A stretch of DNA of 64,000 nt from Hippea maritima DSM 10411 (GTDB lineage Bacteria; Campylobacterota_A; Desulfurellia; Desulfurellales; Hippeaceae), in contig NC_015318.1 in assembly GCF_000194135.1 (NCBI RefSeq), forward strand, positions 696,501-760,500, read 5' to 3'. A program made the position numbers and the translations under genes. Under the pieces are notes generated by a model that saw only the letters and a program-made list of their open reading frames with translations, had not been told where the DNA came from and did not search any database. Of the stretch, positions 1-64,000 are shown piece by piece; the stretch's first letter is position 1, and each line of letters opens with the position of its first letter.

Positions 1-324
1 ACGAGTGTCTGCTTCGGATGATTTTGCAAGTGTTATGAGTATACTGATGTTGCTTAGAAGTAGTTTGTTAAATTCATCCCTTTTCTGATGTATATATTCA
101 TCGTATTTTATAACAAAATCTGCTATAGAATCCCTTAAAGCTATGACTTTTGATGGATTTTCTTCAAATTTTATCTTTTTTACCTGTTCTTTGAATTTAT
201 CTATTTGACTATCTATAGCTTCGTCGTTTGCTTTTAAAGCTATAAGCAGATGTATAATTGCGGTTGAGAGATTCTCGATATAAACAGAACAGTGTGTCTT
301 GCCGGACTTAGGTTTTCTTAGCAT
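1..324 (-). CDS. N-terminal part of an unidentified cytoplasmic protein (3' end outside window)
   Basis: An open frame of 108 codons reads leftwards from an ATG at 324 and runs off the window start. A Shine-Dalgarno stretch AAAGGAA lies 6-7 bases upstream. The visible part is helical, charged and has no signal peptide or membrane segment. It begins MLRKPKSGKTHCSVYI and ends in a hydrophobic helix followed by AKSSEADTR. I do not recognise it with confidence. Helical N-termini of this kind precede GGDEF domains in some diguanylate cyclases, but the diagnostic part lies outside the window. It is divergent from the histidine kinase gene at 429, leaving about 100 bases between them. Confidence 0.6.
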   Translation of the reverse strand, partial: MLRKPKSGKTHCSVYIENLSTAIIHLLIALKANDEAIDSQIDKFKEQVKKIKFEENPSKVIALRDSIADFVIKYDEYIHQKRDEFNKLLLSNISILITLAKSSEADTR

Positions 325-428
325 TAACAGTTCCTTTTAAAAAACATTAATTTGACAAAACAAAAAAATCCAACTAACTTATACTATAGCAGAATGTCGT
401 CTTTTGTTCAATTTTTAGGTGCTATTTA

Positions 429-1727
429 ATGGTAAAAACCGACTACTTTGCCGATGTATTAAAAACTAATCTCCTCATATTGTTTGTTAGGCTGCTTTCT
501 GTCTCCGGAGCTGTCATTTGGGTTACCTATCCCAATCTCTATCTTGCAAATCTCAATAAACTTCAGATTATTTACGTATATAACATAATAATTTATATTT
601 ATACGGCTTTATTTGTTATAAGATTTTTCATACCCAAGCATAGTAAACGTTCCGAGGTGTTTTGTCTTTTTAGTTTTATCTTTGATCAGATTGTAATATC
701 ATATTTCACTTACAACACCGGCGGTTTTCCGAGTCCTTTTTATTCAGGTTATTTTGTAGTTATAACATTGTCTGCTTTTGTGCTTGGTACAAAACTCTCC
801 TTGCTTGTTGCCTTTTTTGGTGCTGCTTTTTATGTAATGTTTAATTATACCTATGGAATAGGTATATACAACATTGTAGAAATTATTTACAGAATAATAC
901 CTTTCTTTATAATAGCATTGCCTACAGGCGTACTCAGTGATTTGGCTGAAAAACACTTGGAAGAGATAGGCTCCCTCAATGAAGAACTGAAGGAGAAAAA
1001 CAGAAAGCTTGGCGATTCGCTGTTTAAGATAGAGAGAATGCAGAGGCAGTTGATAAAAAGAGAAAAAGAAAATGCTCTTCTTGAACTTACAGAAAGTGTT
1101 GCTCATAGGCTTAGAAATCCATTGATGAGTTTGGGTGGTATGGCATCTATTTTGGAGAAGAAAATAAAAAAAGGGGCAAATCCAGAGGAACTTGTAAAGT
1201 ATATTGATTATATAAAAAGTGAAAGTAAGAATATAAGCTCTATAATAAACAACCTGCTTGAAATGAGCGACAAAAATGTCGAACTTAAGTTTGTAAAACT
1301 TGATGTTCTAATGGATGCTGTGTTAAGTGAATTTGATTTGGAAATAAAAAAGAACAATATAAAAGTAAACTTAAATGTGGAAAACATGCCGCCTATTAGG
1401 ACGGATGAGAAAAAACTCAAAATTGCACTTCACAACATAATAGATAATTGCGTAAAGGTGATGAAGAATGGTGGTGAGTTGAGTATTGCTGTTGCGACTT
1501 CTAAGTCTGTCAGAAATACAGTGGAGATAACCATAAAGGATACAGGTCCTGGAATTCCCAAAAGTATAATAAAAAACATTTTCAAGCCATTTGAATCAGG
1601 CGGTAGTGTGAAAAAAGGCGTTGGTCTCCCAATAGCCAAGCACTCTATAGAAATACTCGGCGGTGAGCTTTATATAGAAAGTGAAATAGGTAAAGGTACG
1701 ACCTTTAAAATACTACTTCCAATGTGA
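429..1727 (+). CDS. Membrane-bound sensor histidine kinase, orphan
   Basis: Predicted two-component sensor kinase of 432 residues. About five to six hydrophobic segments fill residues 13-170. A coiled-coil linker (about 180-215) leads to the dimerisation/phosphoacceptor helix with H226 in ESVAHRLRNP. The ATP-binding domain shows the N-box near 335-340 (HNIIDN), the G1 box DTGPGIP at 371-377 and the G2 box GVGLPIAKH at 397-405. No extracytoplasmic sensor domain of useful size is present, so sensing is probably within or near the membrane. No response regulator gene is adjacent; trpS follows at once, so the partner must be elsewhere. The signal is unknown. Confidence 0.9.
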   Translation: MVKTDYFADVLKTNLLILFVRLLSVSGAVIWVTYPNLYLANLNKLQIIYVYNIIIYIYTALFVIRFFIPKHSKRSEVFCLFSFIFDQIVISYFTYNTGGFPSPFYSGYFVVITLSAFVLGTKLSLLVAFFGAAFYVMFNYTYGIGIYNIVEIIYRIIPFFIIALPTGVLSDLAEKHLEEIGSLNEELKEKNRKLGDSLFKIERMQRQLIKREKENALLELTESVAHRLRNPLMSLGGMASILEKKIKKGANPEELVKYIDYIKSESKNISSIINNLLEMSDKNVELKFVKLDVLMDAVLSEFDLEIKKNNIKVNLNVENMPPIRTDEKKLKIALHNIIDNCVKVMKNGGELSIAVATSKSVRNTVEITIKDTGPGIPKSIIKNIFKPFESGGSVKKGVGLPIAKHSIEILGGELYIESEIGKGTTFKILLPM

Positions 1728-1735
1728 GGGGGAAC

Positions 1736-2740
1736 ATGAGAAAAACAATTTTAAGTGGCATGAGACCTACCGGTGCGTTGCACCTTGGAAACCTGTACGG
1801 TGCTTTAAAAAACTGGGTTAGGCTTCAAGAGGATGATAGCTATGAAAGATTCTATTTTGTTGCGGATTGGCACGCTTTAACAACAGGGTTTGATGCATCA
1901 GAGGATATTACAGAAAATACTCTGAATATGGTTATAGATTGGCTGGCGTTTGGGCTTGATCCAGATAATAATACCATATTTGTTCAGTCACTGGTTAAAG
2001 AACATGCTGAGTTGTTTTTGCTTTTATCTATGATAACCCCTGTGGGCTGGCTTGAGAGGGTGCCTTCATACAAAGACCAAATTGCCCAGCTTGGAAAAGC
2101 CAAGACATCAAACTATGGCTTTTTAGGCTATCCTGTGCTTATGGCAGCCGATATTATTATCTATAAAGCACATCTTGTGCCTGTTGGTTTAGATCAGGTA
2201 GCTCACCTTGAATTTGCCAGGGAACTTGTAAGGCACTTTAACCACCTGGTCAAGAAGGATGTATTTATTGAGCCGCAGCCTCTCTTAACTGAGGTTCCAA
2301 AGATATTGGGGCTTGATGGCAGGAAAATGAGTAAATCATACAATAACGCCATATATCTGTCAGATAGTGAAGAAGAGACGCAGAAAAAGATAAAAGTTAT
2401 GTTTACTGATCCAAGAAGAAAGAGAAAGACAGATCCTGGCATTGCTGAAGAGTGTGGTGTGTTTATGCTTCATAAAATATTTACACCAAAAGAAAAACAG
2501 GAAGAAATAAAGCTTGCATGTTCTAAGGCCCAGATAGGTTGCGTTGAGTGCAAAAAACTTCTTACAAAAAATGTGAACGAGGGTTTGTCTGAAATAAGGG
2601 ATAAAAGAAATCAGCTTATAAAAAACAAAGGGAAGGTTAAAGAAATACTTATTGAGGGCTCAAAAAAAGCTTCTAGAAAAGCAAAAGAAACTATGGAAGA
2701 GGTGAGGGATGCAATTTTTTCAAAAGCGAGATTTGGATAA
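1736..2740 (+). CDS. trpS: Tryptophanyl-tRNA synthetase
   Basis: Class I aminoacyl-tRNA synthetase that charges tRNA-Trp in the cytoplasm. The HIGH-like signature is TGALHLGN at residues 12-19 and the KMSKS loop is at 197-201. The length of 334 residues is normal for bacterial TrpRS. A GTG at 1724 would add four residues, but the ATG at 1736 sits directly behind a GAGGGGG Shine-Dalgarno and gives the usual N-terminus MRKTILSGMRPTG, so I chose it. The gene begins 8 bases after the histidine kinase stop. Its last 32 bases overlap the start of the next gene, suggesting translational coupling. Confidence 0.96.
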   Translation: MRKTILSGMRPTGALHLGNLYGALKNWVRLQEDDSYERFYFVADWHALTTGFDASEDITENTLNMVIDWLAFGLDPDNNTIFVQSLVKEHAELFLLLSMITPVGWLERVPSYKDQIAQLGKAKTSNYGFLGYPVLMAADIIIYKAHLVPVGLDQVAHLEFARELVRHFNHLVKKDVFIEPQPLLTEVPKILGLDGRKMSKSYNNAIYLSDSEEETQKKIKVMFTDPRRKRKTDPGIAEECGVFMLHKIFTPKEKQEEIKLACSKAQIGCVECKKLLTKNVNEGLSEIRDKRNQLIKNKGKVKEILIEGSKKASRKAKETMEEVRDAIFSKARFG

Positions 2741-3230
2741 AATAGAAAAAGACTTAAAGAGTAAAAACACCCTTAACAATAAAAGCGCATTGTACTTTTT
2801 GATAGACCATATATTAACTCAGCATCAAAGGTATGAGGAAAATTACAGCCTTATTATGTTTGAGAGCAAAATCGGAAAGAATGTAGATTCAAGTTGTATA
2901 GAGTTAAAACAGGACAAAATCGATAAAATTGTGGCAGATAAGCTTAAAAGTGTTTGTAGAAAAAGCGATATGTTGTTTCATTGTGATGATGGGTTTTTTT
3001 GTATCTTAACAAGGGTGTTTGAAGGGGATGATACGGTTATGTTTTGTAAAAAGTTAGATAAGCATTTAAGCAATTTAGAATACGATGATGATTGCAGATT
3101 GAGTATAGATTTAAAATTTGGCGTTACATTTTCAAAGGATAAGGACACCGTTGAGGCTTTCTCTCAACGGGCCTTTGAAGCTTTGAGTAAGGCTGGCGAG
3201 GTTTCAGAAAAGATAATAGTTAAAGTTTAG
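2709..3230 (+). CDS. Degenerate GGDEF-domain protein, probably catalytically inactive
   Basis: A 173-residue protein that looks like a stand-alone GGDEF fold. An N-terminal segment (NNKSALYFLIDHIL) matches the usual L-x-R-R-x-F/L helix, and a central strand YSLIMF corresponds to the metal-binding strand. The expected GGDEF signature appears as CDDGFFCIL, and the aspartate usual in the LIMFD strand is replaced by E in LIMFES. Both changes argue against diguanylate cyclase activity. It could bind GTP or c-di-GMP, or act by protein contact. The ATG at 2709 has AGAGGTGAGG just upstream and lies inside the end of trpS. It ends convergently with accC with a 4-base overlap. Family assignment rests on my reading of the pattern. 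Confidence 0.7.
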   Translation: MQFFQKRDLDKIEKDLKSKNTLNNKSALYFLIDHILTQHQRYEENYSLIMFESKIGKNVDSSCIELKQDKIDKIVADKLKSVCRKSDMLFHCDDGFFCILTRVFEGDDTVMFCKKLDKHLSNLEYDDDCRLSIDLKFGVTFSKDKDTVEAFSQRAFEALSKAGEVSEKIIVKV

Positions 3231-4570
3231 TATTTGCTTAGAATTTTTTTGTCTATAAAGTTTGTGTCGTAATTGTTGTTTATAAAATCCTCGGTAATGA
3301 GGAGTTTTTTGAAGAAATCGATGCTGGTTTTTACACCCTCTACAACAAACTCATCCAGGCATCTGAGCATCCTTAGGCGGGCTTCCTCTCTTGAATTTCC
3401 CCTGACTATTAGTTTTGCTATCATCGAATCGTAAAACGGTGAGATGTTTGAGCCGCATTTGATAGCCGTATCTACCCTTACACCAGGGCCTCCTGGTATG
3501 AAAAGGGAGGTTATATTGCCCGGTGATGGATAAAACTTAACCGGGTCTTCTGCGTTTATCCTGCATTCTATAACGTGAAATTTGGGTTTTACAGCCGATT
3601 GGGTAAAACTTATCTCTTCTTTGGCGGCTATCCTTATTTGCTCTTTGATTAAATCAACACCGTATGCCATCTCTGTTACAGGGTGTTCGACCTGAATGCG
3701 AGTATTTATCTCGATGAAGTAGAAATTTTCGCCATCAAACAGAAACTCAAGTGTTCCTGCATTTTTGTAGTTTAAAACCCTTGCGGCTTCAACGGCGGTT
3801 GATAGAAGATTTTTTCTTATCTCTTCTTTTAGGACAACGGAGGGTGCCTCTTCCAATAGTTTTTGATGTCTTCTTTGTAATGTGCAATCCCTCTCACCTA
3901 CATGAACCACATTCCCATACTCATCTGCCAGTATTTGCACTTCTATATGTCTTGGATGCTCGATAAATTTCTCAAGATAGATATCCTCTTTGCCAAACGA
4001 CGCCCTTGCCTCCATCTTAGCGGCTGAGTATGCCCCGATAAGCTCTTCTTTGCTTCTTACAACTCTCATGCCCTTGCCGCCGCCACCCCATGCAGCCTTA
4101 AGCAATACAGGATATCCGATCTTTTCTGCTGTTTCTATAAGTGTTTCTTCGTCTTTTATTGATCCTCTACTTCCCGGAATAGTCGGTATGCCGTTATCCT
4201 CTAAAATCGATTTTACAATTGATTTGTCTGCTAGTCTTTCCATAGTTTCTGCATCAGGACCTATGAATGTGACACCAAGGTCGTTGCATACCCTGACAAA
4301 AGCCGGGTTTTCAGATAGAAAGCCGTATCCTGGGTGAACGGCATCACATTTGGAGTTTACTATGGCCTGCGCCATGTTAAACAGATGAAGATAGCTTTTG
4401 GATGCCTCGGCTGGCCCTATGCATATGGCCTCATCAGCCAATTTGACATGCATGGAATCCTTATCCTCTGTTGAATATACGGCGGTGGTTTTTATACCCA
4501 ACTCTTTTGCCGCCCTTATTATCCTTACCGCTATTTCTCCCCTATTTGCTATGAGGATCTTTTTAAACAT
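3227..4570 (-). CDS. accC: Biotin carboxylase subunit of acetyl-CoA carboxylase
   Basis: ATP-grasp enzyme of 447 residues that carboxylates biotin on AccB using bicarbonate and ATP, the first half of malonyl-CoA synthesis. The N-terminus FKKILIANRGEIA is diagnostic. The ATP-binding glycine loop WGGGGKGM is at 161-168 and the catalytic EINTRIQVEHPVTE follows near 288-301. The ATG at 4570 overlaps the accB stop as TGATG, so the two are translationally coupled. A TTG codon just before it is a less likely start. The carboxyltransferase genes (accA/accD) are not in the window. A pyruvate or other acyl-CoA carboxylase role is possible but less likely given the classic accB-accC pair. Confidence 0.95.
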   Translation of the reverse strand: MFKKILIANRGEIAVRIIRAAKELGIKTTAVYSTEDKDSMHVKLADEAICIGPAEASKSYLHLFNMAQAIVNSKCDAVHPGYGFLSENPAFVRVCNDLGVTFIGPDAETMERLADKSIVKSILEDNGIPTIPGSRGSIKDEETLIETAEKIGYPVLLKAAWGGGGKGMRVVRSKEELIGAYSAAKMEARASFGKEDIYLEKFIEHPRHIEVQILADEYGNVVHVGERDCTLQRRHQKLLEEAPSVVLKEEIRKNLLSTAVEAARVLNYKNAGTLEFLFDGENFYFIEINTRIQVEHPVTEMAYGVDLIKEQIRIAAKEEISFTQSAVKPKFHVIECRINAEDPVKFYPSPGNITSLFIPGGPGVRVDTAIKCGSNISPFYDSMIAKLIVRGNSREEARLRMLRCLDEFVVEGVKTSIDFFKKLLITEDFINNNYDTNFIDKKILSKY

Positions 4571-5040
4571 CAATCCAACCTCTTGACAAGGAATAGTGGT
4601 TGGTCGTATTCGACCTTTTGGGCATTTTCGACCAATATCTTTTCAATTCTACATGGGAATTCAGCCTCAAGCTCGTTCATTATCTTCATAGCCTCTAATA
4701 TACACAATACGTCACCCTTTTTGACCTCATCGCCGACCTCCACATAAGGTGGTGATGTCGGAGATGGTGCCCTGTAAAATGTAGCGACCATTGGAGATTT
4801 AATTTCAACAAGACTTGGGTCTTCTTGAGTTTGTTTTACCTGTTTTTCTTCTGTTTTTGGTTCTTCCTTGGGTTTTTCCTGCTCAACAACTATGGCTTGC
4901 GGTTGAGGTAGGACATTCTCAGCAACAAATGCCTCTTTTTTCTTTAAAATAATCTGAATCTCTTCGTCTTTGTATTCAAATTCAACAAACTGGCTTTTTT
5001 CTACAAAACGCATAAGTTCCTTTAAGGATTTCAGATCCAT
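4570..5040 (-). CDS. accB: Biotin carboxyl carrier protein of acetyl-CoA carboxylase
   Basis: A 156-residue protein carrying biotin on K119 within EAMKIMNE, the canonical biotinylation motif. The N-terminal helical region (1-35) is followed by a Pro/Glu/Gln/Lys-rich linker (about 45-75) and the biotinyl barrel (78-156). The ATG at 5040 follows a strong GGGAGG with 7-base spacing. An upstream in-frame start would add 13 residues without a better ribosome site. It is the first gene of a two-gene operon with accC and has a good sigma-70-type promoter upstream. Confidence 0.94.
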
Positions 5041-5069
5041 AGCACAACCTCCCATTTCATAATCATGAA

Positions 5070-5098
5070 AATATACCAAAATTGCCCATCAGTTTCAA
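5070..5098 (-). promoter_or_regulatory. Sigma-70-type promoter for accB-accC
   Basis: On the minus strand a -35 TTGAAA (5093-5098) is followed after 17 bases by a -10 TATATT (5070-5075). It lies about 30 bases upstream of the accB start codon. Confidence 0.6.
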
Positions 5099-5127
5099 AT
5101 TATATTAAGATTTTAACTTATAATTGC

Positions 5128-8100
5128 TTATTTTAACAATTTCTGGAATGTTTCCTTGTTAAGTGGTTTTGAAAAGAGATATCCTTGAATATAGTTGCAG
5201 CCCATTTCCCTCAATATATTAAATTGTTCCTGTGTCTCAACACCTTCTGCTATGGTTTTTAGATCAAATTGTCTTGCTATGTCAATTATGAGTTTAACAA
5301 GCTTTAAATCTTTCTCACTGCTTACCATATTTCTTATAAATGACATATCTATTTTGATAATATCAATAGGAAGTTCTTTTATGTAGGTTAATGATGAATA
5401 GCCAGTTCCAAAATCATCAACAGCTATCTTTATTCCAAAGTTTCTTAATCTCTCCATTATGGTTTTTGTGTATTCTGTATTTTCTAAAAATACCCTCTCC
5501 ACTATTTCAATTGTTAAGAGCTCGCCTCTAATATTGTATTCATTAAGTGTTTCCTTGATGAATGGCACTATGTAATCTCTTTTGAAGCTTTTTGGAGAAA
5601 TATTAATGGATATAGGAATTTCTCTTTTTAAAGAGGCAATTGTTTTTATGGCCTCTTGTATGATTTGTTCTTCTACATCCATGATTAGGTTTGAATTTTC
5701 TAAAACATCTATAAACTCAAGTGGAGGAATAACTTTACCATCGTGAATCCATCTTAGAAGACTTTCTGCCCCGGCTATCTGTTGGGTTTTGACATCGTAG
5801 TAGGGTTGATAAAAGAGTGTAAATTCCTTGTTTTTTATGGCTTCTTGCAGTTTGTTTCTTAGCTTTACTATTTTTACGGCTTTTTGTTGGATTTTCTCCC
5901 TGAAGAAGTCTATCTCATTTTCTCCAGAGCGTTTAGCGCTCATTAGTGCTGCTTCAGCTTTAATCAGGAGTTCTTCGGCATTTTTGCCATCCAATGGATA
6001 AAAGCTTGCTCCTATGTAAAAGGTTGGAATAATGGTGGACTTTTCAAGTTTTATGGGTTTTACTATCTCATTTAAGGCATTGTTCAGTCTGACTACTGCA
6101 TCCTCTTCTGATGGTAGGTTCTCTATTAAAAGGGTAAATTTATCGCCCTCAAGCCTACCTGTTATATCGTTGTTTTTTAATAGTTGAGTGAGTCTTGTTG
6201 CTGTTTTTTGTATAATTAAATCCCCGGTTTTATATCCATAAATCTGATTGATATATGAGCAATTATTTATGTCTATTATGGCCATGCAGCATATAGTATT
6301 CTCTTTGTTTTGTTTTAGTATATTATTTGCCTGTTTAATAAACTCTTCTTTTTTAGGAAGTTTAGTTAAATTGTCATATTTTGAGAGAAAGATTAGTTTT
6401 TCTTGAAGTTCCTTTTCTTTTGTTATATCTTTTCCAACAGCTATGTAATATTGAATTCGATTGTTTTCTTTGTATGGTATGATAGTAGTATAACCTTCGA
6501 TGAGTCTACCATCTTTTGTTCTATATGTGAATATGTCGCTAAATATCTGGCCTTTTCTTAATGTTTTTGCCAATCTTAATAGGAATTCCTTATCGTGAGT
6601 TTTTGATGAAAATATGGAATGCCTTTTACCCGTTATCTTTTCTCGAGTATATCCGTGAACCTTTAAGGCCTCTTCGTTCATATAAATTATTCTAAAGTAT
6701 CTGTCCAATATTACTACATAAGAGAAACCAGAATTTAGGGCTATTGAAATTATTTTATTCCATTTTTGTTGCCTTATTCTACTTAAGGCTGCAGATATAT
6801 CTTGTTTCATCTGACTCAAAAGATTATAAACCTGTTTATCTACATTCAGCCTTTTATTGAATGTAGCAACCAAACATCCCACGACTTTGGAGTCTATACT
6901 TATGGGTATAGCAAAACAGCTTCTTATATTGTAGAGTTTGGCTATTTTCTTAAATATTTTTGATATCTTTTTGTCTTTATCTATATCTTTGGATATTTTT
7001 ATATGATTTTTCTCAATAGCTCTAAGAAATGGAGGTTCTATTGATTTCATTTTTTTTAACTCAATATTATTTATTGTTGTTTTTAGCTCAGAAATGAATT
7101 TTTCAAATTCAGCGTTCTTAAATGCAATGTGGGTCAGATGGATTTTTGATTCTGATATTACCATAGAGAATGAAACAGATGCATTTAGATTTTCAACCAG
7201 CACGCCGCATAGCTGTGACAAAATTTCTGTTTCTTCTTTGGCCGATATGATAATCTCGTTTATACGATAGAGTGTTTTGTAAAGGTTATTTAATTGTGCT
7301 ATCTTTTCTTCTTGTAGCTTTCTTAATGATATATCTTTTATAAAACTGACGAATTTTATGAGTTTTTTATCTTTGCGTATGGGAACTACCGTTAGTTCAA
7401 CTGGTATTGAGGTTTTATCTTTTCTTATTATAGTTGTCTCAGTATTAAACTTGCCTGCTTTTACAACATTTTCTTTTATTTTTTGATTTTTTTGAGTGCA
7501 TTCATTAATGCCGTCTGTGACAAATGAGGGTGTTTTAGTGAGTAGCTCCTTTAGCTCAAATCCCGTTATTCTTTCTGCTGCTTTATTTATGAATTCTATT
7601 TTACAATCATTATCGGTTATTATTACTCCTTCATCAATTCTATCTAAAACCCTCTCTATAAGATTTATGTAGAAATCCTTCTCTATTTTTGTTAAGGCAA
7701 ACTCAAGATTGCCTTTTAGTTCTTTTAAAAGTTCAAGGTTTTCTTTCTTAAATGCATTTTTTTTATTTGAAAAGATGAGAAGAATGTATTGGATTTTATT
7801 GTGTTTTTTTAATGGAATGGCGCAATTTGAAAGGAAGCCATATTTAAGAAGATCTTTTCTCCAGAATTCCATTATGGGGTTTGTCTGTGTATCGGGGTTT
7901 ATTATTATCTCTCCATTCCTAAAGGCCAAAGCAGCAGTGCCTTTGCCAGAAGGGGATTCACCATCAACGCTTGCCACTACGTTTTTAAAAAATTCTTTGG
8001 CTTTGCCTGGATGGTACTTGATTTTTATGGTTTTATTATCCTCTATTTTTGCAACAACGGCAGCCTTGTATCCGATGTTTGTCAGGATAGAACATGCTTT

Positions 8101-8562
8101 TTCGAATAATTTACTTTCTTCAGGTTCTTTTATAATCAGCTGATTGATGTCTTTCAATGCTGTGTATATTTGTCTTAGGTTTTCCTCCTCTGTTGAGTCT
8201 ATAATGATGACTATGCCTATAGGTTTAAAATCCAGAAGGATTGTATTTGTATATATGTTAACTGTCTTGAGTTGACCATTTTTTGTAATTAGCTTAACGT
8301 TTTTGTATGAGGCTGTGAATTTCTCTCCATTGAGGCGTTTATTGACATTTCTAAAACATATATCTCTGTACGGTTCTTCAATCAGATTGCATATATGGGC
8401 ATTCTTTAGATCTTGAAATTCAAAACCGGTTATCTTTTTTATCGTGTTGTTTGTGAATACTATTCTTCCCTCGTTTTGGTATAGGATTATGCCAACATTT
8501 GTTATAGCGTTTAAAACTTGAGATATTATTTCTTCTTCTGTCGTCTTTCCAGTAACATTCAT
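5128..8562 (-). CDS. Soluble multi-sensor PAS-GAF-PAS-GAF-PAS-GGDEF-EAL protein
   Basis: A 1144-residue cytoplasmic c-di-GMP signalling protein with no membrane segment. Approximate layout: PAS 15-125, GAF 150-295, PAS 305-420, GAF 440-600, PAS 605-720, GGDEF 725-885, EAL 895-1144. The GGDEF signature is altered (RLEGDKF in place of RxGGDEF), so cyclase activity is doubtful. The EAL domain keeps the signature Glu in ESLLRW, the Asn of NISPKSF, the DDFGTGYSSL loop, the KID lysine, AEGVET and the QGY glutamine, so c-di-GMP hydrolysis is likely. The GGDEF part probably acts as a GTP-binding regulator. The ATG at 8562 has no visible Shine-Dalgarno; see the promoter entry. It stands alone between accB and the DUF763 gene. 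Confidence 0.9.
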   Translation of the reverse strand: MNVTGKTTEEEIISQVLNAITNVGIILYQNEGRIVFTNNTIKKITGFEFQDLKNAHICNLIEEPYRDICFRNVNKRLNGEKFTASYKNVKLITKNGQLKTVNIYTNTILLDFKPIGIVIIIDSTEEENLRQIYTALKDINQLIIKEPEESKLFEKACSILTNIGYKAAVVAKIEDNKTIKIKYHPGKAKEFFKNVVASVDGESPSGKGTAALAFRNGEIIINPDTQTNPIMEFWRKDLLKYGFLSNCAIPLKKHNKIQYILLIFSNKKNAFKKENLELLKELKGNLEFALTKIEKDFYINLIERVLDRIDEGVIITDNDCKIEFINKAAERITGFELKELLTKTPSFVTDGINECTQKNQKIKENVVKAGKFNTETTIIRKDKTSIPVELTVVPIRKDKKLIKFVSFIKDISLRKLQEEKIAQLNNLYKTLYRINEIIISAKEETEILSQLCGVLVENLNASVSFSMVISESKIHLTHIAFKNAEFEKFISELKTTINNIELKKMKSIEPPFLRAIEKNHIKISKDIDKDKKISKIFKKIAKLYNIRSCFAIPISIDSKVVGCLVATFNKRLNVDKQVYNLLSQMKQDISAALSRIRQQKWNKIISIALNSGFSYVVILDRYFRIIYMNEEALKVHGYTREKITGKRHSIFSSKTHDKEFLLRLAKTLRKGQIFSDIFTYRTKDGRLIEGYTTIIPYKENNRIQYYIAVGKDITKEKELQEKLIFLSKYDNLTKLPKKEEFIKQANNILKQNKENTICCMAIIDINNCSYINQIYGYKTGDLIIQKTATRLTQLLKNNDITGRLEGDKFTLLIENLPSEEDAVVRLNNALNEIVKPIKLEKSTIIPTFYIGASFYPLDGKNAEELLIKAEAALMSAKRSGENEIDFFREKIQQKAVKIVKLRNKLQEAIKNKEFTLFYQPYYDVKTQQIAGAESLLRWIHDGKVIPPLEFIDVLENSNLIMDVEEQIIQEAIKTIASLKREIPISINISPKSFKRDYIVPFIKETLNEYNIRGELLTIEIVERVFLENTEYTKTIMERLRNFGIKIAVDDFGTGYSSLTYIKELPIDIIKIDMSFIRNMVSSEKDLKLVKLIIDIARQFDLKTIAEGVETQEQFNILREMGCNYIQGYLFSKPLNKETFQKLLK

Positions 8563-8568
8563 GCTAAA

Positions 8569-8599
8569 ATTTTATGTTTAGTTGACCTATATTGTCAAC
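8569..8599 (-). promoter_or_regulatory. Promoter with perfect inverted repeat overlapping -35; possible leaderless transcript
   Basis: A perfect inverted repeat GTTGAC-7-GTCAAC spans 8581-8599. Its right half supplies a minus-strand -35 TTGACA (8593-8598), with TAAAAT (8569-8574) 18 bases on. Transcription would start within a base or two of the ATG at 8562, which fits the absence of a ribosome site. The repeat could be an operator. This is based on pattern only. Confidence 0.4.
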
Positions 8600-8700
8600 A
8601 ATTAATATAACTTAATATAACTGAATATTACACTTTGATTTATAGTTAAAGTCTAAGGCTTTTTCTTCCAAGCAGACTTTCTTTGTGATATTCTTCTGTT

Positions 8701-9774
8701 ATGGCAAGAACGGGGATTACAAACCTACCGCTTCATGGTGGTAAGGCTCCCAAGTGGCTTTTTGATAAAATGGTTGAATTATCGGAGCAGTTAATTTACC
8801 TGTTGGTTCTTGAGTACTCTCAGGATGGCTTTCTTAAAAAGTTATCCGACCCTTTTTGGTTTCAGTCGTTTGGATGTTTGCTTGGATTTGATTGGCATTC
8901 AAGTGGTTTAACCACCACAGTTTGTGGCGCTTTGAAGGTAGCACTTAATAATGGCATCTCAAGCGAGTTGGGTGTATTTGCCGCCGGGGGTAAGGGCAAA
9001 ACGGCCATTAAAACACCTGATGAGATAGATATTGTATCAGGTAGGTTTTCCCTTGATGGTGATAGGCTAAAATATGCAAGCAAAATGGCCGCCAAGGTGG
9101 ATAATGCAGCCCTTCAGGATGGTTATAGGCTCTATCACCATGTTATATTTTTCACAAAAAACAATAGATGGTGTGTTATACAGCAGGGGCTTAACGATAA
9201 GACATCTTTTGCAAGGCGATATCATTGGCTGTGGGATATAGAAAGCTTTACCGAAGAGCCCCATAAGGCTATATGCTCACAGAAAAAGGAAGGGCTTGTG
9301 TTGGACCTAACAGCAAAAGAGAGCCTAAACACCCAGAAGGATAGTGTTGAGTTTTTAAATATGCCAGCTAACATCATAGAAAAAGAGCTTAATGATATAG
9401 CTTATCTGGATATGCCAAAAAGACATTACATAACAACAATGGATTTTGATGTTAAAAGGCTAAAAAGGGTTTTGCTTAGGATTTCACATGAATCCCCGAA
9501 TACGTTTGAAAAGCTGCTCGGTATTAGGGGTGTGGGCGAGAAAACCTTAAGGGCTTTGAGTTTGATTTCTGAGGTGGTATATGGTGATAAACCATCTTAT
9601 AAAGATCCTGCCCGGTTTTCATTTGCACATGGGGGCAAGGACGGTCATCCATATCCTGTTAATTTAGAGGTTTACTCAGAAAGCATAGAAACCCTAAAAA
9701 GTATTGTTTCAAAAGCAAAAATAGGTTATTATGATAAAGTAAAAGCTTTGAAGAGGTTGAGTCGCTTAATTTAA
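8701..9774 (+). CDS. DUF763 family protein with C-terminal helix-hairpin-helix
   Basis: A 357-residue protein with the family's conserved N-terminus (ARTGITNLPLHGGKAPKW). This is the DUF763 family, widespread in archaea and scattered bacteria, mainly thermophiles, with no established function. A helix-hairpin-helix-like segment LLGIRGVGEKTLRALSLI lies near residues 270-287, suggesting nucleic-acid binding, and it is followed by the conserved FSFAHGGKDGHPYPV. No Shine-Dalgarno is visible before the ATG at 8701, but the start matches the family N-terminus. It is monocistronic: it faces away from the 1144-residue signalling gene and is separated from ilvB by its own terminal gap and a promoter. 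Confidence 0.85.
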   Translation: MARTGITNLPLHGGKAPKWLFDKMVELSEQLIYLLVLEYSQDGFLKKLSDPFWFQSFGCLLGFDWHSSGLTTTVCGALKVALNNGISSELGVFAAGGKGKTAIKTPDEIDIVSGRFSLDGDRLKYASKMAAKVDNAALQDGYRLYHHVIFFTKNNRWCVIQQGLNDKTSFARRYHWLWDIESFTEEPHKAICSQKKEGLVLDLTAKESLNTQKDSVEFLNMPANIIEKELNDIAYLDMPKRHYITTMDFDVKRLKRVLLRISHESPNTFEKLLGIRGVGEKTLRALSLISEVVYGDKPSYKDPARFSFAHGGKDGHPYPVNLEVYSESIETLKSIVSKAKIGYYDKVKALKRLSRLI

Positions 9775-9784
9775 TATTTTTCGC

Positions 9785-9812
9785 TTGATAAACAAATTAA
9801 ATTTTCTATAAT
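9785..9812 (+). promoter_or_regulatory. Sigma-70-type promoter for the ilv operon
   Basis: A -35 TTGATA (9785-9790) and a perfect -10 TATAAT (9807-9812) are separated by 16 bases. The leader to ilvB is only about 55 bases and holds no evident leader peptide, T-box or attenuator. Confidence 0.7.
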
Positions 9813-9873
9813 ATCCCTTCAAAGTTAGGGGGGAGCTATCTTAATCCATAACTCAAATTTTTAAGGAGGGGTG

Positions 9874-11565
9874 ATGAAACTTACAGGGTCTCAAATTTTT
9901 ATAGAAAGCTTAAAAAAGGAAGGTGTAGAATACCTCTTTGGTATACCGGGAGGTGCCATAATAGACCTTCATGATGAATTGTACAAGCAGGATGATGTTA
10001 AATTTATCCTGACAAGGCATGAACAGGCGGCAGTCCACATGGCCGATGGTTATGCCAGAGTTACAGGCAAACCAGGAGTGGCGCTTGTTACAAGCGGTCC
10101 TGGTGCTACTAATACCGTAACAGGTATCGCAACTGCCTACATGGATTCAATTCCAATAGTTGTTTTTACAGGCCAAGTTCCAACACATTTAATAGGTAAT
10201 GACGCATTCCAGGAAGCTGATATTGTTGGGATGACTCGCTCATGCACTAAATACAACTTTTTGGTTAAAGATGTAAAAGACTTGGCATATACAATAAAAA
10301 AAGCCTTTTATATAGCAACTACAGGCAGACCGGGACCTGTTTTAATTGATTTTCCTAAGGATGTTCAAGTTGCAAAAGCCGATTTTGAATACCCTGAAAG
10401 TATTCATATAAGGGGATATAATCCGACCTATCATGGAAACCCAAAGCAGATAAGAAAAGTGGTAAAAGCTATAGCACAGGCTAAAAAACCGCTTCTTTAT
10501 GTTGGTGGCGGTGCTATTATGTCGGGTGCCCATGAGGAGATATATAAACTCGCAAAAAAACTTCATATTCCTGTATTTACAACTCTGATGGGTATTGGCG
10601 CTTATCCAGAGGATGATGAACTAAGTCTTGGTATGGCTGGAATGCACGGCACATACAGGGCAAATATGGCTATTCAATATTGTGATCTTTTAATATCTGT
10701 AGGCGCAAGGTTCGATGATAGGGTTACCGGAAAGGTTAGCGAATTTGCTCCTCATGCTAAAGTTGCTCACATAGATATAGATCCGACAAGTATAAGTAAA
10801 AATATAAAAGTGGACTATCCACTGGTGGGCGATGCAAAGCTGGTTTTAAAAGAGATGCTTCCGTTATTTGATGAATATTCCTCTATTAATTGGAGAGAGG
10901 TTAGAAAACCGTGGCTTGAACAGATAGAGAAATGGAAAAATGAGCATAGACTTGCATACAATACCGAAACAGAGGAGATTCTACCCCAGTACGTAATAGA
11001 ATTACTTGCAAAATTAACAAAAGATGACGATCCAATAATATCAACTGAGGTTGGCCAACATCAAATGTGGGTAGCTCAATTCTATACCTTTAAAAACCCC
11101 AGAAGGCTTTTAACCTCAGGTGGACTTGGCACTATGGGCTATGGATTTCCAGCAGGAATTGGTGCAACATTTGCAACAGATAAACCGGTATACGTTTTTG
11201 CTGGAGATGGTTCTTTTCAGATGAACGAGCAGGAGCTTGCCACAATAGTGGCCTATAATAAACCGGTAAAGACAATAATCTTAAATAATGGCTATCTGGG
11301 GATGGTAAGACAATGGCAGCAGCTGTTTTACGGTCGAAGGTATGCAAATACAGATATAGAAGTTCAGCCTGACTTTGTTAAGCTTGCGGAAAGTTATGGT
11401 ATTAAAGCAGGAAGGATCAAGAAAAAGGAAGAGGTTGAGGATGCACTTTTAGAGCTTAAGAATCACGATGGTCCTTATTTGTTGGATGTTATTATAGCAA
11501 GGGAAGAGAATGTTTATCCTATGGTGCCTGCAGGTGCGCCACTTAACAATATGCTACTAACTTAA
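9874..11565 (+). CDS. ilvB: Acetolactate synthase large (catalytic) subunit
   Basis: Thiamine-diphosphate enzyme of 563 residues that condenses two pyruvates (or pyruvate with 2-oxobutyrate), the first step of valine, leucine and isoleucine synthesis. The N-terminus [22 protein letters not shown], the catalytic Glu region [15 protein letters not shown] and the ThDP-binding [16 protein letters not shown]...[12 protein letters not shown] region are all present. The ATG at 9874 has AAGGAGG 4 bases upstream; the GTG just before it is too close to that site. It is first in the run ilvB-ilvH-ilvC-psd-pssA-leuA and is followed 13 bases later by its regulatory subunit. Confidence 0.97.
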
Positions 11566-11578
11566 AGGGGTGGGGGCA

Positions 11579-12061
11579 ATGAAAAGAATATTTTCAGTTA
11601 TAGTTGAAAATCAGTCTGGTGTACTTTCAAGAATAGCAAATCTATTCGCTGCAAGGGGTTATAACATAGAGTCACTAACGGTAGCACCCATAAACGAAAA
11701 AGGTTTGTCAAGAATGACTATAGTAACAGATGGCGATGAGCAGATTCTCGAACAAATAGGAAAACAGCTAAATAAACTTATAGATGTTATCAAGGTGATA
11801 GAATATGGCGATGACCCTTATGTTGAGCGTGAGATGGCTCTAATAAAAATGCATACGGATATGAGTAGTAGGGCTGAAGTGCTAAGGATAGTTGATATAT
11901 TTAGGGGTAAGGTTGTTGATGTATCACATAACTCATATACAATAGAGGTTACAGGGGATTCTGAAAAGATTGATGCAATTTTGAGTTTACTTGAGCCTTT
12001 GGGTATAAAAGAGCTTGCAAGAACAGGAAAAGTATCTATGATTAGAGAGAAGAAAAGATAA
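11579..12061 (+). CDS. ilvH: Acetolactate synthase small (regulatory) subunit
   Basis: A 160-residue regulatory subunit that activates IlvB and confers valine feedback inhibition. It has the N-terminal ACT domain (KRIFSVIVENQSGVLSRIANLF, then GYNIESLTVAPINEKGLSRMT) and the C-terminal ALS domain. The ATG at 11579 follows AAAGGGG. An upstream in-frame GTG overlaps that ribosome site and is unlikely. The gene is also called ilvN in other species. Confidence 0.95.
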   Translation: MKRIFSVIVENQSGVLSRIANLFAARGYNIESLTVAPINEKGLSRMTIVTDGDEQILEQIGKQLNKLIDVIKVIEYGDDPYVEREMALIKMHTDMSSRAEVLRIVDIFRGKVVDVSHNSYTIEVTGDSEKIDAILSLLEPLGIKELARTGKVSMIREKKR

Positions 12062-13729
<1,668 letters not shown>

Positions 13730-13733
<4 letters not shown>

Positions 13734-14467
13734 AACGCAGTAAAGCCGTTTATATTTTACCAAATCTATTTACAAGCCTAAATTTAGCAGCTGGTTTTTA
13801 TAGTATTTTGCTTGCACATTCTGGTAAGTTTTTGCTTTCGGCCTGGGTAGTCATGTTTGCTGTAGTATTTGATAACCTAGACGGTAAAGTAGCTAGGCTT
13901 ACACATACAGAAAGTCAATTTGGCGTTGAATACGATTCGTTAAGTGATCTTGTAAGTTTTGGTGTTGCACCGGCGTTTCTTATGTATGTGTTTGTTTTGA
14001 AAGATTTTGGTCGTTTAGGTGTTATAGCTGCTTTTCTGTTTATGATATGCGGTGCTTTGAGGCTTGCCCGTTTTAATGTTCAGACAACGCATAGGGATAG
14101 TTTTATAGGACTACCTATACCGGGTGGTGCAAGTGTTGTTGCTGCTTTTGTGCTGGTTTTTATAAAGTTCGGAATAAATTCACATAAATACAATGTTTTA
14201 TTTTTGGTTACTATGTATATACTCGCCTTTTTAATGATAAGCCCTCTAAAATACAGAAGCATGAAAAAGGCAAGTACCGATAAAACCATATCAATTCGAA
14301 TATTTGCCCTAATAGTTATTATTATTTCTCTGATAGTGTTTAAACCTTACATATTTATACCGGCTCTTGTTGTTGGATATATGCTTTCTGGGCCTGTGGA
14401 GTATCTATATAAGTTGATTAAACCAAAAAGGGGGGTGGCTTATGAGCAGGAAGATAGTAATATTTGA
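13730..14467 (+). CDS. pssA: CDP-diacylglycerol--serine O-phosphatidyltransferase
   Basis: A 245-residue integral membrane enzyme that makes phosphatidylserine, the substrate of Psd just upstream. The CDP-alcohol phosphatidyltransferase signature D-G-x2-A-R-x8-G-x3-D-x3-D is visible as DGKVAR...GVEYDSLSD at about residues 51-73. About seven to eight membrane segments follow. The start ATG overlaps the psd stop (ATGA), and the end overlaps leuA by 26 bases. Confidence 0.95.
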
Positions 14468-15959
14468 TACTACCTTAAGGGATGGTGAGCAATCACCTGG
14501 TGCAAGCATGAATATAAATGAAAAGGTAGCGATAGCAAAACAGCTTGAAAGGTTGGGTGTAGATGTAATAGAAGCTGGTTTTGCTGCTGCAAGTCCGGGC
14601 GATAAGGAGTCAATAGCAGAAGTTTCAAAGGTTCTCGAAAAACCAATAATTGCATCGCTTGCAAGGGCAGTGAAAAAGGATATAGAGGCAGCGGCAGAAG
14701 CTCTAAAGAATGCAAAGAGAAAAAGGATTCATACCTTTATTGCAACAAGCCCTGTGCATGTTGAAAAAAAGCTTGGAATGAGCTATGAGGCTGTAAAAGA
14801 AGCAGCTATAGATGCTGTTAAATACGCAAGAAACTTTACAGACGATGTGGAGTTTTCTGCTGAGGACGCAACAAGGAGTGATTGGGATTATTTATGTGAG
14901 ATATTTGAAGGTGCTATAAATGCTGGTGCTGGTACAATAAATATACCAGATACTGTGGGCTATACAACGCCTCAAGAGTACTATGATCTTATAAATTATA
15001 TATTGAATAAAGTTCCAAATATAGACAAGGCTGTTGTAAGTGTTCACTGCCACAACGATTTGGGTATGGCTGTGGCCAATTCACTTTCTGCTGTTTTAGC
15101 TGGTGCAAATCAGGTAGAGTGCACGATAAATGGTATAGGTGAGCGCGCTGGCAATGCTGCCTTAGAAGAGATAGTTATGGCCTTAAAGGTTAGAGCTGAT
15201 TTTTATAAAGATTGCTATACTGATATAAACACAAAAGAGATCTATACAACAAGTAGGTTGGTTAGCAAACTGACTGGTTTAAAGGTTCAGAGAAATAAGG
15301 CTATAGTTGGAAAGAATGCGTTTGCTCATGAGGCCGGTATACACCAAGATGGCGTGATAAAAGAGAAAAGCACTTATGAGATAATGAAACCGGAGGATGT
15401 GGGTATAGATACAAGCAAACTTGTTTTGGGTAAGCATTCTGGAAGACACGGTCTTGAGGAAAGACTAAAAGAGCTTGGGTATAACCTAACTAAAGAACAA
15501 ATAGATGATCTATTTGTTGAGTTTAAAAAGTTGGCTGACAAGAAGAAAGAGATATACGATGAAGATTTAATGGCGCTTATTGAGGATAAATTTAAACTTA
15601 TACCTCAGGTGTATGAACTTGTTTCTCTGCAGGTTGTGGCTGGAAATGCCGCATCACCTACGGCTACAATTAAACTTGTAAAAAACGGTGAGGAGTTTGA
15701 AGATGCTGCTTTAGGGGATGGTCCCGTTGATGCTACATTTAAGGCCCTTGAGAGGATTACATATGTCAAGGGTAGACTTATTAGCTACGATATTCAGGCT
15801 TTAACAGAGGGTAAGGATGCAATAGGTGAGGTTACTGTGAAAGTATACTTCCCAAGTATAGATACGACTATTATAGGTAGAGGAACATCGACAGATGTTA
15901 TTGAAGCCTCGGCAAAAGCTTATTTGGATGCAATAAATAAAGCTTTGATGAGAATGTGA
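14442..15959 (+). CDS. leuA: 2-isopropylmalate synthase
   Basis: A 505-residue enzyme catalysing the first committed step of leucine synthesis, acetyl-CoA plus 2-oxoisovalerate. It has the N-terminal TIM barrel with FDTTLRDGEQSPGASM, the metal ligands in VHCHNDLGMAVAN, and GIGERAGNAALEE. A linker and the C-terminal leucine-binding allosteric domain (about 380-505, ending in a DAINKAL helix) complete a normal full-length LeuA. The ATG at 14442 follows a GGGGGTGG stretch inside the end of pssA. The paralogue citramalate synthase is possible in principle, but length and domain order fit LeuA. Confidence 0.94.
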   Translation: MSRKIVIFDTTLRDGEQSPGASMNINEKVAIAKQLERLGVDVIEAGFAAASPGDKESIAEVSKVLEKPIIASLARAVKKDIEAAAEALKNAKRKRIHTFIATSPVHVEKKLGMSYEAVKEAAIDAVKYARNFTDDVEFSAEDATRSDWDYLCEIFEGAINAGAGTINIPDTVGYTTPQEYYDLINYILNKVPNIDKAVVSVHCHNDLGMAVANSLSAVLAGANQVECTINGIGERAGNAALEEIVMALKVRADFYKDCYTDINTKEIYTTSRLVSKLTGLKVQRNKAIVGKNAFAHEAGIHQDGVIKEKSTYEIMKPEDVGIDTSKLVLGKHSGRHGLEERLKELGYNLTKEQIDDLFVEFKKLADKKKEIYDEDLMALIEDKFKLIPQVYELVSLQVVAGNAASPTATIKLVKNGEEFEDAALGDGPVDATFKALERITYVKGRLISYDIQALTEGKDAIGEVTVKVYFPSIDTTIIGRGTSTDVIEASAKAYLDAINKALMRM

Positions 15960-15960
15960 G

Positions 15961-16155
15961 ATGCCTGAAGATAAATTAATAAGTTGTAGTGTTTGTGCAT
16001 GGAGAGCAACATGTGCTAAAAGATTTTCATCTGGTGATAGTGTTGCTCTCCACTGCCCAGATTTTACTTTTGATATTACTTTAAAAATTAAGGAGAAGAA
16101 AAAAGATAATGATAACACCAGAAGCAAGAAAGACAATTCTAAACAAAGCTCTTGA
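15961..16155 (+). CDS. Small Cys-rich conserved-looking protein
   Basis: A 64-residue protein starting one base after the leuA stop and overlapping the diadenylate cyclase gene by 47 bases. Four cysteines in the first half are arranged C-x2-C-x5-C-x13-C (ISCSVCAWRATCAKRF, then HCPDF), suggesting one zinc or Fe-S site. The C-terminal 20 residues are almost all Lys, Asp, Asn and Ser. I do not know a named family. The tight packing on both sides and the ordered cysteines argue that it is real. Small proteins of this look occur in related bacteria as far as I recall, but I cannot check that here. Confidence 0.65.
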   Translation: MPEDKLISCSVCAWRATCAKRFSSGDSVALHCPDFTFDITLKIKEKKKDNDNTRSKKDNSKQSS

Positions 16156-16999
16156 GATAGCAAAGACGCTACAAAAAGTAACTCTAATTGCATACTATCA
16201 AGATATCGCGGATTACATTGAGGATGATGAGCTTTTTAAGGAAAATAATGGAGTAAAGAAAATAATAGTAATGAAAGAAGATGAATACGAGGAAAACGGC
16301 GAAATTGTAGAGCAAATCGAGAAAATAGGTCAAATAATAAAGGTTCCATCCATTATCTTTAACAGGGTAAATAAAATAAAGATAGCTTTAATGATGTGTA
16401 CATCTTCAGGTATTTTATCTAAGGAAGATGATGTTATAGCTCTAAGCGGGACATCTAGTGGAGTTGATACTTTGATGTTTATTGATATATCCAAAGAGAA
16501 AGAACTTTTAAGTTTTAAAGGGGATATAGACTTAGAGAAGTCCGTCAAGCCTGAAGTGTTTGAAAGGGTATTAAGAGTGGCTCTTGAGCTTGCCAACCAG
16601 GGTAGAGAAGGCAAAAGCGTTGGAGCAATCTTTGTTTTAGGTGATAAAGAAAAGGTGCTTGAAAATATTAAGCAGATGATATTTAATCCGTTTAAGGGTT
16701 ATTCTCCTGATGAAAGAAATATTTTAAAGGCAAACCTTGACGATACATTGAAAGAATACAGTTTACTTGATGGTGCTATTGTGATAGATTGTAATGGCGT
16801 TGTGGAGACTGCTGGTGCTTACATCTCGGTTTCTGCGTCGGTTGAAGATCTACCCAAGGGATTGGGTGCAAGACATATAGCAGCGGCCTCTATAACAGCC
16901 GTAACAAATGCCGTAAGTATAGTTGTATCTGAATCAACGGGTGATGTTACTATCTTTAGGAACGGGTCTATAATAACAAGAATAGAAAAGGTGAGCTGA
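16109..16999 (+). CDS. Diadenylate cyclase (DAC/DisA_N domain), DacZ-like
   Basis: A 296-residue soluble protein predicted to join two ATP molecules into c-di-AMP. The C-terminal DAC domain carries the DGA motif at 221-223 (LLDGAIVIDCNG) and the RHxAA motif at 255-259 (GLGARHIAAASITAVTNAVS), followed by IVVSESTGDV. The second Arg of the usual RHR is Ile here, as I recall for archaeal-type DacZ proteins. Residues 1-130 form an alpha/beta domain like that of DacZ rather than DisA's helical spine or CdaA's membrane helices. A ribosome site AAGGAG sits 13 bases before the ATG, rather far. It overlaps the Cys-rich gene upstream and touches folD (TGATG). Confidence 0.85.
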   Translation: MITPEARKTILNKALEIAKTLQKVTLIAYYQDIADYIEDDELFKENNGVKKIIVMKEDEYEENGEIVEQIEKIGQIIKVPSIIFNRVNKIKIALMMCTSSGILSKEDDVIALSGTSSGVDTLMFIDISKEKELLSFKGDIDLEKSVKPEVFERVLRVALELANQGREGKSVGAIFVLGDKEKVLENIKQMIFNPFKGYSPDERNILKANLDDTLKEYSLLDGAIVIDCNGVVETAGAYISVSASVEDLPKGLGARHIAAASITAVTNAVSIVVSESTGDVTIFRNGSIITRIEKVS

Positions 17000-17841
17000 T
17001 GGTTTTGTTAGATGGTAAAGCGCTATCGAAAAAGATAAAAGAAGAGATAAAAAAAGAGGTTAAAATTTTAAAAGAAAAGGGTGTAATACCTGGATTGGCT
17101 GTTATTTTAGTAGGTGATAATCCAGCAAGTCAAGTTTATGTTAATATGAAAACAAAAGCCTGCGAAGAGGTGGGTATATACTCAATCAACCACAGGATGC
17201 CAGCAGAGATTACGGAAAATGAGCTTATAGATGTTATAAAGATGCTAAATAATAACCCTATGGTGCATGGCATATTGGTTCAGTTGCCCCTTCCTTCCCA
17301 TATAAGGGAGGAGCGCATTATTGAGGCTATAGATTATACTAAAGATGTAGATGGTTTTCATCCTTACAACATAGGCAGGCTTGCAAGGGGCAATCCTTTA
17401 TTTAGCTCCTGTACACCTTTGGGTATTATGAAGATGTTTGAGGAATATGCAATAGAGCTACAAGGCAAGGATGTTGTAATGGTTGGAGCTGGGAATATTA
17501 CAGGTAAACCAATGACTTTGATGCTTCTGAATGCTAATGCAACTGTTCAGGTTTGCCATGTTTATACTCAAGATTTAAAGGAAAAAACAAAACAGGCTGA
17601 TGTAGTTATATCGGCTGTAGGTAAACCGTCTTTAATAACGGAGGATATGGTCAAAGAGGGTGCTATTGTCATAGACGTGGGCATAAGTAGGGTTAATGGT
17701 AAAGTAGTAGGTGATGTAGATTTTGAAAATGTATCCAAGAAAGCCTCCTACATAACCCCTGTGCCTGGTGGTGTTGGCCCTATGACGATAGCCATGCTGC
17801 TTTACAATACTCTTCTGTCGGTTAAGTTAAAAGAAAAATAA
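16999..17841 (+). CDS. folD: Bifunctional methylenetetrahydrofolate dehydrogenase/cyclohydrolase
   Basis: A 280-residue cytoplasmic enzyme interconverting methylene-, methenyl- and 10-formyl-tetrahydrofolate for purine and fMet-tRNA synthesis. The motifs YVNMKTKACEEVGI (catalytic Lys/Tyr region), GILVQLPLPSH, the KDVDGFHPYNIGRL signature and the C-terminal PVPGGVGPMTIAMLL are all present. Its ATG overlaps the stop of the diadenylate cyclase gene. A 37-base gap separates it from rimP. Confidence 0.96.
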   Translation: MVLLDGKALSKKIKEEIKKEVKILKEKGVIPGLAVILVGDNPASQVYVNMKTKACEEVGIYSINHRMPAEITENELIDVIKMLNNNPMVHGILVQLPLPSHIREERIIEAIDYTKDVDGFHPYNIGRLARGNPLFSSCTPLGIMKMFEEYAIELQGKDVVMVGAGNITGKPMTLMLLNANATVQVCHVYTQDLKEKTKQADVVISAVGKPSLITEDMVKEGAIVIDVGISRVNGKVVGDVDFENVSKKASYITPVPGGVGPMTIAMLLYNTLLSVKLKEK

Positions 17842-17878
17842 TTTTTATTGCAAAACTTTTAATAAAAGGTGTAAAAAG

Positions 17879-18301
17879 ATGCTGAGCGAGGAGTTGAAAG
17901 AGGATATTTTTGTGGTCGTTGAGTCGCTGGGCTATAGTGTGTATGACATAGAACTAACCCAAAAGAAAATTACTATATACATAGACAAACCTGGAGGTGT
18001 TTCAATAGACGACTGCGAATTGGCCAGCAGAAACATATCTGCACTTTTGGATGTCAAGGATCCTTTTAGTGGTAGTTATACGCTTGAGGTTTCAAGCCCT
18101 GGTATAAATAGAAAATTAAAAACCAAAGAGCATTTTATGGCTGCCATCGGAAAAAAATGTGTTGTGCATACACACTTTCCTGTTGATAATTCAAAGGTTT
18201 TTAAGGGTATATTAACAGAATGCAATGACAATGAGATTGTTATTGAAGGGGTGAGGATAGAGTTTGACAACATAAAAAAGGCAAGGATTGACGAGATTTA
18301 G
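17879..18301 (+). CDS. rimP: Ribosome maturation factor RimP
   Basis: A 140-residue protein needed for 30S subunit maturation. Typical segments are the N-terminal VESLGYSVYDIEL, IYIDKPGGVSIDDCELASR, and the SSPGINRKLKTKEHF loop, with a C-terminal SH3-like domain. It stands at the head of the conserved order rimP-nusA-infB-ylxP-rbfA-nrnA-truB. Its stop codon overlaps the Shine-Dalgarno of nusA. Confidence 0.94.
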   Translation: MLSEELKEDIFVVVESLGYSVYDIELTQKKITIYIDKPGGVSIDDCELASRNISALLDVKDPFSGSYTLEVSSPGINRKLKTKEHFMAAIGKKCVVHTHFPVDNSKVFKGILTECNDNEIVIEGVRIEFDNIKKARIDEI

Positions 18302-18311
18302 GAGGTAAACG

Positions 18312-19394
18312 GTGAGCGAGATATTGCAGATAGCGAAGAAGATTTCGGAAGAACATGAGATAGATTTGGAAAGGGTTGTTGAGTATTTGGCGGAGGCCTT
18401 AAAGATAGCTATACAAAAAAAATATGGTGATGAAGCTGATGTTAGAATAGAAACAGATGTGGACAATGAAATATTTGATGTTTATGTGAAGAAAAAAGTT
18501 GTTGAAAAACCGATGCTTGATAGCCAGATAAGTTTAGAGGAGGCTAAAGCCATAAAACCCGACGCTAAAGTGGGTGATTATGTAGAAGAAAAGGTTGATG
18601 CAAAGAGTTTGGGTAGAATAGCAGTAACAACGATTAAGAATGTTATAACAAAACTCTTGCGGGATATAGAAAAACATAAAGCTTATGAGGAATACAAAGA
18701 GTATATAGGTAAAATAATTGTTGGTGAGGTTTGGAGTATAGGCTCAAATAATAATGTTATAGTGGACTTTAAAAATGCAATAGGTGTTTTACCCAAAAGA
18801 GAGCAAGGTATAAATGACAAGTATGTTGTAGGTGAACATATAAAGGCCTATGTGCTTGATGTCTTAGAAGAAGCAAAACAGGTAAGACTAATACTATCCA
18901 GAACACATCCTGGCTTTGTTAAGGAGTTGTTTAAAAAAGAGGTACCCGAAGTTAGAGAGGGCAGTGTTGAGATAAAAGCTGTAGCAAGAGAGCCATCAAG
19001 AAGGACTAAGGTTGCTGTTTATTCAAAAGACTCAAGGATAGACCCTATAGGAACATGCGTTGGATCCAAGGGCGTTAGGATTGCTGCTATCGTTAGGGAG
19101 TTGGGGGATGAGAAGATAGATGTTATAAAATGGAGTGCTGACCCATCGATATACATAAGAAATGCTATGTCGCCTGCTAAGGTGATATCGGTTGAGATAG
19201 ATGAGGATTTGAAAAAGGCTAAAGTCTATGTTGATGATGCGGAATATTCTATGGCTATAGGTAAGGGTGGTGTTAACGCGAAGCTTGCAGCCAAACTAAC
19301 CGGATACAATATAGATATAGCCAAGATATCGGACAAGGAAGGTGAAATTGTCGGCGGTGAGGTTGCTGACGAGGATGATGGAGGTAGTCAATGA
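18312..19394 (+). CDS. nusA: Transcription termination/antitermination factor NusA
   Basis: A 360-residue RNA polymerase-binding factor. It contains the N-terminal polymerase-binding domain (1-125), an S1 domain (about 130-200, GEVWSIGSNNNVIVDF) and two KH domains (about 225-345, with DPIGTCVGSKGVRI and SMAIGKGGVNAKLA). It lacks the C-terminal acidic repeats of E. coli NusA, as is common. The start is a GTG preceded by GGAGG with 6-base spacing; no better ATG exists nearby. The end overlaps infB by four bases. Confidence 0.96.
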   Translation: MSEILQIAKKISEEHEIDLERVVEYLAEALKIAIQKKYGDEADVRIETDVDNEIFDVYVKKKVVEKPMLDSQISLEEAKAIKPDAKVGDYVEEKVDAKSLGRIAVTTIKNVITKLLRDIEKHKAYEEYKEYIGKIIVGEVWSIGSNNNVIVDFKNAIGVLPKREQGINDKYVVGEHIKAYVLDVLEEAKQVRLILSRTHPGFVKELFKKEVPEVREGSVEIKAVAREPSRRTKVAVYSKDSRIDPIGTCVGSKGVRIAAIVRELGDEKIDVIKWSADPSIYIRNAMSPAKVISVEIDEDLKKAKVYVDDAEYSMAIGKGGVNAKLAAKLTGYNIDIAKISDKEGEIVGGEVADEDDGGSQ

Positions 19395-21532
19395 AAAAGA
19401 TAAGGGTTTATGAAATAGCGAGAAGATTAAATACAAAAAGTAATGTAGTAATAAAGAAGCTCAACGATATGGGTATAGAGGTAAAAAGTAACTTCAGCGG
19501 TGTTGAGGAGGACAAGGCTGAAAAGTTTATAGAGGAATGGAATAAAGCCAAAAAAGAAGCAATTAAGGAAATAAAGTCAAAAAAAAAGGATGAGAAGAGA
19601 AAAAAGAAAAAGAAAGATGCAGAAGATAAAGATGTAGAGGAAGAAAAAACTAAAAAATCACCTAAAAAGAAAGAAGCCGTTTATAGGAAAAAGGAACTTA
19701 TAGAGGAATCTCTACCCCAGAAATTCAAAAAGAGAAAGAAATATAAAAAAGCTACAAAGGAAGAGGAGCCTGAGGAAAAGAGTAATGAAATAGAGTTTCA
19801 TAAGGGAATGACTGTATTTGAGTTTGCAAGTGAGCTTGGAGTAGATTTTTCTGATATTCTTTCAAAACTATTTGAGTTGGGGGTTTTGGCAAGAAAAAAC
19901 GACATAATAGAGGAAGATGCTGCAAGGCTTATAGCAGAAGAATATGGTTTTGAGCTAAAAGAAGAAACGTCTACTTCAGAGCTTGAAGAGGAGCTTTTAG
20001 AAATTGAAGATAATCCAGAGGATCTAAAGGAGCGTCCCCCGATTGTTACCGTTATGGGACACGTCGATCACGGTAAAACATCAATTTTAGATGCTATAAA
20101 GAGTACAAATGTTGCCTCAAGGGAAGCTGGTGGTATAACCCAACATATTGCTGCATATTCTGTAAAGGTTGACGGTAAATACATTACCTTTCTGGATACG
20201 CCAGGGCATGAGGCATTTACCGAAATGAGAGCAAGAGGCGCACAGATTACGGATATAGTTGTTTTGGTGGTTGCGGCAGACGACGGGGTTATGCCACAGA
20301 CAGTAGAAGCAATAAATCACGCAAAAGCGGCAAATGTGCCTATAGTAGTTGCTGTGAATAAAATAGATAAGCCAAACGCTAATCCTGAGAGAGTAAAGCA
20401 GGAACTTTCAAACTACGGGGTTGTCCCAGAGGAATGGGGAGGTAGTAATCTTTTCGTTAATGTCAGTGCTAAGAAAAAAATAGGGATAGATGAGTTGCTT
20501 GAGGCAATTTTACTGCAAGCTGAGATGATGGAGCTTAAGGCCAATTCCAATAAGAGAGCAAAGGCTGTTGTTGTTGAGGCAAAACTTGATAAGAACAGAG
20601 GCCCTGTTGCTACAGTGGTTGTTAAAGAGGGAACATTAAGACAGGGTGATTCTTTTATTGTTGGTGTCCAGTATGGAAAGGTGAGGGCTCTTGTAGATGA
20701 TAAGGGCAAGAAGGTAAGGGAGGTTGGCCCATCCTTTGCGGCAGAAATATTGGGTCTTCATGGTGTTCCAGAACCAGGAGATACCTTAATTGCAGTAAGT
20801 GATGAAAAGAAAGCTAAAGAGATAGCTGAAAAAAGACAAGAGGAGTTAAAACAGACACTGCTATCTCAGAAAACGGTAAGCCTTGAAAATATATTTGAAC
20901 AGATAGAGGGTGGCGAAATTAGGGAATTACCCATAATTTTAAAAACCGATGTTTATGGTTCAGTTGAAGCTATAACAAACGCCCTTTCAAAACTTTCAAC
21001 GGATGAGGTTACAGTCAAGGTAATTCACTCGGCTGTTGGAGCTATAACAAAAACAGATATAAACCTAGCCAAAGCATCAGGGGCTATTATTATAGGCTTT
21101 AACGTGAGACCTACTCAGGAAGCCTTGAAGCTTGCAAATGATCTGAAAGTAGAGGTTAGGACATACAAGGTAATCTATGAAATAGTTGATGATGTTAAAA
21201 AATCATTGTCAGGTCTGTTGTCTCCTGAAGAGAAAGAGGAGATTCTTGGAAGGGTTGAGGTTAGACAAACCTTTAAGGTGCCAAGGGTTGGCGTTGTAGC
21301 TGGGTGTTATGTAACATACGGTAAGATTGTAAGAAATGCAAATGTGAGAATACTAAGGGATGGTGTGATTATTCATGAAGGTGGAATATCTTCTTTGAAA
21401 CGCTTTAAAGAGGATGTTAGTGAGGTTGCCCAGGGTTATGAATGTGGCGTTGGAATAGAGGGTTTCAATGATGTAAAAGAAGGCGATGTAATAGAGGTTT
21501 ACCAGATAGTTAAGGTTCAAAGGGAGCTGTGA
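19391..21532 (+). CDS. infB: Translation initiation factor IF-2
   Basis: A 713-residue GTPase that delivers initiator fMet-tRNA to the 30S subunit. Two IF2_N domains (about 1-50 and 135-180) flank a Lys/Glu-rich linker of about 80 residues. The G domain follows with [13 protein letters not shown] (G1), [10 protein letters not shown] (G3) and VAVNKIDKP (G4), then domains II, III and C2. It is complete and shorter than the E. coli protein because the linker is brief. ATG overlaps nusA (ATGA). The stop overlaps the GTG start of the DUF503 gene. Confidence 0.97.
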
Positions 21533-21810
21533 TAGTAGGTGTAATGGAAGTGGATTTTAAGATAGATAATAGTTTTTCTTTAAAGGATAAAAGGCGTGTT
21601 GTTAGGAGTCTTATTGAAAAGACTAAAAACAGCTTTAACGTTTCTGTCGCTGAGGTTGACAACAACGATGTGCTTAATATGGCTACTATTGGCATTGCCG
21701 TTGTTAGTAATAGTTCCAAGTTTGTAGATGTGGTACTTAATAAGATTCTGGATTTTTGGGAACACAACTTTGAGTGTGAAATAATTGATGTAAGAAGGGA
21801 TGTGTTATGA
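21529..21810 (+). CDS. ylxP: DUF503 / YlxP-like protein
   Basis: A 93-residue small alpha/beta protein of the DUF503 (YlxP) family, often found between infB and rbfA. The family hallmarks SLKDKRRVVRSLIEKTKNSFNVSVAEV and a C-terminal strand are present. It has been linked to ribosome assembly by gene context only. The start is GTG overlapping the infB stop (GTGA), with AAAGGGAG upstream. The stop overlaps rbfA (ATGA). Confidence 0.9.
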   Translation: MIVGVMEVDFKIDNSFSLKDKRRVVRSLIEKTKNSFNVSVAEVDNNDVLNMATIGIAVVSNSSKFVDVVLNKILDFWEHNFECEIIDVRRDVL

Positions 21811-22208
21811 TTGGCAAGAATAGCAGCTTTAAAAGGAAAGATAGGGTTGCAAGCCAAATAAAGAAGGCCGTTTCTGAAATTCTTGAGTTTGAGAGCGGCA
21901 ACGAAAAACTGAGAAGCATAACACTTACAGATGTTGAAATGACAAAGGACTTGAGGATAGCAAAAATATTTGTTAGCTCAAGTATGACTGAGATGACCCA
22001 AAAGGATACACTCGATGTACTGGAGTCTGCAAAGGGTTTTATAAAGAAAAATCTTGCAACTAAGGTTAGGTTGAAATATATGCCAAAACTAATTTTTGAA
22101 TACGATGCTTCGATAAATTATGGATTTAAAATAGATTCTATTTTAAGAGAGATAGAAGAGGAAGAAAGTGGAAATAAAAAAGAAGATAGGTCAGATACTG
22201 AAGAGTAG
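21807..22208 (+). CDS. rbfA: Ribosome-binding factor A
   Basis: A 133-residue KH-like protein that assists 16S rRNA 5'-end maturation of the 30S subunit. The motifs RVASQIKKAVSEIL, TLTDVEMTKDLRIAKIFVS and RLKYMPKLIFEYDASI are typical. A charged C-terminal tail (EEEESGNKKEDRS) is encoded in the part that overlaps nrnA by 41 bases. Confidence 0.94.
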   Translation: MIGKNSSFKRKDRVASQIKKAVSEILEFESGNEKLRSITLTDVEMTKDLRIAKIFVSSSMTEMTQKDTLDVLESAKGFIKKNLATKVRLKYMPKLIFEYDASINYGFKIDSILREIEEEESGNKKEDRSDTEE

Positions 22209-23130
22209 AAGTTCGTTTTTAATTGTATCCCACAAGAATCCAGATGGCGACGCTATTGGCTCTTCTTTGGCTTTATATAGAGCGCTTAAAGAGATGGGCA
22301 AAGAGGTTTATGTAGAAAATCCAACCAAACCCGCTTACACCTATGATTTCTTAAAGGACTATGAAATTATTGAGCCTGTAAGCAACTCGAAAGATGTTGA
22401 GGTTGTTATAAGTGTAGATACGGCTGAGATATCCCGTTGTGGCTTGAGTGATGGTTATGTTAAGGATAAACTATTTATAAACATAGATCACCACAAGACC
22501 AATCCTGGTTTTGGTGATATAAACTTAATTGAGCCTGAGGCTTCTGCAGTTGGTTGTCTTGTTTGGGATATATTAACGATTTCTAATATTCCTATATCAA
22601 AAGCTACAGCCGAATATCTTTATCTAAGTATATTAACTGATACAGGGTCTTTTAGATACTCATCAACAAAACCCAAGACATTTAGAATAGCTGCCGACTT
22701 GTTAGAAAGGGGAGTGGAGCCCTGGTTTGTTGCATCCAATATTTATGAGTCGGAAAAGTTGGAAACGTTTAAGCTTTTGAGCCTTGTTCTTGGGACTCTT
22801 GAGCTCTTTTATGATGGAAGACTTGCAATAGCTTATGTAACGCAGGAGATGTTTAGAAAAACCAATACTACGGCTGATAATACGGAAGGGTTTGTAAACT
22901 ATGCCCGCAGCATCAGGGGTGTAGAAGTTGGTATTTTATTAAGAGAGGACGAGCCTGATAAGTTTAAAATAAGCATACGCTCTAAGGGTAATATAGATGT
23001 TAGTGATGTTGCGGTGCATTTTAACGGTGGTGGTCATAAGAATGCAGCGGGTGGCTCAATAGAGGCAAAACTTGAGGATGCAAAGAAAAAAGTTATAGAG
23101 GCGTTTTCGTTCCTTGAAAATGAAAAATAG
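22168..23130 (+). CDS. nrnA: DHH-family nanoRNase/pAp phosphatase
   Basis: A 320-residue DHH/DHHA1 phosphoesterase that degrades 2-5 nt RNA oligonucleotides and 3'-phosphoadenosine 5'-phosphate. Metal ligands appear in SHKNPDGDAIGSS, in SVDTAE, and in the NIDHHKTN signature. The DHHA1 domain carries the substrate-binding FNGGGHKNAAGGS. In a c-di-GMP-rich organism such enzymes can also clear pGpG. The start is a GTG within rbfA, preceded by GAGGAAG. Its 3' end overlaps truB by 11 bases. Confidence 0.92.
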   Translation: MEIKKKIGQILKSRSSFLIVSHKNPDGDAIGSSLALYRALKEMGKEVYVENPTKPAYTYDFLKDYEIIEPVSNSKDVEVVISVDTAEISRCGLSDGYVKDKLFINIDHHKTNPGFGDINLIEPEASAVGCLVWDILTISNIPISKATAEYLYLSILTDTGSFRYSSTKPKTFRIAADLLERGVEPWFVASNIYESEKLETFKLLSLVLGTLELFYDGRLAIAYVTQEMFRKTNTTADNTEGFVNYARSIRGVEVGILLREDEPDKFKISIRSKGNIDVSDVAVHFNGGGHKNAAGGSIEAKLEDAKKKVIEAFSFLENEK

Positions 23131-23971
23131 TGTAATATTGATAGATAAGCCTTCTGGTATTACCTCGTTTGATGTTATAAGAAAGCTAAGAAAAATTACA
23201 GGAATAAAGAAAATAGGCCATGCTGGTGTTTTAGATAAAATGGCAAGTGGACTTCTTGTATGTGCTACAAATCAGGCTACAAAGCTTTTAAGTATATTCG
23301 AAAATGGTTATAAGGTTTATTTGGCTGAATTTAGTTTTGGTTTAAGAAGTGATACTTACGATATATGGGGTAGAATTTTAGAAAATAGGGGAATTAAAAG
23401 TATAGATGGCGATGAGCTTAATAAGGTGATTGGAGAGTTTGTTGGTAAAATTAAACAGAAACCACCACCATTTTCCAATGTCAGAATTAATGGCAAAAGG
23501 CTTTATAGGTATGCCTTAGAGGGTGAATCTGTAGAGGTAAAAGAGAGGGAGGTCTATATCCACTCTATAGATATCCTTTCTGTAAAACAAAACAGGGCTG
23601 TTTTAAGGATAACTTGCTCTAAGGGAACTTATGTTCGTTCGTTAGCTAACGACATAGGGAATAGACTTGGCATAGGTGGTGTTGTAAGTAGCTTAAGAAG
23701 ACTGTATGTCCATCCATTTAGTGTGGATGATGCTGGGGATGTATATAACCCAAATGTGCTTGAAGTTTCCAAAGCTTTGTCTTTTATGCCAAAGATAGTA
23801 GTAGAACTAAATATGATGAGTAAAATAAAGAATGGTTTTCCTATTTGTAAGATTTTAAAATGCTTTGAATTGGAAAGTGATTTTTATAAAATTGTTGGGC
23901 CTTCAGAGGAAACAGTAGCCGTTATAGAAAAAGTCCATAAAGGTTATTCTTATAGAGTTATATTCACTTAA
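23120..23971 (+). CDS. truB: tRNA pseudouridine(55) synthase
   Basis: A 283-residue enzyme that converts U55 to pseudouridine in the T-loop of tRNAs. The N-terminus VILIDKPSGITSFDV and the catalytic Asp loop are clear. That loop reads GHAGVLDKMASGLL rather than the usual GHTGTLDPxASG, keeping the essential Asp. The RLYRYALEG and GTYVRSLANDIG motifs follow. The ATG at 23120 overlaps the nrnA stop; an upstream TTG is less likely. It ends the long run that began at ilvB. Confidence 0.93.
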   Translation: MKNSVILIDKPSGITSFDVIRKLRKITGIKKIGHAGVLDKMASGLLVCATNQATKLLSIFENGYKVYLAEFSFGLRSDTYDIWGRILENRGIKSIDGDELNKVIGEFVGKIKQKPPPFSNVRINGKRLYRYALEGESVEVKEREVYIHSIDILSVKQNRAVLRITCSKGTYVRSLANDIGNRLGIGGVVSSLRRLYVHPFSVDDAGDVYNPNVLEVSKALSFMPKIVVELNMMSKIKNGFPICKILKCFELESDFYKIVGPSEETVAVIEKVHKGYSYRVIFT

Positions 23972-24004
23972 ATTAGTTTCAAAAACTTATTTGATAATTA
24001 CCTA

Positions 24005-24033
24005 TTGACTTTACGACCATAAGGTATTATTTT
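24005..24033 (+). promoter_or_regulatory. Sigma-70-type promoter for padR/HD-GYP pair
   Basis: TTGACT (24005-24010) is followed after 17 bases by TATTTT (24028-24033), about 27 bases before the PadR-family start codon. As PadR regulators often repress their own gene, this is the likely control site. Confidence 0.5.
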
Positions 24034-24059
24034 AAATAAAAAAAGGGAGGGGGTGCTGT

Positions 24060-24452
24060 ATGAGTGAAGTTAATGTAAAGATAAAGGGTTGGTGTAAAAA
24101 TTATCCTGGAGAAAGGCCCCCAAGGTTTTTAAGGGCTTTCTTGCTTCTGTTTTTAGCAGAAGGAGAGGCTCACGGATATGAATTGATTGAAAAATTAAAA
24201 GATATGGGTGTAAAATACGAGACCCATGAGTTTGGTTATGTCTATAAAACATTAAGGAATATGGAGAAAGAAGGTCTGTTGAACTCAAGATGGAATGTTA
24301 AGGAAAAAGGGGCAGCAAAGAGAATTTATAGAATAACGGATAAAGGTATGGCAAATCTTGATGAATGGGTAAGGGTGCTTTCGAATATAAAAGACAGCAT
24401 AAACAGCTTCTTAAAGGCTTACACTCGAATTAAGGAGGAAAAGCAGAACTAA
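24060..24452 (+). CDS. PadR-family transcriptional regulator
   Basis: A 130-residue winged-helix regulator. The PadR hallmarks are RAFLLLFLAEGEAHGYELIEKL, the recognition-helix/wing region GYVYKTLRNMEKEGLL and YRITDKGMANLDEW, ending in a dimerisation helix. PadR proteins usually repress neighbouring stress or transport genes in response to small molecules. Here the only co-transcribed neighbour is an HD-GYP gene that starts two bases after the PadR stop codon, so it may regulate c-di-GMP turnover. Confidence 0.88.
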   Translation: MSEVNVKIKGWCKNYPGERPPRFLRAFLLLFLAEGEAHGYELIEKLKDMGVKYETHEFGYVYKTLRNMEKEGLLNSRWNVKEKGAAKRIYRITDKGMANLDEWVRVLSNIKDSINSFLKAYTRIKEEKQN

Positions 24453-24453
24453 T

Positions 24454-25638
24454 ATGTATAGGCTGAGTGTCGATTCTTTAAAACCTGGAATGGTTCTTGG
24501 TAGGGCTATAATAAGCGATAACGGAACCGTTCTTTTGAATAGAGGCGTCAAACTTACTCAATTTTATATAGATCAGCTTAAAAAGCTTGGGTATGATACA
24601 GTTTTCATTGAAGATCCGGATACTACTGATATAGTGGTAGAAGATGATGTTAAAGAACAGACAAGAAGAAAAGCTATTCAACACATAAGGGCACTTTTTA
24701 GTGTGCCTATAAGCGAAATGAAAGGTTTAAAAAAGACTACAGTCAGTGAAATAAAAAGAGAAATAGAAAAAGGTAGAATAAAGGAAAAGCTGGTTAATTC
24801 AAGGCTAACAAAGAATATAGCTGCTATGTCATACCAGATAGTTGATGAGGTTTTAGATAATAAAATTTTAAGTGGGCTTGTAAGTTTTAAACGCCATAGT
24901 GATTTTACCTTTAAGCATTGTGTGGATGTTACTGTCTTATCTGTTGCTATTGCTGATAAATTTTTATATGACAGGAGCAAGCTTACAGAACTTGCAAAGG
25001 GAGCGCTCCTTCATGATATAGGCAGATTACTTATTAATAAAAGCTTATATGAAGAGCCAAGGAGATTGACTAAAGAAGAGTTTGAACTGATAAAAACCCA
25101 TCCTACACTCGGGTATATTACACTTAAAGATATAGCAGATATAGGCATAATAGCTGCACACATAGTCTATCAGCACCATGAGCAACAAAACGGCCAGGGC
25201 TACCCGAGGGGGTTAAAGGGTGATAACACCATGCCTTTGCCTAAAAAGGAGATAAAAAAGGGTTATATAATGCCTCTTGCTGAGATAGTTTATGCGGCTA
25301 ATGTTTATGATGCACTTGTGTCTCCAAGGGTATACAGAAGCGCTTATACTCCAGACCAGGCATTTTTTATTATGAAAAGGATGGCTGGGACCCATATAAA
25401 CAGAGAAGTTTTGAAAATGATGTTTGAAATTATACCGGCTTATCCCCTCGGGACTACTGTGATTATCTCTACAGGAAGGTTTAAAAATTATATAGGTATA
25501 GTTTCAAAAATAAACGAAGATAATCTATCGCGGCCTGTTATTAGGGTTATGTTTGATGACAGGCGTAAAAGAATAGAACCATTTGAGATAGATTTATCCA
25601 CAAATCAGCACATAAACATCAGTGGTATAATTGTTTAA
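24454..25638 (+). CDS. HD-GYP domain protein, probable c-di-GMP phosphodiesterase
   Basis: A 394-residue soluble protein. The N-terminal part (1-60) resembles the DUF3391-type domain that precedes many HD-GYP domains. The HD-GYP domain carries HD at 187-188 (LLHDIGR), H216 in KTHPTLGY, and the signature HHEQQNGQGYPRG at 241-253 with GYP at 249-251. Metal ligands look intact, so hydrolysis of c-di-GMP to GMP/pGpG is plausible. About 100 residues after the HD-GYP core may be a PilZ-like or beta-rich tail (TTVIISTGRFKNYIGIVSKI). It ends convergently with ubiB, overlapping by four bases. Confidence 0.88.
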   Translation: MYRLSVDSLKPGMVLGRAIISDNGTVLLNRGVKLTQFYIDQLKKLGYDTVFIEDPDTTDIVVEDDVKEQTRRKAIQHIRALFSVPISEMKGLKKTTVSEIKREIEKGRIKEKLVNSRLTKNIAAMSYQIVDEVLDNKILSGLVSFKRHSDFTFKHCVDVTVLSVAIADKFLYDRSKLTELAKGALLHDIGRLLINKSLYEEPRRLTKEEFELIKTHPTLGYITLKDIADIGIIAAHIVYQHHEQQNGQGYPRGLKGDNTMPLPKKEIKKGYIMPLAEIVYAANVYDALVSPRVYRSAYTPDQAFFIMKRMAGTHINREVLKMMFEIIPAYPLGTTVIISTGRFKNYIGIVSKINEDNLSRPVIRVMFDDRRKRIEPFEIDLSTNQHINISGIIV

Positions 25639-27266
25639 AGCTTCTTTTCTGCATCTATTATACCAAGTGCTAAAACTATAATAATTACTATACTTATTAT
25701 TAATACAACTGGAATTGAATGGAAATTTGGGCCTATCTTGTAAGACAACAAAATAGACATACCTATAACAATTGAACTTATAATAAGGCTTATGCCTATT
25801 TGGCGTGCTACATGCCTAAAAGTGTCAATTAATCGTGGAAATTCTTCAACTTCAACCTCTACTTTTATGGATCCCTTCTGTAAGCTGTCCATCAAATGTT
25901 TGGCTGTTGATGGTAGTTTCTTTGCCGCCATAATGTAGTCTGGATTGGGGCGCAGAAGAACTTTAATTATATTTAATGGTGAGTAGAATTTTTTTGCGAA
26001 ACGTTTGAAATAGGGAGCGGCTATCTCTACGAAGTTGAAATCTGGGTTGAAGTCTCGCCCCACACCATCTGCTATGATAATAGCCCTTAAAAGCCTTGAT
26101 GAGCTTCTTTTAATCAAAATTCCATGTTTTCTTAGAATTGAGAATATCTCTCTAAGCATACGGGATAGATTCATTCTTTTTAGGGGTAGTGAATGATACA
26201 TTTCTATGAGTTCATCTATGTCGTTTTTTAGCTCTTGTTCATTTATAGCTTCTTTAGTGCTTGTAAAATTATCAATTGAATATATTATTCTGTCTACATC
26301 TTTTTCAATGAAACCTGAGATCATTTCTATCAAGGCCATTTTATCATCGTCATTGATTTTACCAACCATCCCGTAGTCTATATAGCATATTCTTCCATCT
26401 TCCATTATAATTATATTACCGGGGTGCGGGTCGGCATGAAACAGGCCAACATCGAATATTTGATACCAAAATACCTTTGCACCTTTGGTTGCCATTTTTG
26501 ACAAATCAAAGCCTTTATCTATCAGTAGCTGTTTGTTCGTTGCTTTATAACCAAAAATATATTCCATTGTTATTATTTTTTGTGTTGTAAACTCCCAATA
26601 GACATCCGGCACATATACATAATCAAACTTTGATAGGTTCTTTTTAAAGACCTCTATGTAGTGAGCCTCCACCTCATAATCCATTTCCCTGTGGATCGTT
26701 TTGTCAAACTCATTGATCAAGGGCATTATATCGAAATGGAATAGCTGCCTGATCCTCTTTGATATTAGAGCGCCCAGCTGTCTTAGAAGGAACATATCTG
26801 AGGATATGATCTCCTCAATGCCCGGCCTTTGTATCTTTATGGCAACATAGTTGCCATTTTTTAGTTTTGCTTTATGTACTTGCCCCAATGAGGCGCTTGC
26901 TTCTGGTTTTTCTTCAAACTCGTCAAATATCTCCTCTAACCTTTTACCAAGCTCTTTTTCTATTATTCTTTTTACATCCTTAAAACCAAACGGCTCAACA
27001 TCATCCTGGAGTTTTTTTAGCTCCTCTATGAACGATAATGGCAATATGCCTTCTTGAGTACTCAAAAGTTGACCAAATTTTATAAATGTAGGACCTAAAT
27101 CCTCTAAAAGCCTTCTGAATCTTTGGGCTACGGTAAACTCATCTAACTTCTTTGATTTTCTTATACGTGTCCATTCTAACAATTCACCAAGGCCGTATCT
27201 TGCTAAGATAAACCCTATTTGATTTAACCTTTTTATACCTTTAATGGCTGCGCTTCTTTTTACCAT
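25635..27266 (-). CDS. ubiB: UbiB/ABC1 (AarF) family atypical kinase, membrane-anchored
   Basis: A 543-residue member of the ABC1/ADCK family needed for ubiquinone or related isoprenoid-quinone synthesis. It shows the KxGQ motif (FIKFGQLLSTQEGILP), the Ala-rich loop (ASASLGQVHKAKLKNG), VAIKIQRPG, the ExD-type FHADPHPGNI and IDYGMVG. Two C-terminal hydrophobic segments anchor it in the membrane. The ATG at 27266 follows AAAAGG and lies inside the end of ubiX. The gene is last in flgF-flgG-flgA-ubiX-ubiB. In a probable anaerobe the quinone may be menaquinone. Confidence 0.92.
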   Translation of the reverse strand: MVKRSAAIKGIKRLNQIGFILARYGLGELLEWTRIRKSKKLDEFTVAQRFRRLLEDLGPTFIKFGQLLSTQEGILPLSFIEELKKLQDDVEPFGFKDVKRIIEKELGKRLEEIFDEFEEKPEASASLGQVHKAKLKNGNYVAIKIQRPGIEEIISSDMFLLRQLGALISKRIRQLFHFDIMPLINEFDKTIHREMDYEVEAHYIEVFKKNLSKFDYVYVPDVYWEFTTQKIITMEYIFGYKATNKQLLIDKGFDLSKMATKGAKVFWYQIFDVGLFHADPHPGNIIIMEDGRICYIDYGMVGKINDDDKMALIEMISGFIEKDVDRIIYSIDNFTSTKEAINEQELKNDIDELIEMYHSLPLKRMNLSRMLREIFSILRKHGILIKRSSSRLLRAIIIADGVGRDFNPDFNFVEIAAPYFKRFAKKFYSPLNIIKVLLRPNPDYIMAAKKLPSTAKHLMDSLQKGSIKVEVEVEEFPRLIDTFRHVARQIGISLIISSIVIGMSILLSYKIGPNFHSIPVVLIISIVIIIVLALGIIDAEKKL

Positions 27267-27811
27267 CCCCACCTTTTAAATAGGTTGTTTTCTATTGATA
27301 GTTGATCGAGTATACGTCCTACAACAAAATCAACAAGGTCTTCTATTGTTTTTGGCTTGTAATAAAAGCCGGGGCAGGGTGGCATTATTGTTACACCCAG
27401 ATTTGAAAGTTTAAGCATATTCTCAAGATGAATAGAAGAAAAGGGCATTTCTCTAACAAGCAGAATAAGTTTCCTTTTTTCCTTTATACAGACATCAGCA
27501 CATCTACTTATTAAGTTTTCCGCATACCCACTTGCGATAGCCGATAAACTTTTAACAGAACATGGCACAACAACACATGCGTCTATCTTAAAAGAGCCGC
27601 TAGCAAGTGGCGAGGAAAAATCTTTATTGTCGTATATTTTGGCTTTAAAATTTATCATAAACTCGTCAAACTCAATTCCGATCTCATCTTTGAAAATTTT
27701 TTTTGCTATCTCTGATATTACAATAAAAAGCTCGTGTTCCTTGAGGTTTTCTATCAATCTCTTTGCATAAATAGCTCCGCTTGCCCCACTAATACATACA
27801 GCTATCTTCAT
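27260..27811 (-). CDS. ubiX: UbiX-type flavin prenyltransferase
   Basis: A 183-residue flavoprotein that prenylates FMN to make the cofactor of UbiD-type decarboxylases. The N-terminal flavin motif AVCISGASGAIYAKRL, the SSPLASGSF loop, VVPCSVKSLSAIASG and REMPFSSIHLENMLKLS are diagnostic. UbiD is not in the window. It overlaps flgA by four bases upstream (ATGA) and ubiB by seven bases downstream, so it is tightly coupled to the flagellar genes. Confidence 0.93.
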   Translation of the reverse strand: MKIAVCISGASGAIYAKRLIENLKEHELFIVISEIAKKIFKDEIGIEFDEFMINFKAKIYDNKDFSSPLASGSFKIDACVVVPCSVKSLSAIASGYAENLISRCADVCIKEKRKLILLVREMPFSSIHLENMLKLSNLGVTIMPPCPGFYYKPKTIEDLVDFVVGRILDQLSIENNLFKRWGW

Positions 27812-28695
27812 TGCACTAAGACTTCCTTTTTCCCAATGATTTTTGCCGGAAAAACCCTTTTCGAACTTAAATACATGATGGGTATTATCTCATCTTTATA
27901 TCCACCACGCAATGCTTTTGCTGTGGTTCTTATTACTATGTTGCCTGATATTACCATAACCTTGACTATATCTCCTACTTTTACAGGTCTGAATCTCTTT
28001 GTATTTGATAGTGTGAAAGGGGAGCCCTTTTTAATAAAAGATATAGCAACTCTATTTATTATGGATGGTTTATTGGTTAAATAGGTAGATAAAACCCTGT
28101 CTGAAGTTTTGAAGGTTATATCATCTGGTGTTATTATGCTGCCTGACTCTATGTCTTTTGCTGCTACTGGAATTAAAGTCCCTTTTGAGCTACATTTTGC
28201 CGTTATGGATATTTTTTTAAAGATTTTGTTGTTTTTCAGGAGTGCTATCTTAAAGATAATTATGTTTCCTTTTTTTGTTTGGGATAGTAGTCTTAGGTTA
28301 TATGGATAGAGTTTAAATTTCATTGGTAGTGGCGTTATAAAAACCAGGTCTTTTCTTTTAATTAAATTCGATATTTTATTTTTTGTTAGAAGGAATGCTT
28401 TCGAGTAAATCTTTATTTTAGTTGAGCCGCATAATTTTAAATTTACGCCATTACGTTTTAAAATAGCAGCTATGTAGGGTTTGGTTAGAGTTATTGAGTT
28501 GTTTATGTAAGGTGAGGCGCCAAGCTGAATATTTGCGTATTTTTCAGGACATGATGAAGATATATCCTTTAGTGTAATTGTAGATGAGCTTACAACTGCA
28601 GTTTGTCTTAAAACTACATCGCAACCAAAGCTATAGCCTGATAAAAGCAGTATGAGGCTAACGCTTAACGTTATTAGCAGTTTGTAGCATCTCAT
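27808..28695 (-). CDS. flgA: Flagellar P-ring assembly chaperone FlgA
   Basis: A periplasmic chaperone of 295 residues for flagellar P-ring assembly. A signal peptide ([18 protein letters not shown], cleaved near residue 23 after GYSFG) is followed by the FlgA repeats and a C-terminal SAF domain (about 185-290, with [16 protein letters not shown] and [17 protein letters not shown]). The ATG at 28695 starts directly at the signal peptide. An upstream ATG at 28728 would add 11 charged residues and is less likely. The start lies within flgG (38-base overlap). Confidence 0.85.
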
Positions 28696-29446
28696 CTGAG
28701 GTTTGTATGGCCTTTGCATTGGTTTCATACGCCCTTTGGGCTGCTATCATTTCAACCATTTCTTGAACAACACTGACGTTGCTCATCTCCAAAACGCCCT
28801 GTTCAAGCGTGCCTAAGCCGTTTGAACCTGGATTATCAACTGTAGCTGTACCTGATGCCGTTGTTTCCTGGTATAGGTTGTGCCCTATGGCTTTTAGTCC
28901 TGCTGGGTTGACAAAATAGGCAAGCTGTATCTGGCCTATCTGGCTGGGGGTTTGTTGACCTGCCTCAAGTACCGACACAGTTCCGTCGTTTCCTATGTTT
29001 ATGGCTACGGTGTCGTTTGGTATCGTTATTTGGGGTATGAGTGGGTAGCCCTCACTGTTTACTATTCTTCCATTGTTGTCTATCTTGAATGCGCCGCTTC
29101 TTGTGTAGGCTGTAGTGCCATCAGGCATTTGAATTTGGAAAAAACCATGCCCAGCTATGGCTATATCCAAAGGGTTTCCTGTCTCTTTGAAATTTCCTTG
29201 AGAGAAATTTTTTACAACAGCGGCAGGTTTTACACCCAATCCTATTTGAATTCCTGTTGGTTCTACGGTGTTTGCTGTAGATGCTACTCCGGGTTGCCTT
29301 ACCATCTGGTATAACAAATCCTCAAAATCGGCTCTGCTGCGCTTAAATCCAACAGTGTTTACGTTTGCCAGATTGTTTGCAATTGTATCCACATTTAATT
29401 GTTGCGCCTCCATGCCTGTTGCGGCAGTCCATAAAGACCTAATCAT
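28658..29446 (-). CDS. flgG: Flagellar distal rod protein FlgG
   Basis: A 262-residue protein forming the distal rod of the flagellar basal body. The N-terminus [20 protein letters not shown] and the rod signature [24 protein letters not shown] are classic, as are the C-terminal [34 protein letters not shown] helices (in two parts). The length matches the family. It follows flgF by 13 bases with its own ribosome site GGAGG. Confidence 0.96.
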
Positions 29447-29459
29447 TATTTACCTCCAA

Positions 29460-30254
29460 TTATCCTACTTTGCTTAGGTTTCTTGCAATATCTGAGAGTA
29501 GCTCATTGCCTAATGAATCTATAACCCTTTGATATCGTTCAAAATTTCTCTGTGATTCTATGAGTTTTACCATTTCATTCACTATGGTTACATTACTCAT
29601 CTCAAGATAGCCTTCTTTTAAAAATGTATTTGGTGCTGGTATAGGAGACTCTCCGTTTATAGGGCTAAACATGCTGTTTGGCTCTTTTTTTAGGTTCGTG
29701 TAGTTGGCAAAGTCTCTTATTGCTAATTTATCTATTCTTACACCATCTGAATACACCTCTCCGTCGTTTTTTATGAGGATTGTTTTGCCAGTGATTTTTA
29801 TTAGCTTGTGGTTTATAAGATAGTTTTCACCAACTACCGGATATCCGGTGCCCCTTTGAATTAATATTCCATCTTTGTTTATTTCGAATTGGCCGTTTCT
29901 TGTGTATTGTATGCCTTTAGGTGCTAAAACCAAAAAAAATCCTTTGCCCTCCAATGCAAAATCTAATTTATTTCCCGTGTGTCTTAAGGGGCCTTGGGAA
30001 AAGTCTATGTAATTTGTATCCAGATGTGGGGTTGAGTTTTTTGTTTCGTTAATGAAATTCGCTGCTGCTTGGGTATCTGGAGGTATAGGTAGATTTGCAT
30101 TAGCCATACCCCAAATTCTTGACCAGCTCTTAACATTTATGCCTTCTTTTTTAAAACCTGGGGTGTTGAGGTTTGCTATGTTATTTGTAATGTTATTAAC
30201 TCTTTGCATTTCTATTACCATACCACCTGCAGCATCATAAACACCACTAAACAT
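29460..30254 (-). CDS. flgF: Flagellar proximal rod protein FlgF
   Basis: A 264-residue rod-family protein with N-terminus MFSGVYDAAGGMVIEMQRVN and the rod signature NNIANLNTPGFKKEG. It ends with EMSNVTIVNEMVKLIESQRNFERYQRVIDS. Position directly before flgG and divergence from FlgG in the central domain support FlgF rather than a second FlgG. It is the first gene of the operon. GGGAGGTG lies 6 bases before its ATG, and a sigma-54-type promoter lies just upstream. Confidence 0.9.
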   Translation of the reverse strand: MFSGVYDAAGGMVIEMQRVNNITNNIANLNTPGFKKEGINVKSWSRIWGMANANLPIPPDTQAAANFINETKNSTPHLDTNYIDFSQGPLRHTGNKLDFALEGKGFFLVLAPKGIQYTRNGQFEINKDGILIQRGTGYPVVGENYLINHKLIKITGKTILIKNDGEVYSDGVRIDKLAIRDFANYTNLKKEPNSMFSPINGESPIPAPNTFLKEGYLEMSNVTIVNEMVKLIESQRNFERYQRVIDSLGNELLSDIARNLSKVG

Positions 30255-30278
30255 TTTTTCACCTCCCGCTGTATATTT

Positions 30279-30294
30279 AGCAAACGGTGTTCCT
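30279..30294 (-). promoter_or_regulatory. Sigma-54 (-24/-12) type promoter for flgFGA-ubiXB
   Basis: On the minus strand AGGAAC (30289-30294), five bases, then TTGCT (30279-30283) matches TGGCAC-N5-TTGCW with the exact GG-N10-GC spacing. The predicted start point lies about 14 bases before the flgF ATG, leaving just room for the Shine-Dalgarno. Flagellar rod genes are often RpoN-dependent. Confidence 0.6.
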
Positions 30295-30304
30295 TTTAAT
30301 GAGC

Positions 30305-30333
30305 TTGTCTATTGTGTGTTTTGGAATTATAAT
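30305..30333 (+). promoter_or_regulatory. Sigma-70-type promoter for the ABC exporter operon
   Basis: TTGTCT (30305-30310), 17 bases, then a perfect TATAAT (30328-30333), about 70 bases before the permease start codon at 30402. Confidence 0.5.
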
Positions 30334-30401
30334 TATTCTGAAAATTGCCTTATAGGTTCTAATTGGGTGTTTAAGTGTTTTTTTAATAACGGGGAGGTGG
30401 A

Positions 30402-31190
30402 ATGATTAGGTTTGTTAGCTTTACGCTAAAGACTGTTTTGAAGGATAGGTTATTCTTGTTAATTAGTTCTTTGATTTTGGTATATGCGTTTATACCTATT
30501 TTCAGTTATTTTTCCATGAGGCAACTGCAAGAGATATCCATAACCATGTCTATAACTCTAAATTCCTTTATATTACTTGTTCTTTCGATTTTTGGAGGAG
30601 TGTATACAATATGGCGCGATATAGAAAGGAAATACACATTCACGCTCTTGAGTTTGCCCGTTAAAAGATCATCCTATGTTGTTGGCAGATTCACAGGTTT
30701 TGCGGTTATAATGCTAATGATAACGACAATAGATTTCCTGCTCGGCATAGTGGCTATAAAAATTTCCGCAAGTTTCTATAAATCAAGCCTTCCTATCGTT
30801 TGGTTTAACATATTTTGCGCTTACTATTTTTCCCTTTTGAAATATATCTTGATTTTGGCTTTTGGTTTCCTTTTTGCGTCTTTCTCCACATCCTTCTTTA
30901 CTCCAATATTCTCCACAATTCTCATGTATTTAGCTGGAAATTCCATTCAGGGCGTGTATGATTATATCTTAAAAAGCTCATCGGATGTATCAAGCTTGGT
31001 AAAAACCACGATAAAGTTTATCTATTATATCTTGCCAAACTTTTCTGCTTTTGATTTTACGGCCAACGCTGCCTATGCTTTGCATATATCACAAAAGAGT
31101 TTGCTAATAACTTTGGTTTATTTTGCAATCTATTTTGCCATTATCATGACACTTGCGATTATGATATTTTCTAAAAGGGATCTAACATGA
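30402..31190 (+). CDS. ABC-2 type transporter permease
   Basis: A 262-residue integral membrane protein with six predicted membrane segments (about 16-36, 52-75, 95-120, 135-180, 165-190, 235-258). The WRDIERKYTFTLLSLPVKRSSYVVGRFTG loop (shown in the first cytoplasmic loop, residues 70-98) is typical of ABC-2 exporter permeases. The cognate ATPase is the third gene of the operon at 32062. Substrate unknown. A GGGAGGTGG site precedes the ATG. It overlaps the next gene by four bases. Confidence 0.85.
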   Translation: MIRFVSFTLKTVLKDRLFLLISSLILVYAFIPIFSYFSMRQLQEISITMSITLNSFILLVLSIFGGVYTIWRDIERKYTFTLLSLPVKRSSYVVGRFTGFAVIMLMITTIDFLLGIVAIKISASFYKSSLPIVWFNIFCAYYFSLLKYILILAFGFLFASFSTSFFTPIFSTILMYLAGNSIQGVYDYILKSSSDVSSLVKTTIKFIYYILPNFSAFDFTANAAYALHISQKSLLITLVYFAIYFAIIMTLAIMIFSKRDLT

Positions 31191-32071
31191 AACTTAAAGG
31201 CTTGTCTGGATACTTTACTTACATAGTTTTCACTGCTCTATTGGTTTTATATGCTGTTTTTGCTCCAACTTTTCGGAACGACATGCTTAAACGACCTTTG
31301 TTTGAGAAACTTGGATACACCCCCCACGGAAAATTTTACAAGATAATTCTTGGTGAATTCAGGTGGTTTGTGGGCGAATATCTGTCTTTTAAGTCTATTA
31401 TTTACTACGGCGACAAGGTGGATTTTATTAGAAAGAGGCAGTTTAGAAAGATTGAGTATTACAACCTTTATAGAACTATAGAGACATCGATTCTGCTTAA
31501 TCCTTATAATGAGGATGCTTACTATTTTGCTCAGGCTACCTTTAGTTGGGATGTTGGACATGTAAAGGCCACAAACAGACTGCTTAAGTATGTCATGAAA
31601 TATAGAACATGGGATTTTAAAGTTCCGTTTTTTTTAGGATTCAACTACGCTTATTTTCTAAAAGACTATAAAAAAGCCGCCTATTATTACAAAATAGCCT
31701 CTGAAATCTCAGGTTCCTCTTTGTTTACCAATTTAGCGGCGAGGTATTTTTATGAGGGTGGTCAAACTGCCCTTGCGATAAACTACCTAAAAACTATGAT
31801 AAAGATAACGCGCAAGAAGAGTATAAAAAAGGTGTATGAGATAAGGTTAAAAGCGCTTGAGGGTATATATGAAATAGAAAGAGCAGTAAAAGCCTTCAGG
31901 CAGAAGTTTCACAGAAATCCAAAAGATATAAAAGTGCTTCTAAAGTATGGATTTTTGAAAAAAATTCCAAAAGACCCATACGGAGGGATTTATTACATAG
32001 ACAAAGATGGCAGGGTAAAAACGACAAGTAATTTCGTATTCAAAAAACAGAAGGAGAAAAAATGGCACTGA
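31187..32071 (+). CDS. Membrane-anchored helical-repeat (TPR-like) protein of the ABC operon
   Basis: A 294-residue protein with an N-terminal hydrophobic anchor (about residues 9-27) and a periplasmic body of TPR/SEL-like helical pairs (for example NPYNEDAYYFAQATFSW and DYKKAAYYYKIASEISG). The C-terminal 50 residues (FRQKFHRNPKDIKVLLKYG, then IPKDPYGGIYYIDKDGRVKTTS) resemble the C-terminal module of pseudopilins and related proteins. It is sandwiched between the permease and ATPase genes, overlapping both by four and ten bases, so it is probably an accessory of the exporter. No named family recognised. Confidence 0.75.
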   Translation: MKLKGLSGYFTYIVFTALLVLYAVFAPTFRNDMLKRPLFEKLGYTPHGKFYKIILGEFRWFVGEYLSFKSIIYYGDKVDFIRKRQFRKIEYYNLYRTIETSILLNPYNEDAYYFAQATFSWDVGHVKATNRLLKYVMKYRTWDFKVPFFLGFNYAYFLKDYKKAAYYYKIASEISGSSLFTNLAARYFYEGGQTALAINYLKTMIKITRKKSIKKVYEIRLKALEGIYEIERAVKAFRQKFHRNPKDIKVLLKYGFLKKIPKDPYGGIYYIDKDGRVKTTSNFVFKKQKEKKWH

Positions 32072-32946
32072 TAAGAGTTAACAGTCTGGAAAAAACATTC
32101 AGGCTAAAAACCAAGAGATTTAAAGCATTAAACGGTATGAGTTTTGAGATAGAACAGGGTGAGATTTTGGGATTTTTAGGTCCAAATGGCGCAGGCAAAA
32201 GCACCACGATAAAGATCATGATGGACTTGATTAGAGCAGATAGTGGCAGTGTTGAAATAGCTGGAGTTGATTCAAGAAACCCTGAAGCTAAAAAAAATAT
32301 CGGTTTTATGCCTGAAAATCCCCAATATTTCGACACATTAACTGGGTTTGACCTGTTGATTTTTACGGCTTCTGTATTTGGTATAGATAAAAAACAGGCT
32401 TCCAAAAAGGCGTGGCAGTTGCTTGAGGAGTTTGGTTTAAAGGAAGCGGCAAAAAGACCTATTAGAAAGTACAGTAAAGGTATGATTCAGCGGGTGGGCT
32501 TTGCTGCCGCGTTAATCCATGAACCACAAATTCTGATATTGGACGAGCCGATGAGCGGTCTTGACCCGATAGGAAGGATATTGTTCAAAAATAAGATGAA
32601 GGAGTTAAACGAAAAGGGCGTAACCATATTTTTTAGCTCTCATATTATACCAGACATTGAAGACATCTGCTCAAGGGTTCTAATTGTCAACAAGGGAAAA
32701 GCAATAAAAAGTCTCACAAGGGAAGAGATTAAATTTATGACTACAACAGGGTTTAATGTGATAATAGACAGATGTATTGATGAGCTAAATTGCGCAAAAA
32801 TATCAGGGAATTTATACTCCATTGAGAGCAAAAAAGATGAATTAATAGCGGTACTAAAGCGAATTGAAAGCTATAATGTAAAAATTGTTGACATTGAGCC
32901 TGTGAAGAAGGATTTAGAAGAGGTGTTTGTTGAATTAATTAAATAG
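32062..32946 (+). CDS. ABC transporter ATP-binding protein
   Basis: A 294-residue ATPase. Walker A is GPNGAGKST (about 42-50), the Q-loop lies near MPENPQYF, the signature is YSKGMIQR, Walker B is ILILDEPMSGLDP, and the switch His is in FFSSHIIPDIE. The C-terminal 80 residues are the accessory domain common in ABC-2 exporter ATPases of the CcmA/NatA type. It energises the permease at 30402. AAGGAG precedes the ATG. Confidence 0.93.
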   Translation: MALIRVNSLEKTFRLKTKRFKALNGMSFEIEQGEILGFLGPNGAGKSTTIKIMMDLIRADSGSVEIAGVDSRNPEAKKNIGFMPENPQYFDTLTGFDLLIFTASVFGIDKKQASKKAWQLLEEFGLKEAAKRPIRKYSKGMIQRVGFAAALIHEPQILILDEPMSGLDPIGRILFKNKMKELNEKGVTIFFSSHIIPDIEDICSRVLIVNKGKAIKSLTREEIKFMTTTGFNVIIDRCIDELNCAKISGNLYSIESKKDELIAVLKRIESYNVKIVDIEPVKKDLEEVFVELIK

Positions 32947-33069
32947 GAAAAAGTTATTCTTGATTGGTTTTTTAATTTTTTCAATCTTGCCTGATTTTAT
33001 AGTGTTTGCTTTGTCTTGATGAATAAATACATCGGGTGTTGAAAGATTGTAGATATGGTTTTGTTTGCA

Positions 33070-33116
33070 AAATATTAAATATTTAATGTTGATTTTATTC
33101 TATGAAAGAATATAAT
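33070..33116 (+). promoter_or_regulatory. Promoter and inverted repeat for the toxin-antitoxin pair
   Basis: A promoter TTGATT (33089-33094), 16 bases, TATAAT (33111-33116) lies 27 bases before the antitoxin start. Directly upstream, an AT inverted repeat AAATATT-A-AATATTT (33070-33084) is a candidate operator for autoregulation. Confidence 0.55.
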
Positions 33117-33142
33117 AAATAAAAATGAAAAGGGAGAAAAAA

Positions 33143-33442
33143 ATGATTACGGCAAAAATGGGGGTTAAAGATTTAATAAGCAATTTAAATAAATTGAATG
33201 AGTTTGATTATATTGAGATTGAGGATAAAAAAAGCAAAAAATTAAAAGGGGTTTTTATTTCCGCAAAGCTTGCCATGGAATTTAAGAAGTTTTTGGAAGA
33301 GAAAAGTGATAAAGAAACAGAAGAGAAATTGAAAGCTTTTAGAAATATGATTAAACTATCAGATAGAAAAAATCCATTTTTAGAGCAATTTGACAAAGAT
33401 GATCCTAAAATATTGCAAAAAGTGAAAGGTATGAGCGAGTGA
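33143..33442 (+). CDS. Probable antitoxin of a PIN-domain toxin-antitoxin pair
   Basis: A 99-residue charged protein directly upstream of, and overlapping by four bases, a PIN toxin gene. The N-terminus ITAKMGVKDLISNLNKLNEFDYIEI could be a short DNA-binding/dimerisation region (Phd/YefM or AbrB-like folds are both possible). The C-terminal half is Lys/Glu/Asp-rich and probably wraps the toxin. The ATG at 33143 has AGGGAG 6 bases upstream; the ATG at 33125 lies before that site and is rejected. Identified mainly by context. Confidence 0.7.
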   Translation: MITAKMGVKDLISNLNKLNEFDYIEIEDKKSKKLKGVFISAKLAMEFKKFLEEKSDKETEEKLKAFRNMIKLSDRKNPFLEQFDKDDPKILQKVKGMSE

Positions 33443-33864
33443 AAGTTTTTGTTGATGCGAATATTTTTATAGACATTTTTAATGCTGATAGACCAATGCA
33501 TAGGTTCAGTGTGGCCACATATGAATATCTCTTAAAAACAAGAAGTGAGATTTTTACAAGCTGTGATTTAATTACAACTATTTATTACATAGAGTCTAAA
33601 AGAGATAAATTACAGGCTCTTTTAAACATCCAGAATATGATCAAGACTTTGAAAATTATAGACTTTTCTAATACTGTAATAGAGGAAGTTTGTGAGTTGA
33701 TGTTGAATTATAAGAACTATAAAGATTTTGAGGATGCTTTGCAATATGTTTTAGCTAAAAAGGAAAAGTGTGATTTGATAATTTCAAATGATAATGACTT
33801 TTACAGTCCTGATATTTTGACCTTGAGTTCTAAAGACTTTTATGAGAAATATTGTAAGCAATAA
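33439..33864 (+). CDS. PIN-domain ribonuclease toxin (VapC-like)
   Basis: A 141-residue PIN-domain protein, a Mg-dependent endoribonuclease toxin. The conserved acidic residues appear as D6 (FVDANIFIDIF), E52 (IESKRD), D99 (DFEDALQ) and D118 or D120 (SNDNDF). That is the usual PIN quartet. The ATG overlaps the antitoxin stop (GTGA). Gene order antitoxin-toxin is typical. Confidence 0.85.
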   Translation: MKVFVDANIFIDIFNADRPMHRFSVATYEYLLKTRSEIFTSCDLITTIYYIESKRDKLQALLNIQNMIKTLKIIDFSNTVIEEVCELMLNYKNYKDFEDALQYVLAKKEKCDLIISNDNDFYSPDILTLSSKDFYEKYCKQ

Positions 33865-33953
33865 ATAGAATTTAGTTGAAAAGCAATTTTTCAACCTATG
33901 GAGTGCAAAAGGAGTATTTGGTGTTTTTTGGGCTGGTTGAGTAAAAAATAAGT

Positions 33954-35882
33954 TTATTTTTGATCTTTTTTAATTTTTTCAGTCATAAGTCTAAATTGTT
34001 TTTGAAATTCCTCAACTTCCTTTTTGGAAGGCAAAAATGTGGATATTGGTTTTCCGGTTTTTAAAGATGCATATTTTACATTTATAAAATGTAATAGATT
34101 CCAGAGATATGGAGGATTAGGATTCATTTCTATTGCTTTATTTGCATGAAGTTTTGCTTCTTTTAAATTATCGTCAAACAGATATGCCAATGCAAGATAA
34201 TATTCACTTAGCCAGATTTTATGGAGCTTTTCTAACTTTTTTGCCTCTTGCAAAATTTCTTTCTTTAATTTTTCCGCCTCTTTTTTATCTTTTGTCGTCA
34301 TTTTTATGATTTTAATATCCTCTTTTATTAGGGGTATGTGGTTTATTCCTGTTGTAATTTTCAGATAATAGGGAACAGCTTTATAAATAAAGCGAGAAGA
34401 TGCTATCCAAAAAAGGTAATCATCCTGCGAGGCTTTGTAAAGCAGATCCAGTTTTTTATCTATTTGCTTTGTTTTTGGTATTTTGAATGTAAAATAAACA
34501 TCATTTTTTATGTGAGGAAATAGATATATTGTTGATAAAATATAAACTATAAATAGTATTATAATAAAGATATTCTTTGAAAAACCTTTAAGTGTAAAAA
34601 ACCTGCTTTTATCCGCCAAAGCCAGGATAATAAAAAACAAGGTAAGCAAAGCCGGGTGACGCAATGGCCAAGATAGACCTGCCTGAACGATAAAAACCAA
34701 AATCAATGATGGAATTAAAAGGTTTTCTATGTTTTTTTCTTTTTTCAATACTTTGATATAATAAAATATAGTCATAAAGACGATGCTCAAAAAAGCAAAA
34801 ATACCGAGTTCTTCAAGAATTTGAATAGGTTCGTTGTGTGCCCATGTAAAATTGCCAATAATATCAGAAGGAAATTTCAGTATTTTGCAGGATACTATTT
34901 GATAGGGGTCATTTAAAAATTTGAATGTTTCAAGGCCTGTGCCGAAAAATGGGTGCTTAAGCCACAGCAATATTGTTGCAAGCCAGATCATAAGACGCTG
35001 ATCAACAGAGCTATCTCCAATCATACCTTGGTGGGCAAACTTGACAAAAGGTGAATATCTGTTAAAGAAGAATACAGCTATGTATGTAACAAACAGCATG
35101 ATTAGCGTGTATTTTTCTTTTTTTGGCATATCAGGGCTAAAAAATCGTTTATGTATAAAGATGAATATAAAAACAGACAAAACGGCAAGCAAACCTGCTC
35201 TTGATGATGTGAGTGCCGCGGCAAATGTGAAAAAGACGTATATTATGAGTAGTTTAAGGAAGGTTTTCTTATCTGTTTGTTTTACTGTCCAGAAAGCTGT
35301 AATTATTAACCCTGTATTTATCAAAAGCGAGTTTAGGTTGGGTTGATATAGAAAACCGCCGATTGAGTGAACCGGTGTTATAAGTATAAAATATGGAACA
35401 ATCTTTTGTCCAAAAAAATTAAGCGATTTTAAGCAAAATTCAAAATAACTATAAGCTGCATCAATGAAAGAAATTAAAAAGATACCTCCAATAATAGGAT
35501 TGTCAAAAATAGGATGCCAAAAGGTTTTGTTTTTTTTATGGTTTGTGTTTGTGATTTTTAAACATAAGTCAGATTGTTCAAAAAATATAAAAACTATATA
35601 TAAAATAAAAAGAAAATAGAGAAAAAGCATACCATCGAGTTTATAGTAGCCAAAATATGTATCAAAAAAGGAGTATATTAGAAAAATTAGAATAAAAAGT
35701 GATAAGCAAGAAAAGCAAATCTGTTTTATCATAAAAAAATAAAAGAATGCAACGAAAGAAAAGATGGAGATGATATGAAATTTAAGGCTTAATTTAAAAA
35801 ACAGGTAAGAGCTTGTGGTAAAAGTTAAAGAAAAAAAGAACAATATAAAAAAAAGATATATACCACTCTTCCTTATTTTCAT
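33954..35882 (-). CDS. O-antigen ligase/PglL-like membrane oligosaccharyltransferase with TPR tail
   Basis: A 642-residue protein with about 11-12 membrane segments over residues 1-460. A Wzy_C-type core has SSRAGLLAVLSVF and the periplasmic loop FGTGLETF...WAHNEPIQILEELG, with the conserved His. The C-terminal 150 residues are soluble, with TPR-like helices (KLHKIWLSEYYLALAYLFDD). Such proteins ligate lipid-linked glycans to O-antigen core or to pilin (PglL/TfpO). Directly upstream is the split pilin operon, so pilin O-glycosylation is the likeliest role. No clear Shine-Dalgarno precedes the ATG. A terminator separates it from the pilin genes. Confidence 0.82.
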   Translation of the reverse strand: MKIRKSGIYLFFILFFFSLTFTTSSYLFFKLSLKFHIISIFSFVAFFYFFMIKQICFSCLSLFILIFLIYSFFDTYFGYYKLDGMLFLYFLFILYIVFIFFEQSDLCLKITNTNHKKNKTFWHPIFDNPIIGGIFLISFIDAAYSYFEFCLKSLNFFGQKIVPYFILITPVHSIGGFLYQPNLNSLLINTGLIITAFWTVKQTDKKTFLKLLIIYVFFTFAAALTSSRAGLLAVLSVFIFIFIHKRFFSPDMPKKEKYTLIMLFVTYIAVFFFNRYSPFVKFAHQGMIGDSSVDQRLMIWLATILLWLKHPFFGTGLETFKFLNDPYQIVSCKILKFPSDIIGNFTWAHNEPIQILEELGIFAFLSIVFMTIFYYIKVLKKEKNIENLLIPSLILVFIVQAGLSWPLRHPALLTLFFIILALADKSRFFTLKGFSKNIFIIILFIVYILSTIYLFPHIKNDVYFTFKIPKTKQIDKKLDLLYKASQDDYLFWIASSRFIYKAVPYYLKITTGINHIPLIKEDIKIIKMTTKDKKEAEKLKKEILQEAKKLEKLHKIWLSEYYLALAYLFDDNLKEAKLHANKAIEMNPNPPYLWNLLHFINVKYASLKTGKPISTFLPSKKEVEEFQKQFRLMTEKIKKDQK

Positions 35883-35909
35883 TACTGATTAATATCTATA
35901 TTACAAATC

Positions 35910-35944
35910 AAAAAAGCCGGTGAATTTCATAATTCTACCGGCTT
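35910..35944 (-). terminator. Rho-independent terminator after the pilin operon
   Basis: The minus strand folds as AAGCCGGT (plus an internal GAATT/AATTC extension) pairing with ACCGGCTT, followed by a T-run. The stem is long and nearly perfect. It ends the pilA-N/pilA-C transcript. Confidence 0.88.
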
Positions 35945-35971
35945 AGATTTAAATTTAATTAAAGTATTAGC

Positions 35972-36295
35972 TTATTCACCTAAAGTGCTCCACCCGCTGA
36001 AATTTACGCTAGATAAACCGCTTGCATTAGAGCCAGACACGAAATTACTAGTAGTGGTGGTATAATATATCTTGCTATATGCGCTTCCAGTTCCATATAC
36101 TTTGCCGTTTCCTTTAGGGTTATATGTATCAGCTATGTAAAGAGAACCATCCCCTCCGCCGTAATAACCAGCTTCAACATTTGCGGAAAGATTAATATCT
36201 GTAGTATCAGTTCCTCCTAGTGTAAAAGCATAAACTCCAGAAGCAAAAAACGCCATAGAACAAACACTCATAAACAGTGCTAATATTTTTTTCAT
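35972..36295 (-). CDS. PilA-C-like secreted pilin partner
   Basis: A 107-residue secreted protein. A Sec signal peptide (MKKILALFMSVCSMAFF..., cleaved after GVYA at about residue 23) leaves about 84 mature residues rich in Gly, Ser, Thr and Tyr. The pattern NLSANVEAGYY, then NPKGNGKVYGTGSAYSKIYYT, resembles the C-terminal globular domain of full-length type IV pilins. Gene order (short pilin first, secreted partner 18 bases later) matches the Geobacter PilA-N/PilA-C pair, in which the two chains assemble together. A YYTTTTSNFVSGSNAS stretch offers O-glycosylation sites. It has its own AAGGAGG ribosome site. Assignment is by pattern and context. Confidence 0.75.
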   Translation of the reverse strand: MKKILALFMSVCSMAFFASGVYAFTLGGTDTTDINLSANVEAGYYGGGDGSLYIADTYNPKGNGKVYGTGSAYSKIYYTTTTSNFVSGSNASGLSSVNFSGWSTLGE

Positions 36296-36313
36296 AATAA
36301 TCGCCTCCTTGAA

Positions 36314-36520
36314 TTAATATGGATAATGCATATTATCTGCGTAATATGCCTCTGCTGTTGTTTGAATGGTTTTCAAATCGCTTAATGCTGCTGAATCTTG
36401 AGCACTCCTTCTATACTTCGCATACTGCGGTATTGCTATAGCTGCCAAGATTGCAATAATTGCTACAACAACGAGCAACTCAATGAGTGTAAAACCCTTT
36501 TTGTTTCTAAATTCCCTCAT
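36314..36520 (-). CDS. Short type IV pilin, PilA-N-like
   Basis: A 68-residue prepilin with the class III signal REFRNKKG cleaved before F10 of [17 protein letters not shown], with Glu at mature position 5. The mature chain is only 59 residues: the hydrophobic N-terminal helix followed by [18 protein letters not shown] and [15 protein letters not shown], then a stop. Aromatics at mature positions 1, 24, 27, 50, 51, 57 and 59 resemble the spacing in Geobacter PilA (1, 24, 27, 51, 57). It lacks the C-terminal globular domain, which appears to be supplied by the next gene. AAGGAGG lies 8 bases before the ATG. Prepilin peptidase and pilus motor genes are not in the window. Confidence 0.9.
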
Positions 36521-36837
36521 ACCTTAACCTCCTTTTCTCTTTCTTTTAGCCTAAGTTCACCTAATCCTTATATAAGCAAATACTTCCCTTTTTTAGAGAA
36601 ATTTATCACCCCCTTTATCTTAAAATTCACGCTGTTAGAAATACCATTTCCAAATTAATTCTATCAGATTGACTCTTTTAAGTCAAACTTCCTGTTTTTG
36701 TAAAAGATCCGTTTCTTTGCATATTACTTTGTTAGTTAATTATAATATACCACTTTTGCATGTTGTCAAGTTTTTAGAATTAGACATTGGGTTTAAGGAT
36801 GCAAATAGCATGCAGTATTTCTTGTTTTTCTCTTTTC
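36521..36837 (-). other. 317-base intergenic region upstream of the pilin operon
   Basis: No gene is seen here. It holds a strong sigma-70-type promoter at 36742-36769 and an inverted repeat TTGACT-6-AGTCAA at 36669-36686. It also holds a sigma-54-like element with GG-N9-GC spacing around 36576-36588, one base short of the canonical N10. Use of the upstream promoter would give a leader of roughly 215 bases. No c-di-GMP riboswitch consensus was recognised in it. Confidence 0.6.
36742..36769 (-). promoter_or_regulatory. Strong sigma-70-type promoter for the pilin operon
   Basis: On the minus strand a perfect -35 TTGACA (36764-36769) is followed after 16 bases by TATTAT (36742-36747). It lies between the 3' end of the OmpA gene and the pilin gene, about 220 bases before the pilin ATG. 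Confidence 0.65.
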
Positions 36838-37770
36838 TCATGGCTCTATTAATTCAACCCTTCTATTTTTAGATCTGCCTTCTTCTGTTTTGTTTGATGC
36901 TACTGGTGCTAAAGGTCCTACACCGAAAGCTTTTAATCTGTTTGGATTTATATTGTATTTTTTGACTAATTCATCAACAACGGCTTTGGCTCTTTTCTTT
37001 GATAGTTTCATATTGTAGTTTAGATCCCCTATGCTATCAGTATGCCCAACAACATACAGCTTTAAAGAGGGGTTTTCTTTTAATAATCTAGCTATTTCTT
37101 TTATAGTTGGTTCTGATGATGGTTTTATCGTTGCTTTGTTGAAATCAAAGTATATACCATATATTGGAACGTGTCCCTTTGTTTCTATCTCTTTTTTCAT
37201 TGTTTTTGCGTTTATAATTTTTACAAGGCCTGTTTCTATCTGTTTGAGTTTTACTATACCTATCGCTGCTTTGCCTGGACGCCCTCTATAACCCTCGCCA
37301 ACGTATACCATAATGTACTCGCTTTTATCTGGAGATTGGGCTGATATATAAAAGTGATCCTTGTTTTGCTCACTGCCAAAACCGTTTATGTCAGGGAAAC
37401 CACAGTCTTTTTCTATGAAATATCGTATGTTTTTTGTTCTTAATTGGGCGAGGATATTAAAGTTTGCCTTTTTTAGTGCAAATTCATAATTTTTAAAAGC
37501 TTCAAACGCGCTTATATTGCCCGGTAGGCCATAAACAATTTTTTCAACTGCTCCATCAATTTCAACCTTCTTGCACTCATTAAGAGTGTATTCATTTAAG
37601 CCTCGAGGGGCTTTTAATATGTATAGTTCATCGAAATTCTTTTTTGTGTGATAAAGCACTTTGGAATTAGGGTAGGGTGTTATTATTAGATTTTCTTTGG
37701 CATTTACTGTGGCATTGGCGAAGAATATTATTAAAATTATTAAATTCAAAAGAACGACTTTTTCTCTCAT
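36838..37770 (-). CDS. OmpA-family outer-membrane/peptidoglycan-associated protein
   Basis: A 310-residue exported protein with an N-terminal signal peptide (about residues 1-24, ending near VNAKE). The N-terminal 190 residues form an unassigned domain, similar in layout to OmpA proteins that carry DUF4892-like regions. The C-terminal OmpA domain (about 205-310) has YFDFNKATIKPSSEPTIKEI, VVGHTDSIGDLNYN and LSKKRAKAVVDELVKKYNI, ending NRRVELIEP. It should bind peptidoglycan and link it to the outer membrane. An extended -10 promoter lies upstream. Confidence 0.88.
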   Translation of the reverse strand: MREKVVLLNLIILIIFFANATVNAKENLIITPYPNSKVLYHTKKNFDELYILKAPRGLNEYTLNECKKVEIDGAVEKIVYGLPGNISAFEAFKNYEFALKKANFNILAQLRTKNIRYFIEKDCGFPDINGFGSEQNKDHFYISAQSPDKSEYIMVYVGEGYRGRPGKAAIGIVKLKQIETGLVKIINAKTMKKEIETKGHVPIYGIYFDFNKATIKPSSEPTIKEIARLLKENPSLKLYVVGHTDSIGDLNYNMKLSKKRAKAVVDELVKKYNINPNRLKAFGVGPLAPVASNKTEEGRSKNRRVELIEP

Positions 37771-37799
37771 ATCACATCCTCCTTGATTTGTTTATTTAA

Positions 37800-37805
37800 A
37801 TTATA
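37800..37805 (-). promoter_or_regulatory. Extended -10 promoter element for the OmpA-family gene
   Basis: On the minus strand TATAAT (37800-37805) is preceded by TGC, forming an extended -10. No good -35 is seen. The start point would be about 23 bases before the ATG. Confidence 0.45.
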
Positions 37806-37821
37806 GCAGAAAAATCAAAAT

Positions 37822-37849
37822 TTGACATAGAATTTTTTTATGTTAAACT
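37822..37849 (+). promoter_or_regulatory. Sigma-70-type promoter for the lipoprotein gene
   Basis: A perfect -35 TTGACA (37822-37827), 16 bases, then TAAACT (37844-37849), about 27 bases before the chosen ATG at 37876. Because this promoter reaches past the upstream ATG at 37840, it supports the downstream start. Confidence 0.5.
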
Positions 37850-37875
37850 TTAAAAACAGTTTTAAAGGAGTCAAA

Positions 37876-38304
37876 ATGAAAAAAATTATGAGAAAATTAA
37901 ATATAGGTTTTCTATTTATATTTTCAGTATTTTTTGTTTATGGTTGCAACACATTTGATAATGGTGTGGTTACTGGATGGAATAACACTGCTCTTAAGGT
38001 TAAACATTCTCCCCCTCCACATGCCCCGGCGTGGGGTTATAGGGCTCAGCATCGCTATATTTACTATCCTGATGCATATGTTTATTTCGATATTGAAAGA
38101 AGCGTGTATTATTTCTTAAAAAATGGTCAGTGGTATGTTTCCCAATCCCTTCCAGCGTATTTTAAGCCTAAATTGAGTAGATCTGTTACGATTGAAATGG
38201 ATACGGATAAACCGTATCTTTATTTCGATAAATATAAAGAAAAATACCCGCCGGCAAGATGGAAACAGAAAAGATATCATTCTCAAAAGCATGGCTTTAA
38301 TTAA
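37876..38304 (+). CDS. Small aromatic-rich lipoprotein of unknown function
   Basis: A 142-residue protein with a lipoprotein signal peptide: MKKIMRKL, a hydrophobic core, and a lipobox-like VYGC with Cys near residue 25. The mature part has PPPHAPAWGYRAQHRYIYYP, then repeated Tyr-rich beta strands (YVYFDIERSVYYF, GQWYVS), and ends in a basic, His-containing tail. I recall similar short 'PPPHAPAHGYR...YYP...VYYD' proteins in other Proteobacteria, with no known function. AAAGGAG precedes the ATG at 37876. It ends convergently with the osmoprotectant permease gene (four-base overlap). Confidence 0.75.
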   Translation: MKKIMRKLNIGFLFIFSVFFVYGCNTFDNGVVTGWNNTALKVKHSPPPHAPAWGYRAQHRYIYYPDAYVYFDIERSVYYFLKNGQWYVSQSLPAYFKPKLSRSVTIEMDTDKPYLYFDKYKEKYPPARWKQKRYHSQKHGFN

Positions 38305-39029
38305 AGTTTGTAGCTTCTGGTGGTAAACATTTCTATGTTATTTATAATGCTGTCAAACAATAAGGCCAAAAGTGCAACGGATATAGTACCATATGCTATG
38401 AAGAATTGATTTTCGTTTATCAATCCTGAAATTATCAAAGCTCCAAGTCCACCGGCACCTACAACGGCACCAATGGCGGCAACTCCAACGTTTATTGTAG
38501 TGGTTGTTCTGATACCTGAGAGTATACTTGTAAGTGCGAGTGGTAGCTCTACTTTAATGAGCAAGTCCCATTCCGACATACCCATGCCTATACTGGCTTC
38601 TTTTATGCTTTTGTCTATCGATATGATGCCCGCTATGGTGTTTTGTATAATCGGGAAAAGCCCGTAAATAAACAGCGCTATGACTGTAGGCTTTATTCCA
38701 AAACCGACTGAGGAGACAGCCAAAGCCAAGACGGCAACAGGAGGAAAGGATTGGCTTATGGATGATATGAGATTAATGGGATAAAGCAGATTTTTACCAA
38801 AACTCCTTGTTGCCAAAATTCCAAGAGAAACACCTATAATGGTTGAGGCGCAAGTTGCTATAACAACCATTGCCACATGCTGAAAGGTTAGATAATACAT
38901 AGACTCAGAATACGCGATTTTATAGTGTGAATGTATTAAAGAATTGAGAAAGTAGCCTATTTTATAAGCTGAGCTGTCAAATATAATAATCAAAAGTGCC
39001 AGAGAAAGCGTTTTTCTTGGAATAATCAT
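38301..39029 (-). CDS. Osmoprotectant ABC transporter permease (YehW/OpuBB-like)
   Basis: A 242-residue permease with about six membrane segments and the BPD_transp_1 coupling motif EASIGMGMSEWDLLIKVELPLALTSILSGIR (around residues 143-173). The C-terminal segment AAIGAVVGAGGLGALI is typical of glycine betaine/carnitine/choline importers. It is last in the four-gene order binding protein, permease, ATPase, permease, the same order as yehZ-yehY-yehX-yehW of E. coli. It overlaps the ATPase gene by four bases. Confidence 0.88.
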   Translation of the reverse strand: MIIPRKTLSLALLIIIFDSSAYKIGYFLNSLIHSHYKIAYSESMYYLTFQHVAMVVIATCASTIIGVSLGILATRSFGKNLLYPINLISSISQSFPPVAVLALAVSSVGFGIKPTVIALFIYGLFPIIQNTIAGIISIDKSIKEASIGMGMSEWDLLIKVELPLALTSILSGIRTTTTINVGVAAIGAVVGAGGLGALIISGLINENQFFIAYGTISVALLALLFDSIINNIEMFTTRSYKL

Positions 39030-40087
39030 GTTTTTGTGACAATGTCTGTAAGGCTTATCTCGCCTGTGAGTTTTCCGTTTTTATCACACACCGGTAGTGT
39101 TTTGACAGATTGTGCTACCATTTTTGATACGGCATCTTTTAATGTTTCGTTATCGTTAAGTGCAAATGTTTTGTGGTCTATTTCAGTGAACTGTTTAGCG
39201 TTTTCCGATAGATATATCCAGCCTTTGAGTATGCTTTTTTTATCAACAACCCATACATATTTTTTATTTGTTTGAATAACTTCTTCTTTCTCATCTTGTA
39301 AAACATAATCTGCTTTTTTCTTAAATTCCTTTACGAGTAATTTTGAGAGTTTCTTTAAGGCTCTATCTGAGCCCAAAAATGTTGCTATAAAACTGTTTTT
39401 TGGTTTTGAGAGCATATCCTGCGGTGAGTCTGTTTGGATAATTTGTCCGTCTTTGATTATTGCTATCCTTTGGCCTATCTTTATCGCTTCATCTATATCA
39501 TGTGTTACAAACACTATAGTTTTTTTGAGCGTTTTGTGTATTTGGCATATTTGGTTCTGCAAGCGCGATTTTGTAATTGGATCTAGCGCTCCAAAGGGCT
39601 CATCCATCAAAACGATTGGTGGGTCGGCTGCCAATGCCCTTGCTATTCCCACTCTTTGCGCCTCGCCCCCGGATAACTGATGAGGGTATTTGTTTATATA
39701 TTGTTCAGGCTCAAGCTCCACAAGTTCAAGCAGCTCATAAACCCTTCTTTCAGCCATACTTTTATCCATTTTTATAAGCTTTGGAACAATAAGTATATTA
39801 TCTTTTACGCTCATATGAGGTAAAAGGCCTATGCTCTGAATAACATAGCCTATTTTTCGCCTTAGTTGTGTACCCTTAATTTTTGAAATGTTTTCGTTAT
39901 TGATAAATATTTTACCAGCATCAGGGGTTTCCATTTTGTTTATCATTTTTAGAAGTGTGGTTTTTCCGCTTCCCGATGGCCCAATGAGCACAAAAAGCTC
40001 TCCTTTTTTTATCGTTAGGTTGATATTGTTTAAAACCGTGTGGTTGTTGAATGTTTTTGTTAAATCTACGATTTTAATCATATCCAT
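39026..40087 (-). CDS. Osmoprotectant ABC transporter ATPase with CBS domain (YehX/OpuBA-like)
   Basis: A 353-residue ATPase with Walker A GPSGSGKTT (about 36-44), signature LSGGEAQR, Walker B IVLMDEPFGALDP and switch His in FVTHDIDEAIK. The C-terminal 110 residues hold a CBS-type region (ILKGWIYLSENAK, DNETLKDAVSKMVAQSVKTLPVCDKNGKLTGEISLTDIV in two stretches). In relatives this region senses ionic strength or c-di-AMP. Because a c-di-AMP synthase is encoded in this window, that regulatory link is worth noting, but it is inference. Confidence 0.92.
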   Translation of the reverse strand: MDMIKIVDLTKTFNNHTVLNNINLTIKKGELFVLIGPSGSGKTTLLKMINKMETPDAGKIFINNENISKIKGTQLRRKIGYVIQSIGLLPHMSVKDNILIVPKLIKMDKSMAERRVYELLELVELEPEQYINKYPHQLSGGEAQRVGIARALAADPPIVLMDEPFGALDPITKSRLQNQICQIHKTLKKTIVFVTHDIDEAIKIGQRIAIIKDGQIIQTDSPQDMLSKPKNSFIATFLGSDRALKKLSKLLVKEFKKKADYVLQDEKEEVIQTNKKYVWVVDKKSILKGWIYLSENAKQFTEIDHKTFALNDNETLKDAVSKMVAQSVKTLPVCDKNGKLTGEISLTDIVTKT

Positions 40088-41114
40088 TCATCCTTTTAGA
40101 GGCAAACATAATAATTACATTCATTATATATTCTGCTGTTATAGCTATAAAAACCAAAGGTAAAACACCGAGCATAATAAGGCTGCTTGACGCCTCTCCC
40201 AAGCCTTGAAAAATAAAAACGCCCAAGCCACCTGCGCCAATCAGTGCAGCCAAAGCCGCATTGCCTATTGTTTGAACAAGTGATATCTTTAAACCCGTTA
40301 GAATTTCTACTATGGCAAGGGGTATTTCAACCATAAAAAGCAACTGGATTCCGTTCATGCCCATCCCCATACTTGCCTGTTTTGCATCCTCAGGAACATT
40401 TCTTAAACCTGAGTAGATGTTTCTAACCAAAGGTAACATTGCATACACAACAAGTGCTATAAAAGCAGGTGCAAAACCGATTCCCGAAATACCCATACTT
40501 GATAAAACCCTGCTGTGTTTTGATAGGTATGCAAGTGGTAAAATAAGAGCCCCAAACATCGCTATTGAGGGTATTGTTTGAAATATGTTTAAGATTGCAA
40601 AAATCTTTTGGGTGGTTTTTCTTTTCTTGTAGGCTAAAACGCCAAGCGGAAAAGAAATAATCGATGCTGCTAATACACTTGCGAATGATAAATACATATG
40701 AGTGGAGATTTCACTTATAAATCTGGATTTTCTTACGTAAAATTCTCTCATTATATCAATCTTATCCAAAAAACCGCCTACTGTAAAAAAGGTAAAAACA
40801 AGCAAAAATAGCAATACAACACCTATTTTATATACAGGTTTTGTATTTTTTAGGGAATCTATTACGATCACATATATAAAAAATAGGCTTATCCAAAAAC
40901 CACTTGCAAACGATATGCGCGCAATGTGGTTTGATAAAAAAACCTCTTTTGCATAACTGCCCCCTGAATATAGGAACAAAATTACTATTAAAACAGTTGT
41001 AGAAATATTGATGCATTCTTTGTTTTTTTTGAGTATGAGGTTTAAAAAAATAGATAGTAATATGAATAATTCCAAAACGATAAAAGTATCAGGAGAAATT
41101 TTGTAAAAGAGCAC
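40074..41114 (-). CDS. Osmoprotectant ABC transporter permease with N-terminal extension (YehY-like)
   Basis: A 346-residue permease with about four extra N-terminal membrane segments (1-120) before the conserved permease core. The coupling loop is AKQASMGMGMNGIQLLFMVEIPLAI (around residues 240-265) and the C-terminal motif is ALIGAGGLGVFIFQGLGEAS. The extension matches YehY rather than OpuBB. The start is a GTG at 41114 with AGAGG immediately before it, a short spacing. The gene follows an intercistronic hairpin downstream of the binding-protein gene and overlaps the ATPase gene by 14 bases. Confidence 0.87.
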   Translation of the reverse strand: MLFYKISPDTFIVLELFILLSIFLNLILKKNKECINISTTVLIVILFLYSGGSYAKEVFLSNHIARISFASGFWISLFFIYVIVIDSLKNTKPVYKIGVVLLFLLVFTFFTVGGFLDKIDIMREFYVRKSRFISEISTHMYLSFASVLAASIISFPLGVLAYKKRKTTQKIFAILNIFQTIPSIAMFGALILPLAYLSKHSRVLSSMGISGIGFAPAFIALVVYAMLPLVRNIYSGLRNVPEDAKQASMGMGMNGIQLLFMVEIPLAIVEILTGLKISLVQTIGNAALAALIGAGGLGVFIFQGLGEASSSLIMLGVLPLVFIAITAEYIMNVIIMFASKRMNGYD

Positions 41115-41174
41115 ACCTCTGCTTTGCGCTATTCGGTTTGGGTAGTAGCTTAAGAATCTAACAAAATATAAAAG

Positions 41175-41208
41175 GCTGCCGATTGCAAAGAAATTTATAA
41201 TCGGCAGC
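41175..41208 (-). terminator. Intercistronic hairpin, partial terminator between binding protein and permease genes
   Basis: A perfect 10-bp inverted repeat GCTGCCGATT / AATCGGCAGC with a 14-base loop is followed on the minus strand by a T-rich stretch (CTTTTATATTTTG). It sits in the 119-base gap after the binding-protein gene. It could reduce read-through or protect the upstream mRNA, giving more binding protein than permease. Confidence 0.7.
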
Positions 41209-41233
41209 AGCGAAGAGTTTCGGATAATGCGCT

Positions 41234-42151
41234 TTACTTTATAAACCCCTTATTTTTAAGATAATCTTTTGCCACAAAAGCAGCAGGAATTCCTTCTATT
41301 GCTATCTTTGCATTGAGAGCCTGAAGGGTTTCTGTTGTTAGGCTTTTAAAAATGGGTTTTAGAATTTTGGCAATTTCAGGGTGTTTATCAAGTGTTTGTT
41401 TTCTTATTATCGGTGTTGGTGCATAGATTGGTTCTATGTGTTTTGTGTCTTTTAAAACGATTAAATTTAATGCAGAAAGTGAACCGTCTGTGCCGTATGC
41501 CATTGCAAAGTTTACATTATTTATTTTGCGGGCAAGGGCTTTTTCTGTTTGGGTTGTATTGCCGCCTGAAAGTATAATGAGTTGAGAACGTTTAAGTTTG
41601 AAACCGTAAGCCTTCTCAAAAGCAGGCAGAGCGTCTTTTCTTGTTGCAAATTCCTCTGAGCAGGCGAGTTTTACAAAACCTCCATTGTTTACATATTTTG
41701 CAAAATCCTCAAGTGAGTATATCTTATTTTTTTGAGCAAAACTTTTTCTTGTTGCCAAAGCCCATGTATTATTGGCGTTTGCCGGTGTTAGCCAGACAAT
41801 ACTGTTCTTTTTTAAATCTTCTTTTTTTACAGCCTCGTAGCCTTTCTTGAAGTTTTTGAATATGGTTTTATCCAAATAAGGAAAGAAATAAGCACCGTTT
41901 CCTGTGTATTCTGGATATATGTCTATCTCACCGCTTTTTATGGCTCTTCTTAAAATGTTTGTTGCGCCAAGTCCTGTTTTATTTTTTACATTTAACCCGT
42001 TATACTTTAGAGCATAGTATATCATATTACCTAAAAGAGCGCCCTCTGTGTCGATTTTAGAGCTTACGATTATCGGTTTTTCGGCTGCCATCAATCTTAA
42101 AGGGATAATTGTAAAGATTACCAATAGCAGGATTATAATTTTATTTTTCAT
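41234..42151 (-). CDS. Osmoprotectant (betaine-type) ABC transporter substrate-binding protein (OsmF/YehZ-like)
   Basis: A 305-residue periplasmic binding protein with a signal peptide (residues 1-22, cleaved after RLMA). The OpuAC/QAT fold is visible in IIVSSKIDTEGALLGNMIYYALKYNGLNV, GATNILRRAIKSGEIDIYPEYTGNGAYF (each a single stretch near residues 26-85), and the tail QALNAKIAIEGIPAAFVAKDYLKNKG. No lipobox is seen, so it is soluble in the periplasm. It feeds the YehYXW-type complex downstream and sits 11 bases after the FMN reductase gene. Confidence 0.88.
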   Translation of the reverse strand: MKNKIIILLLVIFTIIPLRLMAAEKPIIVSSKIDTEGALLGNMIYYALKYNGLNVKNKTGLGATNILRRAIKSGEIDIYPEYTGNGAYFFPYLDKTIFKNFKKGYEAVKKEDLKKNSIVWLTPANANNTWALATRKSFAQKNKIYSLEDFAKYVNNGGFVKLACSEEFATRKDALPAFEKAYGFKLKRSQLIILSGGNTTQTEKALARKINNVNFAMAYGTDGSLSALNLIVLKDTKHIEPIYAPTPIIRKQTLDKHPEIAKILKPIFKSLTTETLQALNAKIAIEGIPAAFVAKDYLKNKGFIK

Positions 42152-42162
42152 TTTCTATACTC

Positions 42163-42909
42163 CTACCTGTATTCAGGATTTGGATTTTCAAACCTACAGC
42201 CTGCATCCCATTTGCTTCTCTGGTTGCCGTATGCCGGTATGCCGCCTGAGTTTTTAAGCATAAGCGCAAAATGTAAAAGATTCCATGTCATAAATGTTGT
42301 ATTTCTGTTTGTAAAATCATTTTCCGGGCCACCTGAGCCTTCATCGAGATACGATGGCCCAGGACCAATTTCTCCAAGCCATGCAGCATCTGCTTGAGGA
42401 GGTATGGTGTAACCTATATGCTGCAAGGAATAGAGTATATTCATCGCACAATGTTTTGCTCCGTCTTCGTTTCCCGTTATTATACATCCTCCAACTTTAC
42501 CGTAATATATGTACTGCCCTTTTTCATTTAAATCGCCGGATGTTGAGTATAGCCTTTCAATAGTTTTTGTGCAGATAGATGATTTATCGCCTAGCCAAAT
42601 TGGCGTGCCCAAAATTAGTATATCTGCTTCTTTTACCTTTTCATAAAGCATGGGCCAGTCATCTTTTTCCCAACCCAGCTTTGTCATGTCCGGATATACA
42701 CCGTATGCTACATCGTAATCAACAACCCTAATCATTTCTACAGATACGCCAACTTTTTCCATTATCGTTTTTGAGACATTCATTAAACCCTCAGTATGGG
42801 AGAGCTCCGGAGACTTTTTCAAAGTGCAGTTTAAAAACAAAGCCTTGAGATTTGAAAAATCCCATTTGTTAGAGTTGCATAACTCCTCTTGAAATTTATT
42901 TAGTTTCAT
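42163..42909 (-). CDS. Flavodoxin-like NAD(P)H-dependent FMN reductase family protein
   Basis: A 248-residue flavodoxin-fold protein. The N-terminal strand ALFLNCTLKKSPELSHTEGLM corresponds to the FMN phosphate loop. ILILGTPIWLGDKSSICTKTIERL and the GCIITGNEDGAKHCAMNILYSLQHIGYTIPP segment match the NADPH-dependent FMN reductase family. The C-terminal 60 residues extend beyond the core. It lies between the copper ATPase gene and the osmoprotectant operon. A redox stress role is possible, but the substrate is unknown. Confidence 0.82.
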   Translation of the reverse strand: MKLNKFQEELCNSNKWDFSNLKALFLNCTLKKSPELSHTEGLMNVSKTIMEKVGVSVEMIRVVDYDVAYGVYPDMTKLGWEKDDWPMLYEKVKEADILILGTPIWLGDKSSICTKTIERLYSTSGDLNEKGQYIYYGKVGGCIITGNEDGAKHCAMNILYSLQHIGYTIPPQADAAWLGEIGPGPSYLDEGSGGPENDFTNRNTTFMTWNLLHFALMLKNSGGIPAYGNQRSKWDAGCRFENPNPEYR

Positions 42910-42949
42910 AAAATTAATCCTCCTTTATTTAAAAATAGCAAAGTTTAAA

Positions 42950-45049
42950 TTACTTGTCAAAAGTGTAGGCTTTGTTTTTTAATAATTTTGCGTTTATTGC
43001 AACAATTACAGTGCTTAAAGACATTAAAACCGCTCCAATAGCAGGAGATAAGAGTATCCCGTAGTTATACAGAACACCTGCTGCGAGAGGGATAGCCAGT
43101 GCATTGTAACCTGTTGCCCACATTAGATTTTGAACCATTTTTTTGTAAGTTGCTTTTGCAAGATGCACTATAGCAACAACATCCCTTGGATCGTTTCTAA
43201 CAAGGACAATATCGGCTGATTCAACGGCAATATCTGTCCCAGCCCCTATTGCTATACCTACATCGGCTTCTGTTAATGCAGGGGCGTCGTTTATACCATC
43301 ACCAGTCATTGCAACAATGAGCCCTCTATTCTTTATTTCTTTTATTTTTTGGGATTTTTCATTCGGTAATACCTCTGCAAAGTATTCATCTATACCAACA
43401 TTTTCTGAGACCCATTTTGCAACCTCTTTTCTGTCACCAGTTAACATTATGCATTTTATACCCATGGACTTCAGTTTTGATATGGCTTCTTTTGATTCTT
43501 CTCTTATTACATCAGCCAACGCCAAGGCTCCTGATAAAACATTATCTATCAAAACATAAACAACTGTTTTCCCTGATTCAATAAGGTTTTTTATGAGTTT
43601 TTTGTCAATTGTTATGTTTTTCTCTTTGAGGTAGTTGTGGCTCACGACCATTATGCGTTTGTTGTCTATTATTCCTTCAACGCCTTTTCCGGGAATAGAT
43701 TTAAAATCTTTTACATTCACTTTTTGTGTTAATTTTTTGGCTATTGTTTGGGCTATAGGATGTTCTGAATAGCTCTCTAAAGCAGCAGCATATTCAAGTA
43801 GTTTCTCTTTTGTTATGTTATTCTTGAAGATTACTATATCAGTTATATCAAAACTGCCCTTTGTAAGTGTCCCAGTTTTGTCAAACACTACAGCCTGCAG
43901 ATTTCTTGCCATCTCAAAAGAGGCTCTATTTTTAATTAAAAGGCCATTTTTTGCTGCTATAGCTGTTGAGGTCGCAACAACCAAAGGAACGGCCAATCCT
44001 AAGGCATGTGGGCATGTTATAACCATAACCGTAACCATTCTCTCAAGTGCAAACTCAACTGTTTTGCCAAAAATACCAAACCATACTAAAAATGTAGTTG
44101 CACCTGAAGATAGAGCTATAATGGTAAGCCAAAATGCTGCTTTGTTTGCTAAATCCTGTGTTTTTGATTTGCTTTCTTGAGCCTGTTTTACAAGTTCAAT
44201 GATTTGTGATAGAAATGACCCGTTTTCCGCCATCTGGACTTTAACCTTAATTGCACCGTCAATATTGATAGAGCCACCTATGACGGTGTGGTTCTTTGCT
44301 TTGCTTACCGGTTTGCTTTCACCTGTTATCATGGATTCATCTATGTATGTGGAGCCTTCTGTTATTATACCATCTGAGGGTATCTGCTCACCCGGTTTAA
44401 CCAGGATTATATCGCCTGATTTTAACTCACCGACGGGGACTTCTTTTATAGAGCCGTCTTTTAAGAGAAGATGAGCATTTTCAGGCATAAGTTTTGTGAG
44501 TTCCTCTAATGCATTTGATGCTCCCATAACGGATTTCATCTCTATCCAGTGACCTAAGAGCATAATATCTATAAGCGTGGCAAGTTCCCAGAAGAATACC
44601 TTACCCTTAACCCCAAAAATAACAAGGCTGCTGTAGAAGTAAGCTGTTGTTATTGCAAGAGCGATGAGCGTCATCATACCGGGCTTTTTTGATGTCAACT
44701 CATCGTATAATCCCTTTAAGAATGGCCATCCACCAAAGAAGAAAATAAATGTTGATAAAGCCCACAGTATATAATCACTGCCAGAAAAGCTTATATGAAT
44801 GCCAAAAATTTTTTGAACTAACGGAGAAAGTATTAATATAGGTATCGTTGTTATAGTAGATATAACAAATCTCTTTTTGAAATCTTCTACCATCATTTTA
44901 TGGTGCTGCGCATGGCTGTGATGTTTTGTACGATTGTCAATGTTTTCATTTGGTTTGCTTTCTACTCTTATAAGTTCTGCACCGTCCATTTCGCATTTTC
45001 CCGGTGCATCATACTCCATGCCGCATTTGGGGCATTTATATTTAGACAT
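42950..45049 (-). CDS. copB: P1B-type copper/silver-exporting ATPase, CopB-like
   Basis: A 699-residue heavy-metal P-type ATPase. The N-terminus has a Cys-containing zinc-ribbon-like heavy-metal binding segment (KCPKCGMEYDAPGKCEMDG) and a His-rich stretch HHSHAQHH (about 43-50). The intramembrane metal site is TCPHALGLAVP: CPH rather than CPC marks the CopB (P1B-3) group. TGES, the phosphorylation site DKTGTLTKG and the hinge TGDGINDAPAL are intact. About eight membrane segments are present. It pumps Cu or Ag out of the cytoplasm. It is 11 bases downstream of csoR. Confidence 0.94.
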   Translation of the reverse strand: MSKYKCPKCGMEYDAPGKCEMDGAELIRVESKPNENIDNRTKHHSHAQHHKMMVEDFKKRFVISTITTIPILILSPLVQKIFGIHISFSGSDYILWALSTFIFFFGGWPFLKGLYDELTSKKPGMMTLIALAITTAYFYSSLVIFGVKGKVFFWELATLIDIMLLGHWIEMKSVMGASNALEELTKLMPENAHLLLKDGSIKEVPVGELKSGDIILVKPGEQIPSDGIITEGSTYIDESMITGESKPVSKAKNHTVIGGSINIDGAIKVKVQMAENGSFLSQIIELVKQAQESKSKTQDLANKAAFWLTIIALSSGATTFLVWFGIFGKTVEFALERMVTVMVITCPHALGLAVPLVVATSTAIAAKNGLLIKNRASFEMARNLQAVVFDKTGTLTKGSFDITDIVIFKNNITKEKLLEYAAALESYSEHPIAQTIAKKLTQKVNVKDFKSIPGKGVEGIIDNKRIMVVSHNYLKEKNITIDKKLIKNLIESGKTVVYVLIDNVLSGALALADVIREESKEAISKLKSMGIKCIMLTGDRKEVAKWVSENVGIDEYFAEVLPNEKSQKIKEIKNRGLIVAMTGDGINDAPALTEADVGIAIGAGTDIAVESADIVLVRNDPRDVVAIVHLAKATYKKMVQNLMWATGYNALAIPLAAGVLYNYGILLSPAIGAVLMSLSTVIVAINAKLLKNKAYTFDK

Positions 45050-45060
45050 AGCCCTCTCCC

Positions 45061-45351
45061 TTAGATTTTGTTTAGGTATTTGATTACCTCTTTTATTTCT
45101 TTAATCTTTTGGTCTATATCTTCCTGAGATTTGGATAAAACGGCATCTTTTACACAGGTTTCTATGTGCTTACTTAAAATCTGCATATTCGCTTTCTTTA
45201 GTAGAGATGCAACAGCCATAAGTTGAGTTGATATGTCTATACAATACCTATTATCCTCAACCATCTTTAAAACCGCATTCAAATGACCCTGGGCTGTTTT
45301 GAGCGTTTTATGTGCTTCATAATGCTTTATCTTTTTATCTTTGTCTTTCAC
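45061..45351 (-). CDS. csoR: CsoR-family copper-sensing repressor
   Basis: A 96-residue all-helical tetrameric repressor of the CsoR/RcnR (DUF156) family. The Cu(I)-binding triad C37-H62-C66 is intact (RYCIDISTQL and HIETCV), and the N-terminal helix KTLKTAQGHLNAVLKMVEDNRYC is characteristic. Copper binding should release it from DNA. The start is GTG with AAGGAAGG upstream. It is co-directional with copB and the genes before it, and a matching G/C-tract palindrome lies at 45881-45910. Confidence 0.92.
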   Translation of the reverse strand: MKDKDKKIKHYEAHKTLKTAQGHLNAVLKMVEDNRYCIDISTQLMAVASLLKKANMQILSKHIETCVKDAVLSKSQEDIDQKIKEIKEVIKYLNKI

Positions 45352-45434
45352 GTCTTTTCCTTCCTATTTTTGTTAATTTAAGTTAGCCTATCTGTTGAAT
45401 TTTAAGTTTGGGAACCTAATTTTATACATAAAAA

Positions 45435-45560
45435 TCAATATACTATTTCACCTGAGCTCATCATACCATTGTTTTGGTTTGTTGCCTGATGTGCATATAC
45501 TGTATCTGAAATTCCCACCATTAACATACCAGCTAAAGCAACACTAAAAATTCTTCTCAT
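45435..45560 (-). CDS. 41-residue exported peptide in the copper operon
   Basis: A very short gene with a perfect AGGAGG ribosome site 6 bases before its ATG. The peptide begins MRRIFSVALAGMLMVGISDT and ends with a signal-peptidase-like site VYA (residues 21-23). The mature 18 residues are HQATNQNNGMMSSGEIVY. They contain one His and two adjacent Met, which could bind Cu(I) or Ag(I). It lies between the SHOCT gene (18-base gap) and csoR (83-base gap), within the same transcription unit. No family is known to me. Confidence 0.7.
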   Translation of the reverse strand: MRRIFSVALAGMLMVGISDTVYAHQATNQNNGMMSSGEIVY

Positions 45561-45578
45561 CTTCAACCTCCTAAAATT

Positions 45579-45851
45579 TTAATCTTTTACAATATCTTTC
45601 TTCATCTGCTCATATTCTTCTTTTGAAATTTCACCCTTTGCATATCTTTCTCTCAGAATGTTTAGGGCATTTTTCCTTTCTTTTAAATCTTCGCTCATTG
45701 TTTCTTTATAGTAGTTTCTTCCTTCATGTTTCATATTTTGTGAATTTGTCGTTGCTTTTATAAGGAATACAACAGCCGCTATAATTAAAATTAGAATCAA
45801 TATACCCATATAACCTCCCCAAAAGAATCCATGAAATCCATATCCATGCAT
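45579..45851 (-). CDS. SHOCT-domain small membrane protein
   Basis: A 90-residue protein with a His/Gly/aromatic N-terminus (MHGYGFHGFFWGGYMG), one membrane helix (about 15-35) and a C-terminal SHOCT domain (about 65-90, ALNILRERYAKGEISKEEYEQMK). Such proteins are common in metal-resistance and membrane-stress operons. The ATG at 45851 has GAGGAGG 5 bases upstream; an upstream in-frame start would put this site inside the gene. It is first in the copper operon. Confidence 0.85.
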   Translation of the reverse strand: MHGYGFHGFFWGGYMGILILILIIAAVVFLIKATTNSQNMKHEGRNYYKETMSEDLKERKNALNILRERYAKGEISKEEYEQMKKDIVKD

Positions 45852-45880
45852 GACAACCTCCTCAAGCAATACTTGTCTAT

Positions 45881-45910
45881 CTTATTCCCACCCCCCCTGG
45901 TAGGGATAAG
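45881..45910 (-). promoter_or_regulatory. CsoR-type operator (C/G-tract palindrome)
   Basis: An imperfect palindrome, CTTATTCCCA then a C-tract, then TAGGGATAAG, has the TATCCC...GGGATA layout of known CsoR operators. It lies between the -10 element and the SHOCT start codon, where bound repressor would block transcription. Confidence 0.6.
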
Positions 45911-45923
45911 ATAAGTTAACTTA

Positions 45924-45951
45924 ATAGTAACCTAATTTTACAAAATGTCAA
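45924..45951 (-). promoter_or_regulatory. Promoter of the copper operon
   Basis: On the minus strand a perfect -35 TTGACA (45946-45951) is followed after 16 bases by TACTAT (45924-45929). The CsoR-like palindrome begins about 14 bases downstream. Confidence 0.6.
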
Positions 45952-45980
45952 GTAGAATAAAAATTTTTTATAGGGATGTT

Positions 45981-46898
45981 TTAAATAAACATTTTATAGA
46001 TAAAGAACATGTAAAATATAAGAAGGGTTGCTCCTACCCACTTTGATATTTTCTCATTTTGTACTATAAAGCCAAGTAAGACGCTTGATGCAATCATGAA
46101 TGGTATCCCAAATTCGATGGTACTTTTATCTGCGCGGATATCGCCAAGAATCGAGGAGAAGCCCAACACACCAAAAGCATTGAATATATTTGAACCTACT
46201 ACGTTACCTATAGCCATTTCTAATTTACCTTTTTTAGATGCTACTACGCTTACAAGTAATTCAGGCAGGCTTGTTCCTAAAGCTACTACGGTTGCAGCTA
46301 TTACACCTGTAGTTATGCCAATAATATTAGAAATCTCAATAACACTTTTAATTGTATACTTTGAGCCAATGTTAAGAAGTATCAAGCTAACAATAAGAAC
46401 AAACGGTTCTTTTATAGTTATTCTATTTACTTTTTCTTCAAGTTCTATCTTTTTAGAATTTACCGCATAGAGAATATAGACCAATAGAGCGGATAGGGAA
46501 AATATTCCTTCTCTGTAGGTAAAATTTTTACCATTGAAGGCAAGATAAATAAAGAATGCGCTGAATATGAGTATAGGAATGTCCACTAAAGCTGCATTAT
46601 GTTTTAGTCTTTCATTTTTGGAAAAGAGTAGGGATGTACCCAATACCAATAGGATATTTGTAATGTTTGACCCTACAACATCAGCTATTACTATTTCTGA
46701 GTGTTTTTGTAAGACTGCTGCTATGCTTGTGACTAACTCTGGCAGGCTTGTTCCTATAGATAATATTACAGCCCCAACTATAAATGGGGATAGGCCAAAA
46801 AACAAACCAACTTTTTCTGCGGATTCTGTAAAGTAATCAGCGGATTTAACAACCACAAATAAAGAGACTACAAAAATAACAGTCTGGTAGGCTAACAT
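45981..46898 (-). CDS. CaCA-family Na+/Ca2+ (cation) exchanger, YrbG-like
   Basis: A 305-residue antiporter with about ten membrane segments. The two alpha repeats are explicit: GTSLPELVTSIAAVL with DVVGSNITNILLVLG, and ALGTSLPELLVSVVA with NVVGSNIFNAFGVLG. They face each other in opposite topology and form the cation pathway. Its length is normal. It lies on the same strand as, and about 30 bases upstream of, the copper-operon promoter, without sharing a function that can be read from sequence. Confidence 0.9.
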   Translation of the reverse strand: MLAYQTVIFVVSLFVVVKSADYFTESAEKVGLFFGLSPFIVGAVILSIGTSLPELVTSIAAVLQKHSEIVIADVVGSNITNILLVLGTSLLFSKNERLKHNAALVDIPILIFSAFFIYLAFNGKNFTYREGIFSLSALLVYILYAVNSKKIELEEKVNRITIKEPFVLIVSLILLNIGSKYTIKSVIEISNIIGITTGVIAATVVALGTSLPELLVSVVASKKGKLEMAIGNVVGSNIFNAFGVLGFSSILGDIRADKSTIEFGIPFMIASSVLLGFIVQNEKISKWVGATLLIFYMFFIYKMFI

Positions 46899-46927
46899 GA
46901 CTGCTATTTTATCAGCTCAAGTTAAAC

Positions 46928-46956
46928 TTGACAACTTATAAGAAATAATATATTGA
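46928..46956 (+). promoter_or_regulatory. Probable promoter of tRNA-Leu
   Basis: A perfect TTGACA (46928-46933), 17 bases, then TATTGA (46951-46956). The tRNA starts at 46971. Confidence 0.45.
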
Positions 46957-46970
46957 ATATATGCTCGTCT

Positions 46971-47057
46971 GCCGAGGTGGTGGAATAGGTAGACACGCCA
47001 TCTTGAGGGGGTGGTGGGAGCAATCCCGTGCGGGTTCAAATCCCGCCCTCGGCACCA
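46971..47057 (+). tRNA. tRNA-Leu (anticodon GAG), CCA encoded
   Basis: An 87-base class II tRNA. Acceptor GCCGAGG pairs with CCTCGGC. The anticodon arm CCATC-TTGAGGG-GGTGG gives anticodon GAG at 47005-47007. A long variable arm TGGGAGCAATCCCG is typical of tRNA-Leu. The T-arm GCGGG-TTCAAAT-CCCGC is intact, and ACCA ends the gene. It reads CUC/CUU codons. Confidence 0.95.
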
Positions 47058-47157
47058 TTTATTTTTCTGTTTTTATACTTTTTGTAAAGAAAAAAGCTTA
47101 TTTTTTAAACATTTATTTTTGCTCGATTATTTTTTTCACAAATTATAATTTTTTTCC

Positions 47158-47186
47158 TTGACAAAAAATTATTCTTGATGTATATA
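47158..47186 (+). promoter_or_regulatory. Sigma-70-type promoter for the peroxiredoxin gene
   Basis: A perfect TTGACA (47158-47163), 17 bases, then TATATA (47181-47186). The leader is about 22 bases. The upstream 100 bases are unusually T-rich and could act as an UP element. Confidence 0.65.
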
Positions 47187-47214
47187 TTTATCGAAGCTTT
47201 TAGGAGGTGAAAAG

Positions 47215-47916
47215 ATGGCTTGTGAAAAGGAGATTAAAGCAATTGAAGAGAAACAAGAAGAAAAAATTGAGATTGAGGAGGTAAGCGAGATGGAAAGGAC
47301 ACAAGCAGGCGTATTGGTAATGAGAAAGGTTCCAGAGTTTGAGATGGATGCTTATGATGCAAAGACTGGTAAGTATGTAAAGGTATCAAGCGAGGATTAT
47401 AAAGGTAAATGGTTAGTTGTATGTTTCTATCCGGCTGATTTTACGTTTGTATGTCCAACGGAAATTGCTGCAATGAATGCTAAATACGATGAGTTGCAGA
47501 GTATGGGCGTTGAGGTGTTGGCTGTATCTACAGATACAAAATTTTCTCACAAAAGATTTGCTGAGACTGAACCTCTTTTGAAAGATTTAAAGCTTACGAT
47601 AGGTGCAGATCCAACGGGAGAGGTATCAAGGAAATTCGGCGTGTTAATAGAGGAAGAGGGTTTAGCTTTGAGAGGTAGATTCCTTGTAAATCCTGATGGT
47701 GTTGTTGTCGCCGAAGAGGTTCAAGGACCAAGTGTAGGTAGAAACGTTAATGAGTTTATAAGACAGATTCAGGCATGGCAGCATGTATATAAAACTGGAG
47801 AGGTTTGCCCAGCAAACTGGAGGCCTAGTAAAAAAACCCTCCCTGTGAATAAAGAAGTTGAAAAGATGACTGGTAGGGTAGGCGATTATGTAACTGTTGA
47901 GGAGTTGCTCTCCTAA
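47215..47916 (+). CDS. 2-Cys peroxiredoxin (AhpC/Prx1 type)
   Basis: A 233-residue thiol peroxidase reducing H2O2 and alkyl peroxides. The peroxidatic Cys is C80 in YPADFTFVCPTE, and the resolving Cys is C198 in TGEVCPANW. The conserved Arg lies near 151-156 (ALRGRFLVNP). A 30-residue Glu/Lys-rich N-terminal extension precedes the core, which is unusual. No AhpF or thioredoxin reductase gene is next to it. AGGAGGTG precedes the ATG, and a strong terminator follows, so it is monocistronic. Confidence 0.94.
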   Translation: MACEKEIKAIEEKQEEKIEIEEVSEMERTQAGVLVMRKVPEFEMDAYDAKTGKYVKVSSEDYKGKWLVVCFYPADFTFVCPTEIAAMNAKYDELQSMGVEVLAVSTDTKFSHKRFAETEPLLKDLKLTIGADPTGEVSRKFGVLIEEEGLALRGRFLVNPDGVVVAEEVQGPSVGRNVNEFIRQIQAWQHVYKTGEVCPANWRPSKKTLPVNKEVEKMTGRVGDYVTVEELLS

Positions 47917-47938
47917 TTTAGTTTATTATTTTGTAGTT

Positions 47939-47988
47939 AAAAGGCCAGCTGCTTGCATACTTACATAGTAGCTGGCCTTTCTTTTTTT
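47939..47988 (+). terminator. Rho-independent terminator after the peroxiredoxin gene
   Basis: A perfect 11-bp stem AAAGGCCAGCT / AGCTGGCCTTT with a loop of about 19 bases is followed by CTTTTTTT. Confidence 0.92.
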
Positions 47989-47989
47989 A

Positions 47990-48018
47990 TTGAACAATAT
48001 ATAAATGATTGATATAAA
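47990..48018 (+). promoter_or_regulatory. Sigma-70-type promoter for lemA-DUF2207
   Basis: TTGAAC (47990-47995), 17 bases, then TATAAA (48013-48018). Its -10 lies downstream of the ATG at 48005, which supports the later start at 48041. Confidence 0.5.
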
Positions 48019-48040
48019 TTCAAAAAGAAGGGGTGGTGCT

Positions 48041-48589
48041 ATGGTTGGTTTAATTTTACTAATAGTCATTTTATTGATTATTAGTCTTACTGTATATTAC
48101 TACAATAGGTTTGTTAAGCTTAAGAATCAGATAGATAACGCATGGAGTGATATAGATGTACAGCTTAAAAGAAGGTATGATTTAATTCCTAACTTGGTTG
48201 AAACAGTTAAGGGCTATGCGAAACACGAAAAAGATACGTTGGAAAATGTTATAAAGGCAAGAAATATGGCTATGAATTCCCAGACAGTTGAGGAGAGGGC
48301 AAAAAGTGAAAATATGCTTACTGGGGCTTTAAAGACTATTTTTGCTTTGGCTGAGAGTTATCCCGATTTAAAGGCCAATCAAAGTTTTTTAGAACTACAA
48401 AAAATGCTCGCTGATGTAGAAAATGATATTCAAATGGCAAGAAGGTATTATAACGCTGTGGTTAGGGATTATAATGTTTTATGTGAGTCGTTTCCTTCTG
48501 TGTTAATAGCAAAACAATTTAATTTCTCCAAGCGAGAATTTTTCGAGACTGAAGAAAGTGAAAGGGAAAATATTAAAGTTGAGTTTTAA
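48041..48589 (+). CDS. lemA: LemA family protein (copy 1)
   Basis: A 182-residue membrane protein with one N-terminal transmembrane helix (about 2-22) and a periplasmic/extracytoplasmic four-helix bundle. The family signature NAWSDIDVQLKRRYDLIPNLVETVKGYAKHE is explicit (around residues 34-64). The C-terminal part carries NDIQMARRYYNAVVRDYN. The function of LemA is unknown. The ATG at 48041 has GGGGTGG upstream. It overlaps the next gene by 32 bases. A second LemA is encoded at 62291. Confidence 0.9.
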   Translation: MVGLILLIVILLIISLTVYYYNRFVKLKNQIDNAWSDIDVQLKRRYDLIPNLVETVKGYAKHEKDTLENVIKARNMAMNSQTVEERAKSENMLTGALKTIFALAESYPDLKANQSFLELQKMLADVENDIQMARRYYNAVVRDYNVLCESFPSVLIAKQFNFSKREFFETEESERENIKVEF

Positions 48590-50279
48590 GTGGGTTTTGT
48601 TTTTTGTTTTTCTGCCACTTTTGGCGCATGCAGAATATTTTTACATAAAAGATTTTCACTCTGATATATATTTGAATGAGAATGGTGTGGTGGATATTGA
48701 TGAAACAATTAAAGTTCACTTTAACCGGCCAAGGCATGGAATATTTAGATTTATTCCATACGAATACAGAGTAAATAGGACATTTGGAAATGGTAGAAGC
48801 TTTGGTAGGATTTATAAGATTTCTATATTTAACGTAGAAGTAGATGGTTTTAAGTACAAAATAAAAAGAAGTGACGGAAAGCTTATTATAAAGATAGGTT
48901 CTCCAAAGGCCTATGTTAAAGGGGATGCTGTCTATAAGATACACTACAGTATGTTTGGCGTTATTAATTATTTTAAAAATCATGCTGAATTTTATTATAA
49001 TGCCGTGGGAAACGGCTGGCCTGTGAGCATTCTAAAATCGTCTTTTGATTTGTATTTGCCTAAAAAACTTTCGAAAAATGATATTAAATTTAAGGTTTTT
49101 AGTGGTCTTTACGGTAGTAAACATACAGAAGATATTACCTATTCCAATGGCGTTCTAAGCTGCTATTTAAACCATACTTTAAAATCCCATGAGGGTTTAA
49201 CGGTTGTTTTGGGTTTTCCCAAAGATTACATAAACAGTTCCGGGTTTTGGCTTAGGCTTAGGTTGTTTTTAAATAATAACTCTATATTTGCTTTGCCTTT
49301 GTTTGTTTTTTTGGTTTTGTATGCCATTTGGTATGCTATTGGTAGAGATGTTAAAAAGCCCATTGCTGTTTATTATAGGCCACCTAAAGATATGACACCT
49401 GCTGAGGCTGGAGTTCTTGTTGATGATGAGATAAATAATTCAGATCTTCTTTCTCTTATATTCTATTGGGCTTCAAAGGGATATTTGGAAATTGAAGAGA
49501 ATGAAAACAAAAAGGCTTTTTTTAAGAAAAAGGATTTAATCTTAAAAAAGTTAAAAGACCTGCCTGATTCTGCTAAGAGTTTTGAAAAAATTATCTTTTA
49601 TGGTTTATTTGATAACAGAGATGTTGTTAGGGTTAGCTCCCTCAAGAATAAGTTTTACGAAACTATAAATGAGGCAAGAAATAGTCTTGATAGTTATATA
49701 AAAGAGTTGAAATTATATGAAAAAGGTACAAGAAAATTTGGTTTGATATTGAAAATGCTTGCTTTTATTGTTGGTGGTTCAACTGTTTTCTTTTTTATTG
49801 AAACTGGATTGAATTATGCTATTGCTTTCTTTGTTACAGCTGTTGTATTATTTATATTTGGAAAAATTATGCCCAAGAAATCATTAAAAGGCGTTGAACA
49901 ATTTAGCATAATAAGAGGTTTTAGAGAATTTATGAGAAAGGCTGAGAAAAATAGACTAAAACGGCTTCTTGATGAGGACCCTGACTACTTTTATAATACG
50001 CTTTCTTATGCTATAGCTTTAGGTGAACACAAAGAATGGTCAAAAAAGTTTGATGATTTGGTTAGTGAGCCACCAGTATGGTATAGAAGTCAATCACCCT
50101 ATACAAGATTTTCGGCATATTCATTTGCCACCATGATGGATAGAGATATGTCTACTCTATCTGAAACCTTAGCCTCCCAACCATCGAGTTCTTCAGCAGC
50201 AGCCTCAGGCTCAAGCGGATTTGGAGGCAGTGGAGCATCCGGTGGAGGATTTGGAGGCGGTGGAGGAGGGAGTTGGTAG
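48558..50279 (+). CDS. DUF2207-type membrane protein with Gly-rich C-terminus
   Basis: A 573-residue protein with a signal peptide (cleaved after LLAHA near residue 25) and an extracytoplasmic beta-rich DUF2207 domain (YIKDFHSDIYLNENGVVDIDE, IFRFIPYEY). Membrane helices follow near 243-262 and 400-440, with a cytoplasmic region between and after. The last 35 residues are Ser/Ala/Gly-rich and end FGGGGGGSW. The start is GTG within lemA. DUF2207 proteins often neighbour LemA; no biochemical function is established. Confidence 0.85.
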   Translation: MKGKILKLSFKWVLFFVFLPLLAHAEYFYIKDFHSDIYLNENGVVDIDETIKVHFNRPRHGIFRFIPYEYRVNRTFGNGRSFGRIYKISIFNVEVDGFKYKIKRSDGKLIIKIGSPKAYVKGDAVYKIHYSMFGVINYFKNHAEFYYNAVGNGWPVSILKSSFDLYLPKKLSKNDIKFKVFSGLYGSKHTEDITYSNGVLSCYLNHTLKSHEGLTVVLGFPKDYINSSGFWLRLRLFLNNNSIFALPLFVFLVLYAIWYAIGRDVKKPIAVYYRPPKDMTPAEAGVLVDDEINNSDLLSLIFYWASKGYLEIEENENKKAFFKKKDLILKKLKDLPDSAKSFEKIIFYGLFDNRDVVRVSSLKNKFYETINEARNSLDSYIKELKLYEKGTRKFGLILKMLAFIVGGSTVFFFIETGLNYAIAFFVTAVVLFIFGKIMPKKSLKGVEQFSIIRGFREFMRKAEKNRLKRLLDEDPDYFYNTLSYAIALGEHKEWSKKFDDLVSEPPVWYRSQSPYTRFSAYSFATMMDRDMSTLSETLASQPSSSSAAASGSSGFGGSGASGGGFGGGGGGSW

Positions 50280-50284
50280 AAAAA

Positions 50285-50653
50285 TTAGAAGCATATTATG
50301 CCTTTTTTTGGGCTCAAAAAATGCGCCCTATTACTCAATCTTTCTTTGGGTAAAAAATAAAGCCACCCTTTTTGGTTGTTTATATCCTTTATTAGCTGTC
50401 TGACGTAGAATCTTGGGGCATCTTCAAACTCATCCAAAAGAGAAATTTTGTTTTTATCTATGGAGTATATTTCTATAACAATTTTGCCTTTTAATTCTTT
50501 TTTGCATTCCTTTATTGCAAAGGGTGCAAAATTAACGGCTAAACAGTACATTTCTTTTGTCAGACTTTCTCTAAGGAATTGAGCCTTTAATTTTTCTAAA
50601 AAATGATGGTTAGAATAACCTCTTTTCAACGTTCCGTAAACAAAAATAATCAT
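50285..50653 (-). CDS. Gamma-glutamylcyclotransferase-like (AIG2/YtfP) protein
   Basis: A 122-residue GGCT-fold protein. The substrate loop YGTLKRGYSNHHFLE at residues 6-20 is typical, and the central Glu of the LDEFEDAPRFYVR motif corresponds to the catalytic/ligand position. The physiological substrate is unknown in most bacteria. It is the last gene of a two-gene minus-strand unit with the membrane protein at 50657, and faces the DUF2207 gene convergently. Confidence 0.85.
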   Translation of the reverse strand: MIIFVYGTLKRGYSNHHFLEKLKAQFLRESLTKEMYCLAVNFAPFAIKECKKELKGKIVIEIYSIDKNKISLLDEFEDAPRFYVRQLIKDINNQKGWLYFLPKERLSNRAHFLSPKKGIICF

Positions 50654-50656
50654 CTT

Positions 50657-51307
50657 TCAAAGTTGTTCTCCTCTTAGTTGAATATAGAGCAGGGTTATAG
50701 CAATAGGTGACAGCGTGCCTAAAATGAGTGATGCAATTGCACTGCCTATTACCGGTATAAGCCCGAGAACGAACCCCAAAGGCAACTCAATAAGCATAAG
50801 AATCAAAAGAAATACAAGTACGCTTCCAAAGTTTTCCTTTACAATCTCATAGCTCTCGATTATCGATTCTTTTACATCCTTGTTTAGTAACACTACCTCC
50901 TGAAGTGAAAAAACAGTAAACAGTATTACTATGATGCCTGGTATAACAAGTAGCATTAGCCCAATTGCCGATGCTAACCCTACAATTGTAGAAACCAAAA
51001 ATATAACGCCAAGCTTACCCATCGATACATTAAAGCTTTCGGATAGGTTGACCCTTTTGTATGATTCCATTTCATATGTCATGTGAATGACTACAGAGTT
51101 TGCCAAGAGAACAGCGATTAGTGTAATTGCTACACCAATAAGAAGAATAATTGCTCCAATGGATGAGGATACATTTGAGTGTGAATACATCATGCCCAAG
51201 CCAAGCAGACCCAAAATTAAAGAAACCAAAGCTGGAAAAAGTGCGGGCACGAAAAATACCGGCTTCTTAAACATAAAATCAAATGATTTGGTTATAAGCT
51301 CCCACAT
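50657..51307 (-). CDS. Integral membrane protein of unknown function
   Basis: A 216-residue protein with about five to six hydrophobic segments. The N-terminus WELITKSFDFMFKKPVFFVPALF and the internal VNLSESFNVSMGKLG and DVKESIIESYEIVKENFG resemble the DUF4013/glycerophosphodiester-phosphodiesterase membrane-domain group. The exact family was not confirmed. It starts about 70 bases upstream of the Cache-GGDEF gene end, so it may share its transcript. Confidence 0.7.
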   Translation of the reverse strand: MWELITKSFDFMFKKPVFFVPALFPALVSLILGLLGLGMMYSHSNVSSSIGAIILLIGVAITLIAVLLANSVVIHMTYEMESYKRVNLSESFNVSMGKLGVIFLVSTIVGLASAIGLMLLVIPGIIVILFTVFSLQEVVLLNKDVKESIIESYEIVKENFGSVLVFLLILMLIELPLGFVLGLIPVIGSAIASLILGTLSPIAITLLYIQLRGEQL

Positions 51308-51377
51308 AAAGCACCCCCTTGTTTTTATTAATTAGTATTATATAAAAAATTGATATAAATTCAAACAAAGCAAAACT

Positions 51378-53882
51378 TTAATTGTATCGATCAAATAGTT
51401 CTTTTGGTAGTTTTATCTTTTCTGATTTTACAGATTCCATAACTTTTTTGATTATTTCCTTCCTATGTGTTGAGTATTTGTTTTTATACATATTGGCATC
51501 AGCTGTTGAGAAGAATTCCTTTAGGTTGGGGTATTGGCCCTCCTGAACTGCATAACCATACGAAGCACTGAGAAAAAAATCACTTTTTTTGTTGAATCTT
51601 TCAATTTTTTTGTTTACTCTTTCTATGTATTTTAGAGCACCTTTTTCTGTTGTGTTAGGCATTACTACCGCAAATTCATCTCCACCGATACGGGCTACGA
51701 CATCACTTGCCCTGGCTTCAGCTAATAAAATTTGGGCTAATTTTTTTATGGCAAAATCGCCTTTTTGGTGTCCCATAGCGTCGTTTATTATCTTTAGACC
51801 ATTTAAGTCATAGGTAATTATTGTAAGTGGATAACTTCTTTTATTAAACATTCTCCTAACTTCTTCCTTAAAAAATCTTCTGTTGTAGAGATTGGTTAAT
51901 GAATCGTGAAATGCTACGTATTCAACCTCTTTTTCTTTTTTATACCTCTCGGTTACATCATAAAAAGAAACAACATATAATTTTTCTTTGTTCATTTCTA
52001 TAGAACCTACAGACATATCAAGCCATTTTTCTGAGTCGGTCTTGGTTGTTATACTGACATTACAATTCTTGCAGCCGTTTTGCCCTTCGTTTATTATTTT
52101 TATGTTGCCCGTTATTATTCCCCAATTTTTTAAACCTAAGACTATGTATATATCCTCTAAATTAAACATTTCATCTATCTCTAATATTTGTTTTGCGATG
52201 TCGTTTATGTATACAACGCTACCGTCCTCGTTTAATACCAAGACACCTGTATTGATTACGTTTATAAATTTTTTGAGTTTTTCTTTTTCTTTTTCGGACT
52301 TTCTGTATAGTAAGATACTGTCGGTTATATCTTTGGCTACAGATACACATTCGTTTTCATTAAGGGGGTAAGCTATGCAAGAAAAATAATGCTTTTGGCC
52401 ATTTTTATCTACGTGGTAGTCTGTCTCTATTACAGATTGTGTTGCAAAAACCTCTTTTATCTTTTGTGTGAGGTAGGGAACCTTTGTAAATACCTTGCTT
52501 ATATTTTCCCCTACTATGTTTTCATTTTTGTGTTCTTTTAATAAATAATCTTCAATACATTTGTTGGCATCTTTTACAACTATTTCATCTCCTTTTTTTT
52601 CATAAAGTATCAAACAATCTGGCATGTATTTTACAAGATTTTTATAGCTTTTAAGCAGTCTTTCAATTTCAAGAGAGTAGATTTCTATTTTTTGTGTTAT
52701 ATCATTTATTTGGTTGGCTATTTTTTCTATGTCCGTTGTTTTTATCTTTTTTGTGTCAATTCTTTTGGATTTCTTGTAATTAACAAAGAAGTTATGGAGC
52801 GTTTCTATATCTGAGCGTATTGTTCTTGTTAGTATTGCATACAGAATTAATAAGACTGATATAGCTATAAATGTTATTATTATGATAGTTGCTATTCTTT
52901 GAGGCAGGTTTCTCTTAAATTTATTTTCAATTGCCTCTAAATAATCTTTCTTTAAATCTTTGAGATAATATCCTGTTCCTATTATCCAGTTATACGGTTT
53001 GTAAATCTCCATGTACGAAAGTTTGAGTCCATTTTCATTTGAGTGTGGTACTTTATAGTTATACTCTAATAAAGAGTACCCTTGTTTTCCTAAATCTCTT
53101 AAATACATTTTTCTGTAGAATCTACCGTTGGCATCTTTTATTTTGTCTGACATGCATTTACCCACCATCTCTGGTTTGTTTGGATTTACAATAGCTTTTG
53201 CAAAACAGTCACCACCATTTATATTTAACAGCTTAGAAATAAATATATATCCATGCTTCTTTTCGCCGTATCTGTAGTTTGTTAAATACTTAACTATGTT
53301 TTGTTTTATTCTTTCTTCTATACGGTTTAATGAACTTAAATATACGAAAAGCCAATTTAAAGGTTTGAAGGTTTTTGCATATCCTATCATCTTTTCTCCA
53401 TTGCAAGTGGTTTCAATAAACCCTTCTTTTATGTTTTTCGGTATACAGTTGAAGCCTTTAAAAAGTGTTTTGTTGGTTTTTTTATCTATGACGAAGCAAT
53501 AGATATCATCGTTTATATTACCCTCAACTTTTAAGAAACTCAAGAATTCATGTTTTAATTCTTGATTTTTCCTGTTTTTATTTACATTGTACAGTGTCAT
53601 GGCTACATTGTATCTTAGGCTTAGTTTGTCTTTTAGATTTTTTATAAACTTTTGCTTTTCGTTTTTTCTTATTTTGTTTATGTAATTTTTAATAGAACTT
53701 ATTTTATGCTTTAACATTTCTTTCTTTTCTTTTTTGTACAGTTCTTGTGTTATTTCTATAGTGGATTTCATTTTTGATTTTACGTCAAATATCCAAAAAA
53801 CACCTATAAAAAATGATGTAACTATTATACTTCCTACAATCGTAGTTATAAAAAGCTTATGTAGGCTTATCTTTTTTTTCAT
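51378..53882 (-). CDS. Membrane diguanylate cyclase: Cache-PAS-PAS-GGDEF
   Basis: An 834-residue sensor. A membrane helix (about 10-30), a large extracytoplasmic Cache-type sensor (31-335, with HGYIFISKLLNINGGD and YMEIYKPYNWIIGTGYYL) and a second helix (about 336-358) lead to two PAS-like domains (about 410-520 and 540-655). The GGDEF domain (660-825) starts FHDSLTNLYNRRFF, with signature RIGGDEFAVVMPNT. The inhibitory I-site RxxD (RASD) sits five residues before it. It should make c-di-GMP in response to a small external ligand. It is probably active, unlike the two other GGDEF proteins here. Confidence 0.92.
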   Translation of the reverse strand: MKKKISLHKLFITTIVGSIIVTSFFIGVFWIFDVKSKMKSTIEITQELYKKEKKEMLKHKISSIKNYINKIRKNEKQKFIKNLKDKLSLRYNVAMTLYNVNKNRKNQELKHEFLSFLKVEGNINDDIYCFVIDKKTNKTLFKGFNCIPKNIKEGFIETTCNGEKMIGYAKTFKPLNWLFVYLSSLNRIEERIKQNIVKYLTNYRYGEKKHGYIFISKLLNINGGDCFAKAIVNPNKPEMVGKCMSDKIKDANGRFYRKMYLRDLGKQGYSLLEYNYKVPHSNENGLKLSYMEIYKPYNWIIGTGYYLKDLKKDYLEAIENKFKRNLPQRIATIIIITFIAISVLLILYAILTRTIRSDIETLHNFFVNYKKSKRIDTKKIKTTDIEKIANQINDITQKIEIYSLEIERLLKSYKNLVKYMPDCLILYEKKGDEIVVKDANKCIEDYLLKEHKNENIVGENISKVFTKVPYLTQKIKEVFATQSVIETDYHVDKNGQKHYFSCIAYPLNENECVSVAKDITDSILLYRKSEKEKEKLKKFINVINTGVLVLNEDGSVVYINDIAKQILEIDEMFNLEDIYIVLGLKNWGIITGNIKIINEGQNGCKNCNVSITTKTDSEKWLDMSVGSIEMNKEKLYVVSFYDVTERYKKEKEVEYVAFHDSLTNLYNRRFFKEEVRRMFNKRSYPLTIITYDLNGLKIINDAMGHQKGDFAIKKLAQILLAEARASDVVARIGGDEFAVVMPNTTEKGALKYIERVNKKIERFNKKSDFFLSASYGYAVQEGQYPNLKEFFSTADANMYKNKYSTHRKEIIKKVMESVKSEKIKLPKELFDRYN

Positions 53883-54005
53883 TATTCCTCCTAACTGCCC
53901 TTATTTTTATTCTATAAAAGAAAATAGCATAAAACAACTCTAAAAAATTGATAACGATTTTATACACTGTAAAATTTTGCCATATAAAATTAATTTTAGT
54001 TTCTT

Positions 54006-54024
54006 TTTACCCCCCTTTCCGCAC
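54006..54024 (+). repeat. Left terminal inverted repeat of the IS
   Basis: Begins TTTACCCCCC and ends TTTCCGCAC. It matches the reverse complement of the right end at 16 of 19 positions. Confidence 0.7.
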
Positions 54025-54115
54025 TCAAACCTCTATCTTATTTGACCAAACCCAAATGCACAGAGTAAAAGAATGAAAAGGGTCTTAGAATAAACGGAAC
54101 AGAAAATGCTTACAT

Positions 54116-54135
54116 CTCCCTCTAAAAAGAGGGGG
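54116..54135 (+). promoter_or_regulatory. Hairpin sequestering the transposase ribosome-binding site
   Basis: CTCCCTCT-AAAA-AGAGGGGG forms an 8-bp stem (one G-U pair). Its 3' arm is the purine-rich Shine-Dalgarno lying 7 bases before the transposase ATG. Folding would hide the ribosome site, limiting transposase synthesis. Confidence 0.6.
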
Positions 54136-54142
54136 TATTTAA

Positions 54143-55891
54143 ATGTTACAACAAAAAGCAGTTATCAAGAACATGGATCACTTAGGACTAATAGCTGGTA
54201 TGATAGACGAACTAAAGATAGCAGAAACCATAGATGATGAAATACCATCATCAAGCAAATCAAAGAACCTAAGCTATGGCGAAGCAACAAAGGCAATGAT
54301 CCTTAACGGTCTTGGTTATGTCAACAAGCAACTCTACCTAACTCCTCTCTTCTTCAAAGACAAACCACTAAAGAGATTATTCGGAAGGGATGTTGACTTC
54401 CCTTGGTTCAACGATGATGCACTTGGTAGAACATTAGATAAGCTCTTTGAATACGGCGTAAGTGAACTGTATGAAAAGATAGCAAGCAGGGCACTCAAAA
54501 TACTGAACCTTACACCCTCTACCATACACTTAGACAGCGCAAGCTTTCATCTTGACGGTAAGTATCCAAACCAAAAGACGAAAGAAGAAAAAGAAAAAGA
54601 AAAAGGAAAAGTAAAAGAAAGAAATGGAAAAGAAGAAAAGGGAAATAACAGTGAAGGAAAATGGGGAAAAGGAGGAAAAGAAGAAGAGTATGAGCCAACC
54701 CCAGTCTTTATCACCCAGGGATACAGCAGAGACCACCATCCAGAGCTCAATCAGGTGGTTTTAAATCTTATAGTAGAACACAAAGCAGGCATTCCCATAT
54801 GGATGAAGCCTGCAGATGGTAATAAAATAGATACACAGGCATTTGCCAATATAGTAAAGGAGCATATTAACTCTTTAAAGAATGCTAATAATACAAAGAC
54901 AAAGGTGATAGCCGATGCAGCCCTCTTTAGTTCTAAAACAATGGAAGAGTTTAAGAAAAACAACATGCTTTTCATCTCAAGGGTTCCATCGAAACTAAAA
55001 CAGGCAAAAGAGATACTCAAAAACCACAATGAAGAGGAATTTATTCAGCTTGATGAGAACTATCAGGCTATCCAGTACACAGTAGATTATGAAGGAATGA
55101 AACAACAGTGGGTTTTATACAAAAGCAGTTATGCTAAATCAAGAGGGGACAAAACGATAAAGAAAGAGTATCAAGAAAAAGAAAAACAGGAAACAAAACT
55201 CATTGAGAAATTACAAAAGAGAGCATTTTTCTGTGAAGCTGATGCAAGAAAAGCATTTGAAGAAAAAACAAAGAAGTTAGAATGCATAATGATATCAGAG
55301 GCTAAACTCATATCAAAGCCCAAATACAAAACAAGAGGACGACCAAAACCAAATGCTAAACCAGACCACTATGAATACTACTGGATTATAGAGACCAAGC
55401 CAAATGAAGAATACCTAAAACAAAAACAGAACCAAAAGAGTGGCCTTTTTATCCTTGCAACCAATGATATGACACTGTCTGCCAAGGAACTGCTTGATGA
55501 GTATAAATCTCAACAGAGAATAGAAAGGGGCTTTAGGTTCTTAAAATCACCAGAGTTTTTAAGCGATGCCATGTTTCTAAAGAACCCAAAACGCATTGAA
55601 GCAATGCTTATGATAATGACACTCTCTTTGCTTGTCTATTCTGCCTTGGAATACAGAATAAGAAGTGAGCTTAAAAATCAAAACAAATCCTTTCCCAATC
55701 AACTTGGCAAACCCATTCAGAATCCCACTGCAAGATGGGTGTTTGAGAACTTCTTTGCTATACATCTACTCTTACTTAATGGGCAAGAGCAGATTGTTGG
55801 GTTGGAAAACAAGCATAGGCTGATATTGGAACTATTGGGTAGTAATTATATGGGGTTTTATGGTATAAATGGAGAAAGAGGTGCGGAATGA
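54143..55891 (+). CDS. IS1634-family DDE transposase
   Basis: A 582-residue transposase of the IS4-like superfamily. The DDE triad fits D131 (IHLDSASFHLDGKYPN), D258 (VIADAALFSS) and the Glu of QQRIERGFRFLKSP, which also makes the Y-x-R-x-E-x-K signature. A Lys/Glu/Gly-rich insertion at about 144-182 separates the first Asp from EPTPVFITQGYSRDHHPE. It is encoded by an almost pure purine stretch. The reading frame is intact and the stop codon lies inside the right terminal repeat. Confidence 0.93.
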   Translation: MLQQKAVIKNMDHLGLIAGMIDELKIAETIDDEIPSSSKSKNLSYGEATKAMILNGLGYVNKQLYLTPLFFKDKPLKRLFGRDVDFPWFNDDALGRTLDKLFEYGVSELYEKIASRALKILNLTPSTIHLDSASFHLDGKYPNQKTKEEKEKEKGKVKERNGKEEKGNNSEGKWGKGGKEEEYEPTPVFITQGYSRDHHPELNQVVLNLIVEHKAGIPIWMKPADGNKIDTQAFANIVKEHINSLKNANNTKTKVIADAALFSSKTMEEFKKNNMLFISRVPSKLKQAKEILKNHNEEEFIQLDENYQAIQYTVDYEGMKQQWVLYKSSYAKSRGDKTIKKEYQEKEKQETKLIEKLQKRAFFCEADARKAFEEKTKKLECIMISEAKLISKPKYKTRGRPKPNAKPDHYEYYWIIETKPNEEYLKQKQNQKSGLFILATNDMTLSAKELLDEYKSQQRIERGFRFLKSPEFLSDAMFLKNPKRIEAMLMIMTLSLLVYSALEYRIRSELKNQNKSFPNQLGKPIQNPTARWVFENFFAIHLLLLNGQEQIVGLENKHRLILELLGSNYMGFYGINGERGAE

Positions 55892-55899
55892 GGGATAAA
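55881..55899 (-). repeat. Right terminal inverted repeat of the IS
   Basis: Reads GTGCGGAA then TGAGGGATAAA on the plus strand. It contains the transposase stop codon. Confidence 0.7.
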
Positions 55900-55944
55900 G
55901 GTAAGTATGGTGGGACCTATATGGTTACACATAAGTGCTTTTAG

Positions 55945-55973
55945 TTGACTTTTTTATGCCCTTGTGTTATCTA
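55945..55973 (+). promoter_or_regulatory. Sigma-70-type promoter for the ODP-chemoreceptor operon
   Basis: TTGACT (55945-55950), 17 bases, then TATCTA (55968-55973), 42 bases before the ODP start codon, just outside the IS right end. Confidence 0.55.
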
Positions 55974-56015
55974 ATTTTGTAAAGAAAGATTTAGTTTTGC
56001 AAAGGAGGTGTTGAT

Positions 56016-56801
56016 ATGGGTGAATATAACAATAAACCAAATAGCGAGATAGATATGGAAAACGGTGAAATACTTTATGATGATGGCAAACATAAGTTTA
56101 TTTGGCTTGGATGGGGTAGGCTAGAAACTGGATTAATTCAAACCAATCAATACCTTATAATTGATGGCAATAAGGGTGTGCTTTTAGATCCAGGTGGCAT
56201 ACATATTTTCCCCAAGGTTGTTGCCAATGTTACCAAATACATAGATTTAGATGATATAGATGTTATATTTTTCTCTCATCAAGACCCTGATGTCAGTTCA
56301 GGCATACCGATGTGGCTTTCTGTTACGAATGCAAATGTCTATATCTCTGATTTGTGGGTTAGATTTCTTCCTCATTTTGGTATAACGGATTTTAGCAGGA
56401 TAAAAGGAATCCCAGACGGTGGTCAGAGGTTAGGGGATCTTGAAGTGATTCCGGCACACTTTATGCACTCACCTGGCAATCACATAGTATTTGACTCAAA
56501 ATCAAAAATACTATTCAATGCCGATATAGGTGCCGCTGTATTTAATGAAGGTGGTGAATATCTATTTGTAGATAAAGATAACTTTAATGCCCATACTGCA
56601 TTAATGGAAGGGTTCCATAAACGTTACATAGCTTCATCAAATGCGTGTCGTTATTATGTAAATAAAGTGAGATCTCTATCACCTAAGATGATAGCCCCAC
56701 AGCATGGTGGCGTATTTAGGGATGAGGCAGTGGAAATGTTTTTAAATTGGTTAGGAAACCTTAAATGCGGTACAGATATAATAGATGAATTGAGTAGGTG
56801 A
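56016..56801 (+). CDS. ODP-type diiron oxygen-binding protein (metallo-beta-lactamase fold)
   Basis: A 261-residue stand-alone protein with the flavodiiron-type beta-lactamase fold but no flavodoxin domain. Predicted diiron ligands are H88, D90 and D92 (FSHQDPDV), H151 (HFMHSPGN), D170 (NADIGAAV) and H230 (APQHGGVF). The H-x-D-x-D pattern is that of flavodiiron and ODP proteins rather than of hydrolases. In Treponema an ODP protein partners a soluble chemoreceptor as an oxygen/iron sensor. Here the next gene is exactly such a receptor, starting five bases after the ODP stop codon. AAAGGAGG precedes the ATG. Confidence 0.82.
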   Translation: MGEYNNKPNSEIDMENGEILYDDGKHKFIWLGWGRLETGLIQTNQYLIIDGNKGVLLDPGGIHIFPKVVANVTKYIDLDDIDVIFFSHQDPDVSSGIPMWLSVTNANVYISDLWVRFLPHFGITDFSRIKGIPDGGQRLGDLEVIPAHFMHSPGNHIVFDSKSKILFNADIGAAVFNEGGEYLFVDKDNFNAHTALMEGFHKRYIASSNACRYYVNKVRSLSPKMIAPQHGGVFRDEAVEMFLNWLGNLKCGTDIIDELSR

Positions 56802-56806
56802 GAGAT

Positions 56807-57652
56807 ATGGCAGTAAAGAATAATATGAAATCAATGAATGCCATAAGAAAGCTTTCAAGGGGTGTTGTAAAGAGCTCCTTTGTATCAACTGCCACCGTAG
56901 AAAGTTTTAAAATTATATCTAACAGTGTAGAGTATTTAGAAGATCAGATGAAAACATTTTCTGCCTCTCTTGAGGAAATGGAAGGTAACCTTAAGGGTAT
57001 GGCGAATAATGTATCAAAGATAAACTCAGACTTTGAGGAGTTTAATCTAAATATAAACTCTATCTCGGACAAGATTACAGAAAGAAATGATGAAATAGAG
57101 GGAAGAAAGTCGGAGATAGACGATTTTGTAAATGGTATAAAGAGTCTAACCACCGTTACCGAGGATATAAATAAAGCTGCAGGCAGTATATCTGATATTG
57201 CAAAGCAAACTAACTTATTGGCATTAAATGCTGCAATCGAGGCAGCAAGAGTCGGCGAAAAAGGCAAGGGTTTTGCCGTTGTAGCTGATGAGATAAAGAA
57301 ACTTGCAAACAAGACAGATAGCATAACAAACAATATTCAGGAAATTTTATACGAGTTTAACTACAAACTAACAAGCACTGTAGAAAGGGTTGAATCGGTT
57401 AAAGAATTCTTAGATCAATTAAGAGGGGATTTTAATGAATTTGCAGAGACTTTTATCAAAATTAATGAGAGTTCAAATGAAATAGCAGAATCGCTAAATG
57501 AGAATAGCTTAGCTATAAATGAGCATGCAGAGGTTATAGATGATTTGACCAATAGGATAGTTAAAATATACGAGTTATTGAGTAGCATTATTAAAATAAT
57601 TAACACACTTCAAGATGTAAACTTAAAGATAGAACAACTTGTTAAGCTTTAG
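56807..57652 (+). CDS. Soluble methyl-accepting chemotaxis-type receptor
   Basis: A 281-residue cytoplasmic receptor with no membrane segment and no recognisable sensor domain. The whole protein is coiled coil. The signalling tip is canonical: ISDIAKQTNLLALNAAIEAA, then GEKGKGFAVVADEIKKLANKT (about residues 125-170). About 110 residues on each side form the receptor legs. It probably takes its input from the ODP protein encoded directly upstream. The ATG at 56807 follows GGTGAGAG; a GTG nine bases earlier overlaps the ODP stop. No CheW/CheA genes are in the window. Confidence 0.88.
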   Translation: MAVKNNMKSMNAIRKLSRGVVKSSFVSTATVESFKIISNSVEYLEDQMKTFSASLEEMEGNLKGMANNVSKINSDFEEFNLNINSISDKITERNDEIEGRKSEIDDFVNGIKSLTTVTEDINKAAGSISDIAKQTNLLALNAAIEAARVGEKGKGFAVVADEIKKLANKTDSITNNIQEILYEFNYKLTSTVERVESVKEFLDQLRGDFNEFAETFIKINESSNEIAESLNENSLAINEHAEVIDDLTNRIVKIYELLSSIIKIINTLQDVNLKIEQLVKL

Positions 57653-57663
57653 ATGGAGGGGAA

Positions 57664-58134
57664 ATGAAGGTAGCAATAGTCGCTGGTAGTAAAAGTGATG
57701 AAGAGATAATGAATGCAGCCAGAGAGGTGCTTGATGAATTTGGTGTAACCCATAAAGAGTTTATTGCGTCTGCTCATCGTTCACCTAATCTCACAAAAGA
57801 GGTAGCTCAGATTATAGAAGATGAGTTTGATGTTGCGATAGTTATTGCCGGCCTTTCTGCTGCCTTGCCTGGTGTTATTGCAGCCTATACCAACAAACCC
57901 GTTTTGGGCGTTCCTGTAGCAAGTGATCTTATGGGGCTTGATGCGTTGTTTTCTATAGCACAGATGCCGCGGGGAATTCCAGTTGCTACCTTTGGTATAG
58001 GCAAAAAGGGTGCAAAAAATGCCGCCTTATTTGCCATAAGGATTTTATCACTAAAAAACCCTACTTTGCTTGAAAGATTAAAAGATAAGGCTCGCAGCGA
58101 GGAGGAAGAGCTAAGAAAACTCAATGATATGTGA
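57664..58134 (+). CDS. purE: N5-carboxyaminoimidazole ribonucleotide mutase
   Basis: A 156-residue purine biosynthesis enzyme that converts N5-CAIR to CAIR. VAIVAGSKSDEEIM and the SAHRSP loop at about residues 37-43 form the active site. VIAGLSAALPGVIAA replaces the usual GAGGAAHLPG, and QMPRGIPVATFGIG is conserved. PurK is not adjacent. GGAGG precedes the ATG, 12 bases after the receptor stop. The end overlaps the ABC ATPase gene by 11 bases. Confidence 0.93.
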   Translation: MKVAIVAGSKSDEEIMNAAREVLDEFGVTHKEFIASAHRSPNLTKEVAQIIEDEFDVAIVIAGLSAALPGVIAAYTNKPVLGVPVASDLMGLDALFSIAQMPRGIPVATFGIGKKGAKNAALFAIRILSLKNPTLLERLKDKARSEEEELRKLNDM

Positions 58135-58963
58135 TGTAGAGATAAATTCCGCTTTCTACGGTAATCATCAAGTTTTAGAGGATATACGTTTTAACCTAAA
58201 TAAGGGCGATATATTGGCTATTGTTGGAGAATCGGGAACGGGTAAAACTACACTTGCAAGGATAATAAGCGGGCTATATCGATTTTATGGTCTTAAGTTT
58301 GATGGCAAGGTTGATATAGATGGCAAAATTGATGTAGTGCCGCAAAATATAACCGATTCTTTAGACCCTCTTTTTAGTATAGAATCTCAACTAAGAGAGA
58401 TAAAAGACGACCTTGACAGCATAAAGAAGATTTTAGCTAAGGTGGGTTTTGTTGACGTTGAGAGAATTCTAAAATCATACCCACATAACCTAAGTGGAGG
58501 TATGAAACAGAGGGTTTTGATAGCTATGGCTTTACTTAATGCCGATATAGTTATGGCGGATGAATTTACATCAGCTTTAGATACTATAACAAAACTAAAA
58601 ATAGTAGAATTGTTAAAAAAGTTGAATGAAAATGAGAATATAACCATCATTTTCATTACGCACGATATGGAGCTGTTGGAGTTTGATGGCGATATAATAG
58701 TCATGTTTGGTGGCAGAATAGTTGAGAAAGGAAAAATTCTTGATGTAAAATCTAATCCACTGCATCCCTATACAAGATTTTTGATAAATGCAACGCCCAG
58801 ACTAAATATGCACTATTCAAAAGACAGATTTAATCAGATAGAGATAGATAAGGATGCAGCGTGTCCATTTATAAAGACTTGCAGTAAAGCAAAAGAGATT
58901 TGCAGAAATAAAAAGCCACCACTTAAAGAAGTTAAAGGTAGGTTTGTAAGATGTCATTTTTAA
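58124..58963 (+). CDS. Orphan peptide/nickel-type ABC transporter ATPase
   Basis: A 279-residue ATPase of the OppD/DppD/NikD class. Walker A is GESGTGKTT (about 35-43), the signature is LSGGMKQR, Walker B is IVMADEFTSALD and the switch His is in FITHDMELLE. The C-terminus has the oligopeptide/dipeptide extension HPYTRFLINATP and a Cys motif C-x5-C-x5-C (ACPFIKTCSKAKEICRNKKP) that in relatives holds an Fe-S cluster. No permease or binding protein is nearby. It sits in an operon with purE and tgt. Confidence 0.88.
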   Translation: MICDVEINSAFYGNHQVLEDIRFNLNKGDILAIVGESGTGKTTLARIISGLYRFYGLKFDGKVDIDGKIDVVPQNITDSLDPLFSIESQLREIKDDLDSIKKILAKVGFVDVERILKSYPHNLSGGMKQRVLIAMALLNADIVMADEFTSALDTITKLKIVELLKKLNENENITIIFITHDMELLEFDGDIIVMFGGRIVEKGKILDVKSNPLHPYTRFLINATPRLNMHYSKDRFNQIEIDKDAACPFIKTCSKAKEICRNKKPPLKEVKGRFVRCHF

Positions 58964-59781
58964 ATGACAAAAAGCTATTTTTCTTTGTTTTGGTATTAGG
59001 ATTTGTGATGTTGGCTGGATTTAAACTTGTAAATGACAGTGAAGTTATAGGACTTAAACACCCAGAAAGTGTGTGTTTTTATAAAAATTACCTATACGTG
59101 TCCAATATAGGCTCATCTCCTACAAGCCCTAACAAAGATGGCTTTATTACAAAGTTAGACAGATATGGAAATATTTTAGAGTATGAATTCATAGACGATC
59201 TTAAGGCTCCAAAGGGGATTTTTGCTTATAACGATAAACTTTATATTGCAGATTTAACAAGATTGTGCATTTATGATTTCAAAGCAAAGGGTTTGGTATG
59301 TTATCCTGTAGAGGGTGCTAAATTTCTAAACGATGTATATGTGGTTGACGGTGAGGCTTATATAACAGATACAGTTAAAAATTGCATATTCAGGATTGAC
59401 AGAAATGGTAAAAGCAGCGTGTTTTTTAGCTGGGATTATGATTTTGAGCCAAACGGTATAGTATTTTTGAAAGAAAATAAAGCATTTATTGTTGTATCCT
59501 TTGTTAAGCCTTTGCTTGATGAGATATCCTTTGATGGAAGATTTATAAAAAGCTTTAAGTTAAGAGGATTAACAGGATTTGATGGTATTTCTATAGACAA
59601 TGGAGGTGTTTTTATTTCAGACTATAAAACCGGAAAAGTTATAAAGACAGACATCTCGTTTAAGCATTACCAGATAGTTAAAGATTTTCATACTCCAGCA
59701 GCCGATATTATTACTGTTGGAAATAGAATCTTTGCCCCCTTACTTGAAGATAATAAATTGTATATAGGTCGTATAAAATGA
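58951..59781 (+). CDS. Membrane-anchored beta-propeller (NHL/SMP-30-like) protein
   Basis: A 276-residue protein with an N-terminal hydrophobic anchor or uncleaved signal (about 8-26) followed by six-fold repeating strands of the NHL/SMP-30 type (YLYVSNIG, KLYIADL, EAYITDT, KAFIVVS, GVFISDY, RIFAPLL). Each blade carries the xxYIxD-like strand. No catalytic signature was recognised, so a binding or scaffold role is possible. It overlaps the ABC ATPase gene by 13 bases and tgt by four. Confidence 0.75.
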   Translation: MSFLNDKKLFFFVLVLGFVMLAGFKLVNDSEVIGLKHPESVCFYKNYLYVSNIGSSPTSPNKDGFITKLDRYGNILEYEFIDDLKAPKGIFAYNDKLYIADLTRLCIYDFKAKGLVCYPVEGAKFLNDVYVVDGEAYITDTVKNCIFRIDRNGKSSVFFSWDYDFEPNGIVFLKENKAFIVVSFVKPLLDEISFDGRFIKSFKLRGLTGFDGISIDNGGVFISDYKTGKVIKTDISFKHYQIVKDFHTPAADIITVGNRIFAPLLEDNKLYIGRIK

Positions 59782-60899
59782 GTTTTTCTTTTGAATTAAT
59801 AGCAGAAGATAAGCAGGCTAGAGCTGGTACAATTGATTTGGGTCATACCAAGGTAGAAACGCCTATATTTATGCCTGTTGGGACTAATGCATCGGTTAAG
59901 GCCATCTTGCCTTGTATGTTGAAGGCAGTTGGTGCTCAAATTGTGCTTTCAAACACCTATCATCTTTATTTAAGACCAGGTATCGAAACAATAGAGAAAC
60001 TTAGTGGCCTGCATAGATTTATGGGATGGAAGAGGGGGATTTTGACCGATAGCGGTGGTTTTCAGGTTTTTAGCTTAAGTGATCTCAGAAATATAAACCC
60101 AGAGGGTGTTTATTTTAAATCCCACATAGATGGCTCAAACCATTTTTTTAGCCCTGAATATGTGGTTGAATTACAATATAGATGGGGCAGCGATATAGCG
60201 ATGGTGTTAGATGAGTGCCCACCTTATACGATGGATAAGTCTTATGTGAAAAAATCTTTAGACATTACGATAAATTGGGCGAAGCGTTCTATAAGGGCAA
60301 GAAGAGAACATACGGTCAATGCACTATTTGGTATTGTCCAGGGCGGTGTGTTTGATGATTTAAGGAAAGAAGCGGCCATTGCTATGAAAGATTTGGAATT
60401 TGATGGTTTTGCCATAGGCGGGCTGAGTGTGGGTGAACCAACTGAGGATATGTATAGGGTTGTGCCTATTGTTAATGAGTTTTTGCCCAAGAATAAGCCC
60501 AGGTATGCTATGGGTATAGGAAGGCCTGAGAATATAATAGAGCTTATAGGCATGGGTGTCGATATGTTTGACTGCGTTATGCCAACAAGAAATGCAAGAA
60601 ACGGCACGCTATTTACCAGATTTGGTGTTGTTAACATAAAAAGACAGCAGTATAGGGATGATGATAGACCTATTGAGGAGGGTTGTGGGTGTTATACATG
60701 CAGGAATTTCTCCCGGGGCTATTTAAGGCATCTGCATAAGGCCAAAGAGCTTTCGTTTTATACACTTGCAAGTATTCACAATCTTTATTATTACATTAAC
60801 CTTGTAAAATCTGCACGTAAAGCTATACTAAACGGAAGGTTTAGAAGCTTTAAGGATGAGTTTTACGCTTTGATGAAAGAGGGAGAGGCCGATGAATGA
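59778..60899 (+). CDS. tgt: Queuine tRNA-ribosyltransferase
   Basis: A 373-residue enzyme that inserts preQ1 at position 34 of GUN-anticodon tRNAs. The motifs TPIFMPVGTNASVKA, LTDSGGFQVFSLS (substrate/catalytic Asp region) and the second catalytic Asp in GVDMFDCVMPTRNARNG are present. The zinc site is CGCYTCRNFSRGYLRHL. The length is normal. ATG overlaps the propeller gene (ATGA). The end overlaps the next gene by eight bases. Confidence 0.96.
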   Translation: MSFSFELIAEDKQARAGTIDLGHTKVETPIFMPVGTNASVKAILPCMLKAVGAQIVLSNTYHLYLRPGIETIEKLSGLHRFMGWKRGILTDSGGFQVFSLSDLRNINPEGVYFKSHIDGSNHFFSPEYVVELQYRWGSDIAMVLDECPPYTMDKSYVKKSLDITINWAKRSIRARREHTVNALFGIVQGGVFDDLRKEAAIAMKDLEFDGFAIGGLSVGEPTEDMYRVVPIVNEFLPKNKPRYAMGIGRPENIIELIGMGVDMFDCVMPTRNARNGTLFTRFGVVNIKRQQYRDDDRPIEEGCGCYTCRNFSRGYLRHLHKAKELSFYTLASIHNLYYYINLVKSARKAILNGRFRSFKDEFYALMKEGEADE

Positions 60900-61557
60900 G
60901 TTTATAGAGAAACTAAAAGAGACCTTTGGCGATAGGCTGATAAGTGTGGGCAGACATAACATAGGTGTGACATCTTTTTTAAATAAAAACGGCGTGTTTG
61001 TTGTTTTGGATAAAGTTTCTGCTGATGATTTGTTCAAGATAAAAAGCATTTACACCAAATACAAGAAACAGTTTTCGACCCCACTTGTAGTGGATAAAGA
61101 ATTTTTCAGAAGGTCTGCTGATGTGTTTTGCATGGAGATGCTTGAGCTTAAAGAGAATGGAGAGGTTGTATATGGAGAAAATCTCATAAGTAATATTGAG
61201 GTTGAAGATGAGGATTTAAGGAGACAGATAGAGTATGAACTAAGAAGCAAGCTGTTGATATTGAAGGGCGCTTTTATTGACTTGCCTCTGGATAGAAAGG
61301 TTGTGGACGACATAGCCTACCGTTCTATGTATAACTTTTTACTTATCTTAAGAAACCTTTTAAGATTAAGGGGTAAGCTTATTAATGATGCGACATTGAT
61401 CGAGGAATTTGAGAAGGAATTTAACATAAAACTTGATGCATTTAAAGCTTTAAGGGACACACCAAAGATACCGTTTGATAAATTGTTAAAGATATTCAAA
61501 AAATACATAGAAGAGGTTGATGGACTTGTCAAGATTGCCGATAAGGTACTGGATTAA
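60892..61557 (+). CDS. Degenerate nucleotidyltransferase-like protein with helical C-terminus
   Basis: A 221-residue protein. The first 110 residues follow the layout of minimal nucleotidyltransferase domains, with a downstream MEMLELKENGEVVYGENL segment typical of that fold. However, the catalytic GSxxxG...SDxD motif is replaced by ISVGRHNIGVTSFLNKNG, so it is probably inactive. The C-terminal half is all helical (HEPN-like in layout). It is co-transcribed with tgt and overlaps the TPM gene by 38 bases. The function is unknown; the assignment is tentative. Confidence 0.65.
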   Translation: MNEFIEKLKETFGDRLISVGRHNIGVTSFLNKNGVFVVLDKVSADDLFKIKSIYTKYKKQFSTPLVVDKEFFRRSADVFCMEMLELKENGEVVYGENLISNIEVEDEDLRRQIEYELRSKLLILKGAFIDLPLDRKVVDDIAYRSMYNFLLILRNLLRLRGKLINDATLIEEFEKEFNIKLDAFKALRDTPKIPFDKLLKIFKKYIEEVDGLVKIADKVLD

Positions 61558-62269
61558 CGTTGTTGCATTCATAATGCTTTTGGGTATACCATCGTTTGCT
61601 TACGATATACCAAAGCCTGTTGGGTATGTTAACGATTTTGCATCGGTTTTAACCGCTCAAACAAAGCATAAGCTTGAAGCTGTCTTAAGAGAGCTTGAGC
61701 AAAAAACTGGCGTTGAGTTTGCTATTGTTACGATAAGGAAATTGGACGATGGCGATATATTTGATTATTCGGTTGAGTTGTTTGAAAAATGGGGCATTGG
61801 TAAGAAGGGTAAGGACAACGGTCTTTTATTTTTGGTTGATATCGGAGATAGAAAACTCAGGATAAATACAGGATACGGGCTCGAAGGCATCCTCCCAGAT
61901 GGTCTTTTGGGTAGAATCAGGGATAGATACATAATCCCCTATTTTAAAAAGGGTGAATACAACAAGGGTATTCTTAATGGCACTATGGCTATTGTTGGTG
62001 TCATAGCCAAAGCTTACAATGTTAAAATTACCGGTTATGCAAAACCGAAAAAGGCAAAGGGCAGTTATATTAGTTTAGTTGACATAATCTTAATTTTGGC
62101 TTTATTATTCTTTGTGTCTCCCTATCTATTTCCTTTGTTTATTGGCGGTATTTTTGGGGGGTATAGAAGTGATTGGGATTCAGGTATGGGCTCAGGCTTT
62201 GGTGGTGGCTTAGGTGGTGGATTTGGTGGTGGTTCAACAGGTGGGGGAGGCGTCGGTGGTAGTTGGTAA
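61520..62269 (+). CDS. TPM-domain (YgcG-type) membrane protein with Gly-rich C-terminus
   Basis: A 249-residue protein with a signal peptide (cleaved after PSFA near residue 27) and an extracytoplasmic TPM_phosphatase domain (about 35-165). That domain has VGYVNDFASVLTAQTK, EFAIVTIRKLDDGDI, WGIGKKGKDNGLLFLV and GYGLEGILPDGL. A membrane helix (about 184-212) follows, and the last 35 residues are Gly-rich, ending VGGSW. The ATG at 61520 has AGAGG upstream. It is paired with a LemA gene 21 bases downstream, an arrangement common for TPM proteins. Confidence 0.88.
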   Translation: MDLSRLPIRYWINVVAFIMLLGIPSFAYDIPKPVGYVNDFASVLTAQTKHKLEAVLRELEQKTGVEFAIVTIRKLDDGDIFDYSVELFEKWGIGKKGKDNGLLFLVDIGDRKLRINTGYGLEGILPDGLLGRIRDRYIIPYFKKGEYNKGILNGTMAIVGVIAKAYNVKITGYAKPKKAKGSYISLVDIILILALLFFVSPYLFPLFIGGIFGGYRSDWDSGMGSGFGGGLGGGFGGGSTGGGGVGGSW

Positions 62270-62290
62270 AAAATGTGGAGGTGGTTATAA

Positions 62291-62899
62291 ATGAAAGGTG
62301 TACTTGGAGTAATTGTATTTTTATTGTTTTTGGTTATAGCAGCGGGTATGTACTACTATTCCACCTACAATAAGCTAATAAAACTTAAAGAAAGCGTGGA
62401 TGCTGCATGGAGTGATGTAGATGTTCAGCTTAAAAGAAGAGCTGATCTAATCCCGAATCTTGTCAACACAGTTAAGGGGTATGCACAACATGAGAAAGAA
62501 ATATTTGAATATGTAGCAAAGGCAAGGGCAAATCTTCTGAATGCAAAGACACCAAGAGATGAAATCAGAGCAAGCAATCAGCTTGAGGGTGCTATTGGAA
62601 GGTTATTACTTATAGTTGAAAAGTATCCCGAGCTAAAAGCAAATGAGGAGTTTACACGTTTAATGGACAATTTAGAAGGCACAGAGAACAGAATAGCTGT
62701 GGCAAGAAAACGTTACAACGATGCAGTTAGAGTGTATAATACTACAATAAAATCATTCCCGAAGAGTATAATAGCCTCTAAGATGGGTTTTAAACCTGCA
62801 GTTTACTTCAGGGTGGAAAATCCAAAAGAAAAGGAGGTTCCAAAAGTCAACTTTGGTAATACTACAGGATTGGTTTTTGGGGTTTTGGTATATGCGTAA
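62291..62899 (+). CDS. lemA: LemA family protein (copy 2)
   Basis: A 202-residue LemA protein with an N-terminal membrane helix (about 4-24) and the signature AAWSDVDVQLKRRADLIPNLVNTVKGYAQHE (around 37-67). EGTENRIAVARKRYNDAVRVYN lies in the last helix. It differs clearly from the copy at 48041 outside the signature. GGAGGTGG precedes the ATG. Its end overlaps the M16 peptidase gene by eight bases. Confidence 0.92.
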   Translation: MKGVLGVIVFLLFLVIAAGMYYYSTYNKLIKLKESVDAAWSDVDVQLKRRADLIPNLVNTVKGYAQHEKEIFEYVAKARANLLNAKTPRDEIRASNQLEGAIGRLLLIVEKYPELKANEEFTRLMDNLEGTENRIAVARKRYNDAVRVYNTTIKSFPKSIIASKMGFKPAVYFRVENPKEKEVPKVNFGNTTGLVFGVLVYA

Positions 62900-64000
62900 A
62901 GTAGTATTGATATTAGCATTAGTACTACTTTTCATACAGCAAGCCAATGCTAAATATTACCACTACACATTAAAAAACGGCCTAAATGTTTATATAGAAG
63001 AGAAACACGATTTTCCCATAGTTAATGTGACTGTGTTATATAGGGTTGGCTGTGTTGATGAGTATAACTCTATAACGGGTATCTCTCATATGCTTGAGCA
63101 TATGAATTTTCGCGGCTCAAGGCATTTTAAAGATGGATACATAGATGAGTTAACATCTCAATTCGGCGGTATAGATAATGCCCAAACGTCGTTTGATTAT
63201 ACGCTCTATTTTTGCACAATTTCAAAAAATGCCCTTGGAAAGGTTTTAGCTTTCTATGCCGATAATATGGAAAATCTACTACTTAAAAACGATAGATTTT
63301 TAAAAGAAAGAAGTGTTGTTTATCAAGAGAGGCTCTGGAGGGTAGACAACTCAGCGGATGGCTTTTTGTATTACACACTCCATAATATAGCCTATAAGGC
63401 CTCACCTTACAGGTGGACTCCTATTGGATTTGCCTACGATATTAGGCACTATACAATAGAACAGCTAAAGGAGTATTACAAGCAATACTATGCGCCGAAT
63501 AATGCTGTTTTGGTTATATCGGGGGATATTGATAAAGATAGGGTTTTAGGGCTTGTTAAAAAGCTTTTTGGGCTACATAAAAGTAAGGGAATTGTAAGAC
63601 ATATAACAAAAGAGCCTTTGCAGCTTGGAAGGCGTATAGCTTACATAAAAAAAACCTCTCAATTTAAAAAGCTTGCTATGGGTTTTAAAATACCTCCGAT
63701 AAGCAGTAAAGATACGGTGGTGCTTGACCTTATAAGTTACATGCTGTTTGATGGAAAAACGGCTTTGGCTTATAATGATTTGGTTAGAAAAAAGGGTTTG
63801 CTTGTTGATATAGACGGTGGCAATGAGGGTAGGGTTTATGATGTTGGTTTGTTTGAGATATTTGCAGATTTAGCAAAGAAAACTAGTTTTGAAAAAGCCA
63901 GAAATGCCATATTTAAAGAGCTTAATAAATTGAAAATGGGTAAGTTTAGTGATGATATGCTCAATCTTGCAAAACAGAAAGCAAAAATGGATTATTATTT
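62892..64000 (+). CDS. M16-family zinc metallopeptidase, exported (3' end outside window)
   Basis: The first 369 residues of an insulinase-like peptidase. A signal peptide (MRKVVLILALVLLFIQQ, cleaved after ANA near residue 20) indicates a periplasmic location. The inverted zinc motif HMLEH lies near residues 69-73 (GISHMLEHMNFRG), and the third ligand Glu is in ERSVVYQER about 75 residues later. Loop DIRHYTIEQLKEYYKQYYAPNNAVLVISGD is typical and starts the second half of the N-terminal domain. The gene continues past the window end. Confidence 0.9.
   Translation, partial: MRKVVLILALVLLFIQQANAKYYHYTLKNGLNVYIEEKHDFPIVNVTVLYRVGCVDEYNSITGISHMLEHMNFRGSRHFKDGYIDELTSQFGGIDNAQTSFDYTLYFCTISKNALGKVLAFYADNMENLLLKNDRFLKERSVVYQERLWRVDNSADGFLYYTLHNIAYKASPYRWTPIGFAYDIRHYTIEQLKEYYKQYYAPNNAVLVISGDIDKDRVLGLVKKLFGLHKSKGIVRHITKEPLQLGRRIAYIKKTSQFKKLAMGFKIPPISSKDTVVLDLISYMLFDGKTALAYNDLVRKKGLLVDIDGGNEGRVYDVGLFEIFADLAKKTSFEKARNAIFKELNKLKMGKFSDDMLNLAKQKAKMDYY

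Follow-up and report, generated by a model that had tools for sequence, protein, structure and literature searches.

A probable oxygen-binding diiron protein paired with a sensor-less soluble chemoreceptor in Hippea maritima

Introduction

In the genome of Hippea maritima, a single contig of 1,694,430 bp, two overlapping genes very probably encode a diiron sensor of oxygen and iron and the chemoreceptor without sensor module from which this protein can detach, a pair that likely steers the cell away from oxygen. The genes lie in a stretch of 64,000 nucleotides, analysed here as a whole and called the window (Table 1), and a homologue search gave Hippea and Desulfurella as the nearest named relatives. 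An earlier note on this DNA had already proposed an ODP (oxygen-binding diiron protein) sensor combined with a bare receptor, a proposal that now has strong support from the profile score, the metal ligands, the fold, the near-constant neighbourhood of the two genes and their place among the che genes in a sister family, whereas the novelty that the note attached to it did not hold. The predicted role in oxygen/iron taxis is well supported by homology. The sequence itself gave the family and ligands, the predicted fold, the anatomy of the receptor, the conservation of the pair, its che-operon location in the sister family and a complete Che set with a single CheA; the iron/O2 chemistry, the contact between ODP and receptor and the sign of the response we infer from work with Treponema denticola and Thermotoga maritima.

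Table 1. Features of the ODP-receptor locus and of its upstream region (window coordinates)
Feature	Position	Strand	Basis
dCache-PAS-GGDEF protein, upstream of the insertion element	51378-53882	-	
IS1634-family element, upstream of ODP	54006-55899		
Imperfect inverted ends of the element, 19 nt	54006-54024 / 55881-55899		
Sigma-70-type promoter-like site: TTGACT, spacer of about 16-17 nt, TG-TTATCT	55945-55972	+	consensus match only
Shine-Dalgarno AAAGGAGGT for ODP	56001-56009	+	sequence
ODP, 261 aa, MBL fold without flavodoxin	56016-56801	+	PF19583, PDB matches, predicted fold
HQDPD metal motif (H88, D90, D92), replacing flavodiiron HxExDH	56277-56291	+	invariant in 44/44 homologues
HFMH: metal ligand H151 and ODP-specific H148	56457-56468	+	both invariant in 44/44
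D170, expected bridging aspartate	56523-56525	+	invariant in aligned homologues
PQHG motif, Q229-H230: ligand H230 and Gln	56700-56705	+	invariant in 44/44
Sensor-less soluble chemoreceptor (MCP), 284 aa, GTG start	56798-57652	+	PF00015, predicted helices, hydropathy
Receptor hairpin tip QTNLLALNAAIEAARVGEKGKGFAVVADEI, CheA/CheW-contact region	57206-57295	+	best-conserved stretch in orthologues and distant partners

A Predicted Diiron Protein of the ODP Family

Profile score, ligand set, fold and coupling to a receptor gene all place the first protein of the pair among the ODP sensors. The profile search gave only two Pfam matches, PF19583 ('ODP family beta lactamase'), with 232.4 bits against a cut-off of 27.2, and the weaker Lactamase_B, with 47.3 bits. 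This agrees with the diiron protein described in the earlier note and with its statement that flavodoxin is missing; the note had named the ODP profile as a check and a closer resemblance to hydrolytic enzymes of the beta-lactamase fold as the result that would speak against it, and the ODP profile scored by far the higher. In searches of the PDB with phmmer, the top entries were the 'oxygen-binding diiron protein' structures 6qrq and 6qwo (E about 3.5e-93), 6qnm and 6r9n reached about 7e-91, and flavodiiron proteins appeared only after the ODP entries, with E-values of 1e-5 or weaker. The AlphaFold model (pLDDT 93.2, pTM 0.92) points in the same direction: the ten best PDB chains by fold were all ODPs, the closest being 6qwo from T. 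maritima, with a TMq of 0.82-0.90 to the T. maritima and T. denticola ODP structures, whereas flavodiiron proteins reached about 0.7 and hydrolases (metallo-beta-lactamases) about 0.6.

Two other identities were considered for this protein and set aside. A flavodiiron protein does not fit a chain of 261 residues with HQDPDV, no C-terminal flavodoxin match and a fold closer to the ODPs; likewise, an MBL hydrolase does not fit a protein that has HQDPDV at 88-93 instead of the HxHxDH zinc motif, and again a fold closer to the ODPs.

The Metal Site

The six ligands listed in the earlier note (H88, D90, D92, H151, D170 and H230) are all correct and invariant in the 44 aligned homologues, and the same is true of Q229, a further residue of the ligand motifs that had been omitted there. 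D170 presumably acts as the bridging aspartate, a role that we take from flavodiiron proteins. The second motif reads HxDxDV in the Hippea ODP, so that V93 occupies the position of the histidine missing in T. maritima ODP, for which a glutamine, the counterpart of Q229, has been reported as the replacing ligand (PMC7785958). The flavodiiron protein of the same genome (L003) carries HTEQDH and PSHG, that is, a serine at the position of Q229. As a separate observation, H148 (56457-56459), three residues ahead of H151, is invariant in free-standing ODPs, and its position is occupied by proline in the ODP-GGDEF proteins described below and in the flavodiiron protein.

Diiron sites bind several small oxidants, and the site of this pair might accordingly answer not to O2 but to another signal, for example NO, peroxide or iron by itself. 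Sensing of Fe(II) besides O2 has in fact been reported for the T. denticola ODP, judging from the title of Muok et al. 2019 as cited in PMC7666581, which lends this alternative some weight. We regard it as improbable nonetheless, in view of the 56% identity to the T. maritima ODP, with which the ligands are shared, and of the 52% identity to the peroxy-diiron structure 6r9n, both of which favour O2.

The Soluble Receptor

The second protein is a soluble MCP, with a canonical CheA/CheW tip in its MCPsignal domain (PF00015, 120.4 bits), which was the sole domain above cut-off in the profile search. Its model consists of two helices, 2-151 and 153-283, that meet at the conserved tip; the pTM of 0.51 is expected of a lone long hairpin, and only the secondary structure was therefore used. 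The best 19-residue Kyte-Doolittle mean along the chain is 1.09, and the receptor therefore has no membrane helix. The description in the earlier note, a chemoreceptor with neither sensor domain nor membrane helices, thus stands. Its similarity to 3g67/3g6b, a soluble receptor of T. maritima, extends along most of the latter chain. A search of the Hippea receptor for strict methylation motifs gave none, although CheR and CheB are encoded in the genome. The receptor arms are weakly conserved between phyla, and for this reason no docking site can be named.

Conservation of the Gene Pair

The GTG start of the receptor overlaps the TGA stop of ODP (GTGA, 4 nt shared), and both this overlap and its conservation suggest that the two genes are co-transcribed. 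The earlier note had pointed to the co-occurrence of ODP and receptor as a check, and 79 of the 80 nearest bacterial homologues of the ODP were found to be followed immediately, on the same strand, by a soluble receptor, typically of about 290 aa. These homologues come from at least eight phyla, comprising Campylobacterota, Spirochaetota, Aquificota, Thermotogota, Nitrospirota, Methylomirabilota, Thermodesulfobacteriota and Synergistota together with other bins, and the figure of 79 is made up of 75 loci in the main count, three more (L122, L133 and L160), and L139, where the receptor frame overlaps an over-long stop-to-stop ODP frame. In the sole exception (L129), judged by eye, receptors precede the gene and a CheR-like frame follows it. 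By comparison, only 3 of the 416 genes lying more than two positions from ODP in these loci encode receptors. Moreover, distances between ODPs and between receptors are correlated (r = 0.88 over 74 pairs, with a permuted maximum of 0.08), shared ancestry contributing to this value. No 19-residue stretch above a hydropathy of 1.6 occurs among the 75 paired receptors. The pairing of ODP with a receptor is not due to chance.

Against this background, the notion that the ODP is an enzyme (an O2 or NO reductase, or a hydrolase) lying beside a receptor gene by accident is even less probable than a change of signal: the superfamily does include reductases of O2 or NO in the flavodiiron proteins, and the protein has a Lactamase_B match of 47 bits, but no flavodoxin or rubredoxin domain is present as electron supply, HxDxDV stands in place of HxExDH, the HxHxDH hydrolase motif is absent, a separate true flavodiiron protein (L003) is encoded in the same genome, and the receptor accompanies the gene in 79/80 relatives.

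Chemotaxis Genes and the Link to CheA

For the sensor-receptor pair, a connection with the chemotaxis machinery is visible in the sister family. Three genomes of that family (L073-L075, the first being the same genome as Desulfurella acetivorans A63) share the gene order cheA-ODP-MCP-cheW. The genes are tightly packed: in L073, ODP begins 2 nt after cheA and overlaps MCP by 4 nt, and cheW comes 10 nt after MCP. This location of the pair between cheA and cheW in Desulfurella constitutes clean genetic evidence that the main CheA receives the signal of ODP and its receptor. Hippea differs in that cheW directly follows cheA in the che operon, after a 10-nt gap, and the ODP-MCP pair is instead found upstream of purE; in a Nitrospirota genome (L110), ODP comes directly after cheB. 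The genome of the window encodes one CheA, with a receiver domain, along with CheW, CheV, CheX, CheY, CheR and CheB, a CheZ-like protein below cut-off, and about ten receptors. As only one CheA is encoded, the main array is the most likely place for the soluble receptor.

The Upstream Region

The earlier note had set the start of the locus at 55945, which is the first base of the -35-like hexamer TTGACT (55945-55950). Of the 11 orthologue upstream regions in the alignment, 10 retain TTGAC, accompanied by a TTAT- or GTAT-like -10, and the start at which the remaining one (L007) had been trimmed is uncertain. Further upstream we find an IS1634-family element, present in the genome as five near-identical full-length copies, that of the window included, and many fragments. 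A role of this element in disrupting ODP or in supplying its promoter was considered and rejected: it ends near 55899, about 45 bp short of the conserved TTGAC, and thus appears neither disruptive nor a promoter source.

A Proposed Mechanism

In T. denticola, ODP is the oxygen sensor coupled to a receptor without transmembrane or sensing modules, and it modulates CheA (PMC7666581); its interaction with the receptor depends on conformation (PMC6978683). By analogy, the cytoplasmic MBL-fold ODP of Hippea would hold a non-haem diiron centre that binds O2 and also reports on the iron supply. Its state (apo, diferrous or peroxo-diferric) would alter the contact with the receptor, whose hairpin would in turn alter the activity of CheA through the CheW/CheA contacts at its tip, and CheY-P would then alter flagellar rotation. 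The outcome would most likely be oxygen avoidance, a sign suggested by the anaerobic life of the organism. In cryo-ET of T. denticola, ODP did not show up at an obvious place within the array (PMC7666581), and the protein may therefore act peripherally.

Other ODP-Fold Proteins and Neighbouring Genes

Beyond the pair, other occurrences of the ODP fold were observed in Desulfurellales. In two relatives of Hippea (L053 and L054), an ODP paralogue is fused to GGDEF in proteins of 582-589 aa, likely oxygen/iron-controlled diguanylate cyclases. In the genome of the window this protein is apparently broken or split, into an ODP part of 410 aa and a GGDEF part of 147 aa (L056, 2917-4657; genome C1, 286916-288656, minus strand). 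The order also has a second clade of free-standing ODPs (L042-L049 and L059), with about 40-45% identity and no receptor following the gene; in L044 and L046 an L025-like receptor gene lies divergently to it. It is tempting, if rather speculative, to picture the ODP fold in Desulfurellales as a general intracellular module for sensing oxygen and iron that serves several outputs within one cell, with taxis (ODP-MCP), cyclic-di-GMP (ODP-GGDEF) and a second free-standing ODP, next to a flavodiiron protein that detoxifies O2. In a Nitrospiraceae locus (L105, 3287-5938), the gene before ODP encodes an 883-aa fusion with weak matches to cytochrome bd subunit I and to multihaem cytochromes, and frames of 883 aa occupy the same place before ODP in L103 and L116.

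Comparison with Known Systems

The 2019 ODP study, as it is summarised in the TREND paper (PMC7319448), described ODP-receptor operons in two gene orders, operons of ODP with other signalling genes, and fusions of ODP to signalling domains, in bacteria and archaea. Three co-mentions in the literature included no evident paper on Hippea chemotaxis. The earlier note had seen a widening of the design in the occurrence of this system in a probable thermophilic anaerobe. This does not hold: structures of the ODP of T. maritima have been available since 2019, and Thermotogota, Aquificota, Thermodesulfovibrio and further groups of thermophiles commonly carry the gene pair, so that thermophily adds nothing new. 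The receptor directly downstream of ODP in a Thermotogaceae locus (L163) has the crystallised soluble receptor 3g67 as its best match (E 4e-31).

The T. maritima ODP (6qrq, 6qwo), from a host that is likewise a thermophilic anaerobe, is 55-56% identical to that of Hippea, with a TM of about 0.90 and the same ligands, including the Gln of PQHG. The receptors are more distant, 3g67 being only about 24% identical to the Hippea receptor, which is longer at both ends (284 aa versus 213 in the crystal). In T. denticola, the ODP TDE2498 (6qnm, 6r9n) shares 52-53% identity with the Hippea protein, its genetically coupled receptor TDE2496 lacks transmembrane and sensor modules as in Hippea, and each genome has a single CheA; the locus numbers suggest one intervening gene in T. 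denticola, whereas the Hippea genes overlap by 4 nt. Flavodiiron proteins such as TM0755 of T. maritima (1vme) and ROO of D. gigas (1e5d) share the core fold and a related metal site, but at 16-20% identity, and the Hippea ODP has no flavodoxin and HxDxDV rather than HxExDH.

The Hippea pair is thus a further example of the sensor-receptor pair known from T. denticola and T. maritima, for which the che-operon location in Desulfurella is a supporting detail. Among the lineages examined, that of Hippea and Desulfurella thereby joins those with ODP-coupled chemotaxis, and since the genome has only one CheA, a thermostable ODP with its receptor would offer a convenient system to study how a sensor docks on a bare receptor hairpin.
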